The position numbers and the translations under genes were made by a program. The notes beneath the pieces were generated by a model. It was not told the origin of the DNA. It made no database searches and saw nothing but the letters and a program-made list of their open reading frames with translations. Shown here piece by piece: positions 1-64,000 of a stretch of 64,000 nucleotides of DNA. Numbering within the stretch: position 1 is the first letter of the stretch; each line of letters starts with the position of its first letter. Origin of the DNA: Arcobacter caeni (GTDB lineage Bacteria > Campylobacterota > Campylobacteria > Campylobacterales > Arcobacteraceae); the NCBI RefSeq assembly GCF_003063245.1, contig NZ_MUXE01000007.1, positions 1 through 64,000 of the forward strand, written 5' to 3'.

Positions 1-63
1 TTCATCGCCGATAATACTGCCGGGTCCCCTGGTGGAAACGTAGGCCGCTGCCAGCTCTTGAGT
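1..63 (+). rRNA. rrf: 5S ribosomal RNA, 3' end (partial)
   Basis: The first ~60 bases read as the 3' half of a bacterial 5S rRNA: a CTTCATCGCCGAT-like loop remnant, a GGTGGAAACGTAGG segment and the closing strand CGCTGCCAGCTC of the terminal helix. The 5' half and the rest of the rRNA operon lie to the left of the window. The 3' end is placed near 60-63 because the helix strand ends there and AT-rich terminator sequence follows. The operon is on the plus strand. The identification is by recognition of the conserved 3' half; the partner strand of helix I cannot be checked here. Confidence 0.85.
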
Positions 64-71
64 TTTTTTAC

Positions 72-127
72 AAAGCTTTTTCTTATTTGAACTTATTATT
101 AGTTCTTTTAGGAAGAAGCTTTTTTTT
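72..127 (+). terminator. Terminator of the rRNA operon
   Basis: A long hairpin follows the 5S gene. The arm at 72-85 (AAAGCTTTTTCTTA) pairs with 109-122 with only G-U exceptions, a second stem GAAC/GTTC lies inside at 89-92/102-105, and a T run ends at 127. This is the layout of an intrinsic terminator for the upstream rRNA transcript. Confidence 0.8.
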
Positions 128-241
128 AGTCTACTCTTTTACCCGCTTCATCTTTTACTTCTTTACTTTGCTTTTTATTCTTTTATTACTCTTCTTTCGA
201 TACAATCTCATCTGGTATATATTACATTACAGGATTTTAAT

Positions 242-454
242 TTGACCGAGCAACCAAACAATCCATTACACGGAATTACTTTAGAAATGATCCTTAATTC
301 TCTTTTAGACAAATATGGATGGGAAGAATTATCTCACAAAATTAACATTAGATGTTTTTACAACAACCCCTCTATTAAATCTAGTCTTACTTTCCTTAGA
401 AAAACCCCTTGGGCCAGAAAAAAAATTGAAACTCTATTCTTGAACTCTTTTTGA
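242..454 (+). CDS. VF530-family (DUF2132) small protein
   Basis: 70-residue protein of the VF530/DUF2132 family, recognised from the NNPLHG-T-E-IL start, the KYGWEEL segment and the [23 protein letters not shown] core, which spans nearly the whole chain. Family members are small, soluble, often annotated as DNA-binding; the exact role is not established. The start is TTG at 242, supported by AGGA at 231-234 seven bases upstream; no better ATG exists before the conserved block. It stands alone between the rRNA terminator and the next gene. A TATATA-like element around 216-221 could be its -10. Confidence 0.85.
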
Positions 455-531
455 TTATTAATACAAGCTATATTTATATCTAAACATTATTACACTATTA
501 TTCTTTTTTATAATAAAATAGGATATTCAAT

Positions 532-1278
532 ATGATTAGAAAAATAGATACAAATAGTGAAGAATTTTTAAATGAATTTGAGCTAACTAAAAAATTTACA
601 GATAATGTATTATCAGAATACGACTTTGTTTATAATCCAGATAAAGAAATCAATCAATCAATTCAAATGGGACTTACAAGAAATCAATTGATTTATGGTA
701 AGAAATTTTGCCCTTGTTTTATGGTTATAGGACAAAATGCAGAAGAGCAAGAAAAAAGTGAAAATAGATTGTGCCCATGTACACCTGCATTAACTAATGA
801 AATACCTAATACTGGTTCATGTCACTGTGGAATTTTCTGTACTAATGAAAAAGCTTTAGAAATTGAAAAAGAAAATAATTTGCATGATGTGGTTGCAACT
901 CACTCAAGAGGGTTAACTAAGGAAGAAGGAAAAAAATTATTAGCAAAAAATGAAGTTAGTTCGATTGAATTAGAATCTTTATTGGAAGCTAGAGATTTAG
1001 GTTTTATTGATTTTACTTTAGTTGATACACGAGAGTGGATGGAATGGGTTTCTAATAGAATTAAAGGAACTGATTATTTAATTCCTACAACATCATTTTA
1101 TGATGCATTAGAGCAAATAACAAGTAAAAAAGATATACCAGTAGTTGTTTATTGTTTAAGTGGCAGTAGAAGTGCTTATTGTCAACGAATAATGAAAGAT
1201 TTAGGTTTTAGTTCAGTTGCTAATCTAGATTATGGAATATCATCTTATGGTGGTGAAAAAGAAAGAGGAGAACTTTAG
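532..1278 (+). CDS. Ferredoxin-thioredoxin reductase-like domain fused to a rhodanese domain
   Basis: 248-residue two-domain protein. Residues about 10-115 carry the cysteine pattern of the catalytic chain of ferredoxin:thioredoxin reductase: CPC at 60-62, CPC at 81-83 and CHC at 97-99, plus C103. In the classical enzyme these cysteines hold a [4Fe-4S] cluster and the redox disulfide; here the spacings (18 and 13 residues) are longer than in plant and cyanobacterial enzymes. Residues about 145-245 form a rhodanese domain with the active-site loop CLSGSRS (C208) and a second cysteine at 217. The protein is probably cytoplasmic, as there is no signal peptide. It is monocistronic, followed by a hairpin shared with the convergent gene. 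It may relay electrons to a disulfide or persulfide substrate; this is inference. Confidence 0.8.
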   Translation: MIRKIDTNSEEFLNEFELTKKFTDNVLSEYDFVYNPDKEINQSIQMGLTRNQLIYGKKFCPCFMVIGQNAEEQEKSENRLCPCTPALTNEIPNTGSCHCGIFCTNEKALEIEKENNLHDVVATHSRGLTKEEGKKLLAKNEVSSIELESLLEARDLGFIDFTLVDTREWMEWVSNRIKGTDYLIPTTSFYDALEQITSKKDIPVVVYCLSGSRSAYCQRIMKDLGFSSVANLDYGISSYGGEKERGEL

Positions 1279-1282
1279 TTTT

Positions 1283-1306
1283 AATGTATCCTTTTTAGGA
1301 TACATT
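1283..1306. terminator. Bidirectional terminator hairpin
   Basis: Perfect 10-bp stem (AATGTATCCT / AGGATACATT) with a TTTT loop between two convergent genes. It overlaps the last codons of the minus-strand gene and can serve both transcripts. Confidence 0.75.
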
Positions 1307-2338
1307 ATCTTTTAAATCATCTGAATATTTTTTTAATAAGTTCATAATTGATATAAAAAATGTCACCATTGCTGGACCTATAATCATTCCCCAAAAACCA
1401 AAAGTTGAAAGACCAGCAACAATAGAGAAGAAAATTAAAAGTTCATTTATATTTGTAGGTGTTTTAACAATTTTTTTATTTATGTATTTTATAATCATTG
1501 GTTTTATAAAAGTATCTGCAACAATCGAAATAACTACAATTGAATAAATTGCAATTATGAAGGCATTTGTTAAATTTGTTGTAGCTTCAAATATTACAAT
1601 TGGAAGCCACATAATGATTCCACCAATTACTGGAATTAAAGATGCAAAACCATATAAAACACCAAATAATAATCCATCATAACCAAAATATGTCAAGAAA
1701 ACTCCAAATAAAAGTCCTTCAAATATTGCGGTAACTAATATAGAATATAAAACTACTGTCATTACATTTGATGATTCATAAAATAAAATATTTGAATCTT
1801 CTTTTTTTATTGGTAATAACTCTTTTATAAAAGTTGAAATTGATGTTGAATAAAGTGTAAAGAAAAAGAAGAATATTAAAATCATAATCATATCCATCAT
1901 GAACTTAACAGAGTTTTTACCTAAATAAGCTCCAAATGTTAACATATCTTGAACTGTTTTCGCCACATCAAATTTTGATATTATTTGTGTTAGTAAATCA
2001 TTTAAGAAAATAAAATCTTTTAATGAGTCTTGAATAATAATCTTCATATCATTAAGATTTTTGATTAAAGATGATTGATCAACTTTAGTGAAAAAATCAG
2101 CAAATGAGAATATACAATATAAAATAGGTATAAAAAATAGTGATGTTAATGCTACTGTCATAATAGTTGTAGCAAAAAATCTACTTTTTAAATTCTTTTC
2201 TAAGTATAAAGTTAAAGTACTTGTTGCAACTACTAATAAAAGTGATACAAAAATTGCTTTTAAAAATGGATCAAAAAGTTCCACCATAAAAAAAATCATT
2301 ACAATTGCAATTGCAATTAAGAAATAGGCTGCTTTCAA
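1295..2338 (-). CDS. AI-2E family transporter (PerM/YhhQ-type membrane protein)
   Basis: 347-residue polytopic membrane protein of the AI-2E exporter/PerM family. Two TM helices open the protein (residues 1-45), followed by a pair near 55-85, a non-TM segment at about 90-140 and a C-terminal helical bundle with the family-typical [21 protein letters not shown]-like stretch around residue 225-245. Members have been linked to autoinducer-2 export or to Na+/H+ exchange; the substrate here is unknown. The TTG start (2338-2336) overlaps the ruvB stop codon as TTGA, with AAGGA eight bases upstream inside ruvB, so translation is likely coupled to ruvB. The gene ends inside the bidirectional terminator. 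Confidence 0.85.
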
Positions 2339-3372
2339 AATAGTTTTCCTTGAGTTAAGTCATCATCTAGTTTTTCACTTCCTGGATATGAAAGTCTAAA
2401 CATTTCATAAGTTTTTAGTGAAGCTATTCTTCCACGAGCAGTTCTTTCTATATATCCATTTGCAAGTAAATAAGGTTCAATTGCATCTTCAATTGTTCCC
2501 TCATCTTCACTTAGTGCTGCTGCTAATGTAGAAAGTCCCATCGGTTTTCCTCTATTTGAAACTAACAGTTCAAGTAAATTTATATCCATTTCATCAAAAC
2601 CTGTTTCATTTACACCTAATTCATCTAAAGCATATTTGCATCTTTTTAGTTTAATTGAATTCTCATTTTCAACTTCAGCAAAGTCTCTTACTCTTTTTAA
2701 AAGTCGTAAAGCAACTCTTGGAGTTCCTCTACTTCTTCTTGATATTTCATAAGATGCATCATTTTCGCATGATTTTGATAGTTTTACTGCTGCTTTTTGA
2801 ATAATTTTTGATAATTCTTCTTGATTATAAAACTGCATTCTAAAATGCATTCCAAATCTCTCTCTTAAGGGATTTGAAAGCATTCCAGCTCTTGTTGTTG
2901 CACCTATTAATGTAAATCTTGGTAAATCGATTTTCACTGTTTGTGCCGCTGGTCCTGAACCAATTATTATATCAAGTCTGTAATCTTCCATCGCAGGATA
3001 TAAAATCTCTTCAACAGTTGGAGAAAGACGGTGTATTTCATCAATAAATAAAATATCTCCTTCTTCAAGGTTTGTTAAAATTGCAGCTAAATCGCCACTT
3101 TTTTCAATCATTGGACCAGCTGTTACTTTTATATTTGTATTCATTTCATTTGAAATAAGATAAGAAAGCGTAGTTTTTCCAAGTCCTGGAGGTCCATAAA
3201 ATAAAATATGATCCAGCGCTTCTTTTCTTTTTTTACTAGCTTCTATAAATACTTTTAGGTTTTTTTTGATTTTTTCTTGACCGATATAATCATCCCAATT
3301 TGAGGGTCGTAAACTTACTTCTGTATTTTCTTCTTCAAAAGATACTGACTCAACTTCTACTATTCTTTCCAC
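2335..3372 (-). CDS. ruvB: Holliday junction branch migration ATPase RuvB
   Basis: 345-residue RuvB, the AAA+ motor that with RuvA drives branch migration of Holliday junctions in recombinational repair. Walker A GPPGLGKT (about 60-67), Walker [11 protein letters not shown] (DE at 111-112), sensor [19 protein letters not shown] (about 155-173) and the C-terminal winged-helix domain with RTARGR (about 312) are all present. Length is typical. The start is GTG at 3372, three bases after the panB stop, giving a panB-ruvB-transporter transcription unit. ruvA and ruvC are not in the window. Confidence 0.97.
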
Positions 3373-3375
3373 TTG

Positions 3376-4185
3376 TTAGTACTCTTCTTCTTTTGATGGA
3401 AAAGAACTATCTTGAACATCATTTCTATATTGATTTACAGCTTCTTTTACCAATAATGCTCCTTGCATATAATGTCTTACAAATTTTGGTTTAAACTCTT
3501 CAAAAAATCCTAACATATCAGACCAAACTAAAACTTGTCCATCTGTAACATTTCCAGCTCCTATTCCAATAATTGGAATATTTACAGCTTCAGTTATTTT
3601 TTTTGCAACACTACTCATAACGCCCTCAACAACTATTGAAAAAGCTCCTGCTTTTTCAACTGCAATTGCATCACGAATTAATTGTTCTTCATCTTGTGGC
3701 GTTTTCCCTCTTACTTTATATCCACCTTCACTTCTTACATATTGAGGCATTAATCCAATATGTCCCATAACTGCAATTGAATTTGATGTAAGATGTTTAA
3801 TAATATCAGCTCTATCTTCACCACCTTCTATTTTTATAGCAGCAGCATTTGTTTCTCGATAAACTTTGATAGCATTTTCTAAGGCTTGATCTTTGTTTAT
3901 ATATGTTCCAAAAGGCATATCTGTGATTACAAAAGCACTTTTAGCACCAGCACAAACTGCATTTGTATGATAAATCATTTGCTCAAGAGTTGCTGAAAGA
4001 GTGTCTGATTTTCCTGCAAAACTCATATTTAGACTGTCACCTACAAGAATCATATCCGCTGTATCTTCAAACAGTTTTGCAAAAAGTGCATCGTATGCTG
4101 TAATAACTGTTAGTTTTTTATTATTCTTAGAGTTTTTAATTTTTGTAATATTCATTTTTTCAAAATCGTTTTTTATAATGCTCAT
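3376..4185 (-). CDS. panB: 3-methyl-2-oxobutanoate hydroxymethyltransferase
   Basis: 269-residue PanB (ketopantoate hydroxymethyltransferase), the first committed step of pantothenate/CoA synthesis; it transfers a hydroxymethyl group from 5,10-methylenetetrahydrofolate to 2-oxoisovalerate. Family motifs seen: ITAYDALFAKLFE, ILVGDSLNM (metal-binding Asp), AAIKIEGG, GHIGLMPQ and IPIIGIGAG. The ATG at 4185 is preceded by AGGGG, a good ribosome-binding site. It heads the minus-strand unit panB-ruvB-transporter and is divergent from the ClC gene; the 165-bp AT-rich gap should hold both promoters. Confidence 0.96.
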   Translation of the reverse strand: MSIIKNDFEKMNITKIKNSKNNKKLTVITAYDALFAKLFEDTADMILVGDSLNMSFAGKSDTLSATLEQMIYHTNAVCAGAKSAFVITDMPFGTYINKDQALENAIKVYRETNAAAIKIEGGEDRADIIKHLTSNSIAVMGHIGLMPQYVRSEGGYKVRGKTPQDEEQLIRDAIAVEKAGAFSIVVEGVMSSVAKKITEAVNIPIIGIGAGNVTDGQVLVWSDMLGFFEEFKPKFVRHYMQGALLVKEAVNQYRNDVQDSSFPSKEEEY

Positions 4186-4350
4186 TTTTTCCCCTAATAA
4201 TTATTAATAATTTATAACGATTATATCCAAAACTAACTTTTTTAATAAAATTTTTATATTTGTAAAAAAAAGTAAAAAATTAAAGAACAACTAAATATGT
4301 GTTCAGTTAATATAACTTATATAAAATTCAAGTAATAACAAAGTATTCCT

Positions 4351-5763
4351 ATGAACAAAGAAAAAAATATTCAAAACCACCTAGCAGAGCAAACTATTAT
4401 GTTTGCAAGTATCACAAAATGGATTATCCTCTCATCATTAATTGGCGCACTAATTGGTGCTGTTGTAGCTTTATTTTTGAAACTTTTAGAATATTGTGAA
4501 AAATCAAGGAGTTTGTTGCCTTTTGATTATTATTACACTTTACCTTTTGCTTTGGCTTTAACTGTAATTATCGTCAAGAAATTTGCTCCAAGTGCCGAGG
4601 GTCATGGAACAGAAAAAGTAATTGAAGCAATTCATAAAAATGCAGGAAAAATAAATTTAAGTGTGGTTCCCACAAAACTTTTTGCAACAGTATTAACAAT
4701 TTTTGCAGGTGGTTCAGTTGGAAAAGAAGGACCTGGCGCGCAAATTGGTGCATCACTAGCTTCTTTTATTGCTATGAAATTAAAATTTTCAAATAGAGAT
4801 AGAAAAAAAATTGTTATTTGTGGAATTAGTGCTGGATTTGCATCTGTTTTTGGAACTCCACTTGCTGGAGCAATTTTTGGAGTTGAGATATTAATTGTTG
4901 GTGCATTAATGTATGATATTTTATTGCCATCGATTGTTGCTGGTTTTTCTGCCTTTTTTGTTGCAAAAATGATGGGAATAAATTATACATACTTTTATAT
5001 TGCATTTTTTTCCAATTTTGATTTTAATTATGTGTTACTTTCAAAAGTAATTATTGGTGGAATATTTTTTGGTTTAGTTGCAGATTTTATTATTACAACA
5101 TTAAGTGAATTACATAAATATATAAAAATGATAAAAATAAATTATATTCTTAAGGCATTTTTAGGCGGAATTATTATTGTGATTTTGACTTTAATTGTTG
5201 GAGATGAATATTTGGGATTAGGTTTTCATACCATAAAAGATGCCTTGTCTTCGGATGAAATGATTTATGAAAATATTCCTTGGTACACATTTATTTTAAA
5301 AACGATTTTTACTTCTTTAACTCTTTCTTTTGGTGGAAGTGGAGGAGTTATTACTCCTATTTTTTATGTGGGTGCAACAAGTGGTAATTTTTTTGGATAT
5401 TTAGTTAATGGATATATTCCTTTGTTTGCAGCTCTTGGATTTGTGAGTGTTCTTGCTGGAACTACAAGTGCGCCAATAGCTGCCATGATAATGTCTGTTG
5501 AATTATTCGGAATGGATGTTGGACATTATGCTGCAATATCTATTATTATTGCTTTTTTAATGACAGGACACAGAAGTGTATTTCCATCTCAGGTATTATC
5601 AATGAAAAAATCAGAGGCAATAAATATAAAATTAGGTGAAGAATTAGAAAATACAGAAACCACCTATACTACAAGATTTTTTATTAATATGCAAAGAATT
5701 ATTAAACTAATAATTATTAAAAGTAGAAAGAAATCACAAAATAATGATGAAGATATTAAATAA
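4351..5763 (+). CDS. ClC family chloride channel/transporter
   Basis: 470-residue integral membrane protein of the ClC family, which moves chloride as a channel or as a Cl-/H+ exchanger in the inner membrane. The selectivity-filter segments are clear: GGSVGKEGPGAQIG (about 117-130; the GKEGP glutamate is the gating residue) and GGSGGVITP (about 327-335). About ten to twelve hydrophobic helices are visible. The N-terminus is cytoplasmic and polar, and the C-terminus is a short charged tail without CBS domains. It is monocistronic or the first gene before trpA (58-bp gap). Confidence 0.93.
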   Translation: MNKEKNIQNHLAEQTIMFASITKWIILSSLIGALIGAVVALFLKLLEYCEKSRSLLPFDYYYTLPFALALTVIIVKKFAPSAEGHGTEKVIEAIHKNAGKINLSVVPTKLFATVLTIFAGGSVGKEGPGAQIGASLASFIAMKLKFSNRDRKKIVICGISAGFASVFGTPLAGAIFGVEILIVGALMYDILLPSIVAGFSAFFVAKMMGINYTYFYIAFFSNFDFNYVLLSKVIIGGIFFGLVADFIITTLSELHKYIKMIKINYILKAFLGGIIIVILTLIVGDEYLGLGFHTIKDALSSDEMIYENIPWYTFILKTIFTSLTLSFGGSGGVITPIFYVGATSGNFFGYLVNGYIPLFAALGFVSVLAGTTSAPIAAMIMSVELFGMDVGHYAAISIIIAFLMTGHRSVFPSQVLSMKKSEAINIKLGEELENTETTYTTRFFINMQRIIKLIIIKSRKKSQNNDEDIK

Positions 5764-5821
5764 TAGTTTAAAAGAAGATTTTAGATAAAATAAGAAAAAT
5801 TTTAAACATAGGATAAGAATT

Positions 5822-6562
5822 TTGAAAAAATTAGTAGGTTATATTACATCCTCTCTTCCAAATAATAATTTTACAATAGATTTAGCATATAGTATGAAAG
5901 ATGCTGGAGTTGATACTTTAGAATTGGGAATTCCATTTTCTGATCCAGTGGCTGATGGACCTGTAATTGAAAAAGCGAATTTAATTGCATTAAATAATGG
6001 ATTTAAATTAAAAGATTTATTTGAAGTTTCTTCAAAAATTGCCAAAGATATTGATACTTTATGGATGGGATATATGAATCCTTTTTATCATTATGGAATG
6101 GAAAAAATATTACAAAAGGCTGCTGAATATAATATTCAAGGAACTATTATTCCTGATCTTCCATATGAAATGGCGAAAGATTATGAAGATTTATTTAATA
6201 AATATAATAAAGCAAATATCTCTTTTGTGGCTCCCACAGATAGTCCTGAGCGAATAAAAACAATTGTTGAAAACTCTAAAAAATTCATTTATATGGTTGC
6301 TTATGCTGGAATCACAGGAAGTGGTCAAAAAGAAGATTTATCACAAATAATAGAAAATGTAAGAAAATATTCTTCTACACCTTTATATATTGGTTTTGGA
6401 GTTGATGAAAAAACTTGTAAAGAAAAAATCATGGGTGTTGATGGTGTTATTGTGGGAAGCGCTTTTGTAAAACATATAATTGATGATAGTTTATCAAATG
6501 ACGAAAAAATTAAAAGAATCTCTGCAATTGCAAAAGAGATAAAAGAAAAAATAAACGAATAA
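5822..6562 (+). CDS. trpA: Tryptophan synthase alpha subunit
   Basis: 246-residue TrpA, which cleaves indole-3-glycerol phosphate to indole and glyceraldehyde 3-phosphate as part of the TrpA2B2 complex. The catalytic Glu (about 34) and Asp (about 45) lie in the LELGIPFSDPVADGPVIE block, and the phosphate-binding GFGVDE and VDGVIVGSA segments lie near the C-terminus. The start is TTG at 5822 with AGGA upstream. It is slightly short for the family but complete. trpB and the other trp genes are not adjacent; bpt follows two bases later, so the two are probably co-transcribed. Confidence 0.96.
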   Translation: MKKLVGYITSSLPNNNFTIDLAYSMKDAGVDTLELGIPFSDPVADGPVIEKANLIALNNGFKLKDLFEVSSKIAKDIDTLWMGYMNPFYHYGMEKILQKAAEYNIQGTIIPDLPYEMAKDYEDLFNKYNKANISFVAPTDSPERIKTIVENSKKFIYMVAYAGITGSGQKEDLSQIIENVRKYSSTPLYIGFGVDEKTCKEKIMGVDGVIVGSAFVKHIIDDSLSNDEKIKRISAIAKEIKEKINE

Positions 6563-6564
6563 TT

Positions 6565-7302
6565 ATGCAAATACTTAACCAAGATATTGAATTTTTAGAA
6601 GAAGATAGAAGTTGCTCTTATTTTGAAAATAAAATATCTGATATTAGATATAAATATATTTATTCTTGTTCAACTTCAAGTTATCAAAATATGTTAGAAA
6701 GAGGTTGGCGAAGATTTGGACGAATGCATTTTGTTCCAGAGTGTAAATTTTGTAACAAATGTGTTTCAATGAGAATTGATGTAGCCAATTATAAATTTTC
6801 TAAATCAGAAAAAAGAGTAATATCAAAAAATAAAGATACAAAACTTTATATAAGACCACCTTCTGTTACAATGGAGCATCTAAATCTTTATGATAAATAT
6901 CATAGATTTATGAATGATAAAAAAGATTGGCCTTATACTCCTATTTCTCCTGATGAATATATGAAATCTTATGTTGAAACAAAAGAAGAATATGCAAAAG
7001 AATTTTTGTATATCAAAGATGATAAATTAATTGGAGTTGCATTGGTTGATATTTTGCCTAATTCAATTTCTGCTATTTATTGTTATTATGATCATTTTTA
7101 TTCAGATTTATCAATAGGAAAATTCTCAATATTAGCTCAAATTAAAATAGCAAAAGAGTTAAATATCCCTTATATATATTTAGGCTATTGGATAAAAGAT
7201 CATTTTTCTATGGGATATAAAGAAGCATATTCTCCATTTGAGATATTAAAAAATAGACCAACTCTTGATGAAACGCCAATTTGGAAAAAAAATGAATTAT
7301 AA
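6565..7302 (+). CDS. bpt: Aspartate/glutamate leucyltransferase (leucyl-tRNA-protein transferase)
   Basis: 245-residue protein of the arginyl-tRNA--protein transferase (ATE) family, bacterial Bpt branch. It adds leucine from Leu-tRNA to proteins with N-terminal Asp/Glu, marking them for ClpAP-type N-degron proteolysis. N-terminal ATE domain: RSCSYFENKISDIRYKYI with the CSTSSYQNMLERGWRRFG and CKFCNKC cysteine segments. C-terminal acyltransferase-like domain: LPNSISAIYCYYDHFY and YIYLGYWI. It starts two bases after trpA stops. The leucyl rather than arginyl specificity is taken from the usual bacterial form. Confidence 0.93.
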   Translation: MQILNQDIEFLEEDRSCSYFENKISDIRYKYIYSCSTSSYQNMLERGWRRFGRMHFVPECKFCNKCVSMRIDVANYKFSKSEKRVISKNKDTKLYIRPPSVTMEHLNLYDKYHRFMNDKKDWPYTPISPDEYMKSYVETKEEYAKEFLYIKDDKLIGVALVDILPNSISAIYCYYDHFYSDLSIGKFSILAQIKIAKELNIPYIYLGYWIKDHFSMGYKEAYSPFEILKNRPTLDETPIWKKNEL

Positions 7303-7513
7303 TATCGTGGTTATTGTAAGTGTAATAATTTGTGCTATAATCTCCATGTTTATTAGCTATTATTTAGTACTTTTTACAATGGGTGAAAAGAACAGTTTTT
7401 TTAAGATTATTCAATTAATATTAACAATAGTATCAATGACAACATTTTATGCACCTATAAAATATATTTTAATGAAATATATGAATATAGAAGAAAGAGA
7501 GAAAAATGATTAA
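7292..7513 (+). CDS. Small two-helix membrane protein, unknown
   Basis: 73-residue protein starting at ATG 7292, overlapping the end of bpt by 11 bases; a weak GGA lies seven bases upstream. A longer start at 7265 is possible but would run deep into bpt and add only charged residues. Two hydrophobic helices (about residues 4-26 and 36-58) and a charged C-terminal tail ending EEREKND are visible. I do not recognise the family. It sits between bpt and a secreted protein in a tightly overlapping plus-strand run, so it may be co-expressed with both. Confidence 0.65.
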   Translation: MNYNIVVIVSVIICAIISMFISYYLVLFTMGEKNSFFKIIQLILTIVSMTTFYAPIKYILMKYMNIEEREKND

Positions 7514-7871
7514 GTATGTAGTTTCTTTTTTATTACTTATTAATGTACTATTTGCAGAAGATAATTTAACAAATAAACAAGAAGTAGCTGGAAATATACC
7601 TTACAATCCAAATGTAGATTGTTTGATTTTAGAAGATGAAAATTCGATTATATGTAAGTTTGAAATAATTAGAGATGAAAATGAACAACAAATTATTATT
7701 AATTGGATTAGTCCAACTGGCGAAATTTCAAGAACAAGAGAAATGTTAATTCCAGCAGGTGATAGTTCAGCGTATGATTATCGATATATAGATGGTAGGG
7801 AAAATGGAAAATGGGATTTTAAAATAATTTATAGAGGAAAAGAATATAGCTCTCAGTTTGAGTTAAAATAA
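7506..7871 (+). CDS. Secreted (periplasmic) protein, unknown function
   Basis: 121-residue protein with a clear Sec signal peptide (residues 1-17, VSFLLLINVLFA, predicted cut before EDN). The mature part has two cysteines (CLILEDENSIICKFEI) that could form a disulfide and a beta-rich stretch ending in WDFKIIYRGKEYSSQFELK, reminiscent of small immunoglobulin-like periplasmic domains. It overlaps the previous gene by 8 bases, so it is translationally linked. No function can be assigned. Confidence 0.7.
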   Translation: MIKYVVSFLLLINVLFAEDNLTNKQEVAGNIPYNPNVDCLILEDENSIICKFEIIRDENEQQIIINWISPTGEISRTREMLIPAGDSSAYDYRYIDGRENGKWDFKIIYRGKEYSSQFELK

Positions 7872-7885
7872 GTTTTAATGTAAGA

Positions 7886-7913
7886 AACAAAACCCTATAA
7901 ATAGAGTTTTGTT
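7886..7913. terminator. Bidirectional terminator hairpin
   Basis: AACAAAAC (7886-7893) pairs with GTTTTGTT (7906-7913), with an extra CTA/TAG pairing inside. It lies between the convergent 7506-7871 and rpsU genes and suits termination from either side. Confidence 0.7.
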
Positions 7914-7929
7914 GTTACAAATCAAAATA

Positions 7930-8142
7930 TTATAATCTTGATTCGTATCTTCTTAACATGTATAATCTTTTTAACATTTTCTTTCTAGCAGATATTTTTT
8001 GTTTTTTTCTAATTTCTGTATTTGGTTCAAAATATCTTCTTGCTCTAGTTTCTGTAACAATAAGATTTCTATCACATTGTTTTTTAAATCTTCTATAAGC
8101 TTCGTCGAAAGATTCGCTATCTTTAACTTTTATGCCTGGCAC
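7930..8142 (-). CDS. rpsU: 30S ribosomal protein S21
   Basis: 70-residue S21, a basic small-subunit protein near the platform that helps mRNA binding. It reads [18 protein letters not shown] at the start and ends [14 protein letters not shown], the usual epsilon-proteobacterial form. I place the start at GTG 8142-8140 (followed by PGIKV), because AGGTGA ends six bases before it. The upstream in-frame GTG at 8151 lies inside that ribosome-binding site and would add IL before the conserved start. A minus-strand TATAAT at 8186-8181 fits its -10 box. Confidence 0.95.
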
Positions 8143-8180
8143 TAAAATCACCTACTTTCTTTTATAAATTTTAGGTTTGG

Positions 8181-8237
8181 ATTATATTTAAAGTTTACTT
8201 AATCCTTATTTAACTTTAACAAATATTAGAATATAAT
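8181..8237. promoter_or_regulatory. Divergent promoters for rpsU and moaC
   Basis: Two -10 hexamers are seen: TATAAT on the minus strand at 8186-8181 (rpsU, about 40 bases from its start) and TATAAT on the plus strand at 8232-8237 (moaC, 25 bases from its start). No conserved -35 is obvious, which is normal for sigma70 promoters in this phylum. Confidence 0.5.
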
Positions 8238-8261
8238 TAATTTTTAACAAAAAGGAATATT

Positions 8262-8750
8262 TTGAATTTAACACACTTAGATGATAATAATAGACCAAAA
8301 ATGGTTGATGTTTCTGACAAATATGAAACTAAAAGAGTTGCAATTGCATCAGGAGATATTACTATGTCTCAAGAAGCATTTGATGCAATTATTTCAAATA
8401 ATACTAAAAAAGGCCCAGTTCTTCAAACTGCTGTAATTGCAGCAATTATGGGAGTTAAGAAAACAAGTGAGTTAATTCCTATGTGCCATCCTTTATTATT
8501 AAGTGGAATAAATTGTGATGTGGAAGAAAAACCTGAATTACCTGGATTTAAACTAATTGTTACAGCTAAATTAAATGGTCAAACAGGTGTTGAAATGGAA
8601 GCTTTAACGGGAGTTTCTATTGGATTATTAACTATTTACGATATGGTAAAAGCTATTGATAAATCTATGATTATTTCTAATGTACAATTAGAAAGAAAAT
8701 CAGGTGGGAAAAGTGGCGATTTTATTAGAGAGGATTTAAATAATGATTGA
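8262..8750 (+). CDS. moaC: Cyclic pyranopterin monophosphate synthase
   Basis: 162-residue MoaC, the second enzyme of molybdenum cofactor synthesis, which turns the MoaA product into cyclic pyranopterin monophosphate. Conserved blocks: [22 protein letters not shown], and KSGGKSGDF near the C-terminus. TTG start at 8262, preceded by AAAGG at a good distance; no ATG is available upstream. It overlaps the next gene by 8 bases. Other moa/mob genes are not in the window. Confidence 0.95.
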
Positions 8751-9006
8751 TTTAAGTAAAGAAAAATTAGAATTAAATTATCCATGTTCTTGGGAATATA
8801 AATTAGTTGTTTTAGAACATATTGATATTCATGTAACAGTAAAAGAAGTTGTTTTAAGCAGAGAGCATAAAGTGCAAGAATCAAAAGTTAGTGCCAAAGG
8901 CAAATATAAAAGTTATACTTTAGAGCTTTTAGTTCATAATGATGATGATAGAACAGAAATTTATAAAATGTTAGGTGACCATTCTAATATTAAAATGGTT
9001 TTATGA
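8743..9006 (+). CDS. DUF493 (YbeD/HP0495-like) protein
   Basis: 87-residue protein of the DUF493/YbeD family, a small ferredoxin-fold, ACT-like domain. It is recognised from [11 protein letters not shown] at the start, the [29 protein letters not shown] core and length. Members are suspected of regulatory or lipoate-related roles, but no activity is proven. It overlaps moaC by 8 bases, so it is co-translated with it. Confidence 0.75.
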
Positions 9007-9008
9007 TT

Positions 9009-9038
9009 AATTAGTATCTTATTCGTAAGATACTAATT
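9009..9038. terminator. Bidirectional terminator with UUCG loop
   Basis: Perfect 13-bp stem (AATTAGTATCTTA / TAAGATACTAATT) closed by a TTCG tetraloop between two convergent genes. The stem includes the last codons and stop of the minus-strand gene. UUCG is an exceptionally stable loop. Confidence 0.85.
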
Positions 9039-9282
9039 CTTGTTTAAATTTTTCTTGATTTAATTTTTTACAAGCAATTTTATAGTGTTTTTGTATTGCT
9101 TCTTCATCTTCTTTTACAAGAGCTTTTATCTCTTCCATATCTTTTGCTTCTTCAATAGCAACAAAAATCTTATACTCTTTTTTTGTAAATTTTCTTTTTA
9201 AGATTTCTTGTATTTGCTCATCTGATCTTAATGATCCAACCAGTTTATCAATATGTTTTAATAATGATTTTGTAAAATTCAT
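9019..9282 (-). CDS. Small charged helical protein, unknown
   Basis: 87-residue, highly charged, all-helical-looking protein without signal peptide. The middle (RKFTKKEYKIFVAIEEAKD followed by AIQKHYKIACKKL) has the rhythm of a helix-turn-helix of the sigma region 4/LuxR type, but conserved residues are weak and I would not call it a regulator. ATG 9282 has AAGGA at the right distance. It is the first gene after surE on the same strand (10-base gap) and is probably in the dnaE-surE transcript. It ends inside the UUCG hairpin. Confidence 0.65.
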   Translation of the reverse strand: MNFTKSLLKHIDKLVGSLRSDEQIQEILKRKFTKKEYKIFVAIEEAKDMEEIKALVKEDEEAIQKHYKIACKKLNQEKFKQELVSYE

Positions 9283-9292
9283 CTGTTTCCTT

Positions 9293-10081
9293 TTATTTAG
9301 TAAGCCAAGATTCTATGGCTTTTATATCATTGTAAGAAGTCATATCAAGCATAATTGGTGTAATTGATACATAATTTGCTTTTATTGCTTCAAAGTCGCA
9401 ATCTTTGTTTACAGAGGGTTTCCAAATCAATGGATGTAATCCAATCCAATAATACTCTTCACCTCTTGGATTTAAATGTCGATGAGTATCATTTCCATAT
9501 TCTCTAAATCCGGCTTTTGTAACTTTTATACCTTTACTCTCAATAGCCTTTATTGGTGGAATATTAACATTTAAAAACTTTCTTTCATCTAATGGGAAAT
9601 TATTACTTAATATTCTAGAGGCAAGTTCGACTATAACCTCTTTTGCAAGGGCAAAATCCCAATCGGTTTTTACATCTTGGCACATATCATTACATACTTG
9701 GGAAATTGCAATTGCAGGAATTCCATGAATTACAGCTTCCATTGCAGCTGATGCCGTTCCACTATATGTAATATCTTCTCCCATATTTGCACCAATATTT
9801 ATGCCACTTATTACTAAATCAGGTTTAAATCCATCTTTAAATAAATTACTAACTGAAATAAAAATACAATCAGTGGGACTTCCATCATCTATTTTGTAAA
9901 AATCATCTTCCACACAAACCATTCTTAATGGTCTTTCAAGGGTTAATGAGTGACCACATGCAGATTTATTTTTTGCAGGTGCAACTACCGTTATTTTTGC
10001 TATTGGTTTTAAGGCTTCAATTAAAGCTTTTAGTCCAACAGCATCAAATCCATCATCATTTGTTAGCAAGATATGTTTCAT
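9293..10081 (-). CDS. surE: 5'/3'-nucleotidase SurE
   Basis: 262-residue SurE, a metal-dependent survival-associated phosphatase acting on nucleoside 5'- and 3'-monophosphates. The metal site LLTNDDG (N8-D9-D10), the VVAPAKNKSACGHSLT block and PDLVISGINIGANMGEDITYSGTASAAMEA are intact. Its ATG overlaps the dnaE stop (ATGA), so it is translationally coupled to DNA polymerase. Confidence 0.96.
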   Translation of the reverse strand: MKHILLTNDDGFDAVGLKALIEALKPIAKITVVAPAKNKSACGHSLTLERPLRMVCVEDDFYKIDDGSPTDCIFISVSNLFKDGFKPDLVISGINIGANMGEDITYSGTASAAMEAVIHGIPAIAISQVCNDMCQDVKTDWDFALAKEVIVELASRILSNNFPLDERKFLNVNIPPIKAIESKGIKVTKAGFREYGNDTHRHLNPRGEEYYWIGLHPLIWKPSVNKDCDFEAIKANYVSITPIMLDMTSYNDIKAIESWLTK

Positions 10082-13000
10082 GCTACTATATAAACTCCTT
10101 CTAATTGGTGTATTAAATTCTCTACTTGAGAAGTTACTTTAAAGCCAGTTTCCAGCTCTAAGTCTGCAAGTTTTGATTTAATCAAAAGTTTTAACTCTCT
10201 TTTCCCTTGATTATTTGCCACAATATCAAAAAGTTTGTACATTAGATTTTCATCATTTGAAAAAGGAATAGCAATAGTAATTGGTGGTTCAACTACTTCT
10301 TTTTGTTTTGTTTTGATTTTTTCGTTTTTAGCTTCTTTGATACTTTCTATTTTTAGAATATTCATTCTTGTAAAATTATCATCTTTTGAAATTCTTACTT
10401 TAAAAGCTATTGGTTCATTTAAATCATAATCTTCTTTTAACTCTTTTAATCTATCTTCAAAAAGCATAAGTTCGATATTCCCATGGAAATCCATAATTGT
10501 CGCAATTCCAAATTTATTACCTTTTTTAGAGATTCTTTCTGTGATATTCTCAATTTTTCCAACAAATAAAGCTTGACTTCCATCTTCAAGTTCATCAATC
10601 TGAGATGATAAAGTATAGTTTATTTTATCAAGTTGTTCTCTATATTCATCAAGTGGATGCCCTGATACATAAAAACCTAAAGAGGCTTTTTCAAGTTCCA
10701 AAATCTCTTTTGCTTCAAATTCTGGAAGATGTTCAAGTTCAATATCAATTTTTGTAAGTTCATCACTATCTCCAAATAAAGAACCTGTTGCCATTTTTTT
10801 TGCAAGAGCTGCTTTTCCAACAGTTTCAACTATTTTTTCTATTTGATTTAATAGTGATTGTCTTGAATAACCAAAATTATCAAAAGCTCCTGCTTTTGTT
10901 AAAGATTCAATTACTCTTTTATTTACTTTACTACCGTCAATTCTTGAGATAAAATCACCTAAATCTGCAAATAATCCACCATCATTTCTAGCTTTTAAAA
11001 TAGAATTAATTGCGACATCACCAGCACCTTTTATGGCACCCATTCCAAACATTACAACTTCTTCCCCATCAATCTTTTTTGCAGAAAATACTAAATCTGA
11101 TTTATTAATATCAGGTGGGAATAAATCAAGTCCTAATCTTTTTACTTCATCCACATATTTAACAACTTTATCAGTGTTATCTTTTTCAAGGGTTAAAAGT
11201 GCTGCCATAAACTCTGATGCATAATATTTTTTTAGATATGAAGTATAAAAAGTAACTAGTGCATAAGCTGCTGAGTGAGATTTATTAAATCCATATCCAG
11301 CAAATTTTACAATCAAATCGAATAGTTCTTCACAATGAGCTTTTTGGTAACCTTTTTTTACTCCACCAATAGCAAACTCATCTTTTAATTTATCCATCTC
11401 TTCTTTGATTTTTTTACCCATAGCTCGTCTTACTAAGTCCGCGCCTCCAAGGGAAAAACCACCAATAGTTTGCACGATTTGCATAACTTGTTCTTGATAA
11501 ACAATAACTCCATAAGTTGTTTCAAGAATTGGTCGAAGTGGTGCATCAAACTCATCATAGAAGTAGTTTATCTCAGCTCGACCGTGTTTTCTATCAATAA
11601 AGTCATCAAGCATTCCTGATTCCATTGGCCCTGGTCTATAAAGTGCTAGCACGGCAATAATATCTTCAAAATTTGAGGGTTTTAATCTTTTACATAAATC
11701 TTGCATACCATCTGACTCGATTTGGAATAATCCCATCGTATTTCCAGTTTGAATCAGGTCATAAACACCTTTATCATTTACATCAGCTGTGATAAAATCT
11801 ACTCTTTTGCCGTGTCTTTGTTCAATTAATTTATTTGCTTCTTCAATAACTGTTAGGGTTTTTAAACCCAAGAAGTCGAATTTGATTAAATCTACATCTT
11901 CTACATATTTACCGTTATATTGAGTTGCTAGTGTATCAAGACCTGAGGGTTTAAAAAGTGGAGTTTTTTTCCATAAAGGTTCATTTGAAATAACAACACC
12001 AGCTGCGTGAGTTCCTGCATTTCTATTTAAGCCCTCTAAAGCAAGAGCGTATTCCCAAACTCTTGCAGCTTGTGGGTCTGCATCACAAAGTTCTTTTATT
12101 TTTGGCTCTTTTTCATAAGAACTTGTAAGATTTATTCCTAATTCATCAGGAATAAGTTTTGCCATTGCATCAGCTCTTGCATATGGCATATCAAGAACTC
12201 TTGCAACATCTCGAATAACTCCTTTTGCTAGAAGTTTACCAAAGGTGATGATTTGTGCAACATTGGCACGACCATATTGTTGAACAACATAATCAATAAT
12301 TTCTCCTCTTCTTGCTTGACAGAAATCCATATCAATATCGGGCATTGAAATTCTTTCTGGGTTTAGAAACCTTTCAAAAAGTAAACCATAAGGAATAGGG
12401 TCAATATCTGTGATTTTTAAAGAAAATGCAACTAAACTTCCCGCGGCACTTCCTCTTCCAGGACCCACAGGAATTCCCATATTTTTTGCAACAATTACGA
12501 AATCCCAAACAATAAGCATATAACCTGGAAATCTCATATTATTAATAATTTCAATTTCAACTGCTAATCTATCTTTATATTCTTCATGTTGTTCAGGTGG
12601 AACGATTTTTAATCTATCTTCTAAACCTTTCCAGCACTCATGAATAAATAAAATTTTGTCATTTTCCAAAGAGTATTCAACATCTGGTTCAGGAAGAGTT
12701 AAATTTGCTTCCGCAGATTTTTGTCTTGTAAATTTAAAATTTGGAGGAGTTGGATTTCCTAGTTTTATTTCTAAATTACATTTATCTGCGATTTCTTGAG
12801 TTGCTTCTAGGGCTTCTGGAATATCTGCATATAATTTTGCTATTTGTTGTGGTGATTTTAAATAAAACTCATGAACACTATGTCTTAATCTTTTTGGGTC
12901 ATCATAAAGTTTATTCATAGCAATACACATAAAAGCTTCGTGTGCATCGGCATCTTTTTGTTCTAAATAATGAGTGTCATTTGTGGCTACTACTTTTATT

Positions 13001-13623
13001 CCTGTCTCTTTTGAGATTCTTAAAATCTGGTCATCAATAAAATGCTGGTCACCAATTCCATGTCTCATAATTTCTAAATAAAAGTCATCTCCAAAAATAT
13101 CTTTATATTCTAAAGCAACTCTTTTTGCTTCCTCATAACCTTTTGCACCATTTTTTACATTTCTTTCACTTTGAGTATTTAAATGCCAGTTAACTTCACC
13201 TTGCAAACAAGCAGCTGAGCAAACTAAACCTTCAGAATTATCTCTTAAAAGTTGTTTATTAATTCGAGGATAATAATAAAAACCAAACATATAAGCTTGA
13301 GAACTTAAGAACATTAGATTTTTGTAACCAACATCATTTTTGGCATATAAACATAAGTGAAATCTTTGTCTATTTGTTTTATCACCAATATCTTCACTAT
13401 TGTGAATATATGCTTCCATCCCAATAATTGGTTTAATTCCCTCTGCTCTCATGGCATTGTAAAAGTCAATTGCACCAAACATATTTCCATGGTCAGTCAT
13501 AGCAACACTTGTCATTCCCATTTTTTTTATTTTTTTTGCAAGAGGTTTTATTTTATTTGCACCATCAAGTAGTGAATATTCTGTATGTAAATGAAGATGG
13601 GTAAATTTTGGTGTATCAGACAT
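10078..13623 (-). CDS. dnaE: DNA polymerase III subunit alpha
   Basis: 1181-residue DnaE, the catalytic subunit of the replicative polymerase. Order of parts: N-terminal PHP domain beginning FTHLHLHTEYSLLDG; palm with the catalytic aspartates in PDIDMDF (about 428) and the SRGS-like GPGRGSAAGS; fingers with GTHAAGVVIS and FDFLGLKTLT; a helix-hairpin-helix segment around GYGFNKSHSAAYALV; and a C-terminal OB fold (about 1000-1080). Length is typical of the E. coli type. The proofreading exonuclease is a separate subunit, not in this window. It starts at ATG 13623. Confidence 0.98.
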   Translation of the reverse strand: MSDTPKFTHLHLHTEYSLLDGANKIKPLAKKIKKMGMTSVAMTDHGNMFGAIDFYNAMRAEGIKPIIGMEAYIHNSEDIGDKTNRQRFHLCLYAKNDVGYKNLMFLSSQAYMFGFYYYPRINKQLLRDNSEGLVCSAACLQGEVNWHLNTQSERNVKNGAKGYEEAKRVALEYKDIFGDDFYLEIMRHGIGDQHFIDDQILRISKETGIKVVATNDTHYLEQKDADAHEAFMCIAMNKLYDDPKRLRHSVHEFYLKSPQQIAKLYADIPEALEATQEIADKCNLEIKLGNPTPPNFKFTRQKSAEANLTLPEPDVEYSLENDKILFIHECWKGLEDRLKIVPPEQHEEYKDRLAVEIEIINNMRFPGYMLIVWDFVIVAKNMGIPVGPGRGSAAGSLVAFSLKITDIDPIPYGLLFERFLNPERISMPDIDMDFCQARRGEIIDYVVQQYGRANVAQIITFGKLLAKGVIRDVARVLDMPYARADAMAKLIPDELGINLTSSYEKEPKIKELCDADPQAARVWEYALALEGLNRNAGTHAAGVVISNEPLWKKTPLFKPSGLDTLATQYNGKYVEDVDLIKFDFLGLKTLTVIEEANKLIEQRHGKRVDFITADVNDKGVYDLIQTGNTMGLFQIESDGMQDLCKRLKPSNFEDIIAVLALYRPGPMESGMLDDFIDRKHGRAEINYFYDEFDAPLRPILETTYGVIVYQEQVMQIVQTIGGFSLGGADLVRRAMGKKIKEEMDKLKDEFAIGGVKKGYQKAHCEELFDLIVKFAGYGFNKSHSAAYALVTFYTSYLKKYYASEFMAALLTLEKDNTDKVVKYVDEVKRLGLDLFPPDINKSDLVFSAKKIDGEEVVMFGMGAIKGAGDVAINSILKARNDGGLFADLGDFISRIDGSKVNKRVIESLTKAGAFDNFGYSRQSLLNQIEKIVETVGKAALAKKMATGSLFGDSDELTKIDIELEHLPEFEAKEILELEKASLGFYVSGHPLDEYREQLDKINYTLSSQIDELEDGSQALFVGKIENITERISKKGNKFGIATIMDFHGNIELMLFEDRLKELKEDYDLNEPIAFKVRISKDDNFTRMNILKIESIKEAKNEKIKTKQKEVVEPPITIAIPFSNDENLMYKLFDIVANNQGKRELKLLIKSKLADLELETGFKVTSQVENLIHQLEGVYIVA

Positions 13624-13647
13624 AATATAAATCTTTGTAGTTTTTAT

Positions 13648-14415
13648 TTATAGTGTATCCAAAAAATGATTTTGAGCTTCTTTAATGCCTAATTTAAAAC
13701 ATTCTTCCAACTCTTTAAAGGTAAATAAAGAGAAGCTTTTTATATGTGGACTTCCTAAATAATAGTTTGTATTTTCCAAAGAATATTTGTGATTAGAATG
13801 AAGTTGTTTAAAAAGTGATTTTTTTATAGATTTTATTGGATTAAATTTTTTGCTTTTTTGTTCTTTGCTTTTTGCAAATAAATCAACTGCATAAATATCA
13901 TAACCTCTGTTTTCAAGAGGTTTTATTGGAATATTATCAAATAATCCTCCATCAATTAAATACATTCCATTATAAAAAATCGGCTTAAATACTGGATATA
14001 AAGCACTTGAAGCTAGACATAAAGTCAAAGTATTTCCACTATTAAAATAATGCAGTTCCTTTTTCTTTAAATCATACGCACTAATCCAAAGAGGTTTTGG
14101 AATATCTTCAATATTTTCTATTGGCAAAAGTTCTTTAATTAATTTATTTGTAGAATCAATTTTTAACAAACCGTTTCTAAAAAAATTAAATTTTAAAACT
14201 TCTCTTATCTCTTTTGAGGAAAATATTTTTAGTTGTTCTTTTGCTTTGATTCCACTTGCGTGAGAAGCACTTATAATTGCACCAATTGATGAACCACTAT
14301 AAGCTTTTATATCAATATTATGATTTTCGCAAAAATCAAGAACTCCTAAATGAAAAGCACCACGAGCAACTCCACCACCAAGGGCAAGAGCTAGATTATT
14401 TGTAGGTATTTTCAT
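13648..14415 (-). CDS. Patatin-like phospholipase (RssA type)
   Basis: 255-residue patatin-family serine hydrolase. The oxyanion-hole glycines GGGVARGAFHLGVL (13-26), the nucleophile elbow GSSIG (S43) and the catalytic DGG (D155) are all present, so it should be active on acyl lipids or esters. No signal peptide, so it is probably cytoplasmic or inner-membrane associated. The gene follows the DJ-1 gene by one base and precedes dnaE by 24 bases on the same strand. The natural substrate cannot be read from the sequence. Confidence 0.9.
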   Translation of the reverse strand: MKIPTNNLALALGGGVARGAFHLGVLDFCENHNIDIKAYSGSSIGAIISASHASGIKAKEQLKIFSSKEIREVLKFNFFRNGLLKIDSTNKLIKELLPIENIEDIPKPLWISAYDLKKKELHYFNSGNTLTLCLASSALYPVFKPIFYNGMYLIDGGLFDNIPIKPLENRGYDIYAVDLFAKSKEQKSKKFNPIKSIKKSLFKQLHSNHKYSLENTNYYLGSPHIKSFSLFTFKELEECFKLGIKEAQNHFLDTL

Positions 14416-14416
14416 A

Positions 14417-14962
14417 TTATTTTACTAATAAACCATCTTTTACTTCAATATAAATTTTTTCATCACAAAGTATTTTTACAATTTCAAGTGCAAAATTCAT
14501 GGCTGTTGCAGGTCCTCTTGATGTTATTACATTGTTATCAATAACAATATCTTGATTGCCTAAATAACCATCATCTTTTATTTTTTTCTCAAAACTAGGA
14601 TAACAAGTATAATTTTTACTTAATACACCAGCTTTATGTAAAGCATAAGGGGCTGCGCAAATTGCTGCAATTTTCTTGTTTTTATCTTTAAATTCTTTTA
14701 ATAATTTTTGAATTTTTGAATTTTCTGCAAGTGTAAAAGCATTAGGAAGTCCGCCTGGTAAAACAATCATATCAAAATCATCACTAGAAATATTTTCTAT
14801 TTTTTCATCAGAAATAATTTTCACACCATGTGCTCCTACGATTTCTAAATCCTCAACTCCTGCAATAGTAACTTTTATATTTGCTCTTCTACAAATATCA
14901 ATTATTGAAATAGCTTCAATTTCTTCAAATCCATTTGAGATTGGTATTAAAATATTTGCCAT
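14417..14962 (-). CDS. DJ-1/YajL family protein (ThiJ/PfpI superfamily)
   Basis: 181-residue DJ-1/PfpI protein. The redox-sensitive nucleophilic cysteine is C102 in AAICAAPYAL, and the partner glutamate is E16 in GFEEIEA. The length and the GPATAMNFALEIV C-terminal block match the DJ-1/YajL branch, implicated in oxidative-stress protection or deglycation; the latter activity is debated. It heads a minus-strand run (DJ-1, patatin, dnaE, surE) and is divergent from the FlgO-like genes. Confidence 0.9.
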   Translation of the reverse strand: MANILIPISNGFEEIEAISIIDICRRANIKVTIAGVEDLEIVGAHGVKIISDEKIENISSDDFDMIVLPGGLPNAFTLAENSKIQKLLKEFKDKNKKIAAICAAPYALHKAGVLSKNYTCYPSFEKKIKDDGYLGNQDIVIDNNVITSRGPATAMNFALEIVKILCDEKIYIEVKDGLLVK

Positions 14963-15011
14963 AGTTTTTCCTTATAAATTTTATTGATTATATATTATTA
15001 TGATTTAAATC

Positions 15012-15038
15012 ACAAAGCTTTGTAATCTAAGGTATAAT
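15012..15038 (+). promoter_or_regulatory. Promoter with overlapping palindrome for the FlgO-like pair
   Basis: TATAAT at 15033-15038 is a good -10 element about 88 bases before the first FlgO-like gene. A perfect 12-bp palindrome, ACAAAGCTTTGT (15012-15023), sits where the -35 region would be and could be a repressor site. The functional reading is inference. Confidence 0.45.
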
Positions 15039-15125
15039 AGTCCTTTTAAAGTAATAAAACAATCATTCAAGAATATCTAAGCAAACTTTAAATAAAATTT
15101 AAATAATTATGAAAAGGGGTTTTTA

Positions 15126-15782
15126 ATGTTTAAAAGTATTCTTAAGTCAAGTATATTAGCAGGTGTATTTTTATTTTTTGTAACTGGATGTACAGTAGGT
15201 AGAACTAATGATCCTATAGCACAAGAATATGATAAAGTACAAACTACTAAGCAACATTTAGAAGTTGCAGCTGATATGCAAAAAAATGTAACTACTCAGA
15301 ATACATTAGAATCAACAATCGCATCACTAGCAGCTCAAATGTTACAAAATAAAAAAATGGATACAAATAAACCTGTATTAATTACTTCTTTTGTTAGATT
15401 AGATGAGTTTAAAAAAACTACTGAATTCGGAAGAGTTGTTAGTGAAAGTTTGATTAATGAACTTTCAAATAGAGGTTTTGATATTACTGAATTCAGAGGT
15501 CAAATGGCTATTTCTATAAATGATGAAGGTGAATATTTTATCTCAAGAAAACCCCATGAGCTAAAAAATAAAATACCTAACACTTATGTAGTTGTAGGAA
15601 CTTACTCAAGATTATCAGGTAAAATCATGTTAAATGCTAGAGTAATAGATAATATTACAGGTAAAATCATTACAAGTGCTAGAGCAACATATGTGCATGG
15701 TATTGTAAATGATTGTATAATTTTCAAAGATTGTGCACCTGCTAGAACTATAAATATAGTAAAAGAACGATCATCAAAATGA
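15126..15782 (+). CDS. FlgO-like outer-membrane lipoprotein (first of a pair)
   Basis: 218-residue lipoprotein with a signal peptide and lipobox VTGC (C22). After a linker, residues about 75-195 match the FlgO-type domain: LITSFVRLDEFKKTTEFGRVVSESLINEL, then TYVVVGTYSRLSGKIMLNARVIDNITGKIITSA. FlgO proteins of Vibrio are flagellum-associated outer-membrane lipoproteins. The domain is also found in non-flagellar contexts, and no flagellar gene is nearby, so the flagellar role is uncertain. Strong AAAAGGGG ribosome-binding site. Its stop overlaps the next start as ATGA. Confidence 0.75.
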   Translation: MFKSILKSSILAGVFLFFVTGCTVGRTNDPIAQEYDKVQTTKQHLEVAADMQKNVTTQNTLESTIASLAAQMLQNKKMDTNKPVLITSFVRLDEFKKTTEFGRVVSESLINELSNRGFDITEFRGQMAISINDEGEYFISRKPHELKNKIPNTYVVVGTYSRLSGKIMLNARVIDNITGKIITSARATYVHGIVNDCIIFKDCAPARTINIVKERSSK

Positions 15783-16396
15783 TATTTAGCTTTTTAGGAA
15801 AATTGAAATTTTTTATAATTCCAATTTTCTTAGTTTTTTTTCTTAGCTCTTGTGTTTATAAAAATCCAATTAGTGGGTCAAATAATTTTCACTATTTAGT
15901 TTCAAGGCTTGTTGCTGATTCTGTAAGTAAAATCAAAAAAAATATTTCATTACAAGAAGCTGTTTTAGTATCTGATTTTGTTAATTTAGATAAATTAAAA
16001 AATAAATCTCAGTTAGGATTTTTACTTTCTAGTATGTTAAAAGATAGTTTGGTTTCAGAAAATATAATTGTAAGAGAAATAGAGTTAGGAAAAGAGTTTG
16101 AATATGGACCAAATGGATTTAACTTATTAACACGAAACAAAGATAATATTCTTTCTTCTAAAATAACAAAAGAAAAATATGCTGTTGTTGGAACATATTC
16201 ATTAACTAGTAAAAGTTTAAATGTATTTATTAAATTAGTTGATATTAGAAATGGAAATATTTTATCTTCATCTTATGAAAGAACTGAAATTGATGATGAG
16301 ATTTTAGGATTAGAGGGTGAACGATTACAAAGTGAAAAACTGCAAGACGAGAATAAAAAACAAACTCCTACTCCTCGTCCACATGTTGTTTTATAA
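15779..16396 (+). CDS. FlgO-like lipoprotein (second of a pair)
   Basis: 205-residue lipoprotein, lipobox LSSC (C25), with the same domain as its neighbour: VLVSDFVNLDKLKNKSQLGFLLSSML and YAVVGTYSLTSKSLNVFIKLVDIRNGNILSSSY. The two proteins are therefore diverged paralogues, probably a tandem duplication. The C-terminal tail is polar (QDENKKQTPTPRPH). The start overlaps the previous stop (ATGA), so the two are translationally coupled. The end overlaps the recJ end by 6 bases, a tail-to-tail overlap. Confidence 0.7.
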   Translation: MIFSFLGKLKFFIIPIFLVFFLSSCVYKNPISGSNNFHYLVSRLVADSVSKIKKNISLQEAVLVSDFVNLDKLKNKSQLGFLLSSMLKDSLVSENIIVREIELGKEFEYGPNGFNLLTRNKDNILSSKITKEKYAVVGTYSLTSKSLNVFIKLVDIRNGNILSSSYERTEIDDEILGLEGERLQSEKLQDENKKQTPTPRPHVVL

Positions 16397-17956
16397 AATA
16401 TCTTGAATTAAAAATTGAGGAGTTATTTCTCCTCTAAACTCATTTTTACTAACTGATACAATCAAATTTAAATTTTTAGAAATATTGATGTTAGAGTCAT
16501 TAAATTTCAAAGCTTCAAATACAAATCCATCACTATTTAATGTTAATTTTAAATGATTTTTATCTTTTCCGATCAAGTCATATTTTACTAAAGAAGTGTT
16601 TGAGATTTTAAAAATTGGTCTATGATTTTCTAAACCATAAGGTTCAAATTGCTCAATGATTGATAAAAATTCTAAGTCAACACTTGATACATCAAGTTCT
16701 CCTAAAGTAACAGGATCTATGTGTAAATCCTCTTTAAACTCTTCTAATTCTTTATTTATAATAGATTTAAACTCTTCAAGAAATTCTACTTTTAAAGACA
16801 ATCCAGCTGCATTTTTATGACCACCATATCCAAGAAGTAAATGATTTGCTTTTGTGATAATGTCATATAAATTTATATTAGAATTTGCTCTTGCGCTTCC
16901 TTTTGCAATTCCATTATGAATTGAAAAAATAAAAGCAGGTTTTTTATGTGAATTTGATAATTTTGAAGCAACAATCCCAATTACACCCTCATGCCAATCT
17001 TCACCCCAAACAATAACTGCATTATCTTTTTTATCTGTTTTTGATTCTGCTTTTTTTGAGATTTCTTCTTGAAGTGTTTTTCTATAATTATTTAACTCAT
17101 CCAATAAGGCTAGGCTTTCATTTGCTTGAAAAGAGTTTTTTGAAAGTAAAAATGACAAAGCGACACTTGCATCATCCATTCTTCCAGCACTATTTAATTT
17201 AGGAGCAATAAAAAATCCAACATCATCAGATACAAAAATCTCTTTTGACATAATTTCATTTAATCTTTTAAAAGCTTCCCTTGATGAGGTTTTTATTTTT
17301 TTCAAACCTTGTTTTACTAAAGTATAATTAAGTGCGGTCATAGGCATAATATCAGCAATAATAGCCACACAAAGTAAATCTAAAAAGTTTGACATATTTA
17401 CATCTAGGTTCATCTCTTTTTTAATTGCAGCACATAAATACCAAGCAACTTGTGCGCCACAAATATCTTTAAATTCAAAGTTACAATCAGCTTGTTTTGG
17501 ATTTATGATTGCTAATGCAATCGGTATTCTTTTTCCAACTGTGTGATGATCTGTAATAATTAAATCAATATTTTTTTCTTTTAATTTAACAGAAGCTTCA
17601 TATGCAGAAATTCCATTATCAACAGTAATTACTAAACCATCATTTATTAAATCAACAATTTTGGTTGATAAACCATAACCATGTTCAAATCTATTTGGAA
17701 TTATATGATTTACTTTTACGCCAATAGTATTAAAAAAATCTAACATAATTGTTGTTGAAATTACGCCATCAACATCATAATCACCAACTATTGTAATAGT
17801 TTCTTTTTCTAAAATAGCTTTTTTGATTCTTTTGGTTGCAATATCAATATCTTTGAATTTTTCAGGTGAGGGAAGGTCTGCAAGGCGTGAATAAGGATTA
17901 TTCACATGTCTTGCAGATAGTATCTCAAAAAGTCTACTTTTTGTGATTTTTGACAT
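16391..17956 (-). CDS. recJ: Single-stranded-DNA-specific exonuclease RecJ
   Basis: 521-residue RecJ, a 5'-3' ssDNA exonuclease of recombination and mismatch repair. DHH-family motifs: VGDYDVDGV (D59, D61, D63), ITDHHTVG (about 133) and the DHHA1 motif GYGGHKNAAG (about 372). The C-terminal OB-like part is shorter than in E. coli RecJ (577), as is common in this phylum. The start overlaps the pyrG stop by one base (TAATG). Confidence 0.95.
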   Translation of the reverse strand: MSKITKSRLFEILSARHVNNPYSRLADLPSPEKFKDIDIATKRIKKAILEKETITIVGDYDVDGVISTTIMLDFFNTIGVKVNHIIPNRFEHGYGLSTKIVDLINDGLVITVDNGISAYEASVKLKEKNIDLIITDHHTVGKRIPIALAIINPKQADCNFEFKDICGAQVAWYLCAAIKKEMNLDVNMSNFLDLLCVAIIADIMPMTALNYTLVKQGLKKIKTSSREAFKRLNEIMSKEIFVSDDVGFFIAPKLNSAGRMDDASVALSFLLSKNSFQANESLALLDELNNYRKTLQEEISKKAESKTDKKDNAVIVWGEDWHEGVIGIVASKLSNSHKKPAFIFSIHNGIAKGSARANSNINLYDIITKANHLLLGYGGHKNAAGLSLKVEFLEEFKSIINKELEEFKEDLHIDPVTLGELDVSSVDLEFLSIIEQFEPYGLENHRPIFKISNTSLVKYDLIGKDKNHLKLTLNSDGFVFEALKFNDSNINISKNLNLIVSVSKNEFRGEITPQFLIQDIL

Positions 17957-19572
17957 TATTTTCTTTTAGTTGCTTGTTTTACAAACTCTAAAATAATAGG
18001 ATTTGGCGTTTCTAAATGTGATGTAAATTCAGGGTGAAATTGAACTCCAACAAACCAAGGATGATCTTTTAATTCAACAGCTTCAATTAATCCATTTGAT
18101 TGACCTGAAATAATCATTCCCGCATTTTCTAATTGTTCTTTATATTTAGGATTTGCTTCATATCTATGTCTATGTCTTTCATAATAAATATCATTATTAC
18201 CATAAGCTTTTTGAAGATGAGTTCCTTTTAATGGCTCAAATGGATATTCACCTAATCTCATTGTTCCACCCATTGGTGATTCATGAGTTCTTAATTGTTT
18301 ATTTCCACTTTGATCAATAAATTCATCAATTAAATAAATTAAAGGATTTTTTGTAGCAGGATCAAATTCGATTGAGTTTGCATCTTCAAGACCAAGCACA
18401 TTTTTTGCAAATTCGATAATTGCTAATTGCATTCCTAAACAAATCCCTAAATAAGGAACTTTATTCTCTCTTGCGTATTTAATTGCTGCTAATTTACCAT
18501 TAACACCTCTTTGTCCAAAACCACCTGCAACTAAAATAGCATCAGAATTACCTATAATATCGTAAGCTCCAACATCTTCTATTCGCTCACTATCACACCA
18601 ATGAATATTTACTTTTGTGCTTAAATGTGCACCTGCGTGAATAAGCGCTTCTGTAAGTGATTTATATGACTCTTTTAAATCTAAATATTTTCCAACAAAT
18701 GCAATAGTTACTTCATTTTGAGGAAGTAAAATATTTTTTACTAAAGTATCCCATTTTTCCATATTTGGTTTAATTTTAATATTGAAATGTTCAGATAAAG
18801 GAGTTAAAATTCCTTCTTTAATAAATTGTAAAGGAACTTGATAAATAGATTGTGCATCACCAGCTTCAATAACTGCATTTCTATCAATATCACAAGCAAG
18901 AGCAAGTTTATCTTTTAAATTTTTTGGCAATTCTCTTTCAGTTCTACAAACTAACATATGAGGAGTAATACCAATTCTTCTTAATTCTTGAACAGAATGT
19001 TGAGTTGGTTTAGTTTTAAGTTCACCTGCTGCTTTTATGTAAGGTACTAAACTTAAATGAATATTCATAGTATTTGATTTTGGAAGTTCATGTCTAATTG
19101 ATCTAATTGCTTCCATAAATGGTAAGCCCTCAATGTCTCCAACTGTTCCACCAAGCTCAATAATTAAAAAATCATTATCTTCAGTTGCTGCATAAATTCT
19201 TTCTTTAATTTCATCAACTACATGAGGGATTACTTGAATAGTTTTACCCAAATATCCACCTTCTCTTTCTCTTTTAATTACACTTTGGTAAACTTGTCCT
19301 GTTGTAAAACTATTTATTTTAGTTAAAGTTTTATCAATAAATCTTTCGTAATTTCCTAAATCTAAGTCTGTTTCTGCACCATCTGCTGTAACAAAAACTT
19401 CCCCATGTTCAAGTGGACTCATAGTTCCTGGATCTACATTTAAGTAAGGGTCGATTTTAAGCATACTCACTTTAAAGCCTGATTGTTTTAATATTGTTGC
19501 AATAGAAGCAGAAGTTATACCTTTTCCTAGTGAACTAAGAACTCCACCTGTTACAAAAATGAATTTTGTCAT
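17956..19572 (-). CDS. pyrG: CTP synthase
   Basis: 538-residue PyrG, which makes CTP from UTP, ATP and glutamine. The N-terminal synthetase domain begins [15 protein letters not shown]; the C-terminal class I glutamine amidotransferase domain has GICLGMQ (nucleophile Cys about 377) and HPEF (His/Glu about 511-513). Length is standard. It is followed directly by recJ on the same strand. Confidence 0.98.
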
Positions 19573-19653
19573 TAAAAATACTCCATAAAAATAGTTGTTA
19601 AATATATAATCGCGATTGTATCTAAGTTTTGTTGATAAGTAAGTTAAGCTAGG

Positions 19654-19679
19654 CTAGATAAGAGATTTCTCTTATCTAG
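19654..19679. terminator. Hairpin downstream of ccoG
   Basis: Perfect 12-bp inverted repeat CTAGATAAGAGA / TCTCTTATCTAG separated by two bases, just past the ccoG stop. There is no T run on the minus side, so it may be an RNA-stabilising or attenuated terminator hairpin rather than a canonical one. Confidence 0.5.
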
Positions 19680-19682
19680 TGT

Positions 19683-21068
19683 TTATTGTTGTAGTTTATC
19701 TAATCTAGGATAGATAAATACGGCTTTTCTGAATACCACAATTTTAGTTGGGTCTTCTTTTGCAAAGGCTTTTAATGTAACTGATATAGGTGTATCTTTA
19801 GTATTATCACTAACTAAAATTTTGTCAGTTTCAAGAATAACAACTTTTTTTGCAAGTTTTCCTGGACTTAAAGTAAATGATTCGAATCTTGTGATTTTAA
19901 TATCTGGATTATCAACAATTTCTAAATCATAAGTTAATGTTTTTGATTCTGTATTTTGGAATAATAAAACATAATTATTAGTAACCAGATTATCTTCTTT
20001 TACTTTATAAAGCTGTGTAGTTTTATTAATATTTAAAAGCATATACTCTTTTTCACCACCCATTACAAATAATAATCCAATTACAACAACTAAAGCAACA
20101 AAATACATAATAGATGATTTTCTAATTAGTTTTGTTGGAATGTCGTTTTTAACTTGATTTGTACTTGACCATTGAACTAAAGATGGTTTTCCTAATTTTC
20201 CCATTACCGTTGTACAAGCATCTACACACTCTAAACAGTTTATACATTCAAGTTGTAAACCTTTTCTAATATCAATGTGAGTAGGGCAAACAGTTACACA
20301 TGATTCACATGTTGTACATTCATTTGTTGGTTCAGGTAAATCTTTTACTTTAAAAATAATTTTTTCATGATGTTCATTATAAATTGTTCCACCTCTATTT
20401 GTAGAGTAAATTGCTTGATATGTATCATTATCATATAAAACAGATTGAACCCTTGAATAAGGACAGATATAAATACAGAAATCTTCTTTTAAAAATACTA
20501 TATCATAAACCAAAAATGCTGCAATTGCTAAAACAAATCCGATTAAAAATAGATGTTCAGTTGGATCTTGTAAATAAGTAAAAAAATCTTCAGGAGGAAC
20601 AAAAAACCATAAAAAGTTAGATGCTGCAAGAAGTGATAAACATGTCCAAAGAATTAAACCAATAACTTTTTTTGTTTTATTTTCTGCTTTTGATAAATCT
20701 GGATCTTTTTGTTTGTTTTTGATTCTTCTTAAGCCTAAAAGTGTTGCTTCAATTAAATCTCTATAAATTACCCTAAAAATAGTTTGTGGACAAGCCCAGC
20801 CACACCAAGCTCTTCCACCAAGTGAAGTAGCTGCAAAAATTCCTAAAAATAAAAGCATTAATAAAAATGGCATTAAGTAAAGTTCTTGCATATCAAAAGC
20901 AGTCCCTAATAAATGCAATTGCTTTTTATCAAAAGATAATAGAAAAATGTGATTTCCATTAATCTTAATGAAGGGTAAACTTAACGCAACAATACTAGCT
21001 ATTAAGTAACCAATATACCTTTTATATCTGTAAGGAGTTTTTTTTAAAAATTCATTTTCTTTATTCAT
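19683..21068 (-). CDS. ccoG: Cytochrome c oxidase accessory protein CcoG
   Basis: 461-residue CcoG (RdxA/FixG), an inner-membrane iron-sulfur protein needed for copper handling and assembly of cbb3-type cytochrome oxidase. Five or so TM helices, the WCGWACPQT motif (about 86-94), a ferredoxin domain with CTTCESCVTVCP and CINCLECVDAC (about 240-275), and a C-terminal immunoglobulin-like periplasmic domain (about 340-455). The cbb3 structural genes ccoNOPQ are not in the window, so this copy is unlinked. It is preceded by a 98-bp gap with its promoter. Confidence 0.95.
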   Translation of the reverse strand: MNKENEFLKKTPYRYKRYIGYLIASIVALSLPFIKINGNHIFLLSFDKKQLHLLGTAFDMQELYLMPFLLMLLFLGIFAATSLGGRAWCGWACPQTIFRVIYRDLIEATLLGLRRIKNKQKDPDLSKAENKTKKVIGLILWTCLSLLAASNFLWFFVPPEDFFTYLQDPTEHLFLIGFVLAIAAFLVYDIVFLKEDFCIYICPYSRVQSVLYDNDTYQAIYSTNRGGTIYNEHHEKIIFKVKDLPEPTNECTTCESCVTVCPTHIDIRKGLQLECINCLECVDACTTVMGKLGKPSLVQWSSTNQVKNDIPTKLIRKSSIMYFVALVVVIGLLFVMGGEKEYMLLNINKTTQLYKVKEDNLVTNNYVLLFQNTESKTLTYDLEIVDNPDIKITRFESFTLSPGKLAKKVVILETDKILVSDNTKDTPISVTLKAFAKEDPTKIVVFRKAVFIYPRLDKLQQ

Positions 21069-21100
21069 TATAAAACCTTCTATAATTTTTATAATTTTAT

Positions 21101-21147
21101 ATAAAGTAAGCTTATAATTTGCATAATAAATTATAAGATTTACTTAT
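21101..21147 (-). terminator. Hairpin after the mnmG unit
   Basis: CTTATAATTT (21111-21120) pairs perfectly with AAATTATAAG (21128-21137), with a few further pairs outside after a mismatch. It lies just past the end of the 21167-22003 gene; terminator function is plausible but the flanks are AT-rich throughout. Confidence 0.4.
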
Positions 21148-21166
21148 ATAAAAATATTCTTATTAG

Positions 21167-22003
21167 TTACATTCTTACTAATTTATTAAATAATTCAATT
21201 TTTTCTTTTATTTCTAAAAGGATAATTGAAAGGTCTGTACACTTAAAATTTGCAATTGTAGGGTAATCTTTTATTATTAGTTCGAATTGATTAATTAATT
21301 CTTTTAAATTTCCTGATTCAATAACTGGAAGATTTAATTTTTTAATTAATTCTTCATCATAACTTTTATCAACTCTTTTAAATAAGACAGGGTTATTACC
21401 ACAAGCAAGAGATTCTAACGCTGTTTGAAGAGATGCTGTTAATAGATATTTTGAATTTTGTATAGTTTGAACATACTCTTCTTCATCAATAATATTTGAA
21501 AAATGATTAACAAATATTTTTTCATTTCCCAAAAAGAAATAATGACCCATTAAAAGATTAATATCATATTTTTTAGATTCTTCTATTATTCCTAAAAAGA
21601 GATTATGATAATCGTCATCTCCAAAAAAGATAGTTTTTTCAATAGAAGGATTTTTGTTTTTTGTGTAAATAGATTCATCAACAATAATTTCATTTAATTC
21701 TTCACCTATTCCATAAAGTAAAGTACAAAATTCACTCATATCTCTTCTCATAGCATCATTTACTTCGGGTGTTTCATAAATTAAAATATCTCTTCGTTGC
21801 ATTATATTATGTAAATTTCTTACAACATCAATATTTACATATTTTTTAACACCTAAATAATCTTTCGCAAATGCTCCTGCTCTAAAATCACTTGTACATA
21901 AAATTGGTTCAAATTCTTTTAGTGCATTTGCAATAGCAGCACATCTTCTTGTAGCATCAAGTCCAACTGTATGGCCACTTTTTGCATATAAATAGACTTG
22001 CAT
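21167..22003 (-). CDS. GT-B-fold glycosyltransferase-like protein (PseG/GT28-like), unknown
   Basis: 278-residue soluble protein. The N-terminus YLYAKSGHTVGLDATRRC resembles the GxGHxxR loop of PseG/SpsG and MurG-type GT-B enzymes, and the C-terminal LLTASLQTALESLACGNNPVLF resembles their GT28 acceptor-side motif (AGxxTxxExxxxGxP). This suggests a nucleotide-sugar hydrolase or transferase, but conserved catalytic residues are not certain. It begins one base after mnmG ends and is therefore co-transcribed with it. The fold call is by pattern only. Confidence 0.5.
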   Translation of the reverse strand: MQVYLYAKSGHTVGLDATRRCAAIANALKEFEPILCTSDFRAGAFAKDYLGVKKYVNIDVVRNLHNIMQRRDILIYETPEVNDAMRRDMSEFCTLLYGIGEELNEIIVDESIYTKNKNPSIEKTIFFGDDDYHNLFLGIIEESKKYDINLLMGHYFFLGNEKIFVNHFSNIIDEEEYVQTIQNSKYLLTASLQTALESLACGNNPVLFKRVDKSYDEELIKKLNLPVIESGNLKELINQFELIIKDYPTIANFKCTDLSIILLEIKEKIELFNKLVRM

Positions 22004-22004
22004 T

Positions 22005-23876
22005 TTATGCTTCTTTTTGTTTTATATTAATGTTTAGATGAATAATATCAAGTGCCGCTGGCGTAATTCCAGAAATTAAACTTGCATTAAAAAGTGTTGG
22101 AGGTCTGTGTCTTTCTAACTTTTCTATAACTTCATTTGATAATCCCGCAAGTCCTTTGAAAGAAAAGTTTTCAGGAATAGTGGCTTTTAGCATTTTTTTC
22201 ATTTTTTCAATTTGTTTTTGTTGTTTTTGAATATATCTATAATATTTTGCTTCAATGATAATTTGCTCTTTTAAATAATCATCAACAAAAGCATAATTAG
22301 GAACTAATTTATCAAATTTTGCCGCATCAATACTATTTCTACCTATTAAATCTATAAGTAAAACTTTATCATTTATTCTTTCTTCACCAATTGCTTCAAG
22401 TAGTTCTAAAGTCTCTTTTTTAGAAGTTACCCATTCGTTTGCCATAAATTCTAGTGCTTCATCTATAACTTTTCTTTTGTTTTCAACTTTTGCAATTGTA
22501 ATATCATCTATCAAACCAAAATTATGACCATATTGCGATAATCTTAAATCTGCATTTTCTTCTCTTAAAAGAAGCCTGTATTCTGCTCTTGAAGTAAACA
22601 TTCTATAAGGTTCGTTAGTTCCTTTTGTAACTAAATCATCAATTAAAACTCCAATATATGCTTCATCTCGTCTTAAAATAAATGGTTCTTTTTCATCAAT
22701 TGCAAGTGCTGCATTAATTCCTGCCATTAATCCTTGAGCTGCTGCTTCTTCATAACCAGTTGTTGCATTTATTTGCCCTGCATTATAAAGATTTTTTATT
22801 TTTTTGGTTTCTAAAGTATGTTTTAGTTCAGTAGGGTCAACATAATCATATTCAATTGCATAACCATATCTAACAACTTTTGCATTTTCAAGTCCAGCAA
22901 TTGAGTGAATCATATCTTTTTGAACATCAATAGGAAGAGAAGTTGATAAACCATTTATGTAATATTCCGTACACATAGCAGTTTGAGGTTCTAAAAATAG
23001 TTGGTGTCTATCTCGTTCTGCAAATCTATTTACTTTATCTTCAATACTTGGGCAATATCTTGGACCTAATCCTTCAATTTGACCTGTAAAAAGTGGCGCT
23101 CGATAAAAGTTTGAAGAGATTTTTTCGTGAGTTTCTAAATTTGTATATGTGATATAACATGGAAATTGAGTTGGTGAGAATTTTGATTTATCAGTTCTAA
23201 ATGAAAATGGTGAGGGATTAATATCACCACCATGCATATCCATAACTGAAAAATCAATAGAGTTTGCATCAATTCTTGAGGGAGTTCCTGTTTTTAGTCT
23301 TCCAACATTTAAACCTAATTCTTTTAATTGAATTGAAAGTGTGCTAGATGGTAATTCCCACGCACGACCTGCTTCATATCTATTTTCACCAATGTGAATA
23401 AGTCCTCTCATGAAAGTACCAGTTGTGATAATTACTTTTTTTGAAGTGAACTCTTCTGTTAATTTTGTTTTAACTCCATAAACTTCATTTCCGTTTTTTA
23501 CTAATAATGAAGATACTTCATCTTGATAAACTGATAAATTAGGAGTATTATGACAAACTTTTCTCATATATTCTCTATATTTATCCATATCAATTTGAGC
23601 ACGGCTTCCTTGAACCGCTGCACCTTTTGAAGCATTTAATATTCTAAATTGAATACCTGCAACATCAGTACAAAGTCCCATTTCTCCACCAATTGCATCA
23701 AGTTCTCGAACTAAATGACCTTTTGCAAGACCACCAACAGCTGGGTTACAACTTGCTGCTCCTATTTGTTCTACTAACATAGTAATTAAAAGAGTTTTTT
23801 TACCCATTCTAGCACTTGCAAGTGAGGCTTCAATCCCTGCATGACCACCACCAACAACGATTACATCATAATCCAT
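22005..23876 (-). CDS. mnmG: tRNA uridine-5-carboxymethylaminomethyl modification enzyme MnmG
   Basis: 623-residue MnmG (GidA). With MnmE it adds the carboxymethylaminomethyl group to wobble U34, using FAD, NADH and folate. FAD-binding [12 protein letters not shown] (residues 6-17), the [18 protein letters not shown] block, [21 protein letters not shown] and the C-terminal [11 protein letters not shown] helix are intact. It is divergent from ribE across a 156-bp gap. Confidence 0.98.
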
Positions 23877-23921
23877 GTTATTCCTTATAAATTTTTTTTG
23901 ATTTTATATTTGGGAAATTTC

Positions 23922-23951
23922 TTAGATAAATGTTTTCTTCCATTTATCTAA
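23922..23951. repeat. Inverted repeat upstream of ribE
   Basis: TTAGATAAATG (23922-23932) and CATTTATCTAA (23941-23951) form a perfect 11-bp inverted repeat with an 8-base spacer in the mnmG/ribE divergent gap. It lies about 80-110 bases before ribE, upstream of a TATTATAT-like -10 near 24000, so it may be an operator for either gene. Nothing resembling an FMN riboswitch is present. Confidence 0.5.
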
Positions 23952-24032
23952 AAAATTTATTAAAAGTAGTTAAAATTAGCTTCTTAACAATTTTTCGATA
24001 TTATATCTAAAATATATCAAAAGGTTTTTTAA

Positions 24033-24650
24033 GTGTTTACAGGACTTATACGAGAAATGGCAAAGGTTGTTAGTTTTAAAAACAATTTTTTGACATTAAG
24101 TGCAAAATATAATCCCAAAATAGGGGATTCAATAGCTATAAATGGAGCTTGTTTAACAGTTGTAAAAGTTACAAGTGATACTTTTACTGTTGAGCTTTCA
24201 CCTGAATCTCAAAAAATCTTAGCAATGGAAAACTATAAAGATGAGGTTCATATGGAACCTGCTATGATGATGGGTGATAGATTTGAAGGACATATTGTTC
24301 AAGGGCATGTTGATTGTTTGGGAACGGTAAAAGCTATTAAATCAAATGGAAATTCAACTGATTTTTTTATCTCTTTACCTAGTGAATATTCAAAATACAT
24401 TATTCCAAAAGGAAGTGTGAGTATTGATGGCGTTTCTTTAACTGTAAATGAAGTTATGGAAAACTCTTTTAGACTAACTATAATTCCTCATACTGTTAAA
24501 AATACTTTATTTAAAAATTATAAAGTTGGAACAAAAGTAAATTTGGAGACGGATATGTTTGCTAGATATATTTATAATATGTTTCAAGTAAACAAAAGTG
24601 AAAAAGCATTATCTTGGGATGATGTAGATAAAGTTATGGCTAGATACTAA
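24033..24650 (+). CDS. ribE: Riboflavin synthase, alpha subunit
   Basis: 205-residue riboflavin synthase, which dismutates two 6,7-dimethyl-8-ribityllumazines to riboflavin. The two lumazine-binding barrels begin MFTGLIREM and MMGDRFEGHIVQGHVD, with SIAINGACLTV and GSVSIDGVSLTV as the repeated substrate loops. The start is GTG at 24033, the usual MFTG beginning, with AAAAGG upstream. It is a lone gene divergent from mnmG and convergent with mreC. Confidence 0.97.
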   Translation: MFTGLIREMAKVVSFKNNFLTLSAKYNPKIGDSIAINGACLTVVKVTSDTFTVELSPESQKILAMENYKDEVHMEPAMMMGDRFEGHIVQGHVDCLGTVKAIKSNGNSTDFFISLPSEYSKYIIPKGSVSIDGVSLTVNEVMENSFRLTIIPHTVKNTLFKNYKVGTKVNLETDMFARYIYNMFQVNKSEKALSWDDVDKVMARY

Positions 24651-24656
24651 AGTATT

Positions 24657-25460
24657 TTATTTTTTGTTTTCACTTTTTAGTAAATTAGTGCTCATTGATT
24701 CATTATTACTTTTATAAGTATAAAAATATTTTTTCTTCAATACATTTACATAAGGTTTTACAGTTGCAATTTTCATATCTGTAAGATCTGTAACTTGAAT
24801 AACTCTTCCTACTTTTAAACCCTCAAAAAAGATATTATCCATACCTGAAGTTATAACTTCATCACCTTTTTTTATTTCAGCCCAAACAGGAATAAATTTT
24901 ATTTCTAATTCATCTTGATTTTTTGATGCAGTAATAATTCCAGGAGCTTTTTCTTCACCTATAAAAACAGCATAAGAACACTCTTTATTCCCATTTAATA
25001 ATCCAACTGCATTACCATTTTTATTTACAACAATTCCTGCTGAATAATTATCGGTAATAAGACCTAAAATAGTATCATTTTCTATTTTTTTATCTAACCA
25101 AACTTTTGTAAAGTCATTGTAATTTATGTAAGAAAGAACTTTAACGATTTCGATTTTAGATTTATTTTCAGGAATATCAATGTTAACTAAAAATTCTTTT
25201 AGTGTATGTAGTTGATTTTGTACATTTGTATATAATATTTTGTATTCTTTTAATTCACTATTTTCAATTTTCAATTTTTCAATTGTTTCTGCTTGATTAA
25301 AATGTTTTTCTAAAGATGTAGTAAAGTTAATAACTTTACTAATATATAAATTTTTAAAATCATTTAGAAAAGTGAATTTTTTAATTAGCAGTTCATCTAT
25401 CTGAAAAAGATAAGATGCTCCTGCAATTATAAAAAGTAATGCAAAAATAAATTTACGCAT
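24657..25460 (-). CDS. mreC: Rod-shape protein MreC
   Basis: 267-residue MreC, a periplasmic scaffold of the elongasome anchored by one N-terminal TM helix (about 3-20). A coiled coil lies at about 45-95, followed by the beta-domain with DNYSAGIVVNKNGNAVGLL and GDEVITSGMDNIFFEGLKVGRV. Its start overlaps the mreB end by 8 bases. mreD and pbp2/rodA are absent from this neighbourhood. Confidence 0.93.
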   Translation of the reverse strand: MRKFIFALLFIIAGASYLFQIDELLIKKFTFLNDFKNLYISKVINFTTSLEKHFNQAETIEKLKIENSELKEYKILYTNVQNQLHTLKEFLVNIDIPENKSKIEIVKVLSYINYNDFTKVWLDKKIENDTILGLITDNYSAGIVVNKNGNAVGLLNGNKECSYAVFIGEEKAPGIITASKNQDELEIKFIPVWAEIKKGDEVITSGMDNIFFEGLKVGRVIQVTDLTDMKIATVKPYVNVLKKKYFYTYKSNNESMSTNLLKSENKK

Positions 25461-26484
25461 TAGTTATTAGTTTAAGTAACTCTGGTTCGTTAAGAACTTG
25501 GCTTGTTCCATATGCAACTGATAATAAAGGTTCATCAGCAATTTTAACAGGAAGTCTGATAATATCACTTAAATATACATCTAATCCTCTGATTAATGCA
25601 CCACCACCTGTGATAATAACACCATTATCAACAATATCACTTGCTAAATCAGGAGGCATATTTTCAAGAACACTTTTAATTGATGAAACAATCTCTTTTA
25701 GTGGTTCTTTAATAGCAATTCTTACGCCTTCACTTCCAAGTTCAATTGTAGAAAGTAAACCAGAATTATCTCTTCCTTTTACTTTCATTTTTAACTCAGT
25801 ATCAAGTTTAATTGCAGTTCCAATTTCTATTTTGATATTTTCAGCAGTTCTTTCACCAATAAATAAATTGTAATTTTGTCTAACATGTTCGATAATAGAT
25901 TTATCAAATTTATCACCAGCAACTTTTATAGATTTGCATAAAACTAATCCACCAAGAGAAGTAACACCAATTTCTGTTGTTCCTCCACCAATATCAACAA
26001 CAATGTAACCAGCTGGATCAGATACAGGAATTCCAGCACCAATAGCAGCTGCCATTGGTTCTTCAACTAAAAATACTTCTCTCGCACCTGCGCTCATTGC
26101 TGATTCTTCAACTGCTTTTTTTTCAACTTGAGTAATACCATAAGGAATACAAATAATAATTCTTGGACGAATAAATGATTTTCTTGAGTGAGCTTTTTCA
26201 ATAAAATATCTAATCATTCTTTCAGTCATTTCAAAATCGGCAATTACACCATCTTGCATTGGACGAACAGCTTGAATATTTAAAGGAGTTTTCCCAATCA
26301 TTTGTTTAGCTTCTTGACCAACTGCTAAAATTCTATCTCTACCATTTTTGTCTTTTTGAACAGCAACAACTGATGGTTCATTTATAATGATACCTTTACC
26401 TCTTACTGAAACAATCGTATTTGCCGTTCCCAAGTCAATTGCCATATCACTTGAAAAAAGACCTATTAATTTATCTAAAAACAC
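25453..26484 (-). CDS. mreB: Rod-shape-determining actin homologue MreB
   Basis: 343-residue MreB, the bacterial actin that directs lateral wall synthesis. The ATP-binding phosphate loops AIDLGTANTIV (about 15-25) and YIVVDIGGGTTEIGV (about 158-172), and the adenosine motif NGVIITGGGALIRGL (about 285-299), are conserved. It lies 13 bases after clpX on the same strand. Confidence 0.98.
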   Translation of the reverse strand: MFLDKLIGLFSSDMAIDLGTANTIVSVRGKGIIINEPSVVAVQKDKNGRDRILAVGQEAKQMIGKTPLNIQAVRPMQDGVIADFEMTERMIRYFIEKAHSRKSFIRPRIIICIPYGITQVEKKAVEESAMSAGAREVFLVEEPMAAAIGAGIPVSDPAGYIVVDIGGGTTEIGVTSLGGLVLCKSIKVAGDKFDKSIIEHVRQNYNLFIGERTAENIKIEIGTAIKLDTELKMKVKGRDNSGLLSTIELGSEGVRIAIKEPLKEIVSSIKSVLENMPPDLASDIVDNGVIITGGGALIRGLDVYLSDIIRLPVKIADEPLLSVAYGTSQVLNEPELLKLITNA

Positions 26485-26497
26485 TTTTATATCCTTT

Positions 26498-27718
26498 CTA
26501 TGCTACTTTTGGTTCTTTTGTTTTAAGAACAACCTCTTTTGTTATTGTTATTGTTTTATTTTTATATTTTGGAAGGTCAAACATTATATCTAACATTATA
26601 TCTTCTAGTATAGAACGCAATCCTCTAGCTCCTGTTTTTCTAACAATTGCAAGTCTTGCTAACTCTTTTAATGCATCTTTTTCAAATTCTAATTTAACAT
26701 CATCCATTTGGAAAAGTTTGATATATTGCTTAATTAGCGCATTTTTTGGTTCTGTCAAAATATGAACCATATCATCTTCTGTTATTTCATTTAATGTAGC
26801 AACCATATGAAGTCTTCCTATTAATTCAGGAATTAAACCATATTTTACTAAATCATCTGCTTCTACTTTTGATAAAACTTTATCGTGGTCATTTTTACCT
26901 TTTTTATCTTGATTAAATCCAAGTACATTTGCACCTTGCTTTTTCTTGATAATATCTTCAAGCCCATCAAATGCTCCACCACAAATAAATAAAATATTTG
27001 TAGTATCAACTTGAAGTGCTTCTTGTCCTGGATGTTTTCTTCCACCTTTTGGAGGAACATTTACAACAGCACCTTCAACAATTTTTAGTAATGCTTGTTG
27101 AACTCCCTCTCCTGAAACATCTCTTGTAATTGATCTATTTTCACTCATTCGTGCTACTTTATCAACTTCATCAATAAAAATGATTCCTCTTTGAGCTTTT
27201 TTAATGTCGCCATCTGCTGCTTGAACAAGTCTTGTTACTACATTTTCAACATCATCCCCAACATATCCAGCTTCTGTTAAACTTGTAGCATCTGCAATTG
27301 CTAAAGGAACATCAAGATATTTAGAAATAGTTTGAGCTAAAAGTGTTTTTCCTGAACCAGTTGGTCCAATCAATAAAACATTTGATTTGCTTAATTCTGT
27401 ATCATCATCAATTTCATGGTGTCTAAAAATTCTTTTGTAGTGATTATAAACAGCAACACTTAGAACTTTTTTAGCTCTATCTTGTCCAATTACATATTCA
27501 TCTAATATTTTTTTTAGTTCAGCAGGAGTTTTGATTTTAATCTCTTTTGCTTCAGCAGTTGTAATCTTATTATCCAACTCTTCTATTGGAAGATTTCCAC
27601 TCATTATTTCATTTGCAGCTGTTACACAAGCTTTACAAATACAAGCATTATCTCCTGCAATTACAGGATTATCTTTAGTGTCTGTTGTTCCACAAAAATC
27701 ACATATAATCTTACTCAT
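26498..27718 (-). CDS. clpX: ATP-dependent Clp protease ATP-binding subunit ClpX
   Basis: 406-residue ClpX, the AAA+ unfoldase of ClpXP. N-terminal zinc-binding domain with CDFCG and CKAC (residues about 6-30), Walker A GPTGSGKT (about 118), Walker [11 protein letters not shown], the pore loop GYVGDDVE, the IGF-like ClpP loop (variant VLGFNQ) and sensor-2 TGARGLRSI. clpP is not adjacent. It lies in the lpxA-clpX-mreB-mreC block. Confidence 0.97.
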
Positions 27719-27728
27719 TTTATACCTA

Positions 27729-28511
27729 TTACTTTCTGTTAAAAGGAATGCCTCGTTTTGTATTTAATACAAAACTTGCTAATTCTTTTACATGTTTATT
27801 TTCGTTTGTTTCAAATAATTCACGAGCAACTTCTTGAAGAGGTTTTCCAGATTCAAAAAGTTCTTTATATGCTGATTTTATAGCATCTATATCTTCTCTA
27901 TTTTCAAATCTTCTTCGTAAACCAGTTAGATTTAATCCTCTTAAAACAGCTTTATTTCCCTCTGCTAAACAAAATGGAGGAATATCTTGCGCAACAGCTG
28001 ATGCGCCACCTACCATAACTTGAGTTCCGATTTTACAAAATTGGTGAATAGGTGTTAATCCACCAATTACTACAAAATCGTCACATTCAACATGACCTGC
28101 TAGTGTTGCACCATTTGCAAAAATACAATTATTTCCGATAATACAATCGTGAGCGACATGTACATAACCCATAAATAGGTTGTTGTCTCCAATTTTTGTG
28201 ATTGAACCACCACCAATTGTTCCTGGATTAAATAAAGTATATTCTCTTATTTTATTGTTATCACCAATTACTAATTCTACATCTTCACCGTTGAATTTTA
28301 AATCTTGAGGAATACTTCCAATTGCAGCATGAGAGAAGATATGATTATTTTTCCCAATAGTAGTTTTACCATCAATTAGTGTATGCGAATCTATAATTGT
28401 TCCATCACCAATTTTTACATTTTTCCCAATAATTGTAAAAGCACCAATAGTGATATTATCACCTAATATGGCACCTTCTTCAATTATTGCAGTTTTATGA
28501 ATATTGTTCAT
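27729..28511 (-). CDS. lpxA: UDP-N-acetylglucosamine acyltransferase LpxA
   Basis: 260-residue LpxA, which starts lipid A synthesis by transferring a 3-hydroxyacyl chain from ACP to UDP-GlcNAc. The N-terminal left-handed beta helix is built from hexapeptide repeats (for example [17 protein letters not shown]). The catalytic His lies in GYVHVAHDC and the C-terminal helical domain begins about residue 190. It is eleven bases after fabZ, with which it shares the acyl-ACP pool. Confidence 0.97.
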
Positions 28512-28522
28512 TTATTTGCCTA

Positions 28523-28966
28523 TTATTTATCAACTATCATAGCTTTAAATTCAGCCTCAGCACATACTTTTCCATCTATAAATGCTTGTCCTTTTAAAAC
28601 CATAAGTGAGCTTTTCATTTTAATTACTTCTAATTCATAATCTAATCTATCACCTGGTCGTACAGGAGTTCTGAATTTAGCATTATCAATACTCATAAAA
28701 TAAATTACTTTATTTTTCATCTCTTCGTCTGTTAAATCAGAACTTTTAAGAGCTAAAACACCACCACATTGAGCCATACCTTCTAAAATTAATACACCTG
28801 GATAAATTGGATGACCTGGGAAATGTCCTTGAAAAGCTGGTTCTGAAATAGAAACATTTTTGAAACCTTTAATAGATTTTTTAAGTTCCATTTCCGTGAT
28901 TCTATCCACAAGTAACATTGGGTATCTATGAGGAAGAATTTCTTGAATTTGCATAATATCTAACAT
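28523..28966 (-). CDS. fabZ: 3-hydroxyacyl-[ACP] dehydratase FabZ
   Basis: 147-residue FabZ, a hot-dog-fold dehydratase of fatty-acid elongation. [13 protein letters not shown] at the start and [20 protein letters not shown] with the catalytic His and Glu are intact. Placed between lpxB and lpxA, it balances acyl flow between phospholipid and lipid A. Confidence 0.98.
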
Positions 28967-29017
28967 ATAATATCCTGATTTTTTTATTGAATGGCAAATA
29001 TTATATCTAAAAAATAA

Positions 29018-30061
29018 TTAGTTTTGAATTATCTCTGCAACATTTCGCGAACTTCCATTTTTTAGATAATCTCTTAATATTTTAGAATTATCAAAAAATA
29101 ATTTTTTATCCATATTTGTATAATCTAAAAATAAATTCTCAACACTAACTTCATTTTGTAAAAATTCACTATGTAAAGCAGGTTTTCCCATTTTCTCAAA
29201 AAAGATATTTGCGAGGCCAACATAGTTTAGTTTTACAAACATTCTTCCTATAAAAAAATCAAGTTTTTTTGCAATATATGAAAGTGTAAATGGTGTTCCA
29301 ATTAATGCTGCTTCAAGGGTTGCTGTTCCTGAACAAATAAATGCATATTCAGCTTCTTGAAGAGTTTTATGAGTATTTTTTGAAATAGTAAACTCTGAAA
29401 TATCTCCATAAATATTTTTAATATATTCATCATCAAATTTTGCTGGAATTATCAAAATATACTCTTTGTTTGGAATTTTTTTGATTAATTCTTTAAAAAT
29501 TGGTATAAGATTTGTAATTTCTGTTTTTCTACTTCCTGGCATAAAAGCTATTTTATTTGTAGCAGATAAATCTTGCTTAAACTCTTTTATTTCATCTAAA
29601 AGTGGATGTCCAACATAGGTGATTTTATTTTTATCACTATACATTTCACTTTCAAAAGGAATGATAGAACAAAGTTTTGAACAATAAAGTTCAAGTTTTT
29701 TTACTCTTCCTTTTTTCCAAGCCCAAGCTTGTGGCAAAATATAATAAATAATTTCTTTATTTGGATAAGTTTCCCTTAGTTTTTTTGCAAGTGGAAGATT
29801 AAAACCTGAACTATCCATTAGTAAAACTTTGTCACAATCTTTGGCTAAATCTACTAACTCGTCTCTTAGTTTAAAGAAGAATCTTAATTTTTTTAAAGCA
29901 TCAACAATTCCCATGATTGCCAATGCTGTTAAATCATAAAGTGGATTCCCAAGCTCCTTATCAAAAACTCCAAAAAGTTCCACATCCTTAGATAAATACT
30001 TTTTTAACTCTTTTAAGTGAATATTTGAAGAGGCTTCCATTGCACAAACTAATAATTTCAT
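29018..30061 (-). CDS. lpxB: Lipid-A-disaccharide synthase
   Basis: 347-residue LpxB, the GT19 enzyme that joins UDP-2,3-diacylglucosamine to lipid X. Seen: an N-terminal EASSNIHLKEL segment, YYILPQAWAWKKGR (about 110), IAFMPGSRKTEI (about 190) and SGTATLEAALIGTPFTLSY (about 245). Its start overlaps the queH stop as ATGA. It is shorter than E. coli LpxB (382), as in other Campylobacterota. Confidence 0.95.
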   Translation of the reverse strand: MKLLVCAMEASSNIHLKELKKYLSKDVELFGVFDKELGNPLYDLTALAIMGIVDALKKLRFFFKLRDELVDLAKDCDKVLLMDSSGFNLPLAKKLRETYPNKEIIYYILPQAWAWKKGRVKKLELYCSKLCSIIPFESEMYSDKNKITYVGHPLLDEIKEFKQDLSATNKIAFMPGSRKTEITNLIPIFKELIKKIPNKEYILIIPAKFDDEYIKNIYGDISEFTISKNTHKTLQEAEYAFICSGTATLEAALIGTPFTLSYIAKKLDFFIGRMFVKLNYVGLANIFFEKMGKPALHSEFLQNEVSVENLFLDYTNMDKKLFFDNSKILRDYLKNGSSRNVAEIIQN

Positions 30062-31131
30062 ACTAATTCTTCTTTAATATCTTCATAAGTTGTTGCATTT
30101 ATTTCTATTTCATATTTTTCATTTTTTATCTCATCAAGAACTATTAAAGCACTTAAATCATAAGGATTTTTTAATATTTGATTTCGTATATTTAACTCTT
30201 TTTCAAAGCTTAGAGGATTGTACATAAGCTCTTTTACATTTTTGTATGAAGAGTCTGCAAATAGATTAAAAGTTGTAATATCAATTATTTTAACTTCGTC
30301 TTTGTTTAAGTAGTTTATCCCATCTTTTTCATATTCAATTCTTCCATTTGTATTATTTCTATTTATTGTTGAATAACAAAAAATATATGAGGGAACTATA
30401 TTTTTAGCAACTTTTACAATCGAGCCAAGAAGTCTATAGTTTAAAAATCTTTGTTTTATGATTTTATAAGTTGCTCCTTCTTTTTCAAGTTTGTTTCTTT
30501 TTTTATAAAGTTCTAGTCTCTCTTCAATAGATTCTGGCAATATTTGATTTGAAATTGGATTAAACATCTCATCCATAATCTTTTTTTGAGCTTCTCTTTG
30601 GGCACTAAGACCAAATAAACAACCACAATAGTTTTGTCTATAAAGTGAATTTTCTTTTACTTTTTGCCCTTGAATTTCAGCTCCATTTCCGGCTTTGTAA
30701 TCCCTATAAATAAACTCTAAACCTGTAAGTGAGGATAAATTGTTTCCAATTATTTCAAGTTTTTCTTGGGATTTTTTGGGAGAAATTAGAAGTGTTGTTG
30801 TAAATTTATTATGTCCTAATTCAGCAGCTTTTTGAACAGTTGTATCGAGTCTATCATCATAACAAACTGTACATCTATCGCCTTTTTCTGGTAAATGTTC
30901 CATTCCTTTAACTTTTTTTAACCACTCTTCGAGGTTATAAGCACCTTCAATTAATTTTATGCCTAATTTTTGGCATGAATATTCTACATCTAAATATCTA
31001 AGTCTATATTCACTATATGGATGAATATTAGGGTCATAAAAATAACCTACTAATTCTTCATTTGGAAATTCTTCTTGTATTTTTTCTAAAAAATAGTGAC
31101 TATCAACTGCGCAACAAATATGAACTAACAA
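30058..31131 (-). CDS. queH: Epoxyqueuosine reductase QueH
   Basis: 357-residue QueH (DUF208), which reduces epoxyqueuosine to queuosine in tRNA, replacing QueG in many bacteria. The family cysteines are present: HICC (C6-C7), GDRCTVCYDDRL (about 83-94) and NYCGCLFG (about 168-175), which bind a [4Fe-4S] cluster and a metal. The C-terminal half (about 190-357) is an extension beyond the minimal domain and is of unknown function. It heads the queH-lpxB unit. Confidence 0.9.
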   Translation of the reverse strand: MLVHICCAVDSHYFLEKIQEEFPNEELVGYFYDPNIHPYSEYRLRYLDVEYSCQKLGIKLIEGAYNLEEWLKKVKGMEHLPEKGDRCTVCYDDRLDTTVQKAAELGHNKFTTTLLISPKKSQEKLEIIGNNLSSLTGLEFIYRDYKAGNGAEIQGQKVKENSLYRQNYCGCLFGLSAQREAQKKIMDEMFNPISNQILPESIEERLELYKKRNKLEKEGATYKIIKQRFLNYRLLGSIVKVAKNIVPSYIFCYSTINRNNTNGRIEYEKDGINYLNKDEVKIIDITTFNLFADSSYKNVKELMYNPLSFEKELNIRNQILKNPYDLSALIVLDEIKNEKYEIEINATTYEDIKEELV

Positions 31132-31159
31132 TATAAAACCTTTAAATTATATAATTTGA

Positions 31160-31192
31160 TATAATTATAGTAAAAGTTTTTAAAACAAAGGA
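31160..31192 (+). promoter_or_regulatory. Promoter and ribosome-binding site of the 31199 lipoprotein
   Basis: TATAAT at 31160-31165 is followed by AAAGGA at 31187-31192. The ribosome-binding site is six bases before ATA 31199 and eighteen before TTG 31211, which decides the start in favour of ATA. Confidence 0.55.
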
Positions 31193-31198
31193 TTAGCC

Positions 31199-31588
31199 AT
31201 AAAAAATTTATTGATTTTCATTTTTTCTATATTCATCTTTACGGGATGTTTTAGCACAAATGAACCACAAATTAGTTCGAACAGCGCAACAATATTAATC
31301 AAAACTCCCCAAATGAAATTTTATGATAAAGGGTTTATTTATAAATATAAAAATTATACGCAAGTTCAGATTTTTAGTGCTGGAACTGCTATTTTAGATA
31401 TGAAAATTTATGAAGATAAAGTTTGTAAAGCTACTTTTAAATGTCAAGATTTAAAAACATTTAACAAAGAAAATTTATCTTCAACATATCCTGATAATTT
31501 TATAAAAGAGTTATTTGAGAGAAATCAAAAAGAAGTTATTCATAGAGATAAACAAAATGACATTTTGATTAAAATAATAAGAGACTAG
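31199..31588 (+). CDS. Small lipoprotein with probable ATA start
   Basis: About 129-residue lipoprotein of unknown function. From ATA 31199 the protein begins with (M)KNLL, then a hydrophobic stretch IFIFSIFIF and lipobox FTGC, a textbook lipoprotein signal. Starting at the first standard codon (TTG 31211) would lose the basic n-region and has no ribosome-binding site. AAAGGA lies six bases before ATA. The mature part carries CKATFKC, a possible disulfide, and a charged C-terminus. The gene is divergent from queH and ends in a palindromic terminator. The call of an AUA initiator is inference; a sequence error or strain variant of ATG is the alternative. Confidence 0.65.
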   Translation: MKNLLIFIFSIFIFTGCFSTNEPQISSNSATILIKTPQMKFYDKGFIYKYKNYTQVQIFSAGTAILDMKIYEDKVCKATFKCQDLKTFNKENLSSTYPDNFIKELFERNQKEVIHRDKQNDILIKIIRD

Positions 31589-31602
31589 TTTAAAACTAGT
31601 CT
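31582..31602. terminator. Bidirectional terminator palindrome
   Basis: A 21-base near-perfect palindrome (AGACTAGTTT, one central base, AAACTAGTCT) contains the stop of the plus-strand lipoprotein gene and is followed by TTTTATT, immediately before the end of the convergent NSS gene. Confidence 0.75.
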
Positions 31603-31603
31603 T

Positions 31604-32953
31604 TTATTCGATATTTATTATGCCTAATTCATTTAGCATTATAATTAGTATTGAAATTGGAGCAACATATCTAATTATAAATAACCAAATTTTGTAATAA
31701 TTCTCTCCAATATATGGAACAATCGCATTTCTTGAAACTTCTTTATCAAGAACAAATCCAATAAAGATTGAGATTATCATTCCACCAAGTGGTAATAAAA
31801 TAGCTGAACTTATAAAGTCAAACCAATCAAAAATATTTTTACTTCCAAGGGTTAAACTTTCCGAAAAGGCATTTGTATTTGACAATAAAACAACTATTCC
31901 AATAAGATAAGCAAAAAAAGCAGCACCATAAGTTGCCTTTTTTCTTTCCATATTTCTTCTTTCGATTAAGTACATAACTGTTGGTTCTAATACTGAAACA
32001 GCAGATGTAATAGCTGCAAATGCTAAAGCCACAAAAAATAAAAATGATAATAAAATACCAATAGTTCCCATTTCATGGAAAATCGCAGGAAGTGTAATAA
32101 ATACTAATCCAGCACCTTTACTTGGTTCTTGCCCTGCTGTAAATGTAATTGAAAAGATAATTAAACCAGCAACAATAGCAATTAAAGTATCCATAACTAC
32201 AACCCAAACAGATGCTTTTACTATATTTACATCTTTATCTAAAGAAGAAGCGTAAGTTAAAATAGTAACCATACCAATTGATAAGGTGAAAAATGCATGT
32301 CCAACGGCCACAATTATTGAACTTGATTTAAATTTTTCAAAATTTGGATAAAACATAAAATCAACAGCTTTCATAAATCCATCTAATTGAATAGAATAAA
32401 CAAGCAAGAGTAGTAAAATGATTATAAGTGCAGGCATTAATATATTGTTTAATTTTTCAATACCCTTTTTTACGCCTTTTGAAATAGTTAAAGCAATAAG
32501 TATAAAAGTTAATGTGTAATAAATTAGTTGAGCATAAATATCATTTTTCAAGAAATTTGAAAATAAATCTTCTGAATCTTTAAAACTAGCAGGTAATGCA
32601 GTTAATGAAAGAACAATATAGTTAAAAATCCAGCCAATAACAACGCAATAAAAGGTCAAAATTAGAAAACCAGTTAAAAAGGTAAATCCTGAATATTTCC
32701 AATACTTTTTATTTTTAGGTGAGAGTATTTCAAATGTTGATACACCATCTTTGTGGGCGTTACTACCAAGTAAAACTTCTCCAATAAATATCGACATACC
32801 AATTAGAAAAACAGTTGCTAGATAAACTAATACAAAAACTCCTCCTCCATTATCTCCTGCAATATAAGGAAACTTCCAAATATTTCCAAGTCCAACAGCA
32901 CTTCCTGCAGCTGCTAGAATAAATCCAACTCTTGTAAAACGATTTTTGTGCAT
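31604..32953 (-). CDS. Sodium-dependent transporter, NSS (SNF) family
   Basis: 449-residue transporter of the neurotransmitter:sodium symporter family, importing an amino acid or related solute with Na+. The TM1 signature GLGNIWKFPYIAGDNGGGVF (about 21-40) is intact, and eleven to twelve TM helices are visible. Bacterial members lacking TM12 are common; substrate cannot be deduced. It stands alone, 18 bases downstream of the EAL protein gene on the same strand. Confidence 0.93.
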   Translation of the reverse strand: MHKNRFTRVGFILAAAGSAVGLGNIWKFPYIAGDNGGGVFVLVYLATVFLIGMSIFIGEVLLGSNAHKDGVSTFEILSPKNKKYWKYSGFTFLTGFLILTFYCVVIGWIFNYIVLSLTALPASFKDSEDLFSNFLKNDIYAQLIYYTLTFILIALTISKGVKKGIEKLNNILMPALIIILLLLLVYSIQLDGFMKAVDFMFYPNFEKFKSSSIIVAVGHAFFTLSIGMVTILTYASSLDKDVNIVKASVWVVVMDTLIAIVAGLIIFSITFTAGQEPSKGAGLVFITLPAIFHEMGTIGILLSFLFFVALAFAAITSAVSVLEPTVMYLIERRNMERKKATYGAAFFAYLIGIVVLLSNTNAFSESLTLGSKNIFDWFDFISSAILLPLGGMIISIFIGFVLDKEVSRNAIVPYIGENYYKIWLFIIRYVAPISILIIMLNELGIINIE

Positions 32954-32971
32954 TTTGCCCCTTTTATTTTC

Positions 32972-34927
32972 TTAATCTAATTTTTGCGGTTTTCCAAAAT
33001 AATAACCTTGTGCAAAATCAATTCCCATATTTTTAACCACTTCAAAAACACTTTGAGAATGGACAAACTCGGCGATTGTTTGAATATTCATTTTTTTTGC
33101 AAAATCTATAATAGTTTCTGTAACAAGTTGAGAATTTATATTATGATCAATATCTTTTATCATTGAAGCATCGATTTTTATATAGTCAACTTTTAATTTC
33201 ATAATATATTCAAAATTTGAGTAACCAGTTCCAAAATCATCAATTGAGATTTTTGCACCTGTTTTTTTTACTTCATTTATAAATTCAATAACTTCTTTAT
33301 AATTTTCAATACCATCTGATTCTATAAGTTCAAAAACTATTTTGTCTCCTAGTTGATACTCATATAATTTTTCAATAATAGTTGCATAAACATCTTCATT
33401 TAAAACATCATAAACAGATAAATTTATTGATACTTGAGCATCAATATTTTTAAAAATCTCAAAAGTTTTTTCAATAATAATTTTTGTAAGTTTAGGATAA
33501 AGTTTATTTTTTTTAGCTAATTCTAAAAAATGTATAGGAGAAAGATATTCCCCTTCTTCATCAATCATTCTCATTAATGCTTCATATTTAACAATTTTTG
33601 AAGTTTTTGTGTCAACAATTGGCTGAAATAATGGTTCAATTCTATTGTTTTCTATTGCATCTTTTATTCTTTTAGCCCATTTTAGATTTTGTTCATAATC
33701 ATGTTCTATATTCATTGAAGATTCATAGATTAGATATTTTTTTCTTTTTTTCTTTGCTAGTTTTAAAGCCATATCTGCATTATTTAATAAAAATGAATTT
33801 CCATAGGCAACTCCAATCGTTGCATTTACATAAATTTCATTATCATTTATAATAAAAGTATGATTTTCTATACAATTTGCAAGATGTAAAGCAAGAGTTT
33901 TAATCTCTTCATAAACTCCTTCAATTGGTAAATATACAGCATATTCATCTGCATGAAGTTTAAATAATTGTGCATCTTTTGAAACATTTTCTTTTATAAT
34001 AAGTGCAGTATTTTTGATAATATCATTTCCGATTTTATCTCCATATAAATCATTTATATGTTGAAATTTATCAATATTTAAAATCATTAAAATTGCATCA
34101 TCTTCTAAAGTCAAGGTTTCTATTAATTTTTTTCTATTTGGAAGAGTTGTTAATTCATCGTGATAAAATTGATATTCAAGAGAATCTAACATATGATTAA
34201 ATACATTTTGCATTGAATCTATTTCTGTTATTTTATTGTTTGTTCCCACTCTTTTAGTAATATCTTTATGGTTTGAAATGTAGTCTATATTTGTAATAAA
34301 TTTTTTAATTGGTTTTACTAAATGTCTATCAAATTCTAAAAATAAAGCAATAAAAATAACAATTGAAAATAAAATTATAAACAAAATAAAGAAGTTAATA
34401 ATTGATGAAAGAGAGATTTTTAAATCATCGATTGGATACATTATGTTTATAACACCTAAAACATTTCCTTCTTGAGCTTGGGTATGGCATTTTAAACACT
34501 CTTGTTTTGCAACAATTGGATAATAATATTCTATTGTAGAGTCATCAATTACATTCAAAATATCATTATTCCCAAATGCTGATTGAATAAAAACATCTGT
34601 TTTTCTTGCCTGCGAATCTTTTAAAATATCTCCAAATTGTTTGGCAACTTCTTCACCTCTATAAACATGCACAGCCATATTTTTATCAACAGAATTTAGT
34701 CTGGAGATTATTTTTTCTAAATCAGTTCTTGTCCAACCTCTCTCCATTGCTGAGTATAAAGATTGAAAGATAAGTTCTGTAGTTTTTTTAGCATCAACTT
34801 TTGATAGTTTTTCAATAGCTTCTTTTTTCATATAATGAGTGTAAACAAATGCAATTGTTAATGAAAAAGTAAGAGTTATAATAATAATTTTTAAGATAAG
34901 GTTATTGTAGCTTGTAGTTTTATTCAT
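32972..34927 (-). CDS. Membrane GGDEF/EAL protein with haem-type sensor domain
   Basis: About 651-residue cyclic-di-GMP enzyme. Order: TM1 (about 11-30); a periplasmic Tll0287-like/DUF3365 sensor (about 35-170) with the c-type haem motif CLKCH (about 144-148); TM2 (about 175-200); HAMP-like linker; GGDEF domain (about 250-395); and EAL domain (about 405-650). The GGDEF active site is degenerate (LHADEYAV), so cyclase activity is unlikely. The EAL domain keeps YEALMR, FELIESD, SIDDFGTGYS, YIKIDASMI and FAQGYYFGKP, so it should hydrolyse c-di-GMP. I prefer ATG 34927 over GTG 34933, as GAGTG sits just before it. Confidence 0.9.
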   Translation of the reverse strand: MNKTTSYNNLILKIIIITLTFSLTIAFVYTHYMKKEAIEKLSKVDAKKTTELIFQSLYSAMERGWTRTDLEKIISRLNSVDKNMAVHVYRGEEVAKQFGDILKDSQARKTDVFIQSAFGNNDILNVIDDSTIEYYYPIVAKQECLKCHTQAQEGNVLGVINIMYPIDDLKISLSSIINFFILFIILFSIVIFIALFLEFDRHLVKPIKKFITNIDYISNHKDITKRVGTNNKITEIDSMQNVFNHMLDSLEYQFYHDELTTLPNRKKLIETLTLEDDAILMILNIDKFQHINDLYGDKIGNDIIKNTALIIKENVSKDAQLFKLHADEYAVYLPIEGVYEEIKTLALHLANCIENHTFIINDNEIYVNATIGVAYGNSFLLNNADMALKLAKKKRKKYLIYESSMNIEHDYEQNLKWAKRIKDAIENNRIEPLFQPIVDTKTSKIVKYEALMRMIDEEGEYLSPIHFLELAKKNKLYPKLTKIIIEKTFEIFKNIDAQVSINLSVYDVLNEDVYATIIEKLYEYQLGDKIVFELIESDGIENYKEVIEFINEVKKTGAKISIDDFGTGYSNFEYIMKLKVDYIKIDASMIKDIDHNINSQLVTETIIDFAKKMNIQTIAEFVHSQSVFEVVKNMGIDFAQGYYFGKPQKLD

Positions 34928-34978
34928 AATCACTCATTTCATAAAAATAATTAAATATTTTTAGATTATATAGGATAT

Positions 34979-34992
34979 TTACTTTAAAGTAA
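34979..34992. repeat. Palindrome upstream of the GGDEF/EAL gene
   Basis: TTACTTTAAAGTAA is a perfect 14-base palindrome about 55 bases upstream of the GGDEF/EAL gene. It could be a regulator site, but the surrounding DNA is very AT-rich. Confidence 0.3.
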
Positions 34993-34996
34993 TATT

Positions 34997-35035
34997 TTAA
35001 ACTTTTGATTCTAGATTTTATAATCAAAAGTTTAA
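34997..35035 (-). terminator. Terminator hairpin of ndh
   Basis: A perfect 14-bp stem (TTAAACTTTTGATT / AATCAAAAGTTTAA) with an 11-base loop lies 17 bases past the NDH-2 stop. It separates ndh from the GGDEF/EAL gene on the same strand. Confidence 0.65.
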
Positions 35036-35051
35036 AAAGTTAAAGTCTATT

Positions 35052-36251
35052 TTATAATCTTTTTAGTTTTTTATAACCCATTTTAATTAGTTTTAGTAAA
35101 GGTTTTCTGTATGAACTAAATACATATTTTTTGATTTCATATGCAATTCTTCCTTGAACATGAATTAATCCATATAAGTTTCCAGCTGCAAATTTTCCGC
35201 CAAGTGCAATTAAAATACCTTCTAGTTTTGGATCACAAGCAGTTAATTTTTTGTTTTTTATCATACTTAAAATATTTTTACCAGCACTTGTTCCACTGAT
35301 TCTAGCAACTGTAACATTTGGAGGCATTATTTCGCCTTTTTTGTTTTTAATCTCAGCAATATCACCAATAGCAAAAATATTAGGATATTTATTGGTTTGA
35401 AGATATTCGTTTACTAAAACTTGACCTCTTGAATTTTTATCAACATCTAATTGTGATGTGATAGGAGAAGCTTCAATTCCACCTGTAAAAATAATAAATG
35501 AATGATGAATTTTTGTACCGTTTGATAACTCTAAATGGTCTTCATTACATTTTAGTAATTTTGTATTTGTAATTACATTAATTCCTAAAGATTTTAATCT
35601 TTCGTGAGACATACTAATTAGTTTAGGAGTAAGTCCAGGAAGAATGGTATCTGAACTACTAACCAGTGAAATTTTTAGATTATCACAAGAAAAGTTTCCT
35701 CTTTTGAAAAACATTTTAGAGTTATATGCCATTTCAGCTGCGATTTCAACACCTGATAAACCAGCTCCAACAACAACAATATGTGTGTCATCGCACTGTT
35801 TTGCTTCAAATTGAATTTTCTTAAAAAGTTGGTTTTCAAAACTTTGTTTAAAAAACATTGCCCAATGAAGTTTTTTAATATCGTGGGCATTATTTAGTCC
35901 TGGAATTTGAGGAGGGAAAAAAGTTCTAGTTCCCGCTGCCATTACTAAATAATCATATTCAACGATTTCTTGCTCTTCTGTATAAATCTTTCTAGCTTCT
36001 TTATCTATTTTTCTAACTTTTAAATTCTTATACTCTAAATATGGATGATCTAATCCCATACATAATGTTGTTAAATCAATAGTAACATCTGCGATGTTAG
36101 ATTTGTTTGCAATTAAATCGTAAACTTCTGGTTGTAAATTGTGAAAAGTGTGTTTATCAATCAGGGTAATTTTAATATTTTTATTTTTAACTAATTCTTG
36201 TAATGCGTAAATTCCTGAATATCCACCACCAATAATTACAACTTTTTCCAT
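35052..36251 (-). CDS. ndh: Type II NADH dehydrogenase (NDH-2)
   Basis: 399-residue NAD(P)/FAD-dependent oxidoreductase of the NDH-2 family, a non-pumping peripheral membrane enzyme passing electrons from NADH to quinone. FAD site VVIIGGGYSGIYALQEL (residues 4-20), NADH site IVVVGAGLSGVEIAAEMA (about 157-174), and IFAIGDIAEI near the C-terminal third. The C-terminus is basic and amphipathic (YKKLKRL), suiting membrane attachment. With the NADH-module-less complex I in this window, it could be the main NADH-oxidising entry. It has its own promoter region with an FNR-like box upstream. Confidence 0.85.
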   Translation of the reverse strand: MEKVVIIGGGYSGIYALQELVKNKNIKITLIDKHTFHNLQPEVYDLIANKSNIADVTIDLTTLCMGLDHPYLEYKNLKVRKIDKEARKIYTEEQEIVEYDYLVMAAGTRTFFPPQIPGLNNAHDIKKLHWAMFFKQSFENQLFKKIQFEAKQCDDTHIVVVGAGLSGVEIAAEMAYNSKMFFKRGNFSCDNLKISLVSSSDTILPGLTPKLISMSHERLKSLGINVITNTKLLKCNEDHLELSNGTKIHHSFIIFTGGIEASPITSQLDVDKNSRGQVLVNEYLQTNKYPNIFAIGDIAEIKNKKGEIMPPNVTVARISGTSAGKNILSMIKNKKLTACDPKLEGILIALGGKFAAGNLYGLIHVQGRIAYEIKKYVFSSYRKPLLKLIKMGYKKLKRL

Positions 36252-36335
36252 ATAATTTAATCCTTTATTTTTTTAGAAATATTACAAAAATTTAATAGCC
36301 CATTTATAGCGACTTTTAAATTTAAAGAGTCATTG

Positions 36336-36341
36336 TATAAT
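36336..36341 (+). promoter_or_regulatory. Candidate -10 element in the ndh/nfo gap
   Basis: TATAAT on the plus strand, about 150 bases before nfo; the same bases give a TATTAT-like element on the minus strand toward ndh. Which gene it serves cannot be told from the sequence. Confidence 0.35.
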
Positions 36342-36379
36342 ATGCTTTTAGTGAGAAAAGAAAATTTTTGACATATTTC

Positions 36380-36393
36380 TTGATATAAATCAA
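36380..36393. promoter_or_regulatory. FNR/CRP-family binding site
   Basis: TTGATATAAATCAA is a perfect match to the TTGAT-N4-ATCAA consensus of FNR-type regulators. It is centred about 135 bases upstream of ndh and about 101 bases upstream of nfo, in the 236-bp divergent gap. Oxygen control of ndh is the obvious hypothesis. Confidence 0.55.
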
Positions 36394-36487
36394 AGATGTT
36401 TATAAATGACACTTTATTGTCACTTTTAAAATTAGCCACAGAATATTTAAGTAAAATAAAAATAAATAAAATAATTAGGAATATATA

Positions 36488-37333
36488 ATGAAATATGTAG
36501 GCGCACATGTAAGTGCAAGTGGTGGAGTTTATAATGCACCAATAAATGCTATGGCAATTGGAGCAAAAGCATTTGCACTTTTTACAAAAAATCAAAGACA
36601 ATGGGCTGCAAAAGAATTAGATACAAAAACAATTGATAAATGGTTTAAAGAGTTAGAAAAATCAGGGATTCAAGCAAAACATATTTTACCCCATGATTCA
36701 TATCTTATAAATCTTGGACATCCAGAACTTGAAGCAAGAGAAAAGTCTCTAAATGGATTTATTCATGAGATTGAAAGATGTGAGATATTAAAACTTGATA
36801 GATTAAATTTTCATCCAGGTAGCCACCTTCGTAAAATAAGTGAAGAAGAGTGCTTAAATAATATTGCAGAGTCTATGAACAAAGCAATAGATATTACAAA
36901 AGATGTAAAACTTGTAATTGAAAACACAGCAGGTCAAGGAAGTAATCTTGGATATAAATTTGAACACTTAGCTTATATTATTGACAAAATTGAAGATAAA
37001 AGCAGAGTTGGAGTTTGTATTGATACTTGTCATATGTTCACAGCTGGTTATGATATAAGAACACGTGAAGCTTATGATAAAACTTGGAATGAGTTTGACC
37101 AAATAGTAGGACGTCAATATCTTATGGGAATGCACATAAATGATTCAAAACCAGAGCTTGGAAGTAGGGTTGATAGACATGATTCTTTAGGCCTTGGAAA
37201 AATTGGTTGGGATGCATTTAGATTTATTATGAATGATGATAGAATGAATGATATTCCACTTGTTTTAGAAACAATAAATGAAGAGATTTGGGCGCAAGAA
37301 ATTCAAGCACTTTATGATTTAGTTGAAAAATAA
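36488..37333 (+). CDS. nfo: Endonuclease IV (deoxyribonuclease IV)
   Basis: 281-residue Nfo, a zinc-dependent apurinic/apyrimidinic endonuclease of base-excision repair. Metal ligands lie in [61 protein letters not shown] and PLVLETI. Length is standard. It is a single gene ending in a hairpin. Confidence 0.98.
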
Positions 37334-37344
37334 TTTTTTCAACT
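37321..37344. terminator. Terminator hairpin between nfo and the SulP gene
   Basis: AGTTGAAAAA (37321-37330) pairs with TTTTTCAACT (37335-37344); the nfo stop is in the loop. It can act for both convergent genes. Confidence 0.65.
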
Positions 37345-37348
37345 AATA

Positions 37349-38977
37349 CTATATTATAGATTTTGAATAATCAATTGAATCTTTTAAATTATTAAAAGTT
37401 TTCAAATTTTCATCATCAAATTCAAATTTTGCTTTAGTTAATTTTTTCAGAATTCTTTCATTTAAACCAGAAAAAATTAGCTTTTTATTTCTACTTTTAA
37501 AATTATCAACTATTGATTTAAGTGCAACCATTGCCGTCATATCAATCATTGGTACATTTTGCATATTTAAAATTACTATATTTGTATTTTCATTTGAGTT
37601 TAAAAGAGTTTTTAAAGCATTTTGAGCTGCCCCAAAAAACATTGGTCCATTTATATCATAAATAGAGATATTCTCAGGAATATCTGGATGAATAGAGAGT
37701 TTTGTATTTACAAGTTCAATAGAATATAAATCGATAGTTCTTTTTATAAATAATATTGAAGCTAAACCAATTCCAACCGCAACTGCAATTTGCATATCTA
37801 ATAAAACAGTTAAAATAAAACAAGTAAGAAGTACATAAACATCATTTTTGGGTGCCACTTTGATAATATTTATAAAGTGTTTAACTTCTGACATATTCCA
37901 AGCAACTACAAAAAGTAAAGCAGAAAGTGATGCCATTGGTAAATATGATAAATATGGTGATAAAAACATAATTGAAACTAAAATAAATAAAGAGTGAATA
38001 ATAGATGCTAGTTTTGTAGTTCCACCTGATTTAATATTTACAACAGTTCGTGCAATTGCAGCAGTCGCGGGGATTCCGCCAAAAAATGGAACAATCATAT
38101 TTGTAATTCCTTGACCTATTAACTCTTTATTTGGGTTTGTTTTATTTCCCGTCATTCCATCACTAATTACAGCACATAATAGTGATTCTAATGCACCTAA
38201 AATTGCTATTGCAATACTATGAGGAAGAAGTTTATATATTAAATCTAAGTTTATTTCTTCTGGATTTAAATAACTCCAAGGTAGAGAAAATTGTAAAGGA
38301 ACAGGTGGAATTCCATTTCCTTGGATTCCATTTATATCGTAATGAAAAGTTGAAGCTATTGTTGAAATGTTAAGATAAGGGAAATAGATATTTAAAAAAG
38401 CAGCAATTACTGTTATAAAACTCAAAGCCACAAGTGCTGATGGAATTCTACTTTTTGTTTTTTGCCATAAAATTAATAAAAAAAGTGTGAATAATCCAAT
38501 AAGTAATTCAGGAGTTTTAAATGTAGACATTGAGCTAAAAATAAGATAAATTTTATTTAAATAGTGACCATCAAAATTTTCAATAGTTAAACCAAAAAAA
38601 TCTTTTATCTGAAAAGTAGCAATTACAACGGCAATTCCAGAGGTGAATCCCACGGTTACTGGATAAGGTATAACTTCTATTAAAGTTCCTAATTTTAAAA
38701 GACCTGTGAATACTAGAATAATTCCTGATAATAAACCACAAAGCAAAAGTCCTGTAACTCCATATTGTTGAACAATTGGAATTAAAATAACAACAAAAGC
38801 AGCCGTTGGTCCTGAAATATTTATTTTACTACTTCCAAAAATAGCTGCTATTATTCCTGCAATAATTGCAGTATAAAGTCCAAGTTGTGGAGGAACTCCT
38901 GTAGCAATTGCTAATGCCATTGATAATGGAAGTGCAATTATTCCAACAGTTAAACCAGATAAAATATCATGTTTCAT
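37349..38977 (-). CDS. SulP family anion transporter with STAS domain
   Basis: 542-residue SulP-family permease (sulfate, bicarbonate or another anion). The N-terminal membrane part has the family segments GVPPQLGLYTAIIAGI, GPTAAFVVIL and a long helix bundle to about residue 420. The C-terminal STAS domain (about 430-535) has IVILNMQNVPMIDMTA. It overlaps the upstream 38974-39597 gene by 4 bases. Substrate cannot be assigned; bicarbonate and sulfate are the usual options. Confidence 0.92.
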   Translation of the reverse strand: MKHDILSGLTVGIIALPLSMALAIATGVPPQLGLYTAIIAGIIAAIFGSSKINISGPTAAFVVILIPIVQQYGVTGLLLCGLLSGIILVFTGLLKLGTLIEVIPYPVTVGFTSGIAVVIATFQIKDFFGLTIENFDGHYLNKIYLIFSSMSTFKTPELLIGLFTLFLLILWQKTKSRIPSALVALSFITVIAAFLNIYFPYLNISTIASTFHYDINGIQGNGIPPVPLQFSLPWSYLNPEEINLDLIYKLLPHSIAIAILGALESLLCAVISDGMTGNKTNPNKELIGQGITNMIVPFFGGIPATAAIARTVVNIKSGGTTKLASIIHSLFILVSIMFLSPYLSYLPMASLSALLFVVAWNMSEVKHFINIIKVAPKNDVYVLLTCFILTVLLDMQIAVAVGIGLASILFIKRTIDLYSIELVNTKLSIHPDIPENISIYDINGPMFFGAAQNALKTLLNSNENTNIVILNMQNVPMIDMTAMVALKSIVDNFKSRNKKLIFSGLNERILKKLTKAKFEFDDENLKTFNNLKDSIDYSKSII

Positions 38978-39597
38978 TTTTTTCTCATTTTAGATTTTCT
39001 AGAAGAGTTTATCTTATATTTTGAGTTTTTGAGTCTTTTTATCATAGAAGATGAAATTTGATACATTTTTAGGATATTGTTTTTTAGATTTATATTTTTC
39101 TCATTATTTCTTGCTACTTCATAATATCCTAGAAGTTTTATGTAATCAAAATTATTTAAAAAAGAGTAAAAAATCGTTGATTTTTCTTCTTCTAAAATCC
39201 ATTCACTAAGTAATGCTAAAATGATTTGTTCCGGAATCCAAAGTTCACCTTCAAGTAAATAAGTTTCGATTTGTTTTACAATTGTATTGTAATAAAATAC
39301 CAAAGCTTCGTCATTTGGAAGTAGTTTATGATTTGTTTGTCGTGCTTGTTGATAAGCCATAAAAGATTTTAATTCATAGGCATTTATTATTGTTTTATCT
39401 AATTGCTCATTTAATTCTATTATATTTTTTTCTATTTCTTTATTGAATTCTTCAAATCCCAAATCAATTTTGTAGTTATTTGTTTTTATATTTTCAAGAA
39501 GTTCTTCAATTACTGTTTTTATGTAGATGAGTAAGGCATCAGTTTTTATGTCTCTAAGAAGTTTTATGCAGATTTGTGGTTTATTATTAATGCTCAT
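38974..39597 (-). CDS. Unknown protein co-translated with the SulP transporter
   Basis: 207-residue, mainly helical, soluble-looking protein with no signal peptide or TM helix. Its C-terminus is strongly basic (SMIKRLKNSKYKINSSRKSKMRKK over the last 24 residues). I do not recognise a family. Its stop overlaps the SulP start by 4 bases, so the two are coupled; a helper or regulatory role for the transporter is possible but unproven. It is divergent from the TetR gene. Confidence 0.65.
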   Translation of the reverse strand: MSINNKPQICIKLLRDIKTDALLIYIKTVIEELLENIKTNNYKIDLGFEEFNKEIEKNIIELNEQLDKTIINAYELKSFMAYQQARQTNHKLLPNDEALVFYYNTIVKQIETYLLEGELWIPEQIILALLSEWILEEEKSTIFYSFLNNFDYIKLLGYYEVARNNEKNINLKNNILKMYQISSSMIKRLKNSKYKINSSRKSKMRKK

Positions 39598-39733
39598 TTA
39601 AATCCTAAATATTAAGATTGTGGATTTTAAATCAATAATACTTAATAATGAATTAAGTTCAAAATTATTTTGTTAGTTCATTTGATGTTTTAATATTAAT
39701 TAAAATATAATTCAAAAAAAAATATGGATTAGA

Positions 39734-40312
39734 ATGAAAAGTAAAATAAATGACGAATTAAGTAAAGTAAAAAGGGAGTTATACCTAAAAGCTGCTGCTG
39801 TATATTTTGATAAGTGTGGGTATAAAAATTTTAAAATTTCACAACTAGCTATTGAATTGGAAACTTCAGTAGGAACTATATATAATCTTTTTACTTCAAA
39901 AGAAGATTTATATTTGGAATATTTGATTTTAAAGTTACAAAGTTTTTTAGATAAATTAAATGAAAAAGAAACTACTAATCCTATGCAAAATCTTGAATTA
40001 TATTTATCTTGTAAATATGAAATATTTATTCAAATAGATAATAATAGAGATGAAACACTAACAAATGATCCATATTTCTTTCATAAATTAGATATTTCAA
40101 ATCATGCAATAGTTAATGAAATTTATGAGTTTTTAATAAGACAATTTAAAAGTTTATATCCAGATTCTAAGATGGATTATAAACATATAGTAATACTTTT
40201 CAAAAAGTTATCAGATGGATTTATAGAGAGTTATTTATTAGAAAAGTATGATACAAAAGATATTGTGGAAAATACAATAAAACTTTTTTTCTATGGTTTA
40301 GAAAAAAAGTAA
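39734..40312 (+). CDS. TetR/AcrR-family transcriptional regulator
   Basis: 192-residue regulator with an N-terminal helix-turn-helix: LYLKAAAVYFDKCGYKNFKISQLA and TSVGTIYNLFTSKEDLYLEYL (about 15-65), then an all-helical ligand domain. The C-terminal domain shows no recognisable ligand pocket. The nearest target is the divergent 38974-39597/SulP pair; the 136-bp gap holds TGAA-N5-TTCA (39649-39661), a weak candidate operator. Confidence 0.88.
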   Translation: MKSKINDELSKVKRELYLKAAAVYFDKCGYKNFKISQLAIELETSVGTIYNLFTSKEDLYLEYLILKLQSFLDKLNEKETTNPMQNLELYLSCKYEIFIQIDNNRDETLTNDPYFFHKLDISNHAIVNEIYEFLIRQFKSLYPDSKMDYKHIVILFKKLSDGFIESYLLEKYDTKDIVENTIKLFFYGLEKK

Positions 40313-40325
40313 TATTATTTAGTTT

Positions 40326-40979
40326 TTAGAGTTTATAAATCTCGAAATTTGTATCTTTTATATCTTTTTTGATTATATCTTCCCATTGTTTAACTTTTTT
40401 AGCATTTTTATCTTGAGAGAATAATCCTTCTTTATAGATATTAACAAGCATTTTTTGAGCAGCTAACATATTTTTTGAAGCTGCAAATTCTAATAAATCT
40501 ATTCCTTTATCAACATCAACTTTTGTATTTATTCCTTGTAAATAAAATCTTGATAATTGATAAGCTGAATTTGGGTCAATATCGCTTGAATCTTTTAGAA
40601 GTTTAAAAGCTTTATCTATATCTTTCTCAACTCCATCCCCTTTATAATATAAAAATGCTAAAGCTAAATTTGCGTAAGCATTTTTATTATCGATTGATTG
40701 GTTTAAATAATCAATTGCTTTTTTGTAATCTTTTTTCTCAACACTATATGTTCCCATTCTAAGTTGAGCATAAGAGTTCTCATTTACAATTTTTCTATAA
40801 CAAAAAAGTTTATTATCAATATCTTCTATTTTTTGACAAACATTTGCTTTTTCAAGTGCAAGGGCATCTTTATTGTTAGAAAATGACAAGAAAGAAGGCA
40901 TTGAAAACTCTGGCATTTTTAAAGAACAAGCTGTAAATAAGAATATTGATAAGCTTGGTAGTAGTAGTTTTTTTAACAT
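40326..40979 (-). CDS. Sel1/TPR-repeat lipoprotein (second of a pair)
   Basis: 217-residue lipoprotein with lipobox FTAC (C18). From about residue 70 it has TPR/Sel1-like repeats: AQLRMGTYSVEKKDYKKAIDYLNQSI, AYANLALAFLYYKGDGVEKDIDKAFKLL, AYQLSRFYLQGINTKVDVDKGIDLLEFA. It is a paralogue of the gene immediately upstream on the same strand, and the ATG abuts its stop. Role unknown; Sel1 repeats serve protein-protein contact. Confidence 0.8.
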   Translation of the reverse strand: MLKKLLLPSLSIFLFTACSLKMPEFSMPSFLSFSNNKDALALEKANVCQKIEDIDNKLFCYRKIVNENSYAQLRMGTYSVEKKDYKKAIDYLNQSIDNKNAYANLALAFLYYKGDGVEKDIDKAFKLLKDSSDIDPNSAYQLSRFYLQGINTKVDVDKGIDLLEFAASKNMLAAQKMLVNIYKEGLFSQDKNAKKVKQWEDIIKKDIKDTNFEIYKL

Positions 40980-41597
40980 TTATATTCCATAAATTTTATT
41001 TGCAAAATTTGCTGATGTATCTTCATATTGTTCTTGCCAATAACTTGATTTATCTGTATTTCTTTCAATAAACTCACCATTTAAATATAGTTTAGATAGT
41101 TCTTGTTGAGCAGCTTTCACATCATTTTTTGCTGCATAATTTAGAAGTTCTAACGCATCTTCAACTTTATTTTTATCAAGGTAATAAAAAGACAATCTAT
41201 ATGCTGCAATTGGGTCGATTTCTTTTGTATCTTCTAAAAGTTTAACAGCTTCATCATTATTAACAGCAACACCAAATCCATTTTTATAAATATCTGCTAA
41301 TGCTGCATTTGCATAAAAATTACCTTTTTGTTTAGAGATATTTAATCTTTGAATTGCTTCTGTAAAATCACCTCTTAATTGAGCATTTAATCCTAGTCTT
41401 AATTGAGCAAAAGAGTTTTTATAAGAAATTAAGTCATAACAATCCATCTCTAAATGTTTATTTGTATTTCTACAATCATCAGCAATTTGAAGTTCATTTG
41501 ATGAAGCTTTTAAAAATTCGTTATGACTAGAACAGCTAGTTAACGCTAATAAGCAAAGAGTTGTTAAAGCAAATGAAGATGAGATAGTCTTGAGCAT
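40980..41597 (-). CDS. Sel1/TPR-repeat lipoprotein (first of a pair)
   Basis: 205-residue lipoprotein, lipobox LTSC (C22). The start is ATG 41597 with AAGGA upstream; a start sixteen codons further out would put polar residues before the signal peptide. Repeats AQLRLGLNAQLRGDFTEAIQRLNIS, FYANAALADIYKNGFGVAVNNDEAVKLL and AYRLSFYYLDKNKVEDALELLNYA match those of the next gene in register, so the two arose by duplication. A conserved cysteine pattern after the lipobox (CRNTNKHLEMDC / CQKIEDIDNKLFC) is shared as well. Confidence 0.8.
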   Translation of the reverse strand: MLKTISSSFALTTLCLLALTSCSSHNEFLKASSNELQIADDCRNTNKHLEMDCYDLISYKNSFAQLRLGLNAQLRGDFTEAIQRLNISKQKGNFYANAALADIYKNGFGVAVNNDEAVKLLEDTKEIDPIAAYRLSFYYLDKNKVEDALELLNYAAKNDVKAAQQELSKLYLNGEFIERNTDKSSYWQEQYEDTSANFANKIYGI

Positions 41598-41680
41598 AAT
41601 ATTCCTTTTTTTTAAGTTACTTGTATAATTGCTTAATTCTAGCAAGTTTTATATTCATAAGTAGTTAAGACAGATTGCTG

Positions 41681-41703
41681 TATTATATTGTACTTAAGGG
41701 GAG
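41681..41703 (+). promoter_or_regulatory. Promoter and strong ribosome-binding site of the 41709 gene
   Basis: TATTAT at 41681-41686 is followed by AAGGGGAG at 41696-41703, six bases before ATG 41709. The transcript start would fall just before the ribosome-binding site, giving a very short leader. Confidence 0.45.
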
Positions 41704-41708
41704 ATTAA

Positions 41709-42062
41709 ATGATTTTAATAGGACTTTTTTTATTTATAGCATTTGTGGCTATTTCGCTAAATATTTATAACCATACAAACTTAGATTATATTGAAGAATA
41801 TTTGAAAAAAAATAACTGTCAAGAATATGCATATTCAAAGGGTTCATACAAGGCTTTTTGTGATGATTCTTTTATTGAAATAAAAAATAGTTTTGTCGTA
41901 AATATTGATGAAAACTCAACAATTTTTAAATATAAAGATATAAATAATCTAGAAATAAATCAACTTAATCTAATAATAAATAAAACTCACAAAATAACTT
42001 TTAAAGAAAAAGAAGAGTTAAATGATTATTATAAAAAAATATCAGAAAAAATAAATAACTAG
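41709..42062 (+). CDS. Single-TM membrane protein, unknown, next to the AAA+ gene
   Basis: 117-residue protein with one N-terminal TM helix (about 2-20) and a soluble remainder of about 95 residues with two cysteines (about 37 and 51) and a lysine-rich C-terminus. No recognisable family. The TM could also be an uncleaved signal anchor. It sits 15 bases before the AAA+ ATPase gene, so the pair is likely co-transcribed, with this gene first. Confidence 0.65.
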   Translation: MILIGLFLFIAFVAISLNIYNHTNLDYIEEYLKKNNCQEYAYSKGSYKAFCDDSFIEIKNSFVVNIDENSTIFKYKDINNLEINQLNLIINKTHKITFKEKEELNDYYKKISEKINN

Positions 42063-42077
42063 GATAATAAAATAAGA

Positions 42078-43811
42078 ATGAAAGAAGTAATTAATTTTAT
42101 AAAAGCGCAAAATGTTGAAACAACAAATTTTTTTGGACAATTAAAATGTTCACAAGAAGAAGCAAAAATTTTACAATTTATGTCAAAAGAGTATGTAAAT
42201 GGTAGAGATACATTAGGTGTAATAGATATTTTAGGTGAATTTTATGATTTAAAAACATATAAACATCTGGAAAAACTTGATTTAATAAAATCACTTTTGG
42301 AATTTGGATGGTTGGTTCAAGTATCTTTTGAACAAGTAAAATTAAGTGAAGTTTCTAAACTTGAACTTATTAATTCAAGTGTTTCTTTATCAAGTGCGTA
42401 TTTAAAAATGCTTGAAAATGGAAGTAATGATTTTGTTCTTCCTGAAATCAAAAATTATAGTGACCACTTAGAATATTTACAAGACCAATTTTTTAGAATA
42501 GATTTGGCACAACAGTTAAATGTTGTTAGAAAAAACTTTGATGTAAATAGTCCTAGTTCAAATAGATTAAAATCAAAATTAGTACTTCTTGAAAATAGAA
42601 TAAAAGAGAGAATAAAAGTTACAAGTAATTCAATAATGCTTGAAGATTTTTTCAAAAATAATGAGTTAAATGAACAAGAACAAACTCTATTTTTAGCACT
42701 TTTAAAAGAAGAATATTCAGGTGGAGATGGAAGTCTGCGAGATATGAATTCTTTGATTGAATTAATTTCAAGTGATGATTATGAAAAGATAAAATATAGA
42801 AGTTTATTGGAAGAAAGTTCAACTTTAGTTTCAAAATCTTTGATTGATTATGATGAGGTTTTAACTCCATTTGGTGGGATTAATAGAAATTTTTATATTC
42901 CTGATGAGGTTTTATATAAAATTTCACATCCAACTAAAAAAAGTACAAATGTTGGAAAAATAAAATTAGATACAATCATAAAAGAACAAGATATGTTTGA
43001 GTTAATTTCAACAACAAAAACTTTGGAAGATGTTGTTTTAAATGAAAAAACAAAAGAGACTTTAGATGCACTTTTAAAACAAGTTGATAAAAATGTAATA
43101 AATCGTTTGAAACAATGGGGAATAAAGGACAAAAAAAGAGGAATTGAAGCAAAAATAATTTTTTACGGAGTTGCTGGAACTGGAAAAACACTTACAGCAT
43201 TAGCTTTAGCAAAATCTCTTAAAAAAGATGTTTTAAGTTTTGACTGTTCAAAGATTTTATCAATGTATATTGGTGAAAGTGAAAAAAATGTTAGAAGTAT
43301 TTTTGATAAATATTATGAACTTAGAACTCAAACAAAATCAGAGCCAGTTTTACTTTTAAATGAAGCAGATCAGTTTTTAAGCTCAAGAGCTTCTGGAGGA
43401 GTTAGTAGTAGTGATAAAATGCATAATCAAATGCAAAATATTTTCTTGGAACAAATTGAAAGATTTGATGGAATATTAATTGCAACTACAAACTTACTTG
43501 AGAACTTAGATAAAGCATTTTCAAGAAGATTTAATTACAAAATAGAGTTTGTAAAACCAAATAAAGCCCAAAGAATTGACCTTTGGAAAAAACTAATTCC
43601 TGTAAATTTACCACTTGAAGAAAATTTTGATATTGAAGAATTAGCAAAATATGAATTAACAGGTGGACAAATAGAGTTAGTTATTAAAAATACAGCATAT
43701 AAAATAGCTGTTAGTGACGAACCTTTATTCAAAGTTGAGAATTTTAAAGAGCAAATTACTAAAGAACAAAAAGGTCAATTTGACAGCGAAAATAAAGTTG
43801 GGTTTTTCTAA
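42078..43811 (+). CDS. AAA+ ATPase with duplicated N-terminal module
   Basis: 577-residue AAA-family ATPase. Walker A is GVAGTGKT (364-371), the pore-loop-like SMYIGESEKNV follows (about 395-405), and Walker B reads VLLLNEAD (N428-E429), with Asn where Asp is usual. Sensor 1 GILIATTNLLENLD and arginine-finger AFSRRF are in place, so the module should still bind and probably hydrolyse ATP. Before it, residues about 18-80 and 189-255 look like two copies of one helical, winged-helix-like module (FF---L---E--IL-F--KEY--G). A substrate is not evident. Confidence 0.8.
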   Translation: MKEVINFIKAQNVETTNFFGQLKCSQEEAKILQFMSKEYVNGRDTLGVIDILGEFYDLKTYKHLEKLDLIKSLLEFGWLVQVSFEQVKLSEVSKLELINSSVSLSSAYLKMLENGSNDFVLPEIKNYSDHLEYLQDQFFRIDLAQQLNVVRKNFDVNSPSSNRLKSKLVLLENRIKERIKVTSNSIMLEDFFKNNELNEQEQTLFLALLKEEYSGGDGSLRDMNSLIELISSDDYEKIKYRSLLEESSTLVSKSLIDYDEVLTPFGGINRNFYIPDEVLYKISHPTKKSTNVGKIKLDTIIKEQDMFELISTTKTLEDVVLNEKTKETLDALLKQVDKNVINRLKQWGIKDKKRGIEAKIIFYGVAGTGKTLTALALAKSLKKDVLSFDCSKILSMYIGESEKNVRSIFDKYYELRTQTKSEPVLLLNEADQFLSSRASGGVSSSDKMHNQMQNIFLEQIERFDGILIATTNLLENLDKAFSRRFNYKIEFVKPNKAQRIDLWKKLIPVNLPLEENFDIEELAKYELTGGQIELVIKNTAYKIAVSDEPLFKVENFKEQITKEQKGQFDSENKVGFF

Positions 43812-44125
43812 ATCTATTTTAGTTTTGATGTATAAATAAATATCATAAATATTTCATCTTTAAAAAGTATAATTAATTGATATATTTTATAATATTTTAA
43901 GAATACAAAAAATAATAGATTTTATTTTCAAAATCTTTACTAAAGATTTTATGTTTCTTTTTGTACCAGTTTGTTTCTAATCCTTAGAAAAAGATTAAAC
44001 AATAAGCTAATTTTTATTAGGTTAGAATATCATTGCATACATTATTAATAAGTCACTATTTATTACAAATAAGATATTATATTTGTAAAATAAGAGAACT
44101 TTTTAGCTTTAAAAGGATAGATTAA
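43812..44125 (+). other. 314-bp non-coding gap before the nuo operon
   Basis: AT-rich and without a credible ORF. It contains a perfect hairpin AAAATCTTT / AAAGATTTT (43930-43950), a possible terminator for the AAA+ gene, and TATTAT-like sequence near 44075-44080 as a candidate -10 for nuoA. AAAAGGATAG just before 44126 is the nuoA ribosome-binding site. I see no RNA gene. Confidence 0.55.
43930..43950 (+). terminator. Hairpin after the AAA+ ATPase gene
   Basis: A 9-bp perfect stem with a 3-base loop followed by a T-rich stretch (TGTTTCTTTTTG), about 120 bases past the ATPase stop. Confidence 0.5.
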
Positions 44126-44515
44126 ATGACACATATGGAATTTGCACATCCCTATTTTGGTGCATTTGTTATGTTTATTGTAACATTTAGTGCATTTGGT
44201 GCAACAGTATGGCTTTCACGATATATAAGTAGAAAGATTGCTAGACTTGATACTGAAAAACTAAAAACAACTTTATACGAGTGTGGACCTGAAGTTACAA
44301 AACAACCTAATAGTATTTCTACTCAATTTTATTTAACAGCATTATTATTTATTTTATTTGATGTTGAAATTATATTTATGTTTCCATGGGCAATTAACTT
44401 TAAAATTTTAGGATGGTTTGGGTTTGTGGAAATGATATTATTTATTACACTTTTAGCAATTGGATTTTTATACGCATGGAGAAAAGGAGCACTTGAATGG
44501 CACAGCATAAAATAA
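44126..44515 (+). CDS. nuoA: NADH-quinone oxidoreductase subunit A
   Basis: 129-residue membrane subunit of complex I with three TM helices and the conserved YECGPE loop between TM1 and TM2, followed by [15 protein letters not shown]. First gene of a complete nuoA-N operon; overlaps nuoB by 19 bases. Confidence 0.97.
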
Positions 44516-45006
44516 ATTATTTACAAGATAATGGAGCTGCTGTTAAATTAACAACTATTGATAAATTAGTTAATTTTGGGCGTTCTAACTCTTTATGGCC
44601 AATGACTTATGGTTTAGCCTGTTGCGCTATTGAGATGATGGCAACCGGCGCATCAAGGTATGATTTTGATAGGTTTGGTACAATTTTTAGAGCAAGTCCA
44701 AGACAATCTGATGTTTTGATAATTGCAGGAACTTTAACAAAAAAACACGCTGAATTTATGAGAAGATTATATGATCAAATGCCAGATCCTAAATGGGTAA
44801 TTTCTATGGGATCATGTGCAAATACAGGTGGAATGTTTAATACTTATGCAACTGTTCAAGGTGCAGATAGAATTATTCCAGTTGATATTTATCTTCCAGG
44901 TTGTGCACCAAGACCTGAAACTTTACAATATGCCCTAATGGCACTTCAACAAAAAATTAGAAAAGAATCAATTTTTAGAGCTCATAAAAAAAAGAGGTTA
45001 GTATAA
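44497..45006 (+). CDS. nuoB: NADH-quinone oxidoreductase subunit B
   Basis: 169-residue NuoB, carrier of the terminal [4Fe-4S] cluster N2 next to the quinone site. Cluster ligands lie in [27 protein letters not shown] and [10 protein letters not shown]. It starts within nuoA and its stop overlaps the nuoC start. Confidence 0.98.
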
Positions 45007-45809
45007 TGAGAAAATATACTCCTAAAGATAGTGTACAAAAAGAAGCTTATTTTTCAGACAGATTTTTTGTATCTCCAAGTGTTCCTAGATTTAATCCCAA
45101 TAGTGATGAAACTTTTTCAAAAGATTTTGAAGAAATCAATTATAGTATTAATGTTCAAGAGGCTTTTATCGAACATACTCATTTAGTAATTATTATTGAT
45201 AAAAGTTTTTTGATTTCATGTATTAAGCTTTTAAAAGAAAAATTAGAATATGACATGTTGATGGAATTATCGGCGATTGATTATTTAGCTTCAAGAGATG
45301 GTTATGAAATTTTTTATGAATTTTTATCTTTGAGTAAACATAAAAGAATAAGAATTAAATGTTTTTTACAAAAAGATGAATCTTTGGAATCTGTAACATC
45401 ACTTTTTAAATCAGCAAATTGGTCTGAGAGAGAAATGTACGATATGTTGGGTGTAAAAGTAATAAATCATCCAAATTTAAAAAGATTAATTATGCCAGAT
45501 GATTGGTATGACCATCCTTTGAAAAAAACTTATCCACTTCAAGGTGATGAAACAGCTTCGTGGTACGAAGTTGATAAAATTTTTGGAAAAGAAGCTAGAA
45601 GTATTATTGGACCAGAACAACGAGATCCAGCGGCAATTGATAGATACGATACTACAAGATTTGCAAGACTTGGACATGAAGTTCCATTTGATACTGATAT
45701 TTCTTTATATGAGCCTGAAACAAATATCTCTTATCAAGAAGAAAATACTTCTAAAATTATGAAAAAATTAAAACCTGAAGAATCAGTTGTTTTAAAAAGA
45801 AGAAGGTAG
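45006..45809 (+). CDS. nuoC: NADH-quinone oxidoreductase subunit C
   Basis: 267-residue NuoC of the peripheral arm. The conserved core is [29 protein letters not shown] (about 140-168, read in two parts) and [12 protein letters not shown]. It is separate from nuoD, unlike the fused NuoCD of E. coli. N- and C-terminal extensions are longer than usual, giving a larger protein than most NuoC. Confidence 0.95.
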
Positions 45810-45814
45810 AAAAT

Positions 45815-47041
45815 ATGCAACAACCAAATAGACTAAAACCTTTTTTTGAAAATATTCATTTTGAACGAGAAGATAATACCATGATGGTAAACTTCGGACC
45901 ACAACATCCATCTGCTCATGGACAATTAAGACTTATTTTAGAGCTTCAAGGTGAAGAAGTTGTAAAATCAAGACCAATGATTGGATACCTTCACCGAGGT
46001 ATGGAAAAAATGGCTGAGAATATGATGTATAACGAATTTTTACCAACAACCGATAGAATGGATTATATAGCAGCAACTTCAAATAACTATGGATATGCAC
46101 TTGCAATTGAGAAACTTTTAGGAATTGAGGCTCCAAGAAGAGCTGAGATTATAAGAACTATGCTTTTAGAGTTAAACAGAATCACTTCACATCTTTTTTG
46201 GTTAGCAACACACGCACTTGATGTGGGTGCCATGTCTATGTTCCTTTATTGTTTTAGAGAAAGAGAATACGCAATGGACTTAATTGAAGACTATTGTGGT
46301 GCAAGACTAACTCACAGTGCTGTACGAATTGGTGGAGTTCCTTTGGATTTACCAGCAAACTGGACGGATGATTGTTTATCATTTTTGGAAATATTAGCAA
46401 AAGAGTTAGAAACTTACGAAGGGCTTTTAACAGAAAATAGAATCTGGAAAATGAGACTTGAGAATGTTGGAGTTATTACACCTCTTATGGCAAAAAGTTG
46501 GGGCTGTTCAGGTGTTGTTTTAAGAGGAAGTGGAATCAAATGGGATTTAAGAAAAGAGATGCCTTATGGTATTTATCCTGAACTTGATTTTGATATTCCA
46601 GTTTCACAAACTTGTGATTCTTATGGAAGATATAAAATCTGTATTGCTGAAATTAGGGAATCTGCAAAAATTCTAAAACAATTAGTTCCTATGTACGAAG
46701 AATCAGATACTCAATTAATGGCCCATGCACCAAATTATATTTCAGCTCCAAAAGAGCAAATTATGACTCAAAATTACTCTTTAATGCAACATTTTGTTTT
46801 AGTAACACAAGGTATGAGACCACCTGTTGGTGAAGTATATGTGGCTACTGAATCGCCAAAAGGTGAGTTGGGATATTTTGTTGTAAGTGATGGAACTCCT
46901 TATGCTTACAGAATGAAACTGAGAACACCTAGTTTTCAACATACAGCACTTTTAGAAGAACTTTTAGTTGGATGCCAATTAGCCGATGTTGTTACAATTA
47001 TTGGTAATTTAAATATCGTTTTTGGTGAAATAGATAGGTAG
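45815..47041 (+). CDS. nuoD: NADH-quinone oxidoreductase subunit D
   Basis: 408-residue NuoD (49 kDa subunit), forming the quinone-binding cavity with NuoB. Recognised from [37 protein letters not shown] and the C-terminal [18 protein letters not shown]. Typical length. Confidence 0.98.
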
Positions 47042-47051
47042 AGGAAATATT

Positions 47052-47324
47052 ATGAAAAGATTTGATTTAAGATATTTAAAAGATGACTTCTACACTAGAA
47101 TGTTGGAACTTCTTGATAAACAAATAACACCTGAAGAAACTGCAATTATTTTGTTTGAAATTGGAGATTTTAGCCATATTCAAAAATCAGCAGATGTGGT
47201 TTATGAAGCTGGATATACATTAATGAATTCATTAAAATTTAATGAAGTAGATTGGACAATAGTAGTAAAAAAAACAAAACCCGAACTAAAAATTATAGTT
47301 GAAGAGAGTGAAAAAGATGAATAA
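47052..47324 (+). CDS. Small subunit in the NuoE position, lacks iron-sulfur cysteines
   Basis: 90-residue protein occupying the nuoE slot. It has no cysteine at all, whereas true NuoE (about 160 residues) has four that bind a [2Fe-2S] cluster. It corresponds to the short protein found at this place in Helicobacter and Campylobacter nuo operons (HP1264-like). It therefore cannot carry electrons by itself and probably has a structural or docking role. GAGGA lies before its ATG; it overlaps the next gene by 8 bases. Confidence 0.8.
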   Translation: MKRFDLRYLKDDFYTRMLELLDKQITPEETAIILFEIGDFSHIQKSADVVYEAGYTLMNSLKFNEVDWTIVVKKTKPELKIIVEESEKDE

Positions 47325-48114
47325 TATAAAACAAATTTTAAATAGTGATTTCATTATCTCTTTTGGAACTTTTATTGAAGATGAAAAATTAAAAGATTCT
47401 ATTTTAAAAGCTGTTGAAAATAATGGTGCAAAGTTTGTTTATATGCATCCTATTGATAATTCAACTTTAAAACCTTTTTATTCTCAAATAATAAAATATG
47501 AAGTTGGAAGTGAAGAGGGCATTAGTGCTTTATTATTAAATAGTTTTACTTCAAATTGTGATGAAAATGTCAAAAATTATTTAGATGATTTAGACTTAGG
47601 ATATGTTAGTGCTGAAAGTAGTGCGGGAGAAGAAGAGTTTGAAGAAGCTTTTGAAAACTCTTTAAATGCAAAAGTTAAAACTTTAATTATTGGAGATGAT
47701 TTATCAAATCATGAAAAAATAGAAAATATTATTCAATTACTTGCTTTAATAAAAAAATATTCAGATTTTAATTTAGTTGTTTTAAATGAAGACTTAGCAA
47801 AAAAAATAGATTCTTGCAAGAATTTTGATTTAAAAGAATTAGAAGAATTAAAGTCATTTAATGGAACTTTGGTTTATAAATTAATTGATGAAAATAATAA
47901 TGAATTAGTAGCGAGTCAAACTTTTGCAAACATTTCAAAAGTATCAAATGGAAATGAAGTTTTTGTAATATCAAAAAATGAAAAAATAAAAAGAATAATA
48001 AAAATTGATGAAAATTTAAATGGAACAATTGCCATATTAAAAATGAAAAATGATGAAGATATTTTTTCAGGATATAAATATAAACAAGTAAAAATTGAAA
48101 AGGTCGAAGCATAA
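47317..48114 (+). CDS. Subunit in the NuoF position; NuoG-like, no NADH/FMN site
   Basis: 265-residue protein in the nuoF slot (HP1265-like). It has neither the FMN/NADH glycine-rich loops nor the [4Fe-4S] cysteines of NuoF. Instead its segments DFIISFGTFI, YMHPIDN and KTLIIGDDLSNHEKIENI follow, in order, NuoG segments FVISVGSYL (about 374), YFHPISD and SLIVGEDLITHPNAENL (about 537). It thus looks like a truncated paralogue of NuoG's C-terminal, molybdopterin-oxidoreductase-like half. Start chosen at ATG 47317; TTG 47299 would overlap nuoE more with no gain. It overlaps nuoG by one base. Confidence 0.8.
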   Translation: MNNIKQILNSDFIISFGTFIEDEKLKDSILKAVENNGAKFVYMHPIDNSTLKPFYSQIIKYEVGSEEGISALLLNSFTSNCDENVKNYLDDLDLGYVSAESSAGEEEFEEAFENSLNAKVKTLIIGDDLSNHEKIENIIQLLALIKKYSDFNLVVLNEDLAKKIDSCKNFDLKELEELKSFNGTLVYKLIDENNNELVASQTFANISKVSNGNEVFVISKNEKIKRIIKIDENLNGTIAILKMKNDEDIFSGYKYKQVKIEKVEA

Positions 48115-50588
48115 TGAGCGATATGATTACCCTAACAATTGATGGAAAAGAAGTTCAAGCCAAAGATGGTGAATCTATTTTAAATGTAGCAAGGGCAAAT
48201 AATGTATTTGTTCCTGCTGTTTGTTATTTGACAAGATGTTCGCCAACACTTGCCTGTAGATTGTGTTTAGTTGAAGCTGATGGTAAACAAGTATATGGCT
48301 GTAATACAAAAGTTAAAGCTGATATGAATATTTCAACTAACACTGAAAATATAGAAAAAGAACGACGAGCGATAATGGAAGTTTATGATGTAAATCATCC
48401 ATTACAATGTGGTGTTTGTGACCAAAGTGGTGAGTGTGAATTACAAAATTATTCTTTATATATGAAAGTTGATTCTCAAAGTTTTAGCATAAAAGATATT
48501 CACAGACCAACACAACATTGGGGAGTTATGAATTATGACCCAGCTTTATGTATTGTTTGTGAAAGATGTGTAACTGTATGTGAAGATATGGTAGGTTCAA
48601 AAGCACTTAGTACGGTAAAAAGAGATTCTGATAATATTGATAAAGTGTTTAAAGATGAGATGCCAAAAGATGCTTATGCTATGTGGAATAAACTTAATAA
48701 ATCACTTATTGGTTATGATGCTGATGCCTGTACTAACTGTGGAGAGTGTATTTCAGCTTGTCCTGTTGGAGCTTTAGTTTCTCATGATTTTCAATATACT
48801 TCAAATGCTTGGGAACTTAAAAAAATACCAGCTGCAAATCCTCACTCAAGTGATTGTGCTTTTATGTATTATGAAATTAAACATGAATCAATAGATAAAC
48901 ACAGCACTAAAAAAATCTATAGAGTTACAAATGAACCACATTTTTCAACTGTAAATGGAGCAGGAAGATTTGCTTATGATTTTGAAAATAAAGTTGAATC
49001 AAAAGATAAAGATGCTTTTGCAAAAGCGCTAGAAGCTTTCAAAAAAGCAAAAAATATTAGATTTAATTCATATATCACAAATGAAGAAGCTTTGATTTTA
49101 GAAAAAATAGCTTCTAAAATGGGAGCAAATCTTGTAAATGAAGATGCAAAAAGATACCAAGAATTTTTAAAAAACTACTCTAAAACTTCAGGAAAATCTC
49201 TTTATTCTTCAAAATTAGCAGATGTACATAATGCAAACTTTGTAATTTCTGTGGGTTCTTATTTGAAATCTGATTTACCAAATGCAAGATATGCTTTTAA
49301 TAATTCAGTTTCTATGAATAAAGGAAGTGGATTATATTTTCATCCTATATCTGACCCAGTTATGGAAAAAATTGGTAAAAAAGGTAAAACAACTGAATTT
49401 ATCTATCATGATGCAATGGTTGAAGAGTCGATTTTATATTTTATATTATATAAATTTGGAAAAAATTTACCAGAAGAAGTTCAAGAATATATCAACTCTT
49501 TAAAAGAAACAAGAACTAAAACTTTAATAGAAGTTGTAAAAGAAAATGTTGTTGAAATCGTGGTTGATGAAACAACGGGTGAAGAAAAAGAAGTTAAAAA
49601 AGTAGTTTCTACAAATGTTTCAAAAGAAGTTTCTTACGAATATATTTCTTTATTGGCTGATTTTGGAAAAGATGAATCATTTATAGATTTACTTGATGAA
49701 ATGTTAGCTAAAAAAGATACTTTTTCTTTAATAGTAGGAGAGGATTTAATCACTCATCCAAATGCTGAAAATCTTGCAAAACTTTGTGGATTAATTGATA
49801 AATGTACGCCTTTTAGTGTAGTAATTATTCCATCTCAAACAAATACTTTAGGAGTTGCACAAATCTGTACCCTTTCAAATGAAGTTGATGGTTTTTCTGT
49901 GGGTTATAATATGAAAGCAGATTTTGAACTTTCAGCTTTAGGTGATGGAAACTTAGATATTCCAGCACTAAATCAACAAGAGGGAACTTTTACAAATATT
50001 GATAAAAAAGTGATTCCTACAAATGCAGCTTTAGGATTTAATGGTTATACATTAAACGAAATTGCAAATGAACTTTTAAATGAAGATGTGGAATATACAA
50101 TAGAATACACAGCAAAACTTCCAAAAGAAAAAGGTTATGAAGCTATTGATTTTGATAATTTACCAAATAAATTTGGAAATGACCAAGTTGAATATAGAGG
50201 TTATGAAATAAGAGCAAATGATACTTTTGTTCAAGATACAACAAAACAAATAAATATAGAAAAAATCACTTTAGCTTCTGATGAGATTTTGATTTATAAA
50301 GCAAATCCAATTAATCAATTTAATGAATTTACAGCAATTAGCCATGAATTTAAAGAAAATTTACAAGATGGAATATTTTTCTCAAAAGCTTTATTTGAAA
50401 AACTTGAATTAACAAAAGGCGATAAAGTAAAAGTAAAGGCTAATAATCAAGAGTTAGAATTATTTGCTTTTATTGATATTCAAATAGATGGAAATATTCC
50501 TTATGTATCAACATTTATGAAAAATAGCCCATCAAATGCCTTATTTAATACTTATAGATTTAATAAAGCAAAAGTAGTAAAGGCATAA
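48114..50588 (+). CDS. nuoG: NADH-quinone oxidoreductase subunit G
   Basis: 824-residue NuoG. N-terminal [2Fe-2S] domain with CYLTRCSPTLACRLC (about 38-52); the His-Cys3 cluster HPLQCGVCDQSGEC (about 99-112); two [4Fe-4S] sites CIVCERCVTVC (about 147) and CTNCGECISACP (about 205). The C-terminal half (about 250-824) is a degenerate molybdopterin-oxidoreductase fold with no cofactor motif. A 50-residue acidic/lysine-rich insertion at about 455-510 separates the two segments shared with the upstream gene product. Confidence 0.96.
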   Translation: MSDMITLTIDGKEVQAKDGESILNVARANNVFVPAVCYLTRCSPTLACRLCLVEADGKQVYGCNTKVKADMNISTNTENIEKERRAIMEVYDVNHPLQCGVCDQSGECELQNYSLYMKVDSQSFSIKDIHRPTQHWGVMNYDPALCIVCERCVTVCEDMVGSKALSTVKRDSDNIDKVFKDEMPKDAYAMWNKLNKSLIGYDADACTNCGECISACPVGALVSHDFQYTSNAWELKKIPAANPHSSDCAFMYYEIKHESIDKHSTKKIYRVTNEPHFSTVNGAGRFAYDFENKVESKDKDAFAKALEAFKKAKNIRFNSYITNEEALILEKIASKMGANLVNEDAKRYQEFLKNYSKTSGKSLYSSKLADVHNANFVISVGSYLKSDLPNARYAFNNSVSMNKGSGLYFHPISDPVMEKIGKKGKTTEFIYHDAMVEESILYFILYKFGKNLPEEVQEYINSLKETRTKTLIEVVKENVVEIVVDETTGEEKEVKKVVSTNVSKEVSYEYISLLADFGKDESFIDLLDEMLAKKDTFSLIVGEDLITHPNAENLAKLCGLIDKCTPFSVVIIPSQTNTLGVAQICTLSNEVDGFSVGYNMKADFELSALGDGNLDIPALNQQEGTFTNIDKKVIPTNAALGFNGYTLNEIANELLNEDVEYTIEYTAKLPKEKGYEAIDFDNLPNKFGNDQVEYRGYEIRANDTFVQDTTKQINIEKITLASDEILIYKANPINQFNEFTAISHEFKENLQDGIFFSKALFEKLELTKGDKVKVKANNQELELFAFIDIQIDGNIPYVSTFMKNSPSNALFNTYRFNKAKVVKA

Positions 50589-50589
50589 A

Positions 50590-51582
50590 ATGGAAACAAG
50601 TATTATTGTAGAAACAATTGTAAAAGTAGTTGTTGTTTTATCAGTTTTTTCAGCACTTGCTGGATTTACAACTTATATTGAAAGAAAAGTTTTAGCATTT
50701 ATGCAACGAAGACTTGGACCCACAAATGTTGGTCCTTATGGGTTATTACAAATAGCAGCGGATGGGATTAAACTATTCTGTAAAGAAGATTTTATTCCTG
50801 CAAATGCAAATAAACCAGTTTTTATGGTGGCACCTTTAATTACTGCTGCAACTGCATTTATAGCAATGAGTGCAGTTCCATTTTTCCCTGAATTTGAAAT
50901 GTTTGGATATACAGTAAGACCAATTATTTCTGATATTAATGTGGGTGTTTTATTTGTAATGTCTGTGGGAGCTGTTGGACTTTATGGACCATTACTTGGA
51001 GGAATGAGTAGTGCAAATAAATGGGCATTACTTGGAGGTGCTAGAACTGCAATTCAGCTTTTATCTTATGAAGTGGTATCAGGACTTTCACTTTTAGCTC
51101 CACTTATGATGGTTGGAAGTTTATCTTTAATTGATATTAATAACTATCAAGCAGGTGGAATAACTGACTGGATAATTTGGTCACAACCTTTGGCTTTTGT
51201 GTTATTTACAATTGCTGGATTTGCTGAAACTAATAGAACTCCATTTGATTTACTTGAGCATGAAGCTGAACTGGTTGCTGGTTATGCAACTGAATATTCA
51301 GGTATGAGATGGGGTATGTTTTTTATTGGAGAATATGCGAACCTTTTTACAATTTCATTTTTAATTACACTTATATTTTTAGGTGGATTTAATGATTTAT
51401 GGTTTATTCCAGGTGGATTTGCAATTGTATTAAAAGTTATGTTTTTGATTTTTATCTTTTTATGGACAAGAGCTTCTTGGCCTCATATTAGACCTGATCA
51501 ATTAATGTGGTTATGTTGGAAAATATTAATGCCACTTGCAGTACTAAATATTTTAGTTACTGGTTTTGTGATGATGTTTTAG
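50590..51582 (+). CDS. nuoH: NADH-quinone oxidoreductase subunit H
   Basis: 330-residue NuoH, the eight-helix membrane subunit that links the quinone cavity to the pumping arm. Signatures YIERKVLAFMQRRLGPTNVGP and AETNRTPFDLLEHEAELVAGY are intact. It begins one base after nuoG ends. Confidence 0.98.
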   Translation: METSIIVETIVKVVVVLSVFSALAGFTTYIERKVLAFMQRRLGPTNVGPYGLLQIAADGIKLFCKEDFIPANANKPVFMVAPLITAATAFIAMSAVPFFPEFEMFGYTVRPIISDINVGVLFVMSVGAVGLYGPLLGGMSSANKWALLGGARTAIQLLSYEVVSGLSLLAPLMMVGSLSLIDINNYQAGGITDWIIWSQPLAFVLFTIAGFAETNRTPFDLLEHEAELVAGYATEYSGMRWGMFFIGEYANLFTISFLITLIFLGGFNDLWFIPGGFAIVLKVMFLIFIFLWTRASWPHIRPDQLMWLCWKILMPLAVLNILVTGFVMMF

Positions 51583-51590
51583 GAGTTAAA

Positions 51591-52211
51591 ATGGAACTAA
51601 AAGATTTTAAAAATAGAAATATATCAGATAACTATATCACCGTTCAAGAAGATAATTATCCTGAAACTTCATGGGATATGTTAAAACAAGTATTTGCTCG
51701 TTCTATAAAAGGTGAACTTTTTGTTGGTATGAGAATCACTTTTGGAATAATGTATCGAGCATTATTTAAAGGTGAAATGGCAACAGTTCAATATCCAAAA
51801 GAAAAACTTCCAATTGGTCCAAGATATAGAGCTGTTCATAAACTTCTTAGACTTTTAGAATCTGGAGAAGAAAGATGTATTGGTTGTGGTCTTTGTGAAA
51901 AAATTTGTATTGCAAATTGTATTAGAATGGAAACTAGAATTGATGAAAATTCTAGAAAAGAAGTGCTGCAATATACAATAAATATGGGAAGATGTATTTT
52001 CTGTGGATATTGTGCTGAGGTTTGTCCAGAATTAGCAATCGTTCATGGGGGAAGATATGAAAACTCAAGTGAACAAAGAGCTCATTTTTCATTAAAAGAA
52101 GATATTTTAACTTCGAAAAATGGCTTAGGAGCGCAACTTGAATTTGAAGGATATGGTTCAGTATCACCAGATGCAGATAAAAAAATTAAAAAAACACCAT
52201 TATCATACTAA
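51591..52211 (+). CDS. nuoI: NADH-quinone oxidoreductase subunit I
   Basis: 206-residue NuoI with two [4Fe-4S] clusters (N6a/N6b): CIGCGLCEKIC (about 97-107) and CIFCGYCAEVCPELAI (about 133-148). The first motif lacks the usual Pro after its fourth Cys. Start at ATG 51591, with TAGGAG upstream; the longer in-frame start at 51507 lies within nuoH and is unlikely. Confidence 0.97.
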   Translation: MELKDFKNRNISDNYITVQEDNYPETSWDMLKQVFARSIKGELFVGMRITFGIMYRALFKGEMATVQYPKEKLPIGPRYRAVHKLLRLLESGEERCIGCGLCEKICIANCIRMETRIDENSRKEVLQYTINMGRCIFCGYCAEVCPELAIVHGGRYENSSEQRAHFSLKEDILTSKNGLGAQLEFEGYGSVSPDADKKIKKTPLSY

Positions 52212-52222
52212 GAGGAGTTTGA

Positions 52223-52804
52223 ATGTTTGAAATTATAGCTTTTATAATATTTTCCGTGTTAACTATTAGTATGTTTAGTATTACAGTTTTAACAAATAAT
52301 GCTTTATATGCATTAAGTTCACTAGCTGCTGGAATGATTTTTATCTCAGCATTTTTCTTTTTATTAAATGCAGATTTTTTAGGTGCAGTTCAAATCGTAG
52401 TTTATACAGGTGCAGTTATGGCTTTATACGCATTTGGAATGATGTTTTTTGACTCATTATCAGAAGTAAAAGAGAAAATAAAAAATCCAAGATTAGTATT
52501 TTTACTTTCAGGAATTATTGCTTTAATTGTAGTTATTGTATTAATTGCGCCAGTTATTGGACAAAATCTTGAAGCTGATTATCCAATACATCCTGAATAT
52601 GGGAATACTGCTGATATTGGGATTATATTATTTACAAAATATTTAGTAGCTTTTGAATTAGCAGCCATCATGCTTTTAGTTGCAATGATTGGTGGAATTG
52701 TACTTGCAGGTAAAAAGATGAACGAATCATATTCGGAAATGAAAGAAGAAGAAATAGATGAAAAAATCAGACTTGAGAATGCATCTCAAAAGGAGATTAA
52801 ATGA
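52223..52804 (+). CDS. nuoJ: NADH-quinone oxidoreductase subunit J
   Basis: 193-residue membrane subunit with five TM helices; the conserved ADFLGAVQIVVYTGAVMALYAF segment (TM3 pi-bulge) is clear. Polar C-terminal tail. Its stop overlaps the nuoK start by 4 bases. Confidence 0.96.
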   Translation: MFEIIAFIIFSVLTISMFSITVLTNNALYALSSLAAGMIFISAFFFLLNADFLGAVQIVVYTGAVMALYAFGMMFFDSLSEVKEKIKNPRLVFLLSGIIALIVVIVLIAPVIGQNLEADYPIHPEYGNTADIGIILFTKYLVAFELAAIMLLVAMIGGIVLAGKKMNESYSEMKEEEIDEKIRLENASQKEIK

Positions 52805-53100
52805 CTCTTAATGCGTATTTAATACTTTCAACAATTCTATTTTGTATTGGTTTAATAGGAGTAATGAGAAGAAAAAATGTATTAATGTTATTTTTCTCAA
52901 CAGAAATTATGCTAAATGCGGTAAATGTAGGATTTGCAGCTATTTCAAAATTTCATGGAGATTTAACAGGACAAATGTTTGCATTTTTTATCATTGCCGT
53001 TGCTGCTAGTGAAGTTGCTGTTGGTCTTGGATTACTTATCTTATGGTACAAAAGAACAGGTTCTATGAATTTAGATGATATTGCAAGAATGAAAGGGTAA
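52801..53100 (+). CDS. nuoK: NADH-quinone oxidoreductase subunit K
   Basis: 99-residue three-helix subunit. The key glutamates lie in FFSTEIMLNAVN (TM2) and AASEVAVGLGLL (TM3), which form part of the E-channel. Standard length. Confidence 0.97.
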   Translation: MTLNAYLILSTILFCIGLIGVMRRKNVLMLFFSTEIMLNAVNVGFAAISKFHGDLTGQMFAFFIIAVAASEVAVGLGLLILWYKRTGSMNLDDIARMKG

Positions 53101-53102
53101 GC

Positions 53103-54962
53103 ATGGAAAAATATATATATATTGCACTTTTTACCCCACTTGTAGGTTCTTTAATAGCAGCATTATTTTCAATGCAAAAAAAGACTTTATTTACTGGATT
53201 ATTTACATCTTTTATGTTAGCTGTATCAATGTATGCATCTTTAACTCTTTTGTATTTTGTTTATACAACAGATACTACTTTAATTATAAATCTATTTGAT
53301 TGGATAGTAATAGGAAATCTAGATATTCCTTTTGGATTTGTGGTTGATCAAGTAAGTGTTGTAATGATGAGTGTAGTAACAGTTGTATCAACAATGGTTC
53401 ATATTCATTCTATTGGTTATATGGAACATGATAAGGGTTTTAATAGATATTTTTCATATCTTTCAGCTTTTGTATTTTCAATGTTAGTTCTTGTAATGAG
53501 TGATAACTTTGCTGTTTTATTCATAGGATGGGAAGGTGTTGGAGTTTGTTCTTGGTTATTGATTGGTTTTTGGTATCACAAAGAATCAGCATCATGGGCT
53601 GCTAATGAAGCTTTTATTATGAATAGAGTTGGAGATTTAGGTTTACTTCTTGGAATGTTTTTAATTTATTGGAATATTGGAAGTTTACAATATGATATTG
53701 TATTTGCTCAAATTTCTACTTTGGAAAATAGCACTTTAGTATGGATAGCTGGATTGTTATTTTTAGGAGCCATGGGAAAATCAGCACAATTTCCACTTCA
53801 TACATGGTTAGCAGATGCGATGGAGGGACCAACTCCTGTTTCTGCTTTAATTCATGCCGCAACAATGGTAACAGCTGGAGTTTATTTAGTTGTAAGAGCA
53901 AATGAACTTTATACTCTTGTTCCTGAAGTTGGATACACAATAGCAGCTCTTGGCGCTTTTGTGGCAATTTTTGCAGCTTCAATGGCTTTAGTAAATAATG
54001 ATATGAAAAGAATTATTGCTTATTCAACACTATCACAACTTGGATATATGTTTGTAGCAGCTGGACTTGGAGCTTATTGGGTAGCACTTTTTCACTTAGC
54101 TGCTCATGCATTTTTTAAATCAGTATTATTTTTGGGTGCTGGAAATGTGATGCATGCTATGGATGATGAATTAGACATTAGAAAAATGGGTGGTCTTCAT
54201 AATAAAATGAAAGGAACTTCAATTATTATGATTATCGCTTCTTTAGCACTTGCCGGAATTTTTCCACTTGCTGGATTCTTTTCAAAAGATAAAATTCTTG
54301 AAGTTGCATTTAATGCTGATGCTATTATTTTATGGACAATATTATGGATAACAGCTGGTTTAACAGCATTTTATTCATTTAGACTTGTAATGAAAATTTT
54401 CTTTGGAACTCAAAATTATTCAAATGAAGAATTTCATCCACATGAAGCTAAAAACTTTGTAATTGCAGCAATGATTCCACTTGCTATATTAGCAGTAATT
54501 GCGGGTTGGTTTGAACATTCATTTATTGAGTTTGTTACAAGAGTCCTTCCAACTTGGGAAGCTACTAATATTAAACATTCAACAACTTGGATATTGATTT
54601 TACTTACAAGTGCTGTGGCAATTGGTGGAATTTTACTTGCAGTGTTTAAATATAAAAAAGGTGGATTTAGTAAATCTTGGGAAGATACAGCAATTTATAA
54701 ATTGTTAATTAACCAATATTTTATTCCAAAAATTTATGAAAATGTTATTTCAAAACCATATTATGCGATTTGTGTTTGGGCATGGAGAACAATTGAAATA
54801 AAATTAATTGATACAACAGTTGATAGTTTAGCTCACCTTATTAATAAATTAGGTGTAAAAGCAAGACCTATTCAAACTGGAAATTTATCATCATCGTTAA
54901 GACTTATGGCGGTTGGATTAATCCTAGGATTAGTTTTTGCCTTAGTTTTATCAGTACTTTAA
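53103..54962 (+). CDS. nuoL: NADH-quinone oxidoreductase subunit L
   Basis: 619-residue antiporter-like pump subunit, with the long lateral helix at the C-terminus. Signatures FIGWEGVGVCSWLLIGFW (key Glu), GAMGKSAQFPLHTWLADAMEGPTPVSALIHAATMV and FHLAAHAFFKSVLFL are intact. A charged periplasmic/cytoplasmic loop lies near residue 440. Confidence 0.98.
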   Translation: MEKYIYIALFTPLVGSLIAALFSMQKKTLFTGLFTSFMLAVSMYASLTLLYFVYTTDTTLIINLFDWIVIGNLDIPFGFVVDQVSVVMMSVVTVVSTMVHIHSIGYMEHDKGFNRYFSYLSAFVFSMLVLVMSDNFAVLFIGWEGVGVCSWLLIGFWYHKESASWAANEAFIMNRVGDLGLLLGMFLIYWNIGSLQYDIVFAQISTLENSTLVWIAGLLFLGAMGKSAQFPLHTWLADAMEGPTPVSALIHAATMVTAGVYLVVRANELYTLVPEVGYTIAALGAFVAIFAASMALVNNDMKRIIAYSTLSQLGYMFVAAGLGAYWVALFHLAAHAFFKSVLFLGAGNVMHAMDDELDIRKMGGLHNKMKGTSIIMIIASLALAGIFPLAGFFSKDKILEVAFNADAIILWTILWITAGLTAFYSFRLVMKIFFGTQNYSNEEFHPHEAKNFVIAAMIPLAILAVIAGWFEHSFIEFVTRVLPTWEATNIKHSTTWILILLTSAVAIGGILLAVFKYKKGGFSKSWEDTAIYKLLINQYFIPKIYENVISKPYYAICVWAWRTIEIKLIDTTVDSLAHLINKLGVKARPIQTGNLSSSLRLMAVGLILGLVFALVLSVL

Positions 54963-54974
54963 GGGGTTATGTAA

Positions 54975-56501
54975 ATGGAACATATTTTATCAATGTTGAT
55001 ATTTTTTCCAGCAGCAGCAGCGATTGTTGGATTTTTAATAGATAAAGATTCTATGAGACAATACGGAGTTGTTGTAACTGTAGTTGAATTTATTTTATCA
55101 TTATTACTTTGGTACTATTTTGACCCAAGTGTTGCTGGTATGCAGTTTGTTCAAAGTCTTCCACTTATTAGTACTTATGGAATTAATTATTTAGTTGGTG
55201 TTGATGGTATAAGTCTATTTTTAATAATTATGATTGCATTTATGACAATGATTGCAGTTATAGGTTTAACAGAAAAAAAAGGTGTAAAAAACTTAATTAT
55301 TACAATGTTGTTTTTAGAAATGACAATGGTAGGAGTTTTTGTTTCTTTAGATTTAATTTTATTTTATGTATTTTGGGAATTTACACTTATTCCAATGTTT
55401 TATATTATTGGATTTTGGGGTGCAGAAAAAAGATTTTACGCAGCAATTAAATACTTTTTATATACATTCACAGGTTCATTAATAATGCTTGTTGGGATTT
55501 TGTATTTTGGATATATTTTTCATGAAGCAACAGGAGTTTGGAGTTTTAGTTTCCTTGATTGGAATAGTTTAATTCTTCCTTTTGACTTACAACTTTGGTT
55601 ATTTATCGCATTTTTTATGGCATTTGCAGTAAAAGTTCCAATGTTCCCATTTCATACATGGTTACCATTAGCACATGGACAAGCACCAACAATTGGTTCT
55701 ATTATTTTAGCAGCAGTGTTACTAAAAATGGAAACTTATGGATTTATTCGTTTCTCTCTTCCTTTATTCCCAGATGCTAGTGTATATTTTGCTGGATTTA
55801 TGGCAACTTTAGGATTAATAGCGATTATTTATACGGCAATGATTGCTTATGCACAAGAAGATATGAAACAAATGATTGCTTATTCATCAATTTCTCACAT
55901 GGGAGTTATTACTCTTGGAGTATTTGCTTTAAATGTTGAGGGAGTTTCAGGTGCTGTTTATTTGATGATAGGTCATGGAATTGTTTCAGGAGCGCTTTTT
56001 ATGTGTGTTGGTGTGTTATATGATAGAAGAAAAACCAAAATGATAAAAGAGTTTGGAGGATTAGCCCATAATATGCCAATGTTTGCCCTAGTTTATGGAA
56101 TAGTTTTAATGGCTTCAATTGGATTACCTTTAACTATTGGATTTATTGGTGAATTTTTATCACTCTTAGGATTCTTTAAATTCTCACCAATACTTGCATT
56201 TATTGGATCTTTAACGATTGTTTTAAGTGCTGTTTATATGTTAGCAATGTACAAAAGAACTTTCTTTGGAAACCTTGTAAAAGAAGAAAATAAAAGTATG
56301 AAAGATATTTTAGGAAGAGAATTAATAGCGCTTGGGTCTTTAGTTATTTTGATTATAGCACTTGGGATATATCCAAAAGTAGTATTAGATCCTTTAAATA
56401 CAACAGTAACTCAACTTACAAAAGTAATGGAAATAAAAGCAGTTAATAATGATTCAAAAGAAAAATTAAGAGCTTTAAACTCTATTGGGGAGATTAAATA
56501 A
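54975..56501 (+). CDS. nuoM: NADH-quinone oxidoreductase subunit M
   Basis: 508-residue antiporter-like pump subunit. YVFWEFTLIPMFYIIGFWG (key Glu) and AVKVPMFPFHTWLPLAHGQAPTIGS are present, as is the AYSSISHMGVI helix. Its stop overlaps the nuoN start by one base (TAATG). Confidence 0.98.
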   Translation: MEHILSMLIFFPAAAAIVGFLIDKDSMRQYGVVVTVVEFILSLLLWYYFDPSVAGMQFVQSLPLISTYGINYLVGVDGISLFLIIMIAFMTMIAVIGLTEKKGVKNLIITMLFLEMTMVGVFVSLDLILFYVFWEFTLIPMFYIIGFWGAEKRFYAAIKYFLYTFTGSLIMLVGILYFGYIFHEATGVWSFSFLDWNSLILPFDLQLWLFIAFFMAFAVKVPMFPFHTWLPLAHGQAPTIGSIILAAVLLKMETYGFIRFSLPLFPDASVYFAGFMATLGLIAIIYTAMIAYAQEDMKQMIAYSSISHMGVITLGVFALNVEGVSGAVYLMIGHGIVSGALFMCVGVLYDRRKTKMIKEFGGLAHNMPMFALVYGIVLMASIGLPLTIGFIGEFLSLLGFFKFSPILAFIGSLTIVLSAVYMLAMYKRTFFGNLVKEENKSMKDILGRELIALGSLVILIIALGIYPKVVLDPLNTTVTQLTKVMEIKAVNNDSKEKLRALNSIGEIK

Positions 56502-58003
56502 TGATTGAGCCTATAAATATAAGTTTAGATAGTTTAAATTTAGGAACAATAGCACCAATATCAATCGCGATAATTGGGGCTTTAGGAATTTTATTAACAG
56601 ATATATTTAATAAAAATAAACATAAATCACTTTATGTAATTTTGGTTGTTTTATTTTTAATTTTTGATTTGTTTACTCTTTTGTCTTTTAATGGAGAACC
56701 AAGAGGTTTATTTGATTTAATGTTAGTTGATGGAATAGCTATTTTATCTCAATGTATAATCATTGGAGGTTCAATATTATTTATTTTATTGGGATTATCA
56801 AAACTAAGACTTCAAGAATTTAGATATGCTGAATATTTTGCACTTTATTTATTTGCAGTTGCTGGATTTCAATTTATGGTTAGTTCAGATTCATTGATTT
56901 TAATTTTTGTAGGGCTTGAAACATCTTCACTTGCTTTATATACATTAATAGCAATGCATAATAGAATGGTATCAATAGAAGCTGCTGTCAAATATTTTAC
57001 AATGGGTGCCTTAGCAGCTGCATTTTTTGTATTTGGTTCAATGATATTTTATGCAATTACAGGAACAGTTGAATTAGCTCAAATGGCTCAAGTTTTAACT
57101 CAAGATGGTTTTTTATCAATGGAAAATTACTCTAATTATATTTTAGTATTAGTTGGTTTTGCGTTTATGTTTGCGGCTATTGGATTTAAATTATCATTAT
57201 TCCCATATCATGTTTGGGTTCCTGATGTTTATCAAGGATCAACTTCTGCATTAGCTGGATTTATTTCTGTTGTACCAAAGATTGCTGGTTTTGTAGTAGC
57301 TTTGAGATTTTTTGAAATATTTATTCATGCTAATGATATTATCATTCAAACTATACTTTATGTAACAGTAATTTTAACAATGACTATTCCAAATTTAATT
57401 GCATTACAACAAAAAGATATTAAAAGAATGCTTGCTTACTCTTCAATTTCAAATACAGGTATGGCGATGGCAGCAATTGCAATTGGAACACAACAAGCAA
57501 CAAATGCTTTATTTTTATATTGGATTTTATTTACAATTACAAATTTTGGTGCTTTTGGTATGTTATGGCTTAATAGAGGAAAAGAGTTTAAAGATTATGA
57601 ATCTCCATATACTTTTGTTAAATTCTCAGGACTTGCTCAAATATCGCCATTTAGTGCTTCAATTTTAGCTTTATTCTTATTTGCATTATCAGGTCTTCCT
57701 CCTTTTGCATTATTTTGGGGGAAAATGTATTTAATATCAAGTGCTGTTAATTCAGGACATATTGCTTTAGCTATTATAATGGTATTAAATTCTGTAATTG
57801 CTGCTTATTATTATTTAAGACCAATTTCTTATATGTTTTTAAGAGATGTTGAACAAGGTGCGAATACTGAGTTTATGCAAAATGCAACAACTCCAACAAA
57901 ATCAATCGTTGGTTTTGCAGTTTTTTTAACAATAATTGCAGTTTTATTAATAGATCCACTTTTAAATATAATTTCAACATTAGTCTCAAACTCAGGATTT
58001 TAA
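56501..58003 (+). CDS. nuoN: NADH-quinone oxidoreductase subunit N
   Basis: 500-residue third antiporter-like subunit. FVGLETSSLALYTLIA (key Glu), KLSLFPYHVWVPDVYQGSTSALAGF and MLAYSSISNTGMAM are recognised. Last gene of the nuo operon; a hairpin follows. Confidence 0.97.
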   Translation: MIEPINISLDSLNLGTIAPISIAIIGALGILLTDIFNKNKHKSLYVILVVLFLIFDLFTLLSFNGEPRGLFDLMLVDGIAILSQCIIIGGSILFILLGLSKLRLQEFRYAEYFALYLFAVAGFQFMVSSDSLILIFVGLETSSLALYTLIAMHNRMVSIEAAVKYFTMGALAAAFFVFGSMIFYAITGTVELAQMAQVLTQDGFLSMENYSNYILVLVGFAFMFAAIGFKLSLFPYHVWVPDVYQGSTSALAGFISVVPKIAGFVVALRFFEIFIHANDIIIQTILYVTVILTMTIPNLIALQQKDIKRMLAYSSISNTGMAMAAIAIGTQQATNALFLYWILFTITNFGAFGMLWLNRGKEFKDYESPYTFVKFSGLAQISPFSASILALFLFALSGLPPFALFWGKMYLISSAVNSGHIALAIIMVLNSVIAAYYYLRPISYMFLRDVEQGANTEFMQNATTPTKSIVGFAVFLTIIAVLLIDPLLNIISTLVSNSGF

Positions 58004-58008
58004 TTAAT

Positions 58009-58048
58009 AAGAATTCTAATCATTAATGAAAAATGGTTAGAATTTCTT
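58009..58048 (+). terminator. nuo operon terminator
   Basis: Imperfect long hairpin: AAGAATTCTAATCATT pairs with AATGGTTAGAATTTCTT (one mispair or bulge), loop of about 7 bases, six bases after the nuoN stop. The following stretch is AT-rich rather than a pure T run. Confidence 0.6.
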
Positions 58049-58124
58049 ATAATAAAATCAATATAACCAAACAATAAACCATAACTTGTTACAATCCCCA
58101 AAGAAAAAAGTCAAGGATAAGAAA

Positions 58125-58988
58125 TTGAAAACTATAAGTGTAGCTCATTCACCAGATGCTGATGATATTTTTATGTATTACGCCATTAAATTTGGTTGGG
58201 TTACTCCAAAAGATGCAAAGTTTGAAAATATCGCAGATGACATAGAAAGTTTAAATCAAGCAACGCTAAAGGGTGAATATGACATTTGTGCAATTTCTTT
58301 TGCTTTGTATCCTTTTGTAAAAGATGATTATGCCTTATTAAAAACAGCCGTTTCTTTTGGTGAGGGTTATGGACCTAAACTTATAAAGAAAAAAGGAACT
58401 ACTTTAAAAAAGAATTTTAAAGTTGCTCTTAGTGGAGAATTTACAACTAATGCACTTATCTTTAAAATCGCATATCCAAATGCAAGAATTACTTATTTAA
58501 ATTTTTTAGAAATTGAAGAAGCTGTTTTAAATGGAACTGTAGATGCTGGTGTTTTAATTCATGAATCAATTTTGAATTATAACGAGCAGTTAGAAGTTGA
58601 ACGAGAAATTTGGGATATTTGGGTTGAATTAAGTGGTGGAGATTTACCATTACCACTTGGTGGAATGTGTTTAAGACGATCACTTCCTCTAAGTGATGCT
58701 ATAAATTATGAAAATACTTTAATAAAAGCAGTTGAAGTTGCAAATAAAAACAGAAAAGTCTTAGCTCCTATGTTAATTGAAAAAGGATTAATTAGAGTAA
58801 ATGCTGAAACTTTAGATAAATATTTAGATTTATATGCAAATGATAACTCAGTAAAAATGAGCGAGTTACAATATAAAGCTTTGGATAAATTGTATGAACT
58901 TGGATATAAAAATGGTTTTTATGAAAATCTTGTAAAATCGCAAGATTTTTTAATCCCAAGTGAATATGAAGAGTTAAGAGCCAAATAA
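58125..58988 (+). CDS. mqnD: Menaquinone biosynthesis MqnD-type protein
   Basis: 287-residue protein of the MqnA/MqnD family (periplasmic-binding-protein fold, cytoplasmic here). It is probably 1,4-dihydroxy-6-naphthoate synthase of the futalosine menaquinone route. Recognised from VAHSPDADDIFMYYAI near the start, DICAISFALYPF, and SGGDLPLPLGGM (about 191-202). I place the start at TTG 58125, seven bases after AAGGA (58113-58117). The further start at 58086 would add a lysine-rich stretch over the ribosome-binding site. Its place after nuo fits menaquinone as the complex I acceptor. MqnA is the alternative. Confidence 0.82.
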   Translation: MKTISVAHSPDADDIFMYYAIKFGWVTPKDAKFENIADDIESLNQATLKGEYDICAISFALYPFVKDDYALLKTAVSFGEGYGPKLIKKKGTTLKKNFKVALSGEFTTNALIFKIAYPNARITYLNFLEIEEAVLNGTVDAGVLIHESILNYNEQLEVEREIWDIWVELSGGDLPLPLGGMCLRRSLPLSDAINYENTLIKAVEVANKNRKVLAPMLIEKGLIRVNAETLDKYLDLYANDNSVKMSELQYKALDKLYELGYKNGFYENLVKSQDFLIPSEYEELRAK

Positions 58989-58991
58989 TAG

Positions 58992-59777
58992 ATGTCAAAT
59001 AGTATAAAAACAATAGATTTTAAAAAATATTCTTCAATAAAAATAGGTCCTGTTTTAGATGTTTTAGAAATAAATGAAATAGGCGATTATAGTGATTATC
59101 AAATTATAGGTCGTGCTAATAATCTTCTAATATCTCCAAATACAAATAAAAAGTTTGCAGTTTTAGGTGAAAACTTTGATTATATAAAACAAGAGGGAAA
59201 TCAACTTTTTGTTGGCTGTGCCACAACTTCTGGTAAACTTCTTACCTATACTAGAAATAATGATATTGCAAATTTGGAATTTTTAGCAAAACTACCTGGA
59301 AATTTAGGTGGTTTGGTTAAAATGAATGCTGGACTTAAATCTTGGGAAATGTTTAATTATATAAATAGTATAAAAACAAAAGATGGATATATAAAAAAAG
59401 AAGATGTTGATTTTTCATATAGACATACTAAAATAGATACCATAGTTTATGAAGTAGTTTTTAATATTGAGTTTGGTTTTTGTAAAGAAAAACTAAAAGA
59501 GTTTAATAAAATGAGAGACAATCAACCTCATGTGCCAAGTGCTGGAAGCTGTTTTAAAAACCCAAAAGGTGATTTTGCAGGAAGATTAATTGAAGCGATT
59601 AATTTAAAAGGTCTGAGGCAAGGGGACATGAGTTTCTCAGAACAACATGCAAATTTTTTAGTAAATAATGGTGCTGGAACTTTCGAAGATGCGATATATT
59701 TGATTGATTTGGCGAAGAAAAAGATAAAAGAAGAGTTTAGTATAGATATAGAAGAAGAGATTATAATTTACAAGTAA
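58992..59777 (+). CDS. murB: UDP-N-acetylenolpyruvoylglucosamine reductase
   Basis: 261-residue MurB, the FAD-dependent reductase that makes UDP-N-acetylmuramate. Seen: YSSIKIGPV at the start, ANNLLISP, FLAKLPGNLGGLVKMNAG and PSAGSCFKNPKGDFAGRLIE, with the catalytic Ser in the SAGSCFKNP loop. It is the short form usual in Campylobacterota. It starts 3 bases after mqnD. Confidence 0.95.
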   Translation: MSNSIKTIDFKKYSSIKIGPVLDVLEINEIGDYSDYQIIGRANNLLISPNTNKKFAVLGENFDYIKQEGNQLFVGCATTSGKLLTYTRNNDIANLEFLAKLPGNLGGLVKMNAGLKSWEMFNYINSIKTKDGYIKKEDVDFSYRHTKIDTIVYEVVFNIEFGFCKEKLKEFNKMRDNQPHVPSAGSCFKNPKGDFAGRLIEAINLKGLRQGDMSFSEQHANFLVNNGAGTFEDAIYLIDLAKKKIKEEFSIDIEEEIIIYK

Positions 59778-59794
59778 AATTAATTTATTTATGT

Positions 59795-59800
59795 TAGAAT
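59795..59800 (+). promoter_or_regulatory. Extended -10 promoter of topA
   Basis: ATGTTAGAAT shows a TG-T extension and TAGAAT -10, about 32 bases before the topA GTG start, with AAGG upstream of the start. Confidence 0.45.
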
Positions 59801-59831
59801 GCAAACTTTAAAAATAATGTAAGGTTTTTTA

Positions 59832-62198
59832 GTGAAGAATTTAGTAATAGTGGAGTCCCCAGCAAAAGCGAAAACAATATCGAAATTTTTAGGTAGTGAT
59901 TATACAGTAATGGCCTCAATGGGTCATGTAAGAGACTTACCAAAATCTCAATTAGGGTTTGATCCAGATGATAACTTTAAACCAAAATATTTAGTTTCAA
60001 CAGATAAGAAAAAAGTAATAAGCGATTTAAGAAAACATATAGACAAAGATACAACCATCTACCTAGCGGCCGATGAGGATAGGGAAGGTGAGGCCATAGC
60101 TTGGCATTTAATTCCTGCACTTAAAATCGAAAAAAATCCTATAAAAAGAATTGTATTTCATGAAATTACAAAAGATGCAATTTTAGCAGCTTTAGCAAAT
60201 CCAAGAGATGTTGACCAAAATTTAGTTGATGCTCAACAAGCAAGAAGAATTTTAGATAGAGCCGTTGGATATGAACTTTCACCACTTTTATGGAAAAAAG
60301 TAAGATATGGTTTAAGCGCAGGTCGAGTTCAATCAGTTGCTGTTAGAATTATCGTTGATAGAGAAAATGAAATAAGAGCTTTTATTCCAGAAGAATATTG
60401 GAGAGTAAAAGCAGATTTTATAAATCCAGAATTAAAAGCTGAATTAGCAAAAATAAATGGAAAAACTTCAAAAGTAAATAATGAACAAGAAGCTTTAAAA
60501 ATTGAAGATTCTTTAAATCAAGGTATTTATAAATTAACTGATATTGAAGAAAAAGATAGCACAAGAAATCCAGCAGCTCCATTTACAACTTCAACATTAC
60601 AACAAGAAGCAAGTAGAAAACTTGGACTTTCAGTAAAACAAACAATGATTGTTGCCCAACAACTTTATGAGGGGAATGTAGGGAATATTCCAGGACACAC
60701 AGGCGGTTTAATCACTTATATGAGAACTGACTCATTAAATCTTTCTGTGGTTGCTACAACAGCTGCAAAAGCCGTAATTGATGAAGAGTATGGAAAAGAG
60801 TATTCATTATCAAAACCTAGAATTTACAAATCAAAAGCAAAAGGCGCTCAAGAAGCCCACGAAGCAATTAGACCTGTAAATTTAGCTTTAAGACCAAGTA
60901 TGATTAAGTCATATGTGGAAAATATTCAATACAAACTTTATAGTTTAATTTGGAAAAGAACACTTGCAACTCAAATGGCACAAGCAAAAATTGCAAATAC
61001 TACTTATAAAATTGAAGCAGGGAAAAATAAAGAGTATGAATTTCAAGTAAAAGGTCAAAGAATTATTTTTGCAGGATTTATGAAAGCCTATACAGAGGGA
61101 AGTGATAATCCAGAATCTGCACTTGATAGTACTGAAAAAATCTTACCAAATATTGAAGTAGGAACAATTTTAGAGTTAGAAAATCTTGAATGTGAACAAA
61201 ACTTTACAAAACCACCAGCAAGATATACAGAAGCTTCATTGGTTAAAAAACTTGAAAGTGAGGGAATAGGAAGACCTTCAACTTATGCTCCAACAATCTC
61301 AACTATTCAAGCAAGAGAATATGTGAGTAAAACAGAAGATAAAAAACTAATTCCAACTCCAACGGGTGAAGTTGTAAATAGTTTTTTAGTTGATCATTTT
61401 TCTTATATTATTGATTTAGGTTTTACTGCAAAAATTGAAGAAGAGTTTGATGAAATTGCTGAGGGTAAAATTACTTGGGAACAAGTAATGAGAGATTTTT
61501 ATGGTAATTTCAAAAAAATTATTGATGAAAAAGAGACAAGTGTAAATAAAGAAGATTATTTACAAGTACGAGAAATAGGAACTGATCCAAAATCTGGAAA
61601 ACCTGTTAGTGCTAGAGTTGGAAGATTTGGACCATTTATTCAAATTGGGACAAAAGATGATGAAGAAAAACCAAAATTTGTAGCAATTCCTGATCATTTG
61701 AATATGGATTCAATCACATTTGAAGAAGCAATGTTTTTATTTACACTTCCAAGAGTTGTGGGAGTTGATGCAAACGGAGAAGAGATAAAAGCAAATATTG
61801 GAAGATTTGGTCCATATTTACAAGTAAAAACTAAATATTATTCGTTAAAAACTGATGATCCTTATACCGTTGAATTACCAAGAGCATTAGAAATAATTAA
61901 AGATTTAGATGAAGCAAAAGAAAAATCTACAATAAAATCATTTGATAAAGAAAAAATCCAAGTTTTAATAGGTCAATATGGACCTTATATAAAACAAGGT
62001 AGAAAAAACTACAAAATTCCAAAAGGAATAGAAGCAAATGATTTAACTCTTGAACAATGTTTAGAAATAATTGAAAAAGATGCGAAATCTCCTAGATCAT
62101 CAAAATCTACAAGTGCAAAAAAAGCACCAGCTAAAAAAGCAGCTCCAAAGAAAACAACAGCTAAAAAAACTACAACAAAAAAGAGTGCTGATAAATAA
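59832..62198 (+). CDS. topA: DNA topoisomerase I
   Basis: 788-residue type IA topoisomerase that relaxes negative supercoils. Toprim domain NLVIVESPAKAKTISKFLG at the start, acidic DEDREGEAIAWHL (about 79-91), active-site Tyr in GLITYMRTDS (about 296). After the core come three glycine-rich GRFGP/GQYGP repeats (about 598, 658 and 716), and no cysteine-rich zinc finger is present. The last 37 residues are a Lys/Ala/Thr-rich tail. GTG start at 59832. It is followed by a phosphodiesterase and bioB on the same strand. Confidence 0.97.
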   Translation: MKNLVIVESPAKAKTISKFLGSDYTVMASMGHVRDLPKSQLGFDPDDNFKPKYLVSTDKKKVISDLRKHIDKDTTIYLAADEDREGEAIAWHLIPALKIEKNPIKRIVFHEITKDAILAALANPRDVDQNLVDAQQARRILDRAVGYELSPLLWKKVRYGLSAGRVQSVAVRIIVDRENEIRAFIPEEYWRVKADFINPELKAELAKINGKTSKVNNEQEALKIEDSLNQGIYKLTDIEEKDSTRNPAAPFTTSTLQQEASRKLGLSVKQTMIVAQQLYEGNVGNIPGHTGGLITYMRTDSLNLSVVATTAAKAVIDEEYGKEYSLSKPRIYKSKAKGAQEAHEAIRPVNLALRPSMIKSYVENIQYKLYSLIWKRTLATQMAQAKIANTTYKIEAGKNKEYEFQVKGQRIIFAGFMKAYTEGSDNPESALDSTEKILPNIEVGTILELENLECEQNFTKPPARYTEASLVKKLESEGIGRPSTYAPTISTIQAREYVSKTEDKKLIPTPTGEVVNSFLVDHFSYIIDLGFTAKIEEEFDEIAEGKITWEQVMRDFYGNFKKIIDEKETSVNKEDYLQVREIGTDPKSGKPVSARVGRFGPFIQIGTKDDEEKPKFVAIPDHLNMDSITFEEAMFLFTLPRVVGVDANGEEIKANIGRFGPYLQVKTKYYSLKTDDPYTVELPRALEIIKDLDEAKEKSTIKSFDKEKIQVLIGQYGPYIKQGRKNYKIPKGIEANDLTLEQCLEIIEKDAKSPRSSKSTSAKKAPAKKAAPKKTTAKKTTTKKSADK

Positions 62199-62200
62199 TT

Positions 62201-62713
62201 ATGAAAATCGGCATTTTATCGGATAGTCACCTAAAAAGTGACTATACAAAAGAAGTTATTGATTTTTTAAAAGAGATAGAGAGTGATTATTTGGTTCATG
62301 CGGGTGATTTATGTTTGGAAAAGAATCTTCAACTATTAGAAGAATCTGGTTTAAAATATATGGCAGTTTTTGGAAATAATGATAGGCATTTATTGTCTTT
62401 AGCTTCAAATTATAACATTAAACAAGAGCCTTATTATTTTAAAATAAAAGATACAACTTTTAAACTAATGCATTTGCCATATTACTTAAATCCTGATAGT
62501 GATGTAGTGATTTTTGGGCATACTCATATCTTTGAGTGTGACTATAAAAACAAAACACTTTTTATAAATCCTGGAGAAGTATGTGCTAGAGAAAAGCCTT
62601 TGATTGAATGTGTACAACTAGAGATTAAAGAAAATGAGTATATAATCTCCCGTTATTTTAAAAAAATTAATGAAATAAATTTTACAAAAGAAGAGAAAAA
62701 GTATGAACGATAA
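62201..62713 (+). CDS. YfcE/MJ0936-type metallophosphoesterase
   Basis: 170-residue calcineurin-like phosphodiesterase of the YfcE/YsnB class. Metal-binding motifs: GILSDSHLK (D7-H9), LVHAGDL, VFGNNDRH and FGHTHIFE, all intact. Activity on simple phosphodiesters is known for the class; the real substrate is unknown. It starts two bases after topA and overlaps bioB by 11 bases. Confidence 0.88.
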   Translation: MKIGILSDSHLKSDYTKEVIDFLKEIESDYLVHAGDLCLEKNLQLLEESGLKYMAVFGNNDRHLLSLASNYNIKQEPYYFKIKDTTFKLMHLPYYLNPDSDVVIFGHTHIFECDYKNKTLFINPGEVCAREKPLIECVQLEIKENEYIISRYFKKINEINFTKEEKKYER

Positions 62714-63575
62714 TAATGAAGAAATATTTTTATGTGCTATTTGCAATGTTGAAAGTGGTACATGTAATGAAGATTGCAAATTCTGTACACAAAGTGTAAG
62801 ATACAAAGCTGATATTCAAAGATATACACTAAAAAGTATAGAGCAAATTATCAAAGAGGCCAAAATTGCTAGAGCAAATGGAGCTGTTGGATTTTGTTTA
62901 GTAACAGCTGGACTTGGATTAACTGAGAAAAAAACAAAATTTATAGCCCAAGCTGCAAGAGCTATAAAAGCTGAAAATATTGGTCTTAGATTAATTGCCT
63001 GTAATGGAACGGCGTCTGTTGAGCAATTAAAAGAGTTAAAAGCAGCAGGTGTTGATAATTATAACCACAACTTAGAAACATCAAGAGATTTTTACCCAAC
63101 AATTTGTACAACGCACTCATGGGATGAAAGATACCAAACATGTTTAAATGTTAAAGAAGCAGGTTTAAAACTTGTTTGTGGTGGTATTTTTGGAATGGGA
63201 GAAACTCAAGAAGATAGAATTTCAATGATTGAAGCTATTAATTCATTGGATCCTATGAATGTTCCTTTAAACTTTTTCCATCCAAATGAAGCTTTACCAA
63301 TTGTTGAAAATACAATTACTAGAGAAGAAGCTTTTGATTTAATCACACTTGCTAGAAAGATGATTCCAAATGCACATAAAATTATGGTTGCAGGAGGAAG
63401 AGAATTAATGTTTGGGGAAGAGCAATATGAAATTTTTAAAAGAGGTGCTAATGCTTTTGTTATTGGAGATTATTTAACAACTAGTGGAAAAACTCCAAAA
63501 GATGATGTTGAAGCACTTGAATCATTTGGTTATAAAATAGCTAAAAATTTTCATATAATGCCTGACGAGAAATAG
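62703..63575 (+). CDS. bioB: Biotin synthase
   Basis: 290-residue BioB, a radical-SAM enzyme that inserts sulfur into dethiobiotin. The SAM-cluster motif is CNEDCKFC (C21, C25, C28) and the [2Fe-2S] ligands fall in the later LIACNGTAS, NHNLETSRDFY and LVCGGIFGMGET segments. It is shorter than E. coli BioB (346), as in related species. Other bio genes are not adjacent. Confidence 0.95.
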   Translation: MNDNNEEIFLCAICNVESGTCNEDCKFCTQSVRYKADIQRYTLKSIEQIIKEAKIARANGAVGFCLVTAGLGLTEKKTKFIAQAARAIKAENIGLRLIACNGTASVEQLKELKAAGVDNYNHNLETSRDFYPTICTTHSWDERYQTCLNVKEAGLKLVCGGIFGMGETQEDRISMIEAINSLDPMNVPLNFFHPNEALPIVENTITREEAFDLITLARKMIPNAHKIMVAGGRELMFGEEQYEIFKRGANAFVIGDYLTTSGKTPKDDVEALESFGYKIAKNFHIMPDEK

Positions 63576-63584
63576 GAATTATTT

Positions 63585-63625
63585 AATTAAAAAAGAGGTA
63601 GATTATTATCTACTCTTTTTTAATT
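63585..63625. terminator. Bidirectional terminator after bioB
   Basis: AATTAAAAAAGAG pairs with CTCTTTTTTAATT (13 bp), then GTAGAT with ATCTA after one bulged base, loop of 4. T run on both sides. It contains the stop of the convergent minus-strand gene. Confidence 0.8.
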
Positions 63626-64000
63626 CTTTTTAGTAATAGTAATTATGTCATCTTTATAGTCTACTTCAAATTTTGACGGTTTATCAATTAATTCAATAGC
63701 AATTCTATAATATCCTTCTTTTTTATGATTTCCTACAGCAATCTTTTTAAAACTTTGTGATTCTAAAGAGTCTTTTTTTGTGTTAAATTCAACTAAACCT
63801 TTGTAATCAATAATAATTTTATTTTCTTTATCAATAGAAAACTTTTTTGAAACTTTATGCTCAGAATGTATTATAAATTTATTATCGTTATATTCAACTT
63901 TTAAATATGGCAAGATAGTTTTAGTTAATAAAGATTCATCATCAGCTACATCACTTCTTGGTTTTACATAAACAACCTGCGTTGGTTCAGTTGTTTTTTG
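63620..64000 (-). CDS. AMIN-domain protein, C-terminal part (partial)
   Basis: The reading frame is open from 63620 to the right edge; the N-terminus lies outside the window. The visible 126 residues have a beta-rich C-terminal domain of the AMIN type: IIIDYKGLVEFNTKKDSL, KIAVGNHKKEGYYRIAIEL, YKDDIITI. Before it is a Pro/Thr-containing linker. AMIN domains localise periplasmic or envelope proteins to peptidoglycan or septa. A TTG near 63913 could look like a start but the frame runs through it without interruption, so an internal start is not needed. Confidence 0.75.
   Translation of the reverse strand, partial: QKTTEPTQVVYVKPRSDVADDESLLTKTILPYLKVEYNDNKFIIHSEHKVSKKFSIDKENKIIIDYKGLVEFNTKKDSLESQSFKKIAVGNHKKEGYYRIAIELIDKPSKFEVDYKDDIITITKKN

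Follow-up and report, generated by a model that had tools for sequence, protein, structure and literature searches.

Gene organization of the nuo locus

In the complex I of Helicobacter and Campylobacter, other genes have long been listed for the NuoE and NuoF slots. The window analysed here, a stretch of 64,000 nucleotides from Arcobacter caeni (contig NZ_MUXE01000007.1), contains a nuo operon with the following features.

42078..43811, + strand: gene upstream of the nuo operon, presumably AAA-ATPase-like
45815..47041, + strand: nuoD, same operon
47052..47324, + strand: nuoX (NuoE slot), PF16514, a relative of H. pylori HP1264 (PDB 2lxr)
47317..48114, + strand: nuoY ('NuoF' slot), 265 residues, MopB-type with no recognisable cofactor sites, probably derived from a second NuoG
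47326..47784, + strand: nuoY segment 1 (residues 4-156), matching NuoG1 368-572 and NuoG2 about 365-520
47824..48111, + strand: nuoY segment 2 (from about residue 170 to residue 265), matching the last ~115 residues of NuoG2
48114..50588, + strand: nuoG1, 824 residues with iron-sulfur domains, a paralogue of nuoY
49215..49829, + strand: part of nuoG1 (residues 368-572) with homology to NuoY segment 1 (BLASTP) and a charged insertion
58086..58988, + strand: gene downstream of nuoN, presumably MqnD-like

NuoY is the name used here for the 265-residue protein encoded at 47317-48114. Its gene starts with ATG at 47317, overlaps nuoX by eight bases and has a stop codon ending at 48114. NuoX and NuoY occupy the same operon slots as Cj1575c/Cj1574c and HP1264/HP1265; from this gene order, we read the window protein as a member of the NuoY family (Cj1574c/HP1265), the second of 'nuoXY'.

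Sequence homology of NuoY

NuoY is homologous to NuoG and not to the NADH-binding NuoF. The preliminary description had pointed to three segments shared in order by the two proteins, and all of them are in place: DFIISFGTF at NuoY residue 11 pairs with NFVISVGSY at NuoG residue 375, YMHPIDN at 42 with YFHPISD at 408 and LIIGDDLSNHEKIEN at 123 with LIVGEDLITHPNAEN at 539. The distance from the second to the third is also about 50 residues longer in NuoG, as described (131 versus 81 in NuoY). In BLASTP, NuoY 4-156 aligns with NuoG 368-572 at 43.5 bits (E 6e-9). A chance match of motifs was ruled out by the Smith-Waterman score of 131, as 500 shuffles of NuoY gave a mean of 53 (sd 8) and a maximum of 85. 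The NCBIfam model of epsilonproteobacterial NuoG (NF006305) matches NuoY with 85.2 bits and E 2.9e-24, far under its full-length cut-off of 591. In hhalign, where E-values are single comparisons and are not database-calibrated, the NuoY profile matches the NuoG1 of its own genome with E 6.7e-16, and it matches NuoG2, the second NuoG of related operons, end to end with E 3.1e-57 over 266 columns. The likeness had been placed at NuoG residues 370-570; it was confirmed there, but it is not limited to this region. The NuoY C-terminus (208-263) matches NuoG 765-824 weakly in BLASTP (E 0.02), and comparison of the NuoY profile (11-279) with the NuoG1 profile (362-834) gives a clear C-terminal match. 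Taken over BLASTP, NCBIfam and profile comparison, the similarity to NuoG is significant over most of the length of NuoY.

A degenerate NuoF would agree with the operon position of NuoY and with the database name of HP1265, which is given as NuoF in the accessible part of PMC3561388. Nevertheless, Pfam lists no match of NuoY to PF01512 (Complex1_51K, FMN-binding) at E up to 10, the negative control in hhalign against the canonical NuoF of the same genome gave E 0.44, and the profile and fold matches go to NuoG and formate dehydrogenases, with NuoF never arising as the best match. We regard a degenerate NuoF as refuted, its probability being close to nil, in agreement with the preliminary description. 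Pfam furthermore lists for NuoY neither PF10589 (NADH_4Fe-4S, cluster N3) nor the N-terminal Fer2 and NADH-G 4Fe-4S domains that are present in NuoG1 and NuoG2; it returns two sub-threshold matches only, and no iron-sulfur or flavin domain. A sequence search of the PDB with NuoY alone gave nothing convincing (best E 0.6, Mre11).

Predicted fold of NuoY

The molybdopterin-oxidoreductase (MopB/DMSO reductase) fold is predicted to span nearly all of NuoY. The AlphaFold2 model (pLDDT 92.4, pTM 0.90) matches formate dehydrogenase 7vw6_A over 254 of 265 residues (VIA Z 21.5) and E. coli NuoG 7nz1_G with VIA Z 16.2, and the proteins it resembles most in structure are formate dehydrogenases, nitrate reductases and arsenite oxidases. 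A MopB-like fold had been anticipated, and no unrelated structure came out of the search. The same fold was obtained in a second AlphaFold2 model, that of the independently placed copy L126 (Z 23.7). The C-terminal half of NuoG/Nqo3/NDUFS1 is homologous to NuoY in sequence and fold. Unlike these subunits, NuoY lacks the iron-sulfur half and about 130 internal residues of NuoG2, which are absent between its segments 1 and 2, and it is a separate subunit that is also found without this complex I. The catalytic subunit of formate dehydrogenase (7vw6_A, 1aa6) is the best structural match, with Z 20-21.5 over nearly the whole of NuoY, although no Fe4S4 domain was found in NuoY by sequence and much of the fold is absent between its two segments. 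E. coli NuoG stands 50th among the 50 structural matches listed for NuoY.

NuoG2 and a GltD-like flavoprotein in related operons

Relatives encode, beside NuoG1, a second NuoG (NuoG2) of about 750 residues with its iron-sulfur domains present, and also a GltD-like flavoprotein that carries the 4Fe-4S domain of NuoF (PF10589). The operon in many of them reads nuoABCD-nuoX-flavoprotein-NuoG2-NuoG1-nuoHIJ. We compared 151 loci. They do not form an independent sample: 80 of them are the top 80 among the 402 relatives of the window protein, and L119 and G187 are the same genome with identical coordinates, giving at least one double entry. The flavoprotein and NuoG2 are present in 60 loci, operonic nuoY without the flavoprotein in 64, nuoY alone in 18 and only nuoX and NuoG1 in five, while four begin at NuoG2 where the contig ends. 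NuoG2 accompanies the flavoprotein in all 60 cases, and the flavoprotein is absent from all 64 loci with operonic NuoY; where it is absent, NuoG2 is found only as a short core or is missing. The scan of the genome collection used a closer alignment (A2), and the genomes sampled (the 'class' and 'phylum' samples) are all from one order.

The best PDB match of the flavoprotein is 9bov_A (residues 100-567, E 2.2e-80). NuoG2 also aligns with this chain, at residues 557-973 (E 2.4e-24), and its best PDB matches are NuoG-type chains (E 3.6e-49). Judged by sequence, the pair resembles Nfn/Stn, as a GltD-like FAD/NAD(P)H part and a NuoG-like part are both found. StnC of Sporomusa Nfn and subunit A of NfnABC (8oh5_C, 9bov_A) likewise have a GltD-like flavoprotein and a NuoG-like part, and so, by their description, do SfrB/SfrA of Geobacter (StnC, SfrA and SfrB are described in the accessible part of PMC7483475). 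In contrast to Nfn/Stn, the flavoprotein and NuoG2 each have a gene of their own within a complex I operon, the 4Fe-4S domain of NuoF lies on the flavoprotein and the operon has no FMN-type NuoF. Among six flavoprotein-type genomes searched, a PF01512 protein was found elsewhere in two (G007 and G134) and none in four (G003, G041, G044 and G105). By description, NUO-2 of Nitrospina gracilis and Kuenenia is also similar: the accessible text of PMC3578206 gives it a NuoG2 and a NuoF2 that is without the FMN site but keeps N3 and the nucleotide-binding part, although no truncated NuoG2 is described in that text.

The proposal that a NuoG duplication gave rise to a shortened copy is supported, but the copy was first a longer NuoG with iron-sulfur domains. 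The further idea that a NuoG-like cap took the place of the FMN/NADH module needs revision, since the replacement is the GltD-like flavoprotein with the NuoF 4Fe-4S domain, and this is absent wherever NuoG2 is short.

Repeated truncation of NuoG2

Strictly, there were at least two truncations; on our reading there were three or more. A single origin of all 47 short forms is rejected by the AU test (p 0.007), the clades of which were named after a tree had been seen. In the core tree, L126 and the NuoG2 of G133 form a group (100/94), and in a tree built from five other complex I proteins both L126 and L122 fall within the NuoG2 loci with full local support. The cut points are alike among the short forms. 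Could NuoY have a single origin, with descent and horizontal transfer accounting for its spread and the nested cases being tree errors? One origin is compatible with the AU test once L122 and L126 are left out (p 0.185), or L122, L126 and L124 (p 0.33 for the other 44 rows), the tree has long branches and the grouping of L122 (98/76) is unstarred. Against the rejection of the full set as one clade and the agreement of both trees on L126, however, we consider a single origin quite improbable. Assembly errors are possible in the cases from MAGs (L122, L126 and its kin, L159 and L171), but for L126 there are near-copies at three further loci (L127, L130 and L136) that are 90-94% identical, and the fusion of NuoX with NuoY occurs in two MAGs (L159 and L171) that support each other.

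NuoY in the absence of this complex I

NuoY is kept as an orphan in 26 genomes, including G172, where it is known by E-value alone (5.1e-25), and G071, where it extends to the contig end; NuoX is gone from all 26. Eight of these genomes have no complex I by a NuoD search (PF00346), and another six have only hydrogenase-like NuoD matches. The orphans span four family codes (f1, f2, f3 and f5, of which we read f1 as Arcobacteraceae and f2 as Helicobacteraceae), and some of their sites are unrelated to the nuo locus. In four Arcobacteraceae congeners without the operon, nuoY is all that remains between the genes found on either side of the complete operon in the window, with the AAA-ATPase-like gene directly before it and the MqnD-like gene directly after. 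The orphan genes have open frames and dN/dS below 1 (0.04-0.74); dS is saturated, or nearly so, in several pairs. The values for the Arcobacteraceae orphans (0.22-0.74, mostly 0.5-0.7) are somewhat above those of operonic copies (0.16-0.58), and constraint may therefore be relaxed there. The neighbours of orphan nuoY vary by lineage, and no partner, substrate or binding site of NuoY was found. All of the 24 genomes tried have a 2-oxoacid oxidoreductase (PF01558), which therefore gives no distinction between genomes that keep NuoY and those that lost it.

The survival of NuoY after the loss of this complex I indicates a job of its own, and it is probable that NuoY plays a second role apart from complex I. 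This role is not universal, because NuoY is missing from seven of the 15 genomes that show no PF00346 match. Conversely, NuoY is dispensable for this complex I, since five genomes (code f2 g17) keep the complex and NuoX without it.

Proposed role of NuoY

We think it likely that NuoY is the C-terminal MopB-like half of NuoG2, of which two segments remain and no redox centre can be recognised, and that it serves as a docking scaffold and has a second role. NuoG2 would have passed electrons from the flavoprotein to NuoG1; because of this, its iron-sulfur half would have become useless once the flavoprotein was lost, while the core would have stayed, having another task. Our best guess for the role within complex I is that of a scaffold without cofactor: the core would sit with NuoX on NuoG1 at the entry tip, where flavodoxin or ferredoxin may deliver electrons directly. 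The core probably also works independently of this complex I, and nuoY would have been kept as a lone gene after deletion of the operon because of that role.

Alternatively, NuoY could do no more than cap complex I as a passive structural part, with the orphans being relics on their way to loss. This fits the place of nuoY beside NuoG1 in the operon at 64 of the 151 loci, the two NuoX-NuoY fusions, the seven genomes that lack both a PF00346 match and NuoY, and the raised dN/dS of the Arcobacteraceae orphans. However, read as purely structural, the cap that had been suggested explains neither the outliving of complex I by NuoY nor the five complex I genomes without it. Intact frames under dN/dS below 1 in four family codes, partly away from the nuo locus, the loss of NuoX from every orphan genome and the four congeners that lost both sides of nuoY and retained only this gene make such a cap unlikely. 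It is more doubtful still that NuoY itself moves electrons from flavodoxin to complex I. The accessible part of PMC4178425, after Weerakoon and Olson 2008, ascribes electron carriage to C. jejuni Cj1574c. Nevertheless, cysteine is conserved at no column of the NuoY alignments (it reaches at most 16 of 41 rows in A3 and four of 18 in A1), and neither an iron-sulfur nor a flavin domain was found. NuoY could bind flavodoxin without carrying electrons.

Returning to the scaffold with a second role, we lean towards viewing the mini-NuoG, a cofactor-free two-domain MopB protein, as a stand-alone cellular factor that was carved more than once from a complex I subunit and kept under selection after the complex was replaced or lost. 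Cj1574c is said to be essential in C. jejuni (Weerakoon and Olson, in 2008); if this reading is true, its essentiality reflects the second role and not respiration.

In the accessible texts, Cj1575c/Cj1574c and HP1264/HP1265 are described as replacing NuoEF or NuoF, and derivation from NuoG is not stated. A NuoG origin of NuoY, orphan nuoY and tandem nuoG in Campylobacterota were not found in the accessible parts of the open-access literature, although they may have been published; this literature includes PMC3578206, PMC6682613, PMC2147049, PMC10077673, PMC4178425, PMC6269979, PMC3561388, PMC4585668, PMC12361115, PMC7084853, PMC4257069, PMC9318392 and PMC7483475. NuoY now has a concrete origin and fold, and its source operon type appears to equip complex I with a GltD-like input module of the Nfn/Stn type. 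Its function becomes a testable question, because both natural tests exist: genomes with this complex I but no NuoY, and genomes with the reverse. For 'nuoF' annotations in this phylum, caution is advisable before NADH oxidation is inferred from them.

The nuo operon and the sequence of NuoY

The window's genome (2.4 Mb; nearest named relatives Aliarcobacter MAGs) encodes two complexes I. The operon in the window runs nuoA, B, C, D, X, Y, G, H, I, J, followed by more membrane subunits, with two genes in the slots of nuoE and nuoF:

47052-47324, nuoX, PF16514, as in H. pylori HP1264 (PDB 2lxr)
47317-48114, nuoY, encoding 265 residues

The two overlap by 8 bases, and the final base of nuoY is base 1 of nuoG. 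That two non-NuoEF genes fill these slots is already known: the review PMC6682613 applies the name nuoXY to the genes replacing nuoEF, from which we take the name nuoY, and according to the review PMC6269979 HP1264 binds FMN.

The preliminary description had drawn attention to three pairs of motifs shared in order by NuoY and NuoG; both the pairs and their spacing proved correct when re-located in the two sequences. BLASTP aligns NuoY with the adjacent NuoG (NuoG1) at 43.5 bits (E 6e-9), with a weak additional C-terminal match (E 0.02), and none of 500 shuffles came close to the observed score of 131, their maximum being 85. The NCBIfam model of epsilonproteobacterial NuoG matches NuoY with E 2.9e-24, and a NuoY profile reached only E 0.44 against the genome's own canonical NuoF, which belongs to the second complex I (locus L090) and carries PF01512. 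NuoY has two cysteines (81 and 167), and its alignments contain no conserved cysteine column.

Predicted fold

The AlphaFold2 model of NuoY (41 sequences) has a mean pLDDT of 92.4 and a pTM of 0.90. Among PDB entries Foldseek ranks formate dehydrogenase H first (1aa6, E 2.8e-8), although the superposition is loose (rmsd 14.1), and mycobacterial complex I subunit G ninth. In the VIA comparison, 254 of the 265 residues align with formate dehydrogenase 7vw6_A (Z 21.5, rmsd 3.0, chain residues 454-981) and 240 with E. coli NuoG 7nz1_G (Z 16.2, rmsd 3.6, 363-907), the latter being last among the 50 entries listed, behind other molybdopterin-type enzymes. The matched range of the chain is about twice the length of NuoY, which thus lacks much of the fold that would lie between its two segments. 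We take the kept parts to be domains III and IV, and the missing ones the Fe4S4 domain I and domain II. A second model, of the short form of locus L126 (pLDDT 85.1, pTM 0.86), shares the fold of NuoY (1aa6, Z 23.7, 294 residues aligned, rmsd 3.5).

Origin from a second NuoG

NuoY is matched at E <= 0.001 in 137 of the 150 genomes of the class sample, drawn from one order. The best matches fall into two size classes, one of short proteins and one of about 670-800 residues, for which sixty fetched places gave the explanation. The operon of many relatives reads nuoD, nuoX, a protein of about 670 residues, a second NuoG of about 750 residues (NuoG2) and NuoG1. At one such locus, L039, NuoG2 matches Fer2_4, NADH-G_4Fe-4S_3, Fer4 and Molybdopterin above the curated cut-offs and Molybdop_Fe4S4 below, and the ~670-residue protein, hereafter the flavoprotein, combines the NADH_4Fe-4S domain of NuoF with Fer4_20 and Pyr_redox_2. 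Because NuoY aligns with NuoG2 from end to end (E 3.1e-57, 266 columns, about 130 internal residues skipped) as against E 6.7e-16 with NuoG1, it is, on sequence comparison, a reduced NuoG2.

The flavoprotein matches 9bov_A, a chain of the electron-bifurcating NfnABC, over 100-567 (E 2.2e-80), and NuoG2 matches the next stretch of this chain, 557-973 (E 2.4e-24); the top PDB matches of NuoG2 are NuoG-type chains. The pair is of the same type as the GltD-NuoG subunit of Stn/Nfn in PMC7483475, but in the relatives' complex I operon the GltD-like and NuoG-like parts are two genes. The open-access literature searched yielded no account of NuoY as a NuoG2 remnant or of the operon of its origin, nor of its repeated truncation or its survival without this complex I.

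Association across loci and repeated truncation

Among 151 loci, including the best 80 of 402 relatives of the window protein, the flavoprotein accompanies NuoG2 at 60 (NuoG2 being truncated by the contig end in L059 and in two pieces in L150) and occurs without NuoG2 at none. A short nuoY stands in the operon, with the flavoprotein absent, at 64; two of these encode NuoX-NuoY fusions in Campylobacteraceae MAGs:

L159:5719-6771, NuoX-NuoY fused protein, ~350 aa
L171:5683-6741, NuoX-NuoY fused protein, ~350 aa

At five loci (L184, L186, L187, L188 and L189; family f2, genus g17) nuoX precedes nuoG1 with nuoY lacking, and the profile turned up no separate NuoY at any other place in the five genomes; this complex I can therefore exist without NuoY. 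nuoY has no nuo genes in the fetched stretch at 18 loci, and four start at NuoG2, where the contig ends.

A tree of the shared core only (IQ-TREE, C20; 47 short, 19 NuoG2 and 8 NuoG1 rows) sets NuoG1 apart (100/100) and gives five changes for the short forms (3-5 in bootstraps), two of them forced by starred branches. A single clade of all 47 short forms is rejected (AU p 0.007); a single origin of 44, leaving out L122, L126 and L124, is not (p 0.33), and leaving out L122 and L126 gives p 0.185. FastTree analysis of five other complex I proteins from 55 loci gives eight changes of the short state, all forced by starred branches. Given these counts and tests, truncation occurred at least twice on the strictest reading, three times on ours (the main group, L126 with its kin, and L122) and possibly up to eight times.

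Cut points were compared in thirteen aligned short/long pairs. In close pairs (L122, L126/L136, L124, L032) the kept stretch of NuoG2 starts near 318-370 and ends near 501-523, and, small islands aside, the match returns near 626-662; distant pairs (35-43% identity) give more broken alignments, with the gap in the same part.

Some loci deserve separate mention. The NuoG2 of L150 (4927-7212) forms two frames of 162 and 591 aa, through either a MAG frameshift or a real split. Both the flavoprotein and NuoG2 also occur in L172, from a MAG that bears the name Aliarcobacter butzleri; the review PMC6682613 gives A. butzleri canonical nuoEF and not nuoXY, and the MAG may be misnamed. In f2, a family with mostly short NuoY, five genomes (G155, G166, G167, G190 and G197) have three matches each, and G166 (L210) and G041 (L185) have the flavoprotein and NuoG2.

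Persistence of NuoY without this complex I

Four congeners of the window's organism (G030, G008, G106, G127) have nuoY alone between ATPase-like and MqnD-like genes. As the same genes flank the entire nuo operon in the window, the operon has been lost to either side of nuoY, which alone remains. These genomes have instead one NuoCD-type complex I with NuoF, and Aliarcobacter vitoriensis CECT 9230 (L104) and Arcobacter cryaerophilus LMG 9065 (L119) follow the same pattern. In f2 genomes G016, G018, G119 and G072, one gene begins 54-136 bases after the orphan nuoY; it lies downstream of nuoY by 9.6-10.0 kb, on the same strand, in operon-bearing G002, G011, G081, G095, G099 and G135 and by 12.7 kb in operon-bearing G005, and in G103 other genes intervene. 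The orphans of f3 g14 and f5 occupy unrelated places.

NuoX was detected in none of the 26 orphan genomes tested (operon controls 4/4 positive) and in none of seven NuoY-less genomes tested alongside. A NuoCD-type complex I is present in 12 of the 26 (PF00346, frames of 544-561 aa), and in eight (seven of f2 and one of f3) PF00346 matches nothing. The other six, of f5, reach best E-values between 5.9e-62 and 4.3e-59 only, where genomes that have complex I give 2.6e-98 or better; we read these matches as hydrogenases. Seven further genomes lacking PF00346 (G049, G050, G062, G065, G067, G070, G124) lack NuoY too (profile E <= 1).

The orphans examined are open, conserved frames. Their dN/dS is 0.10-0.29 in f2, 0.08-0.30 in f3 and 0.04-0.16 in f5, five saturated f3 and f5 pairs giving no value; f1 orphans are somewhat higher (0.22-0.74) than operonic Arcobacteraceae copies (0.16-0.58).

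Proposed mechanism

The analysis shows the origin of NuoY, its predicted fold, its loss of iron-sulfur domains, its association with the absence of the flavoprotein and its persistence. We propose that the flavoprotein would be wired to NuoG1 through NuoG2 and that, once it is lost, electrons would enter from flavodoxin or ferredoxin at a tip formed by NuoY and NuoX. NuoY probably also has a second role that does not depend on this complex I. There are experimental hints: Weerakoon and Olson reportedly found in 2008 that Cj1574c could not be disrupted, although the nuo genes could.

Electron entry from flavodoxin or ferredoxin is described for C. jejuni in PMC4178425 and in PMC4257069, and PMC4585668 proposes it for Sulfurospirillum. 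According to a TraDIS study (PMC10077673), C. jejuni and C. coli require Cj1575c (NuoX) as an essential gene, but C. lari does not. This essentiality does not agree with our reading in a simple way, since elsewhere the loss of this complex I takes NuoX with it.

Canonical complex I operons

The second, canonical complex I of the window's genome has a citrate synthase gene between nuoF and nuoG:

L090 (G000 contig C22), 7149-8432, minus strand, citrate synthase gene (PF00285)

The same arrangement occurs in 4/4 NuoCD-type operons of f1 examined (L090, L216, L217, L220) and 0/2 of f3 g14 (L218, L219). The canonical complex I of L221 and L222 (G146, G061) includes NuoB, NuoCD, NuoE and NuoF; as neither NuoG nor citrate synthase is matched in the fetched 12 kb at that cut-off, this operon has a different organisation in f10. 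L223 (G134) has a cluster of NuoE-, NuoF- (539 aa) and NuoG-like (249 aa) genes but no match to nuoB or nuoCD; the cluster perhaps encodes another NADH-linked enzyme.
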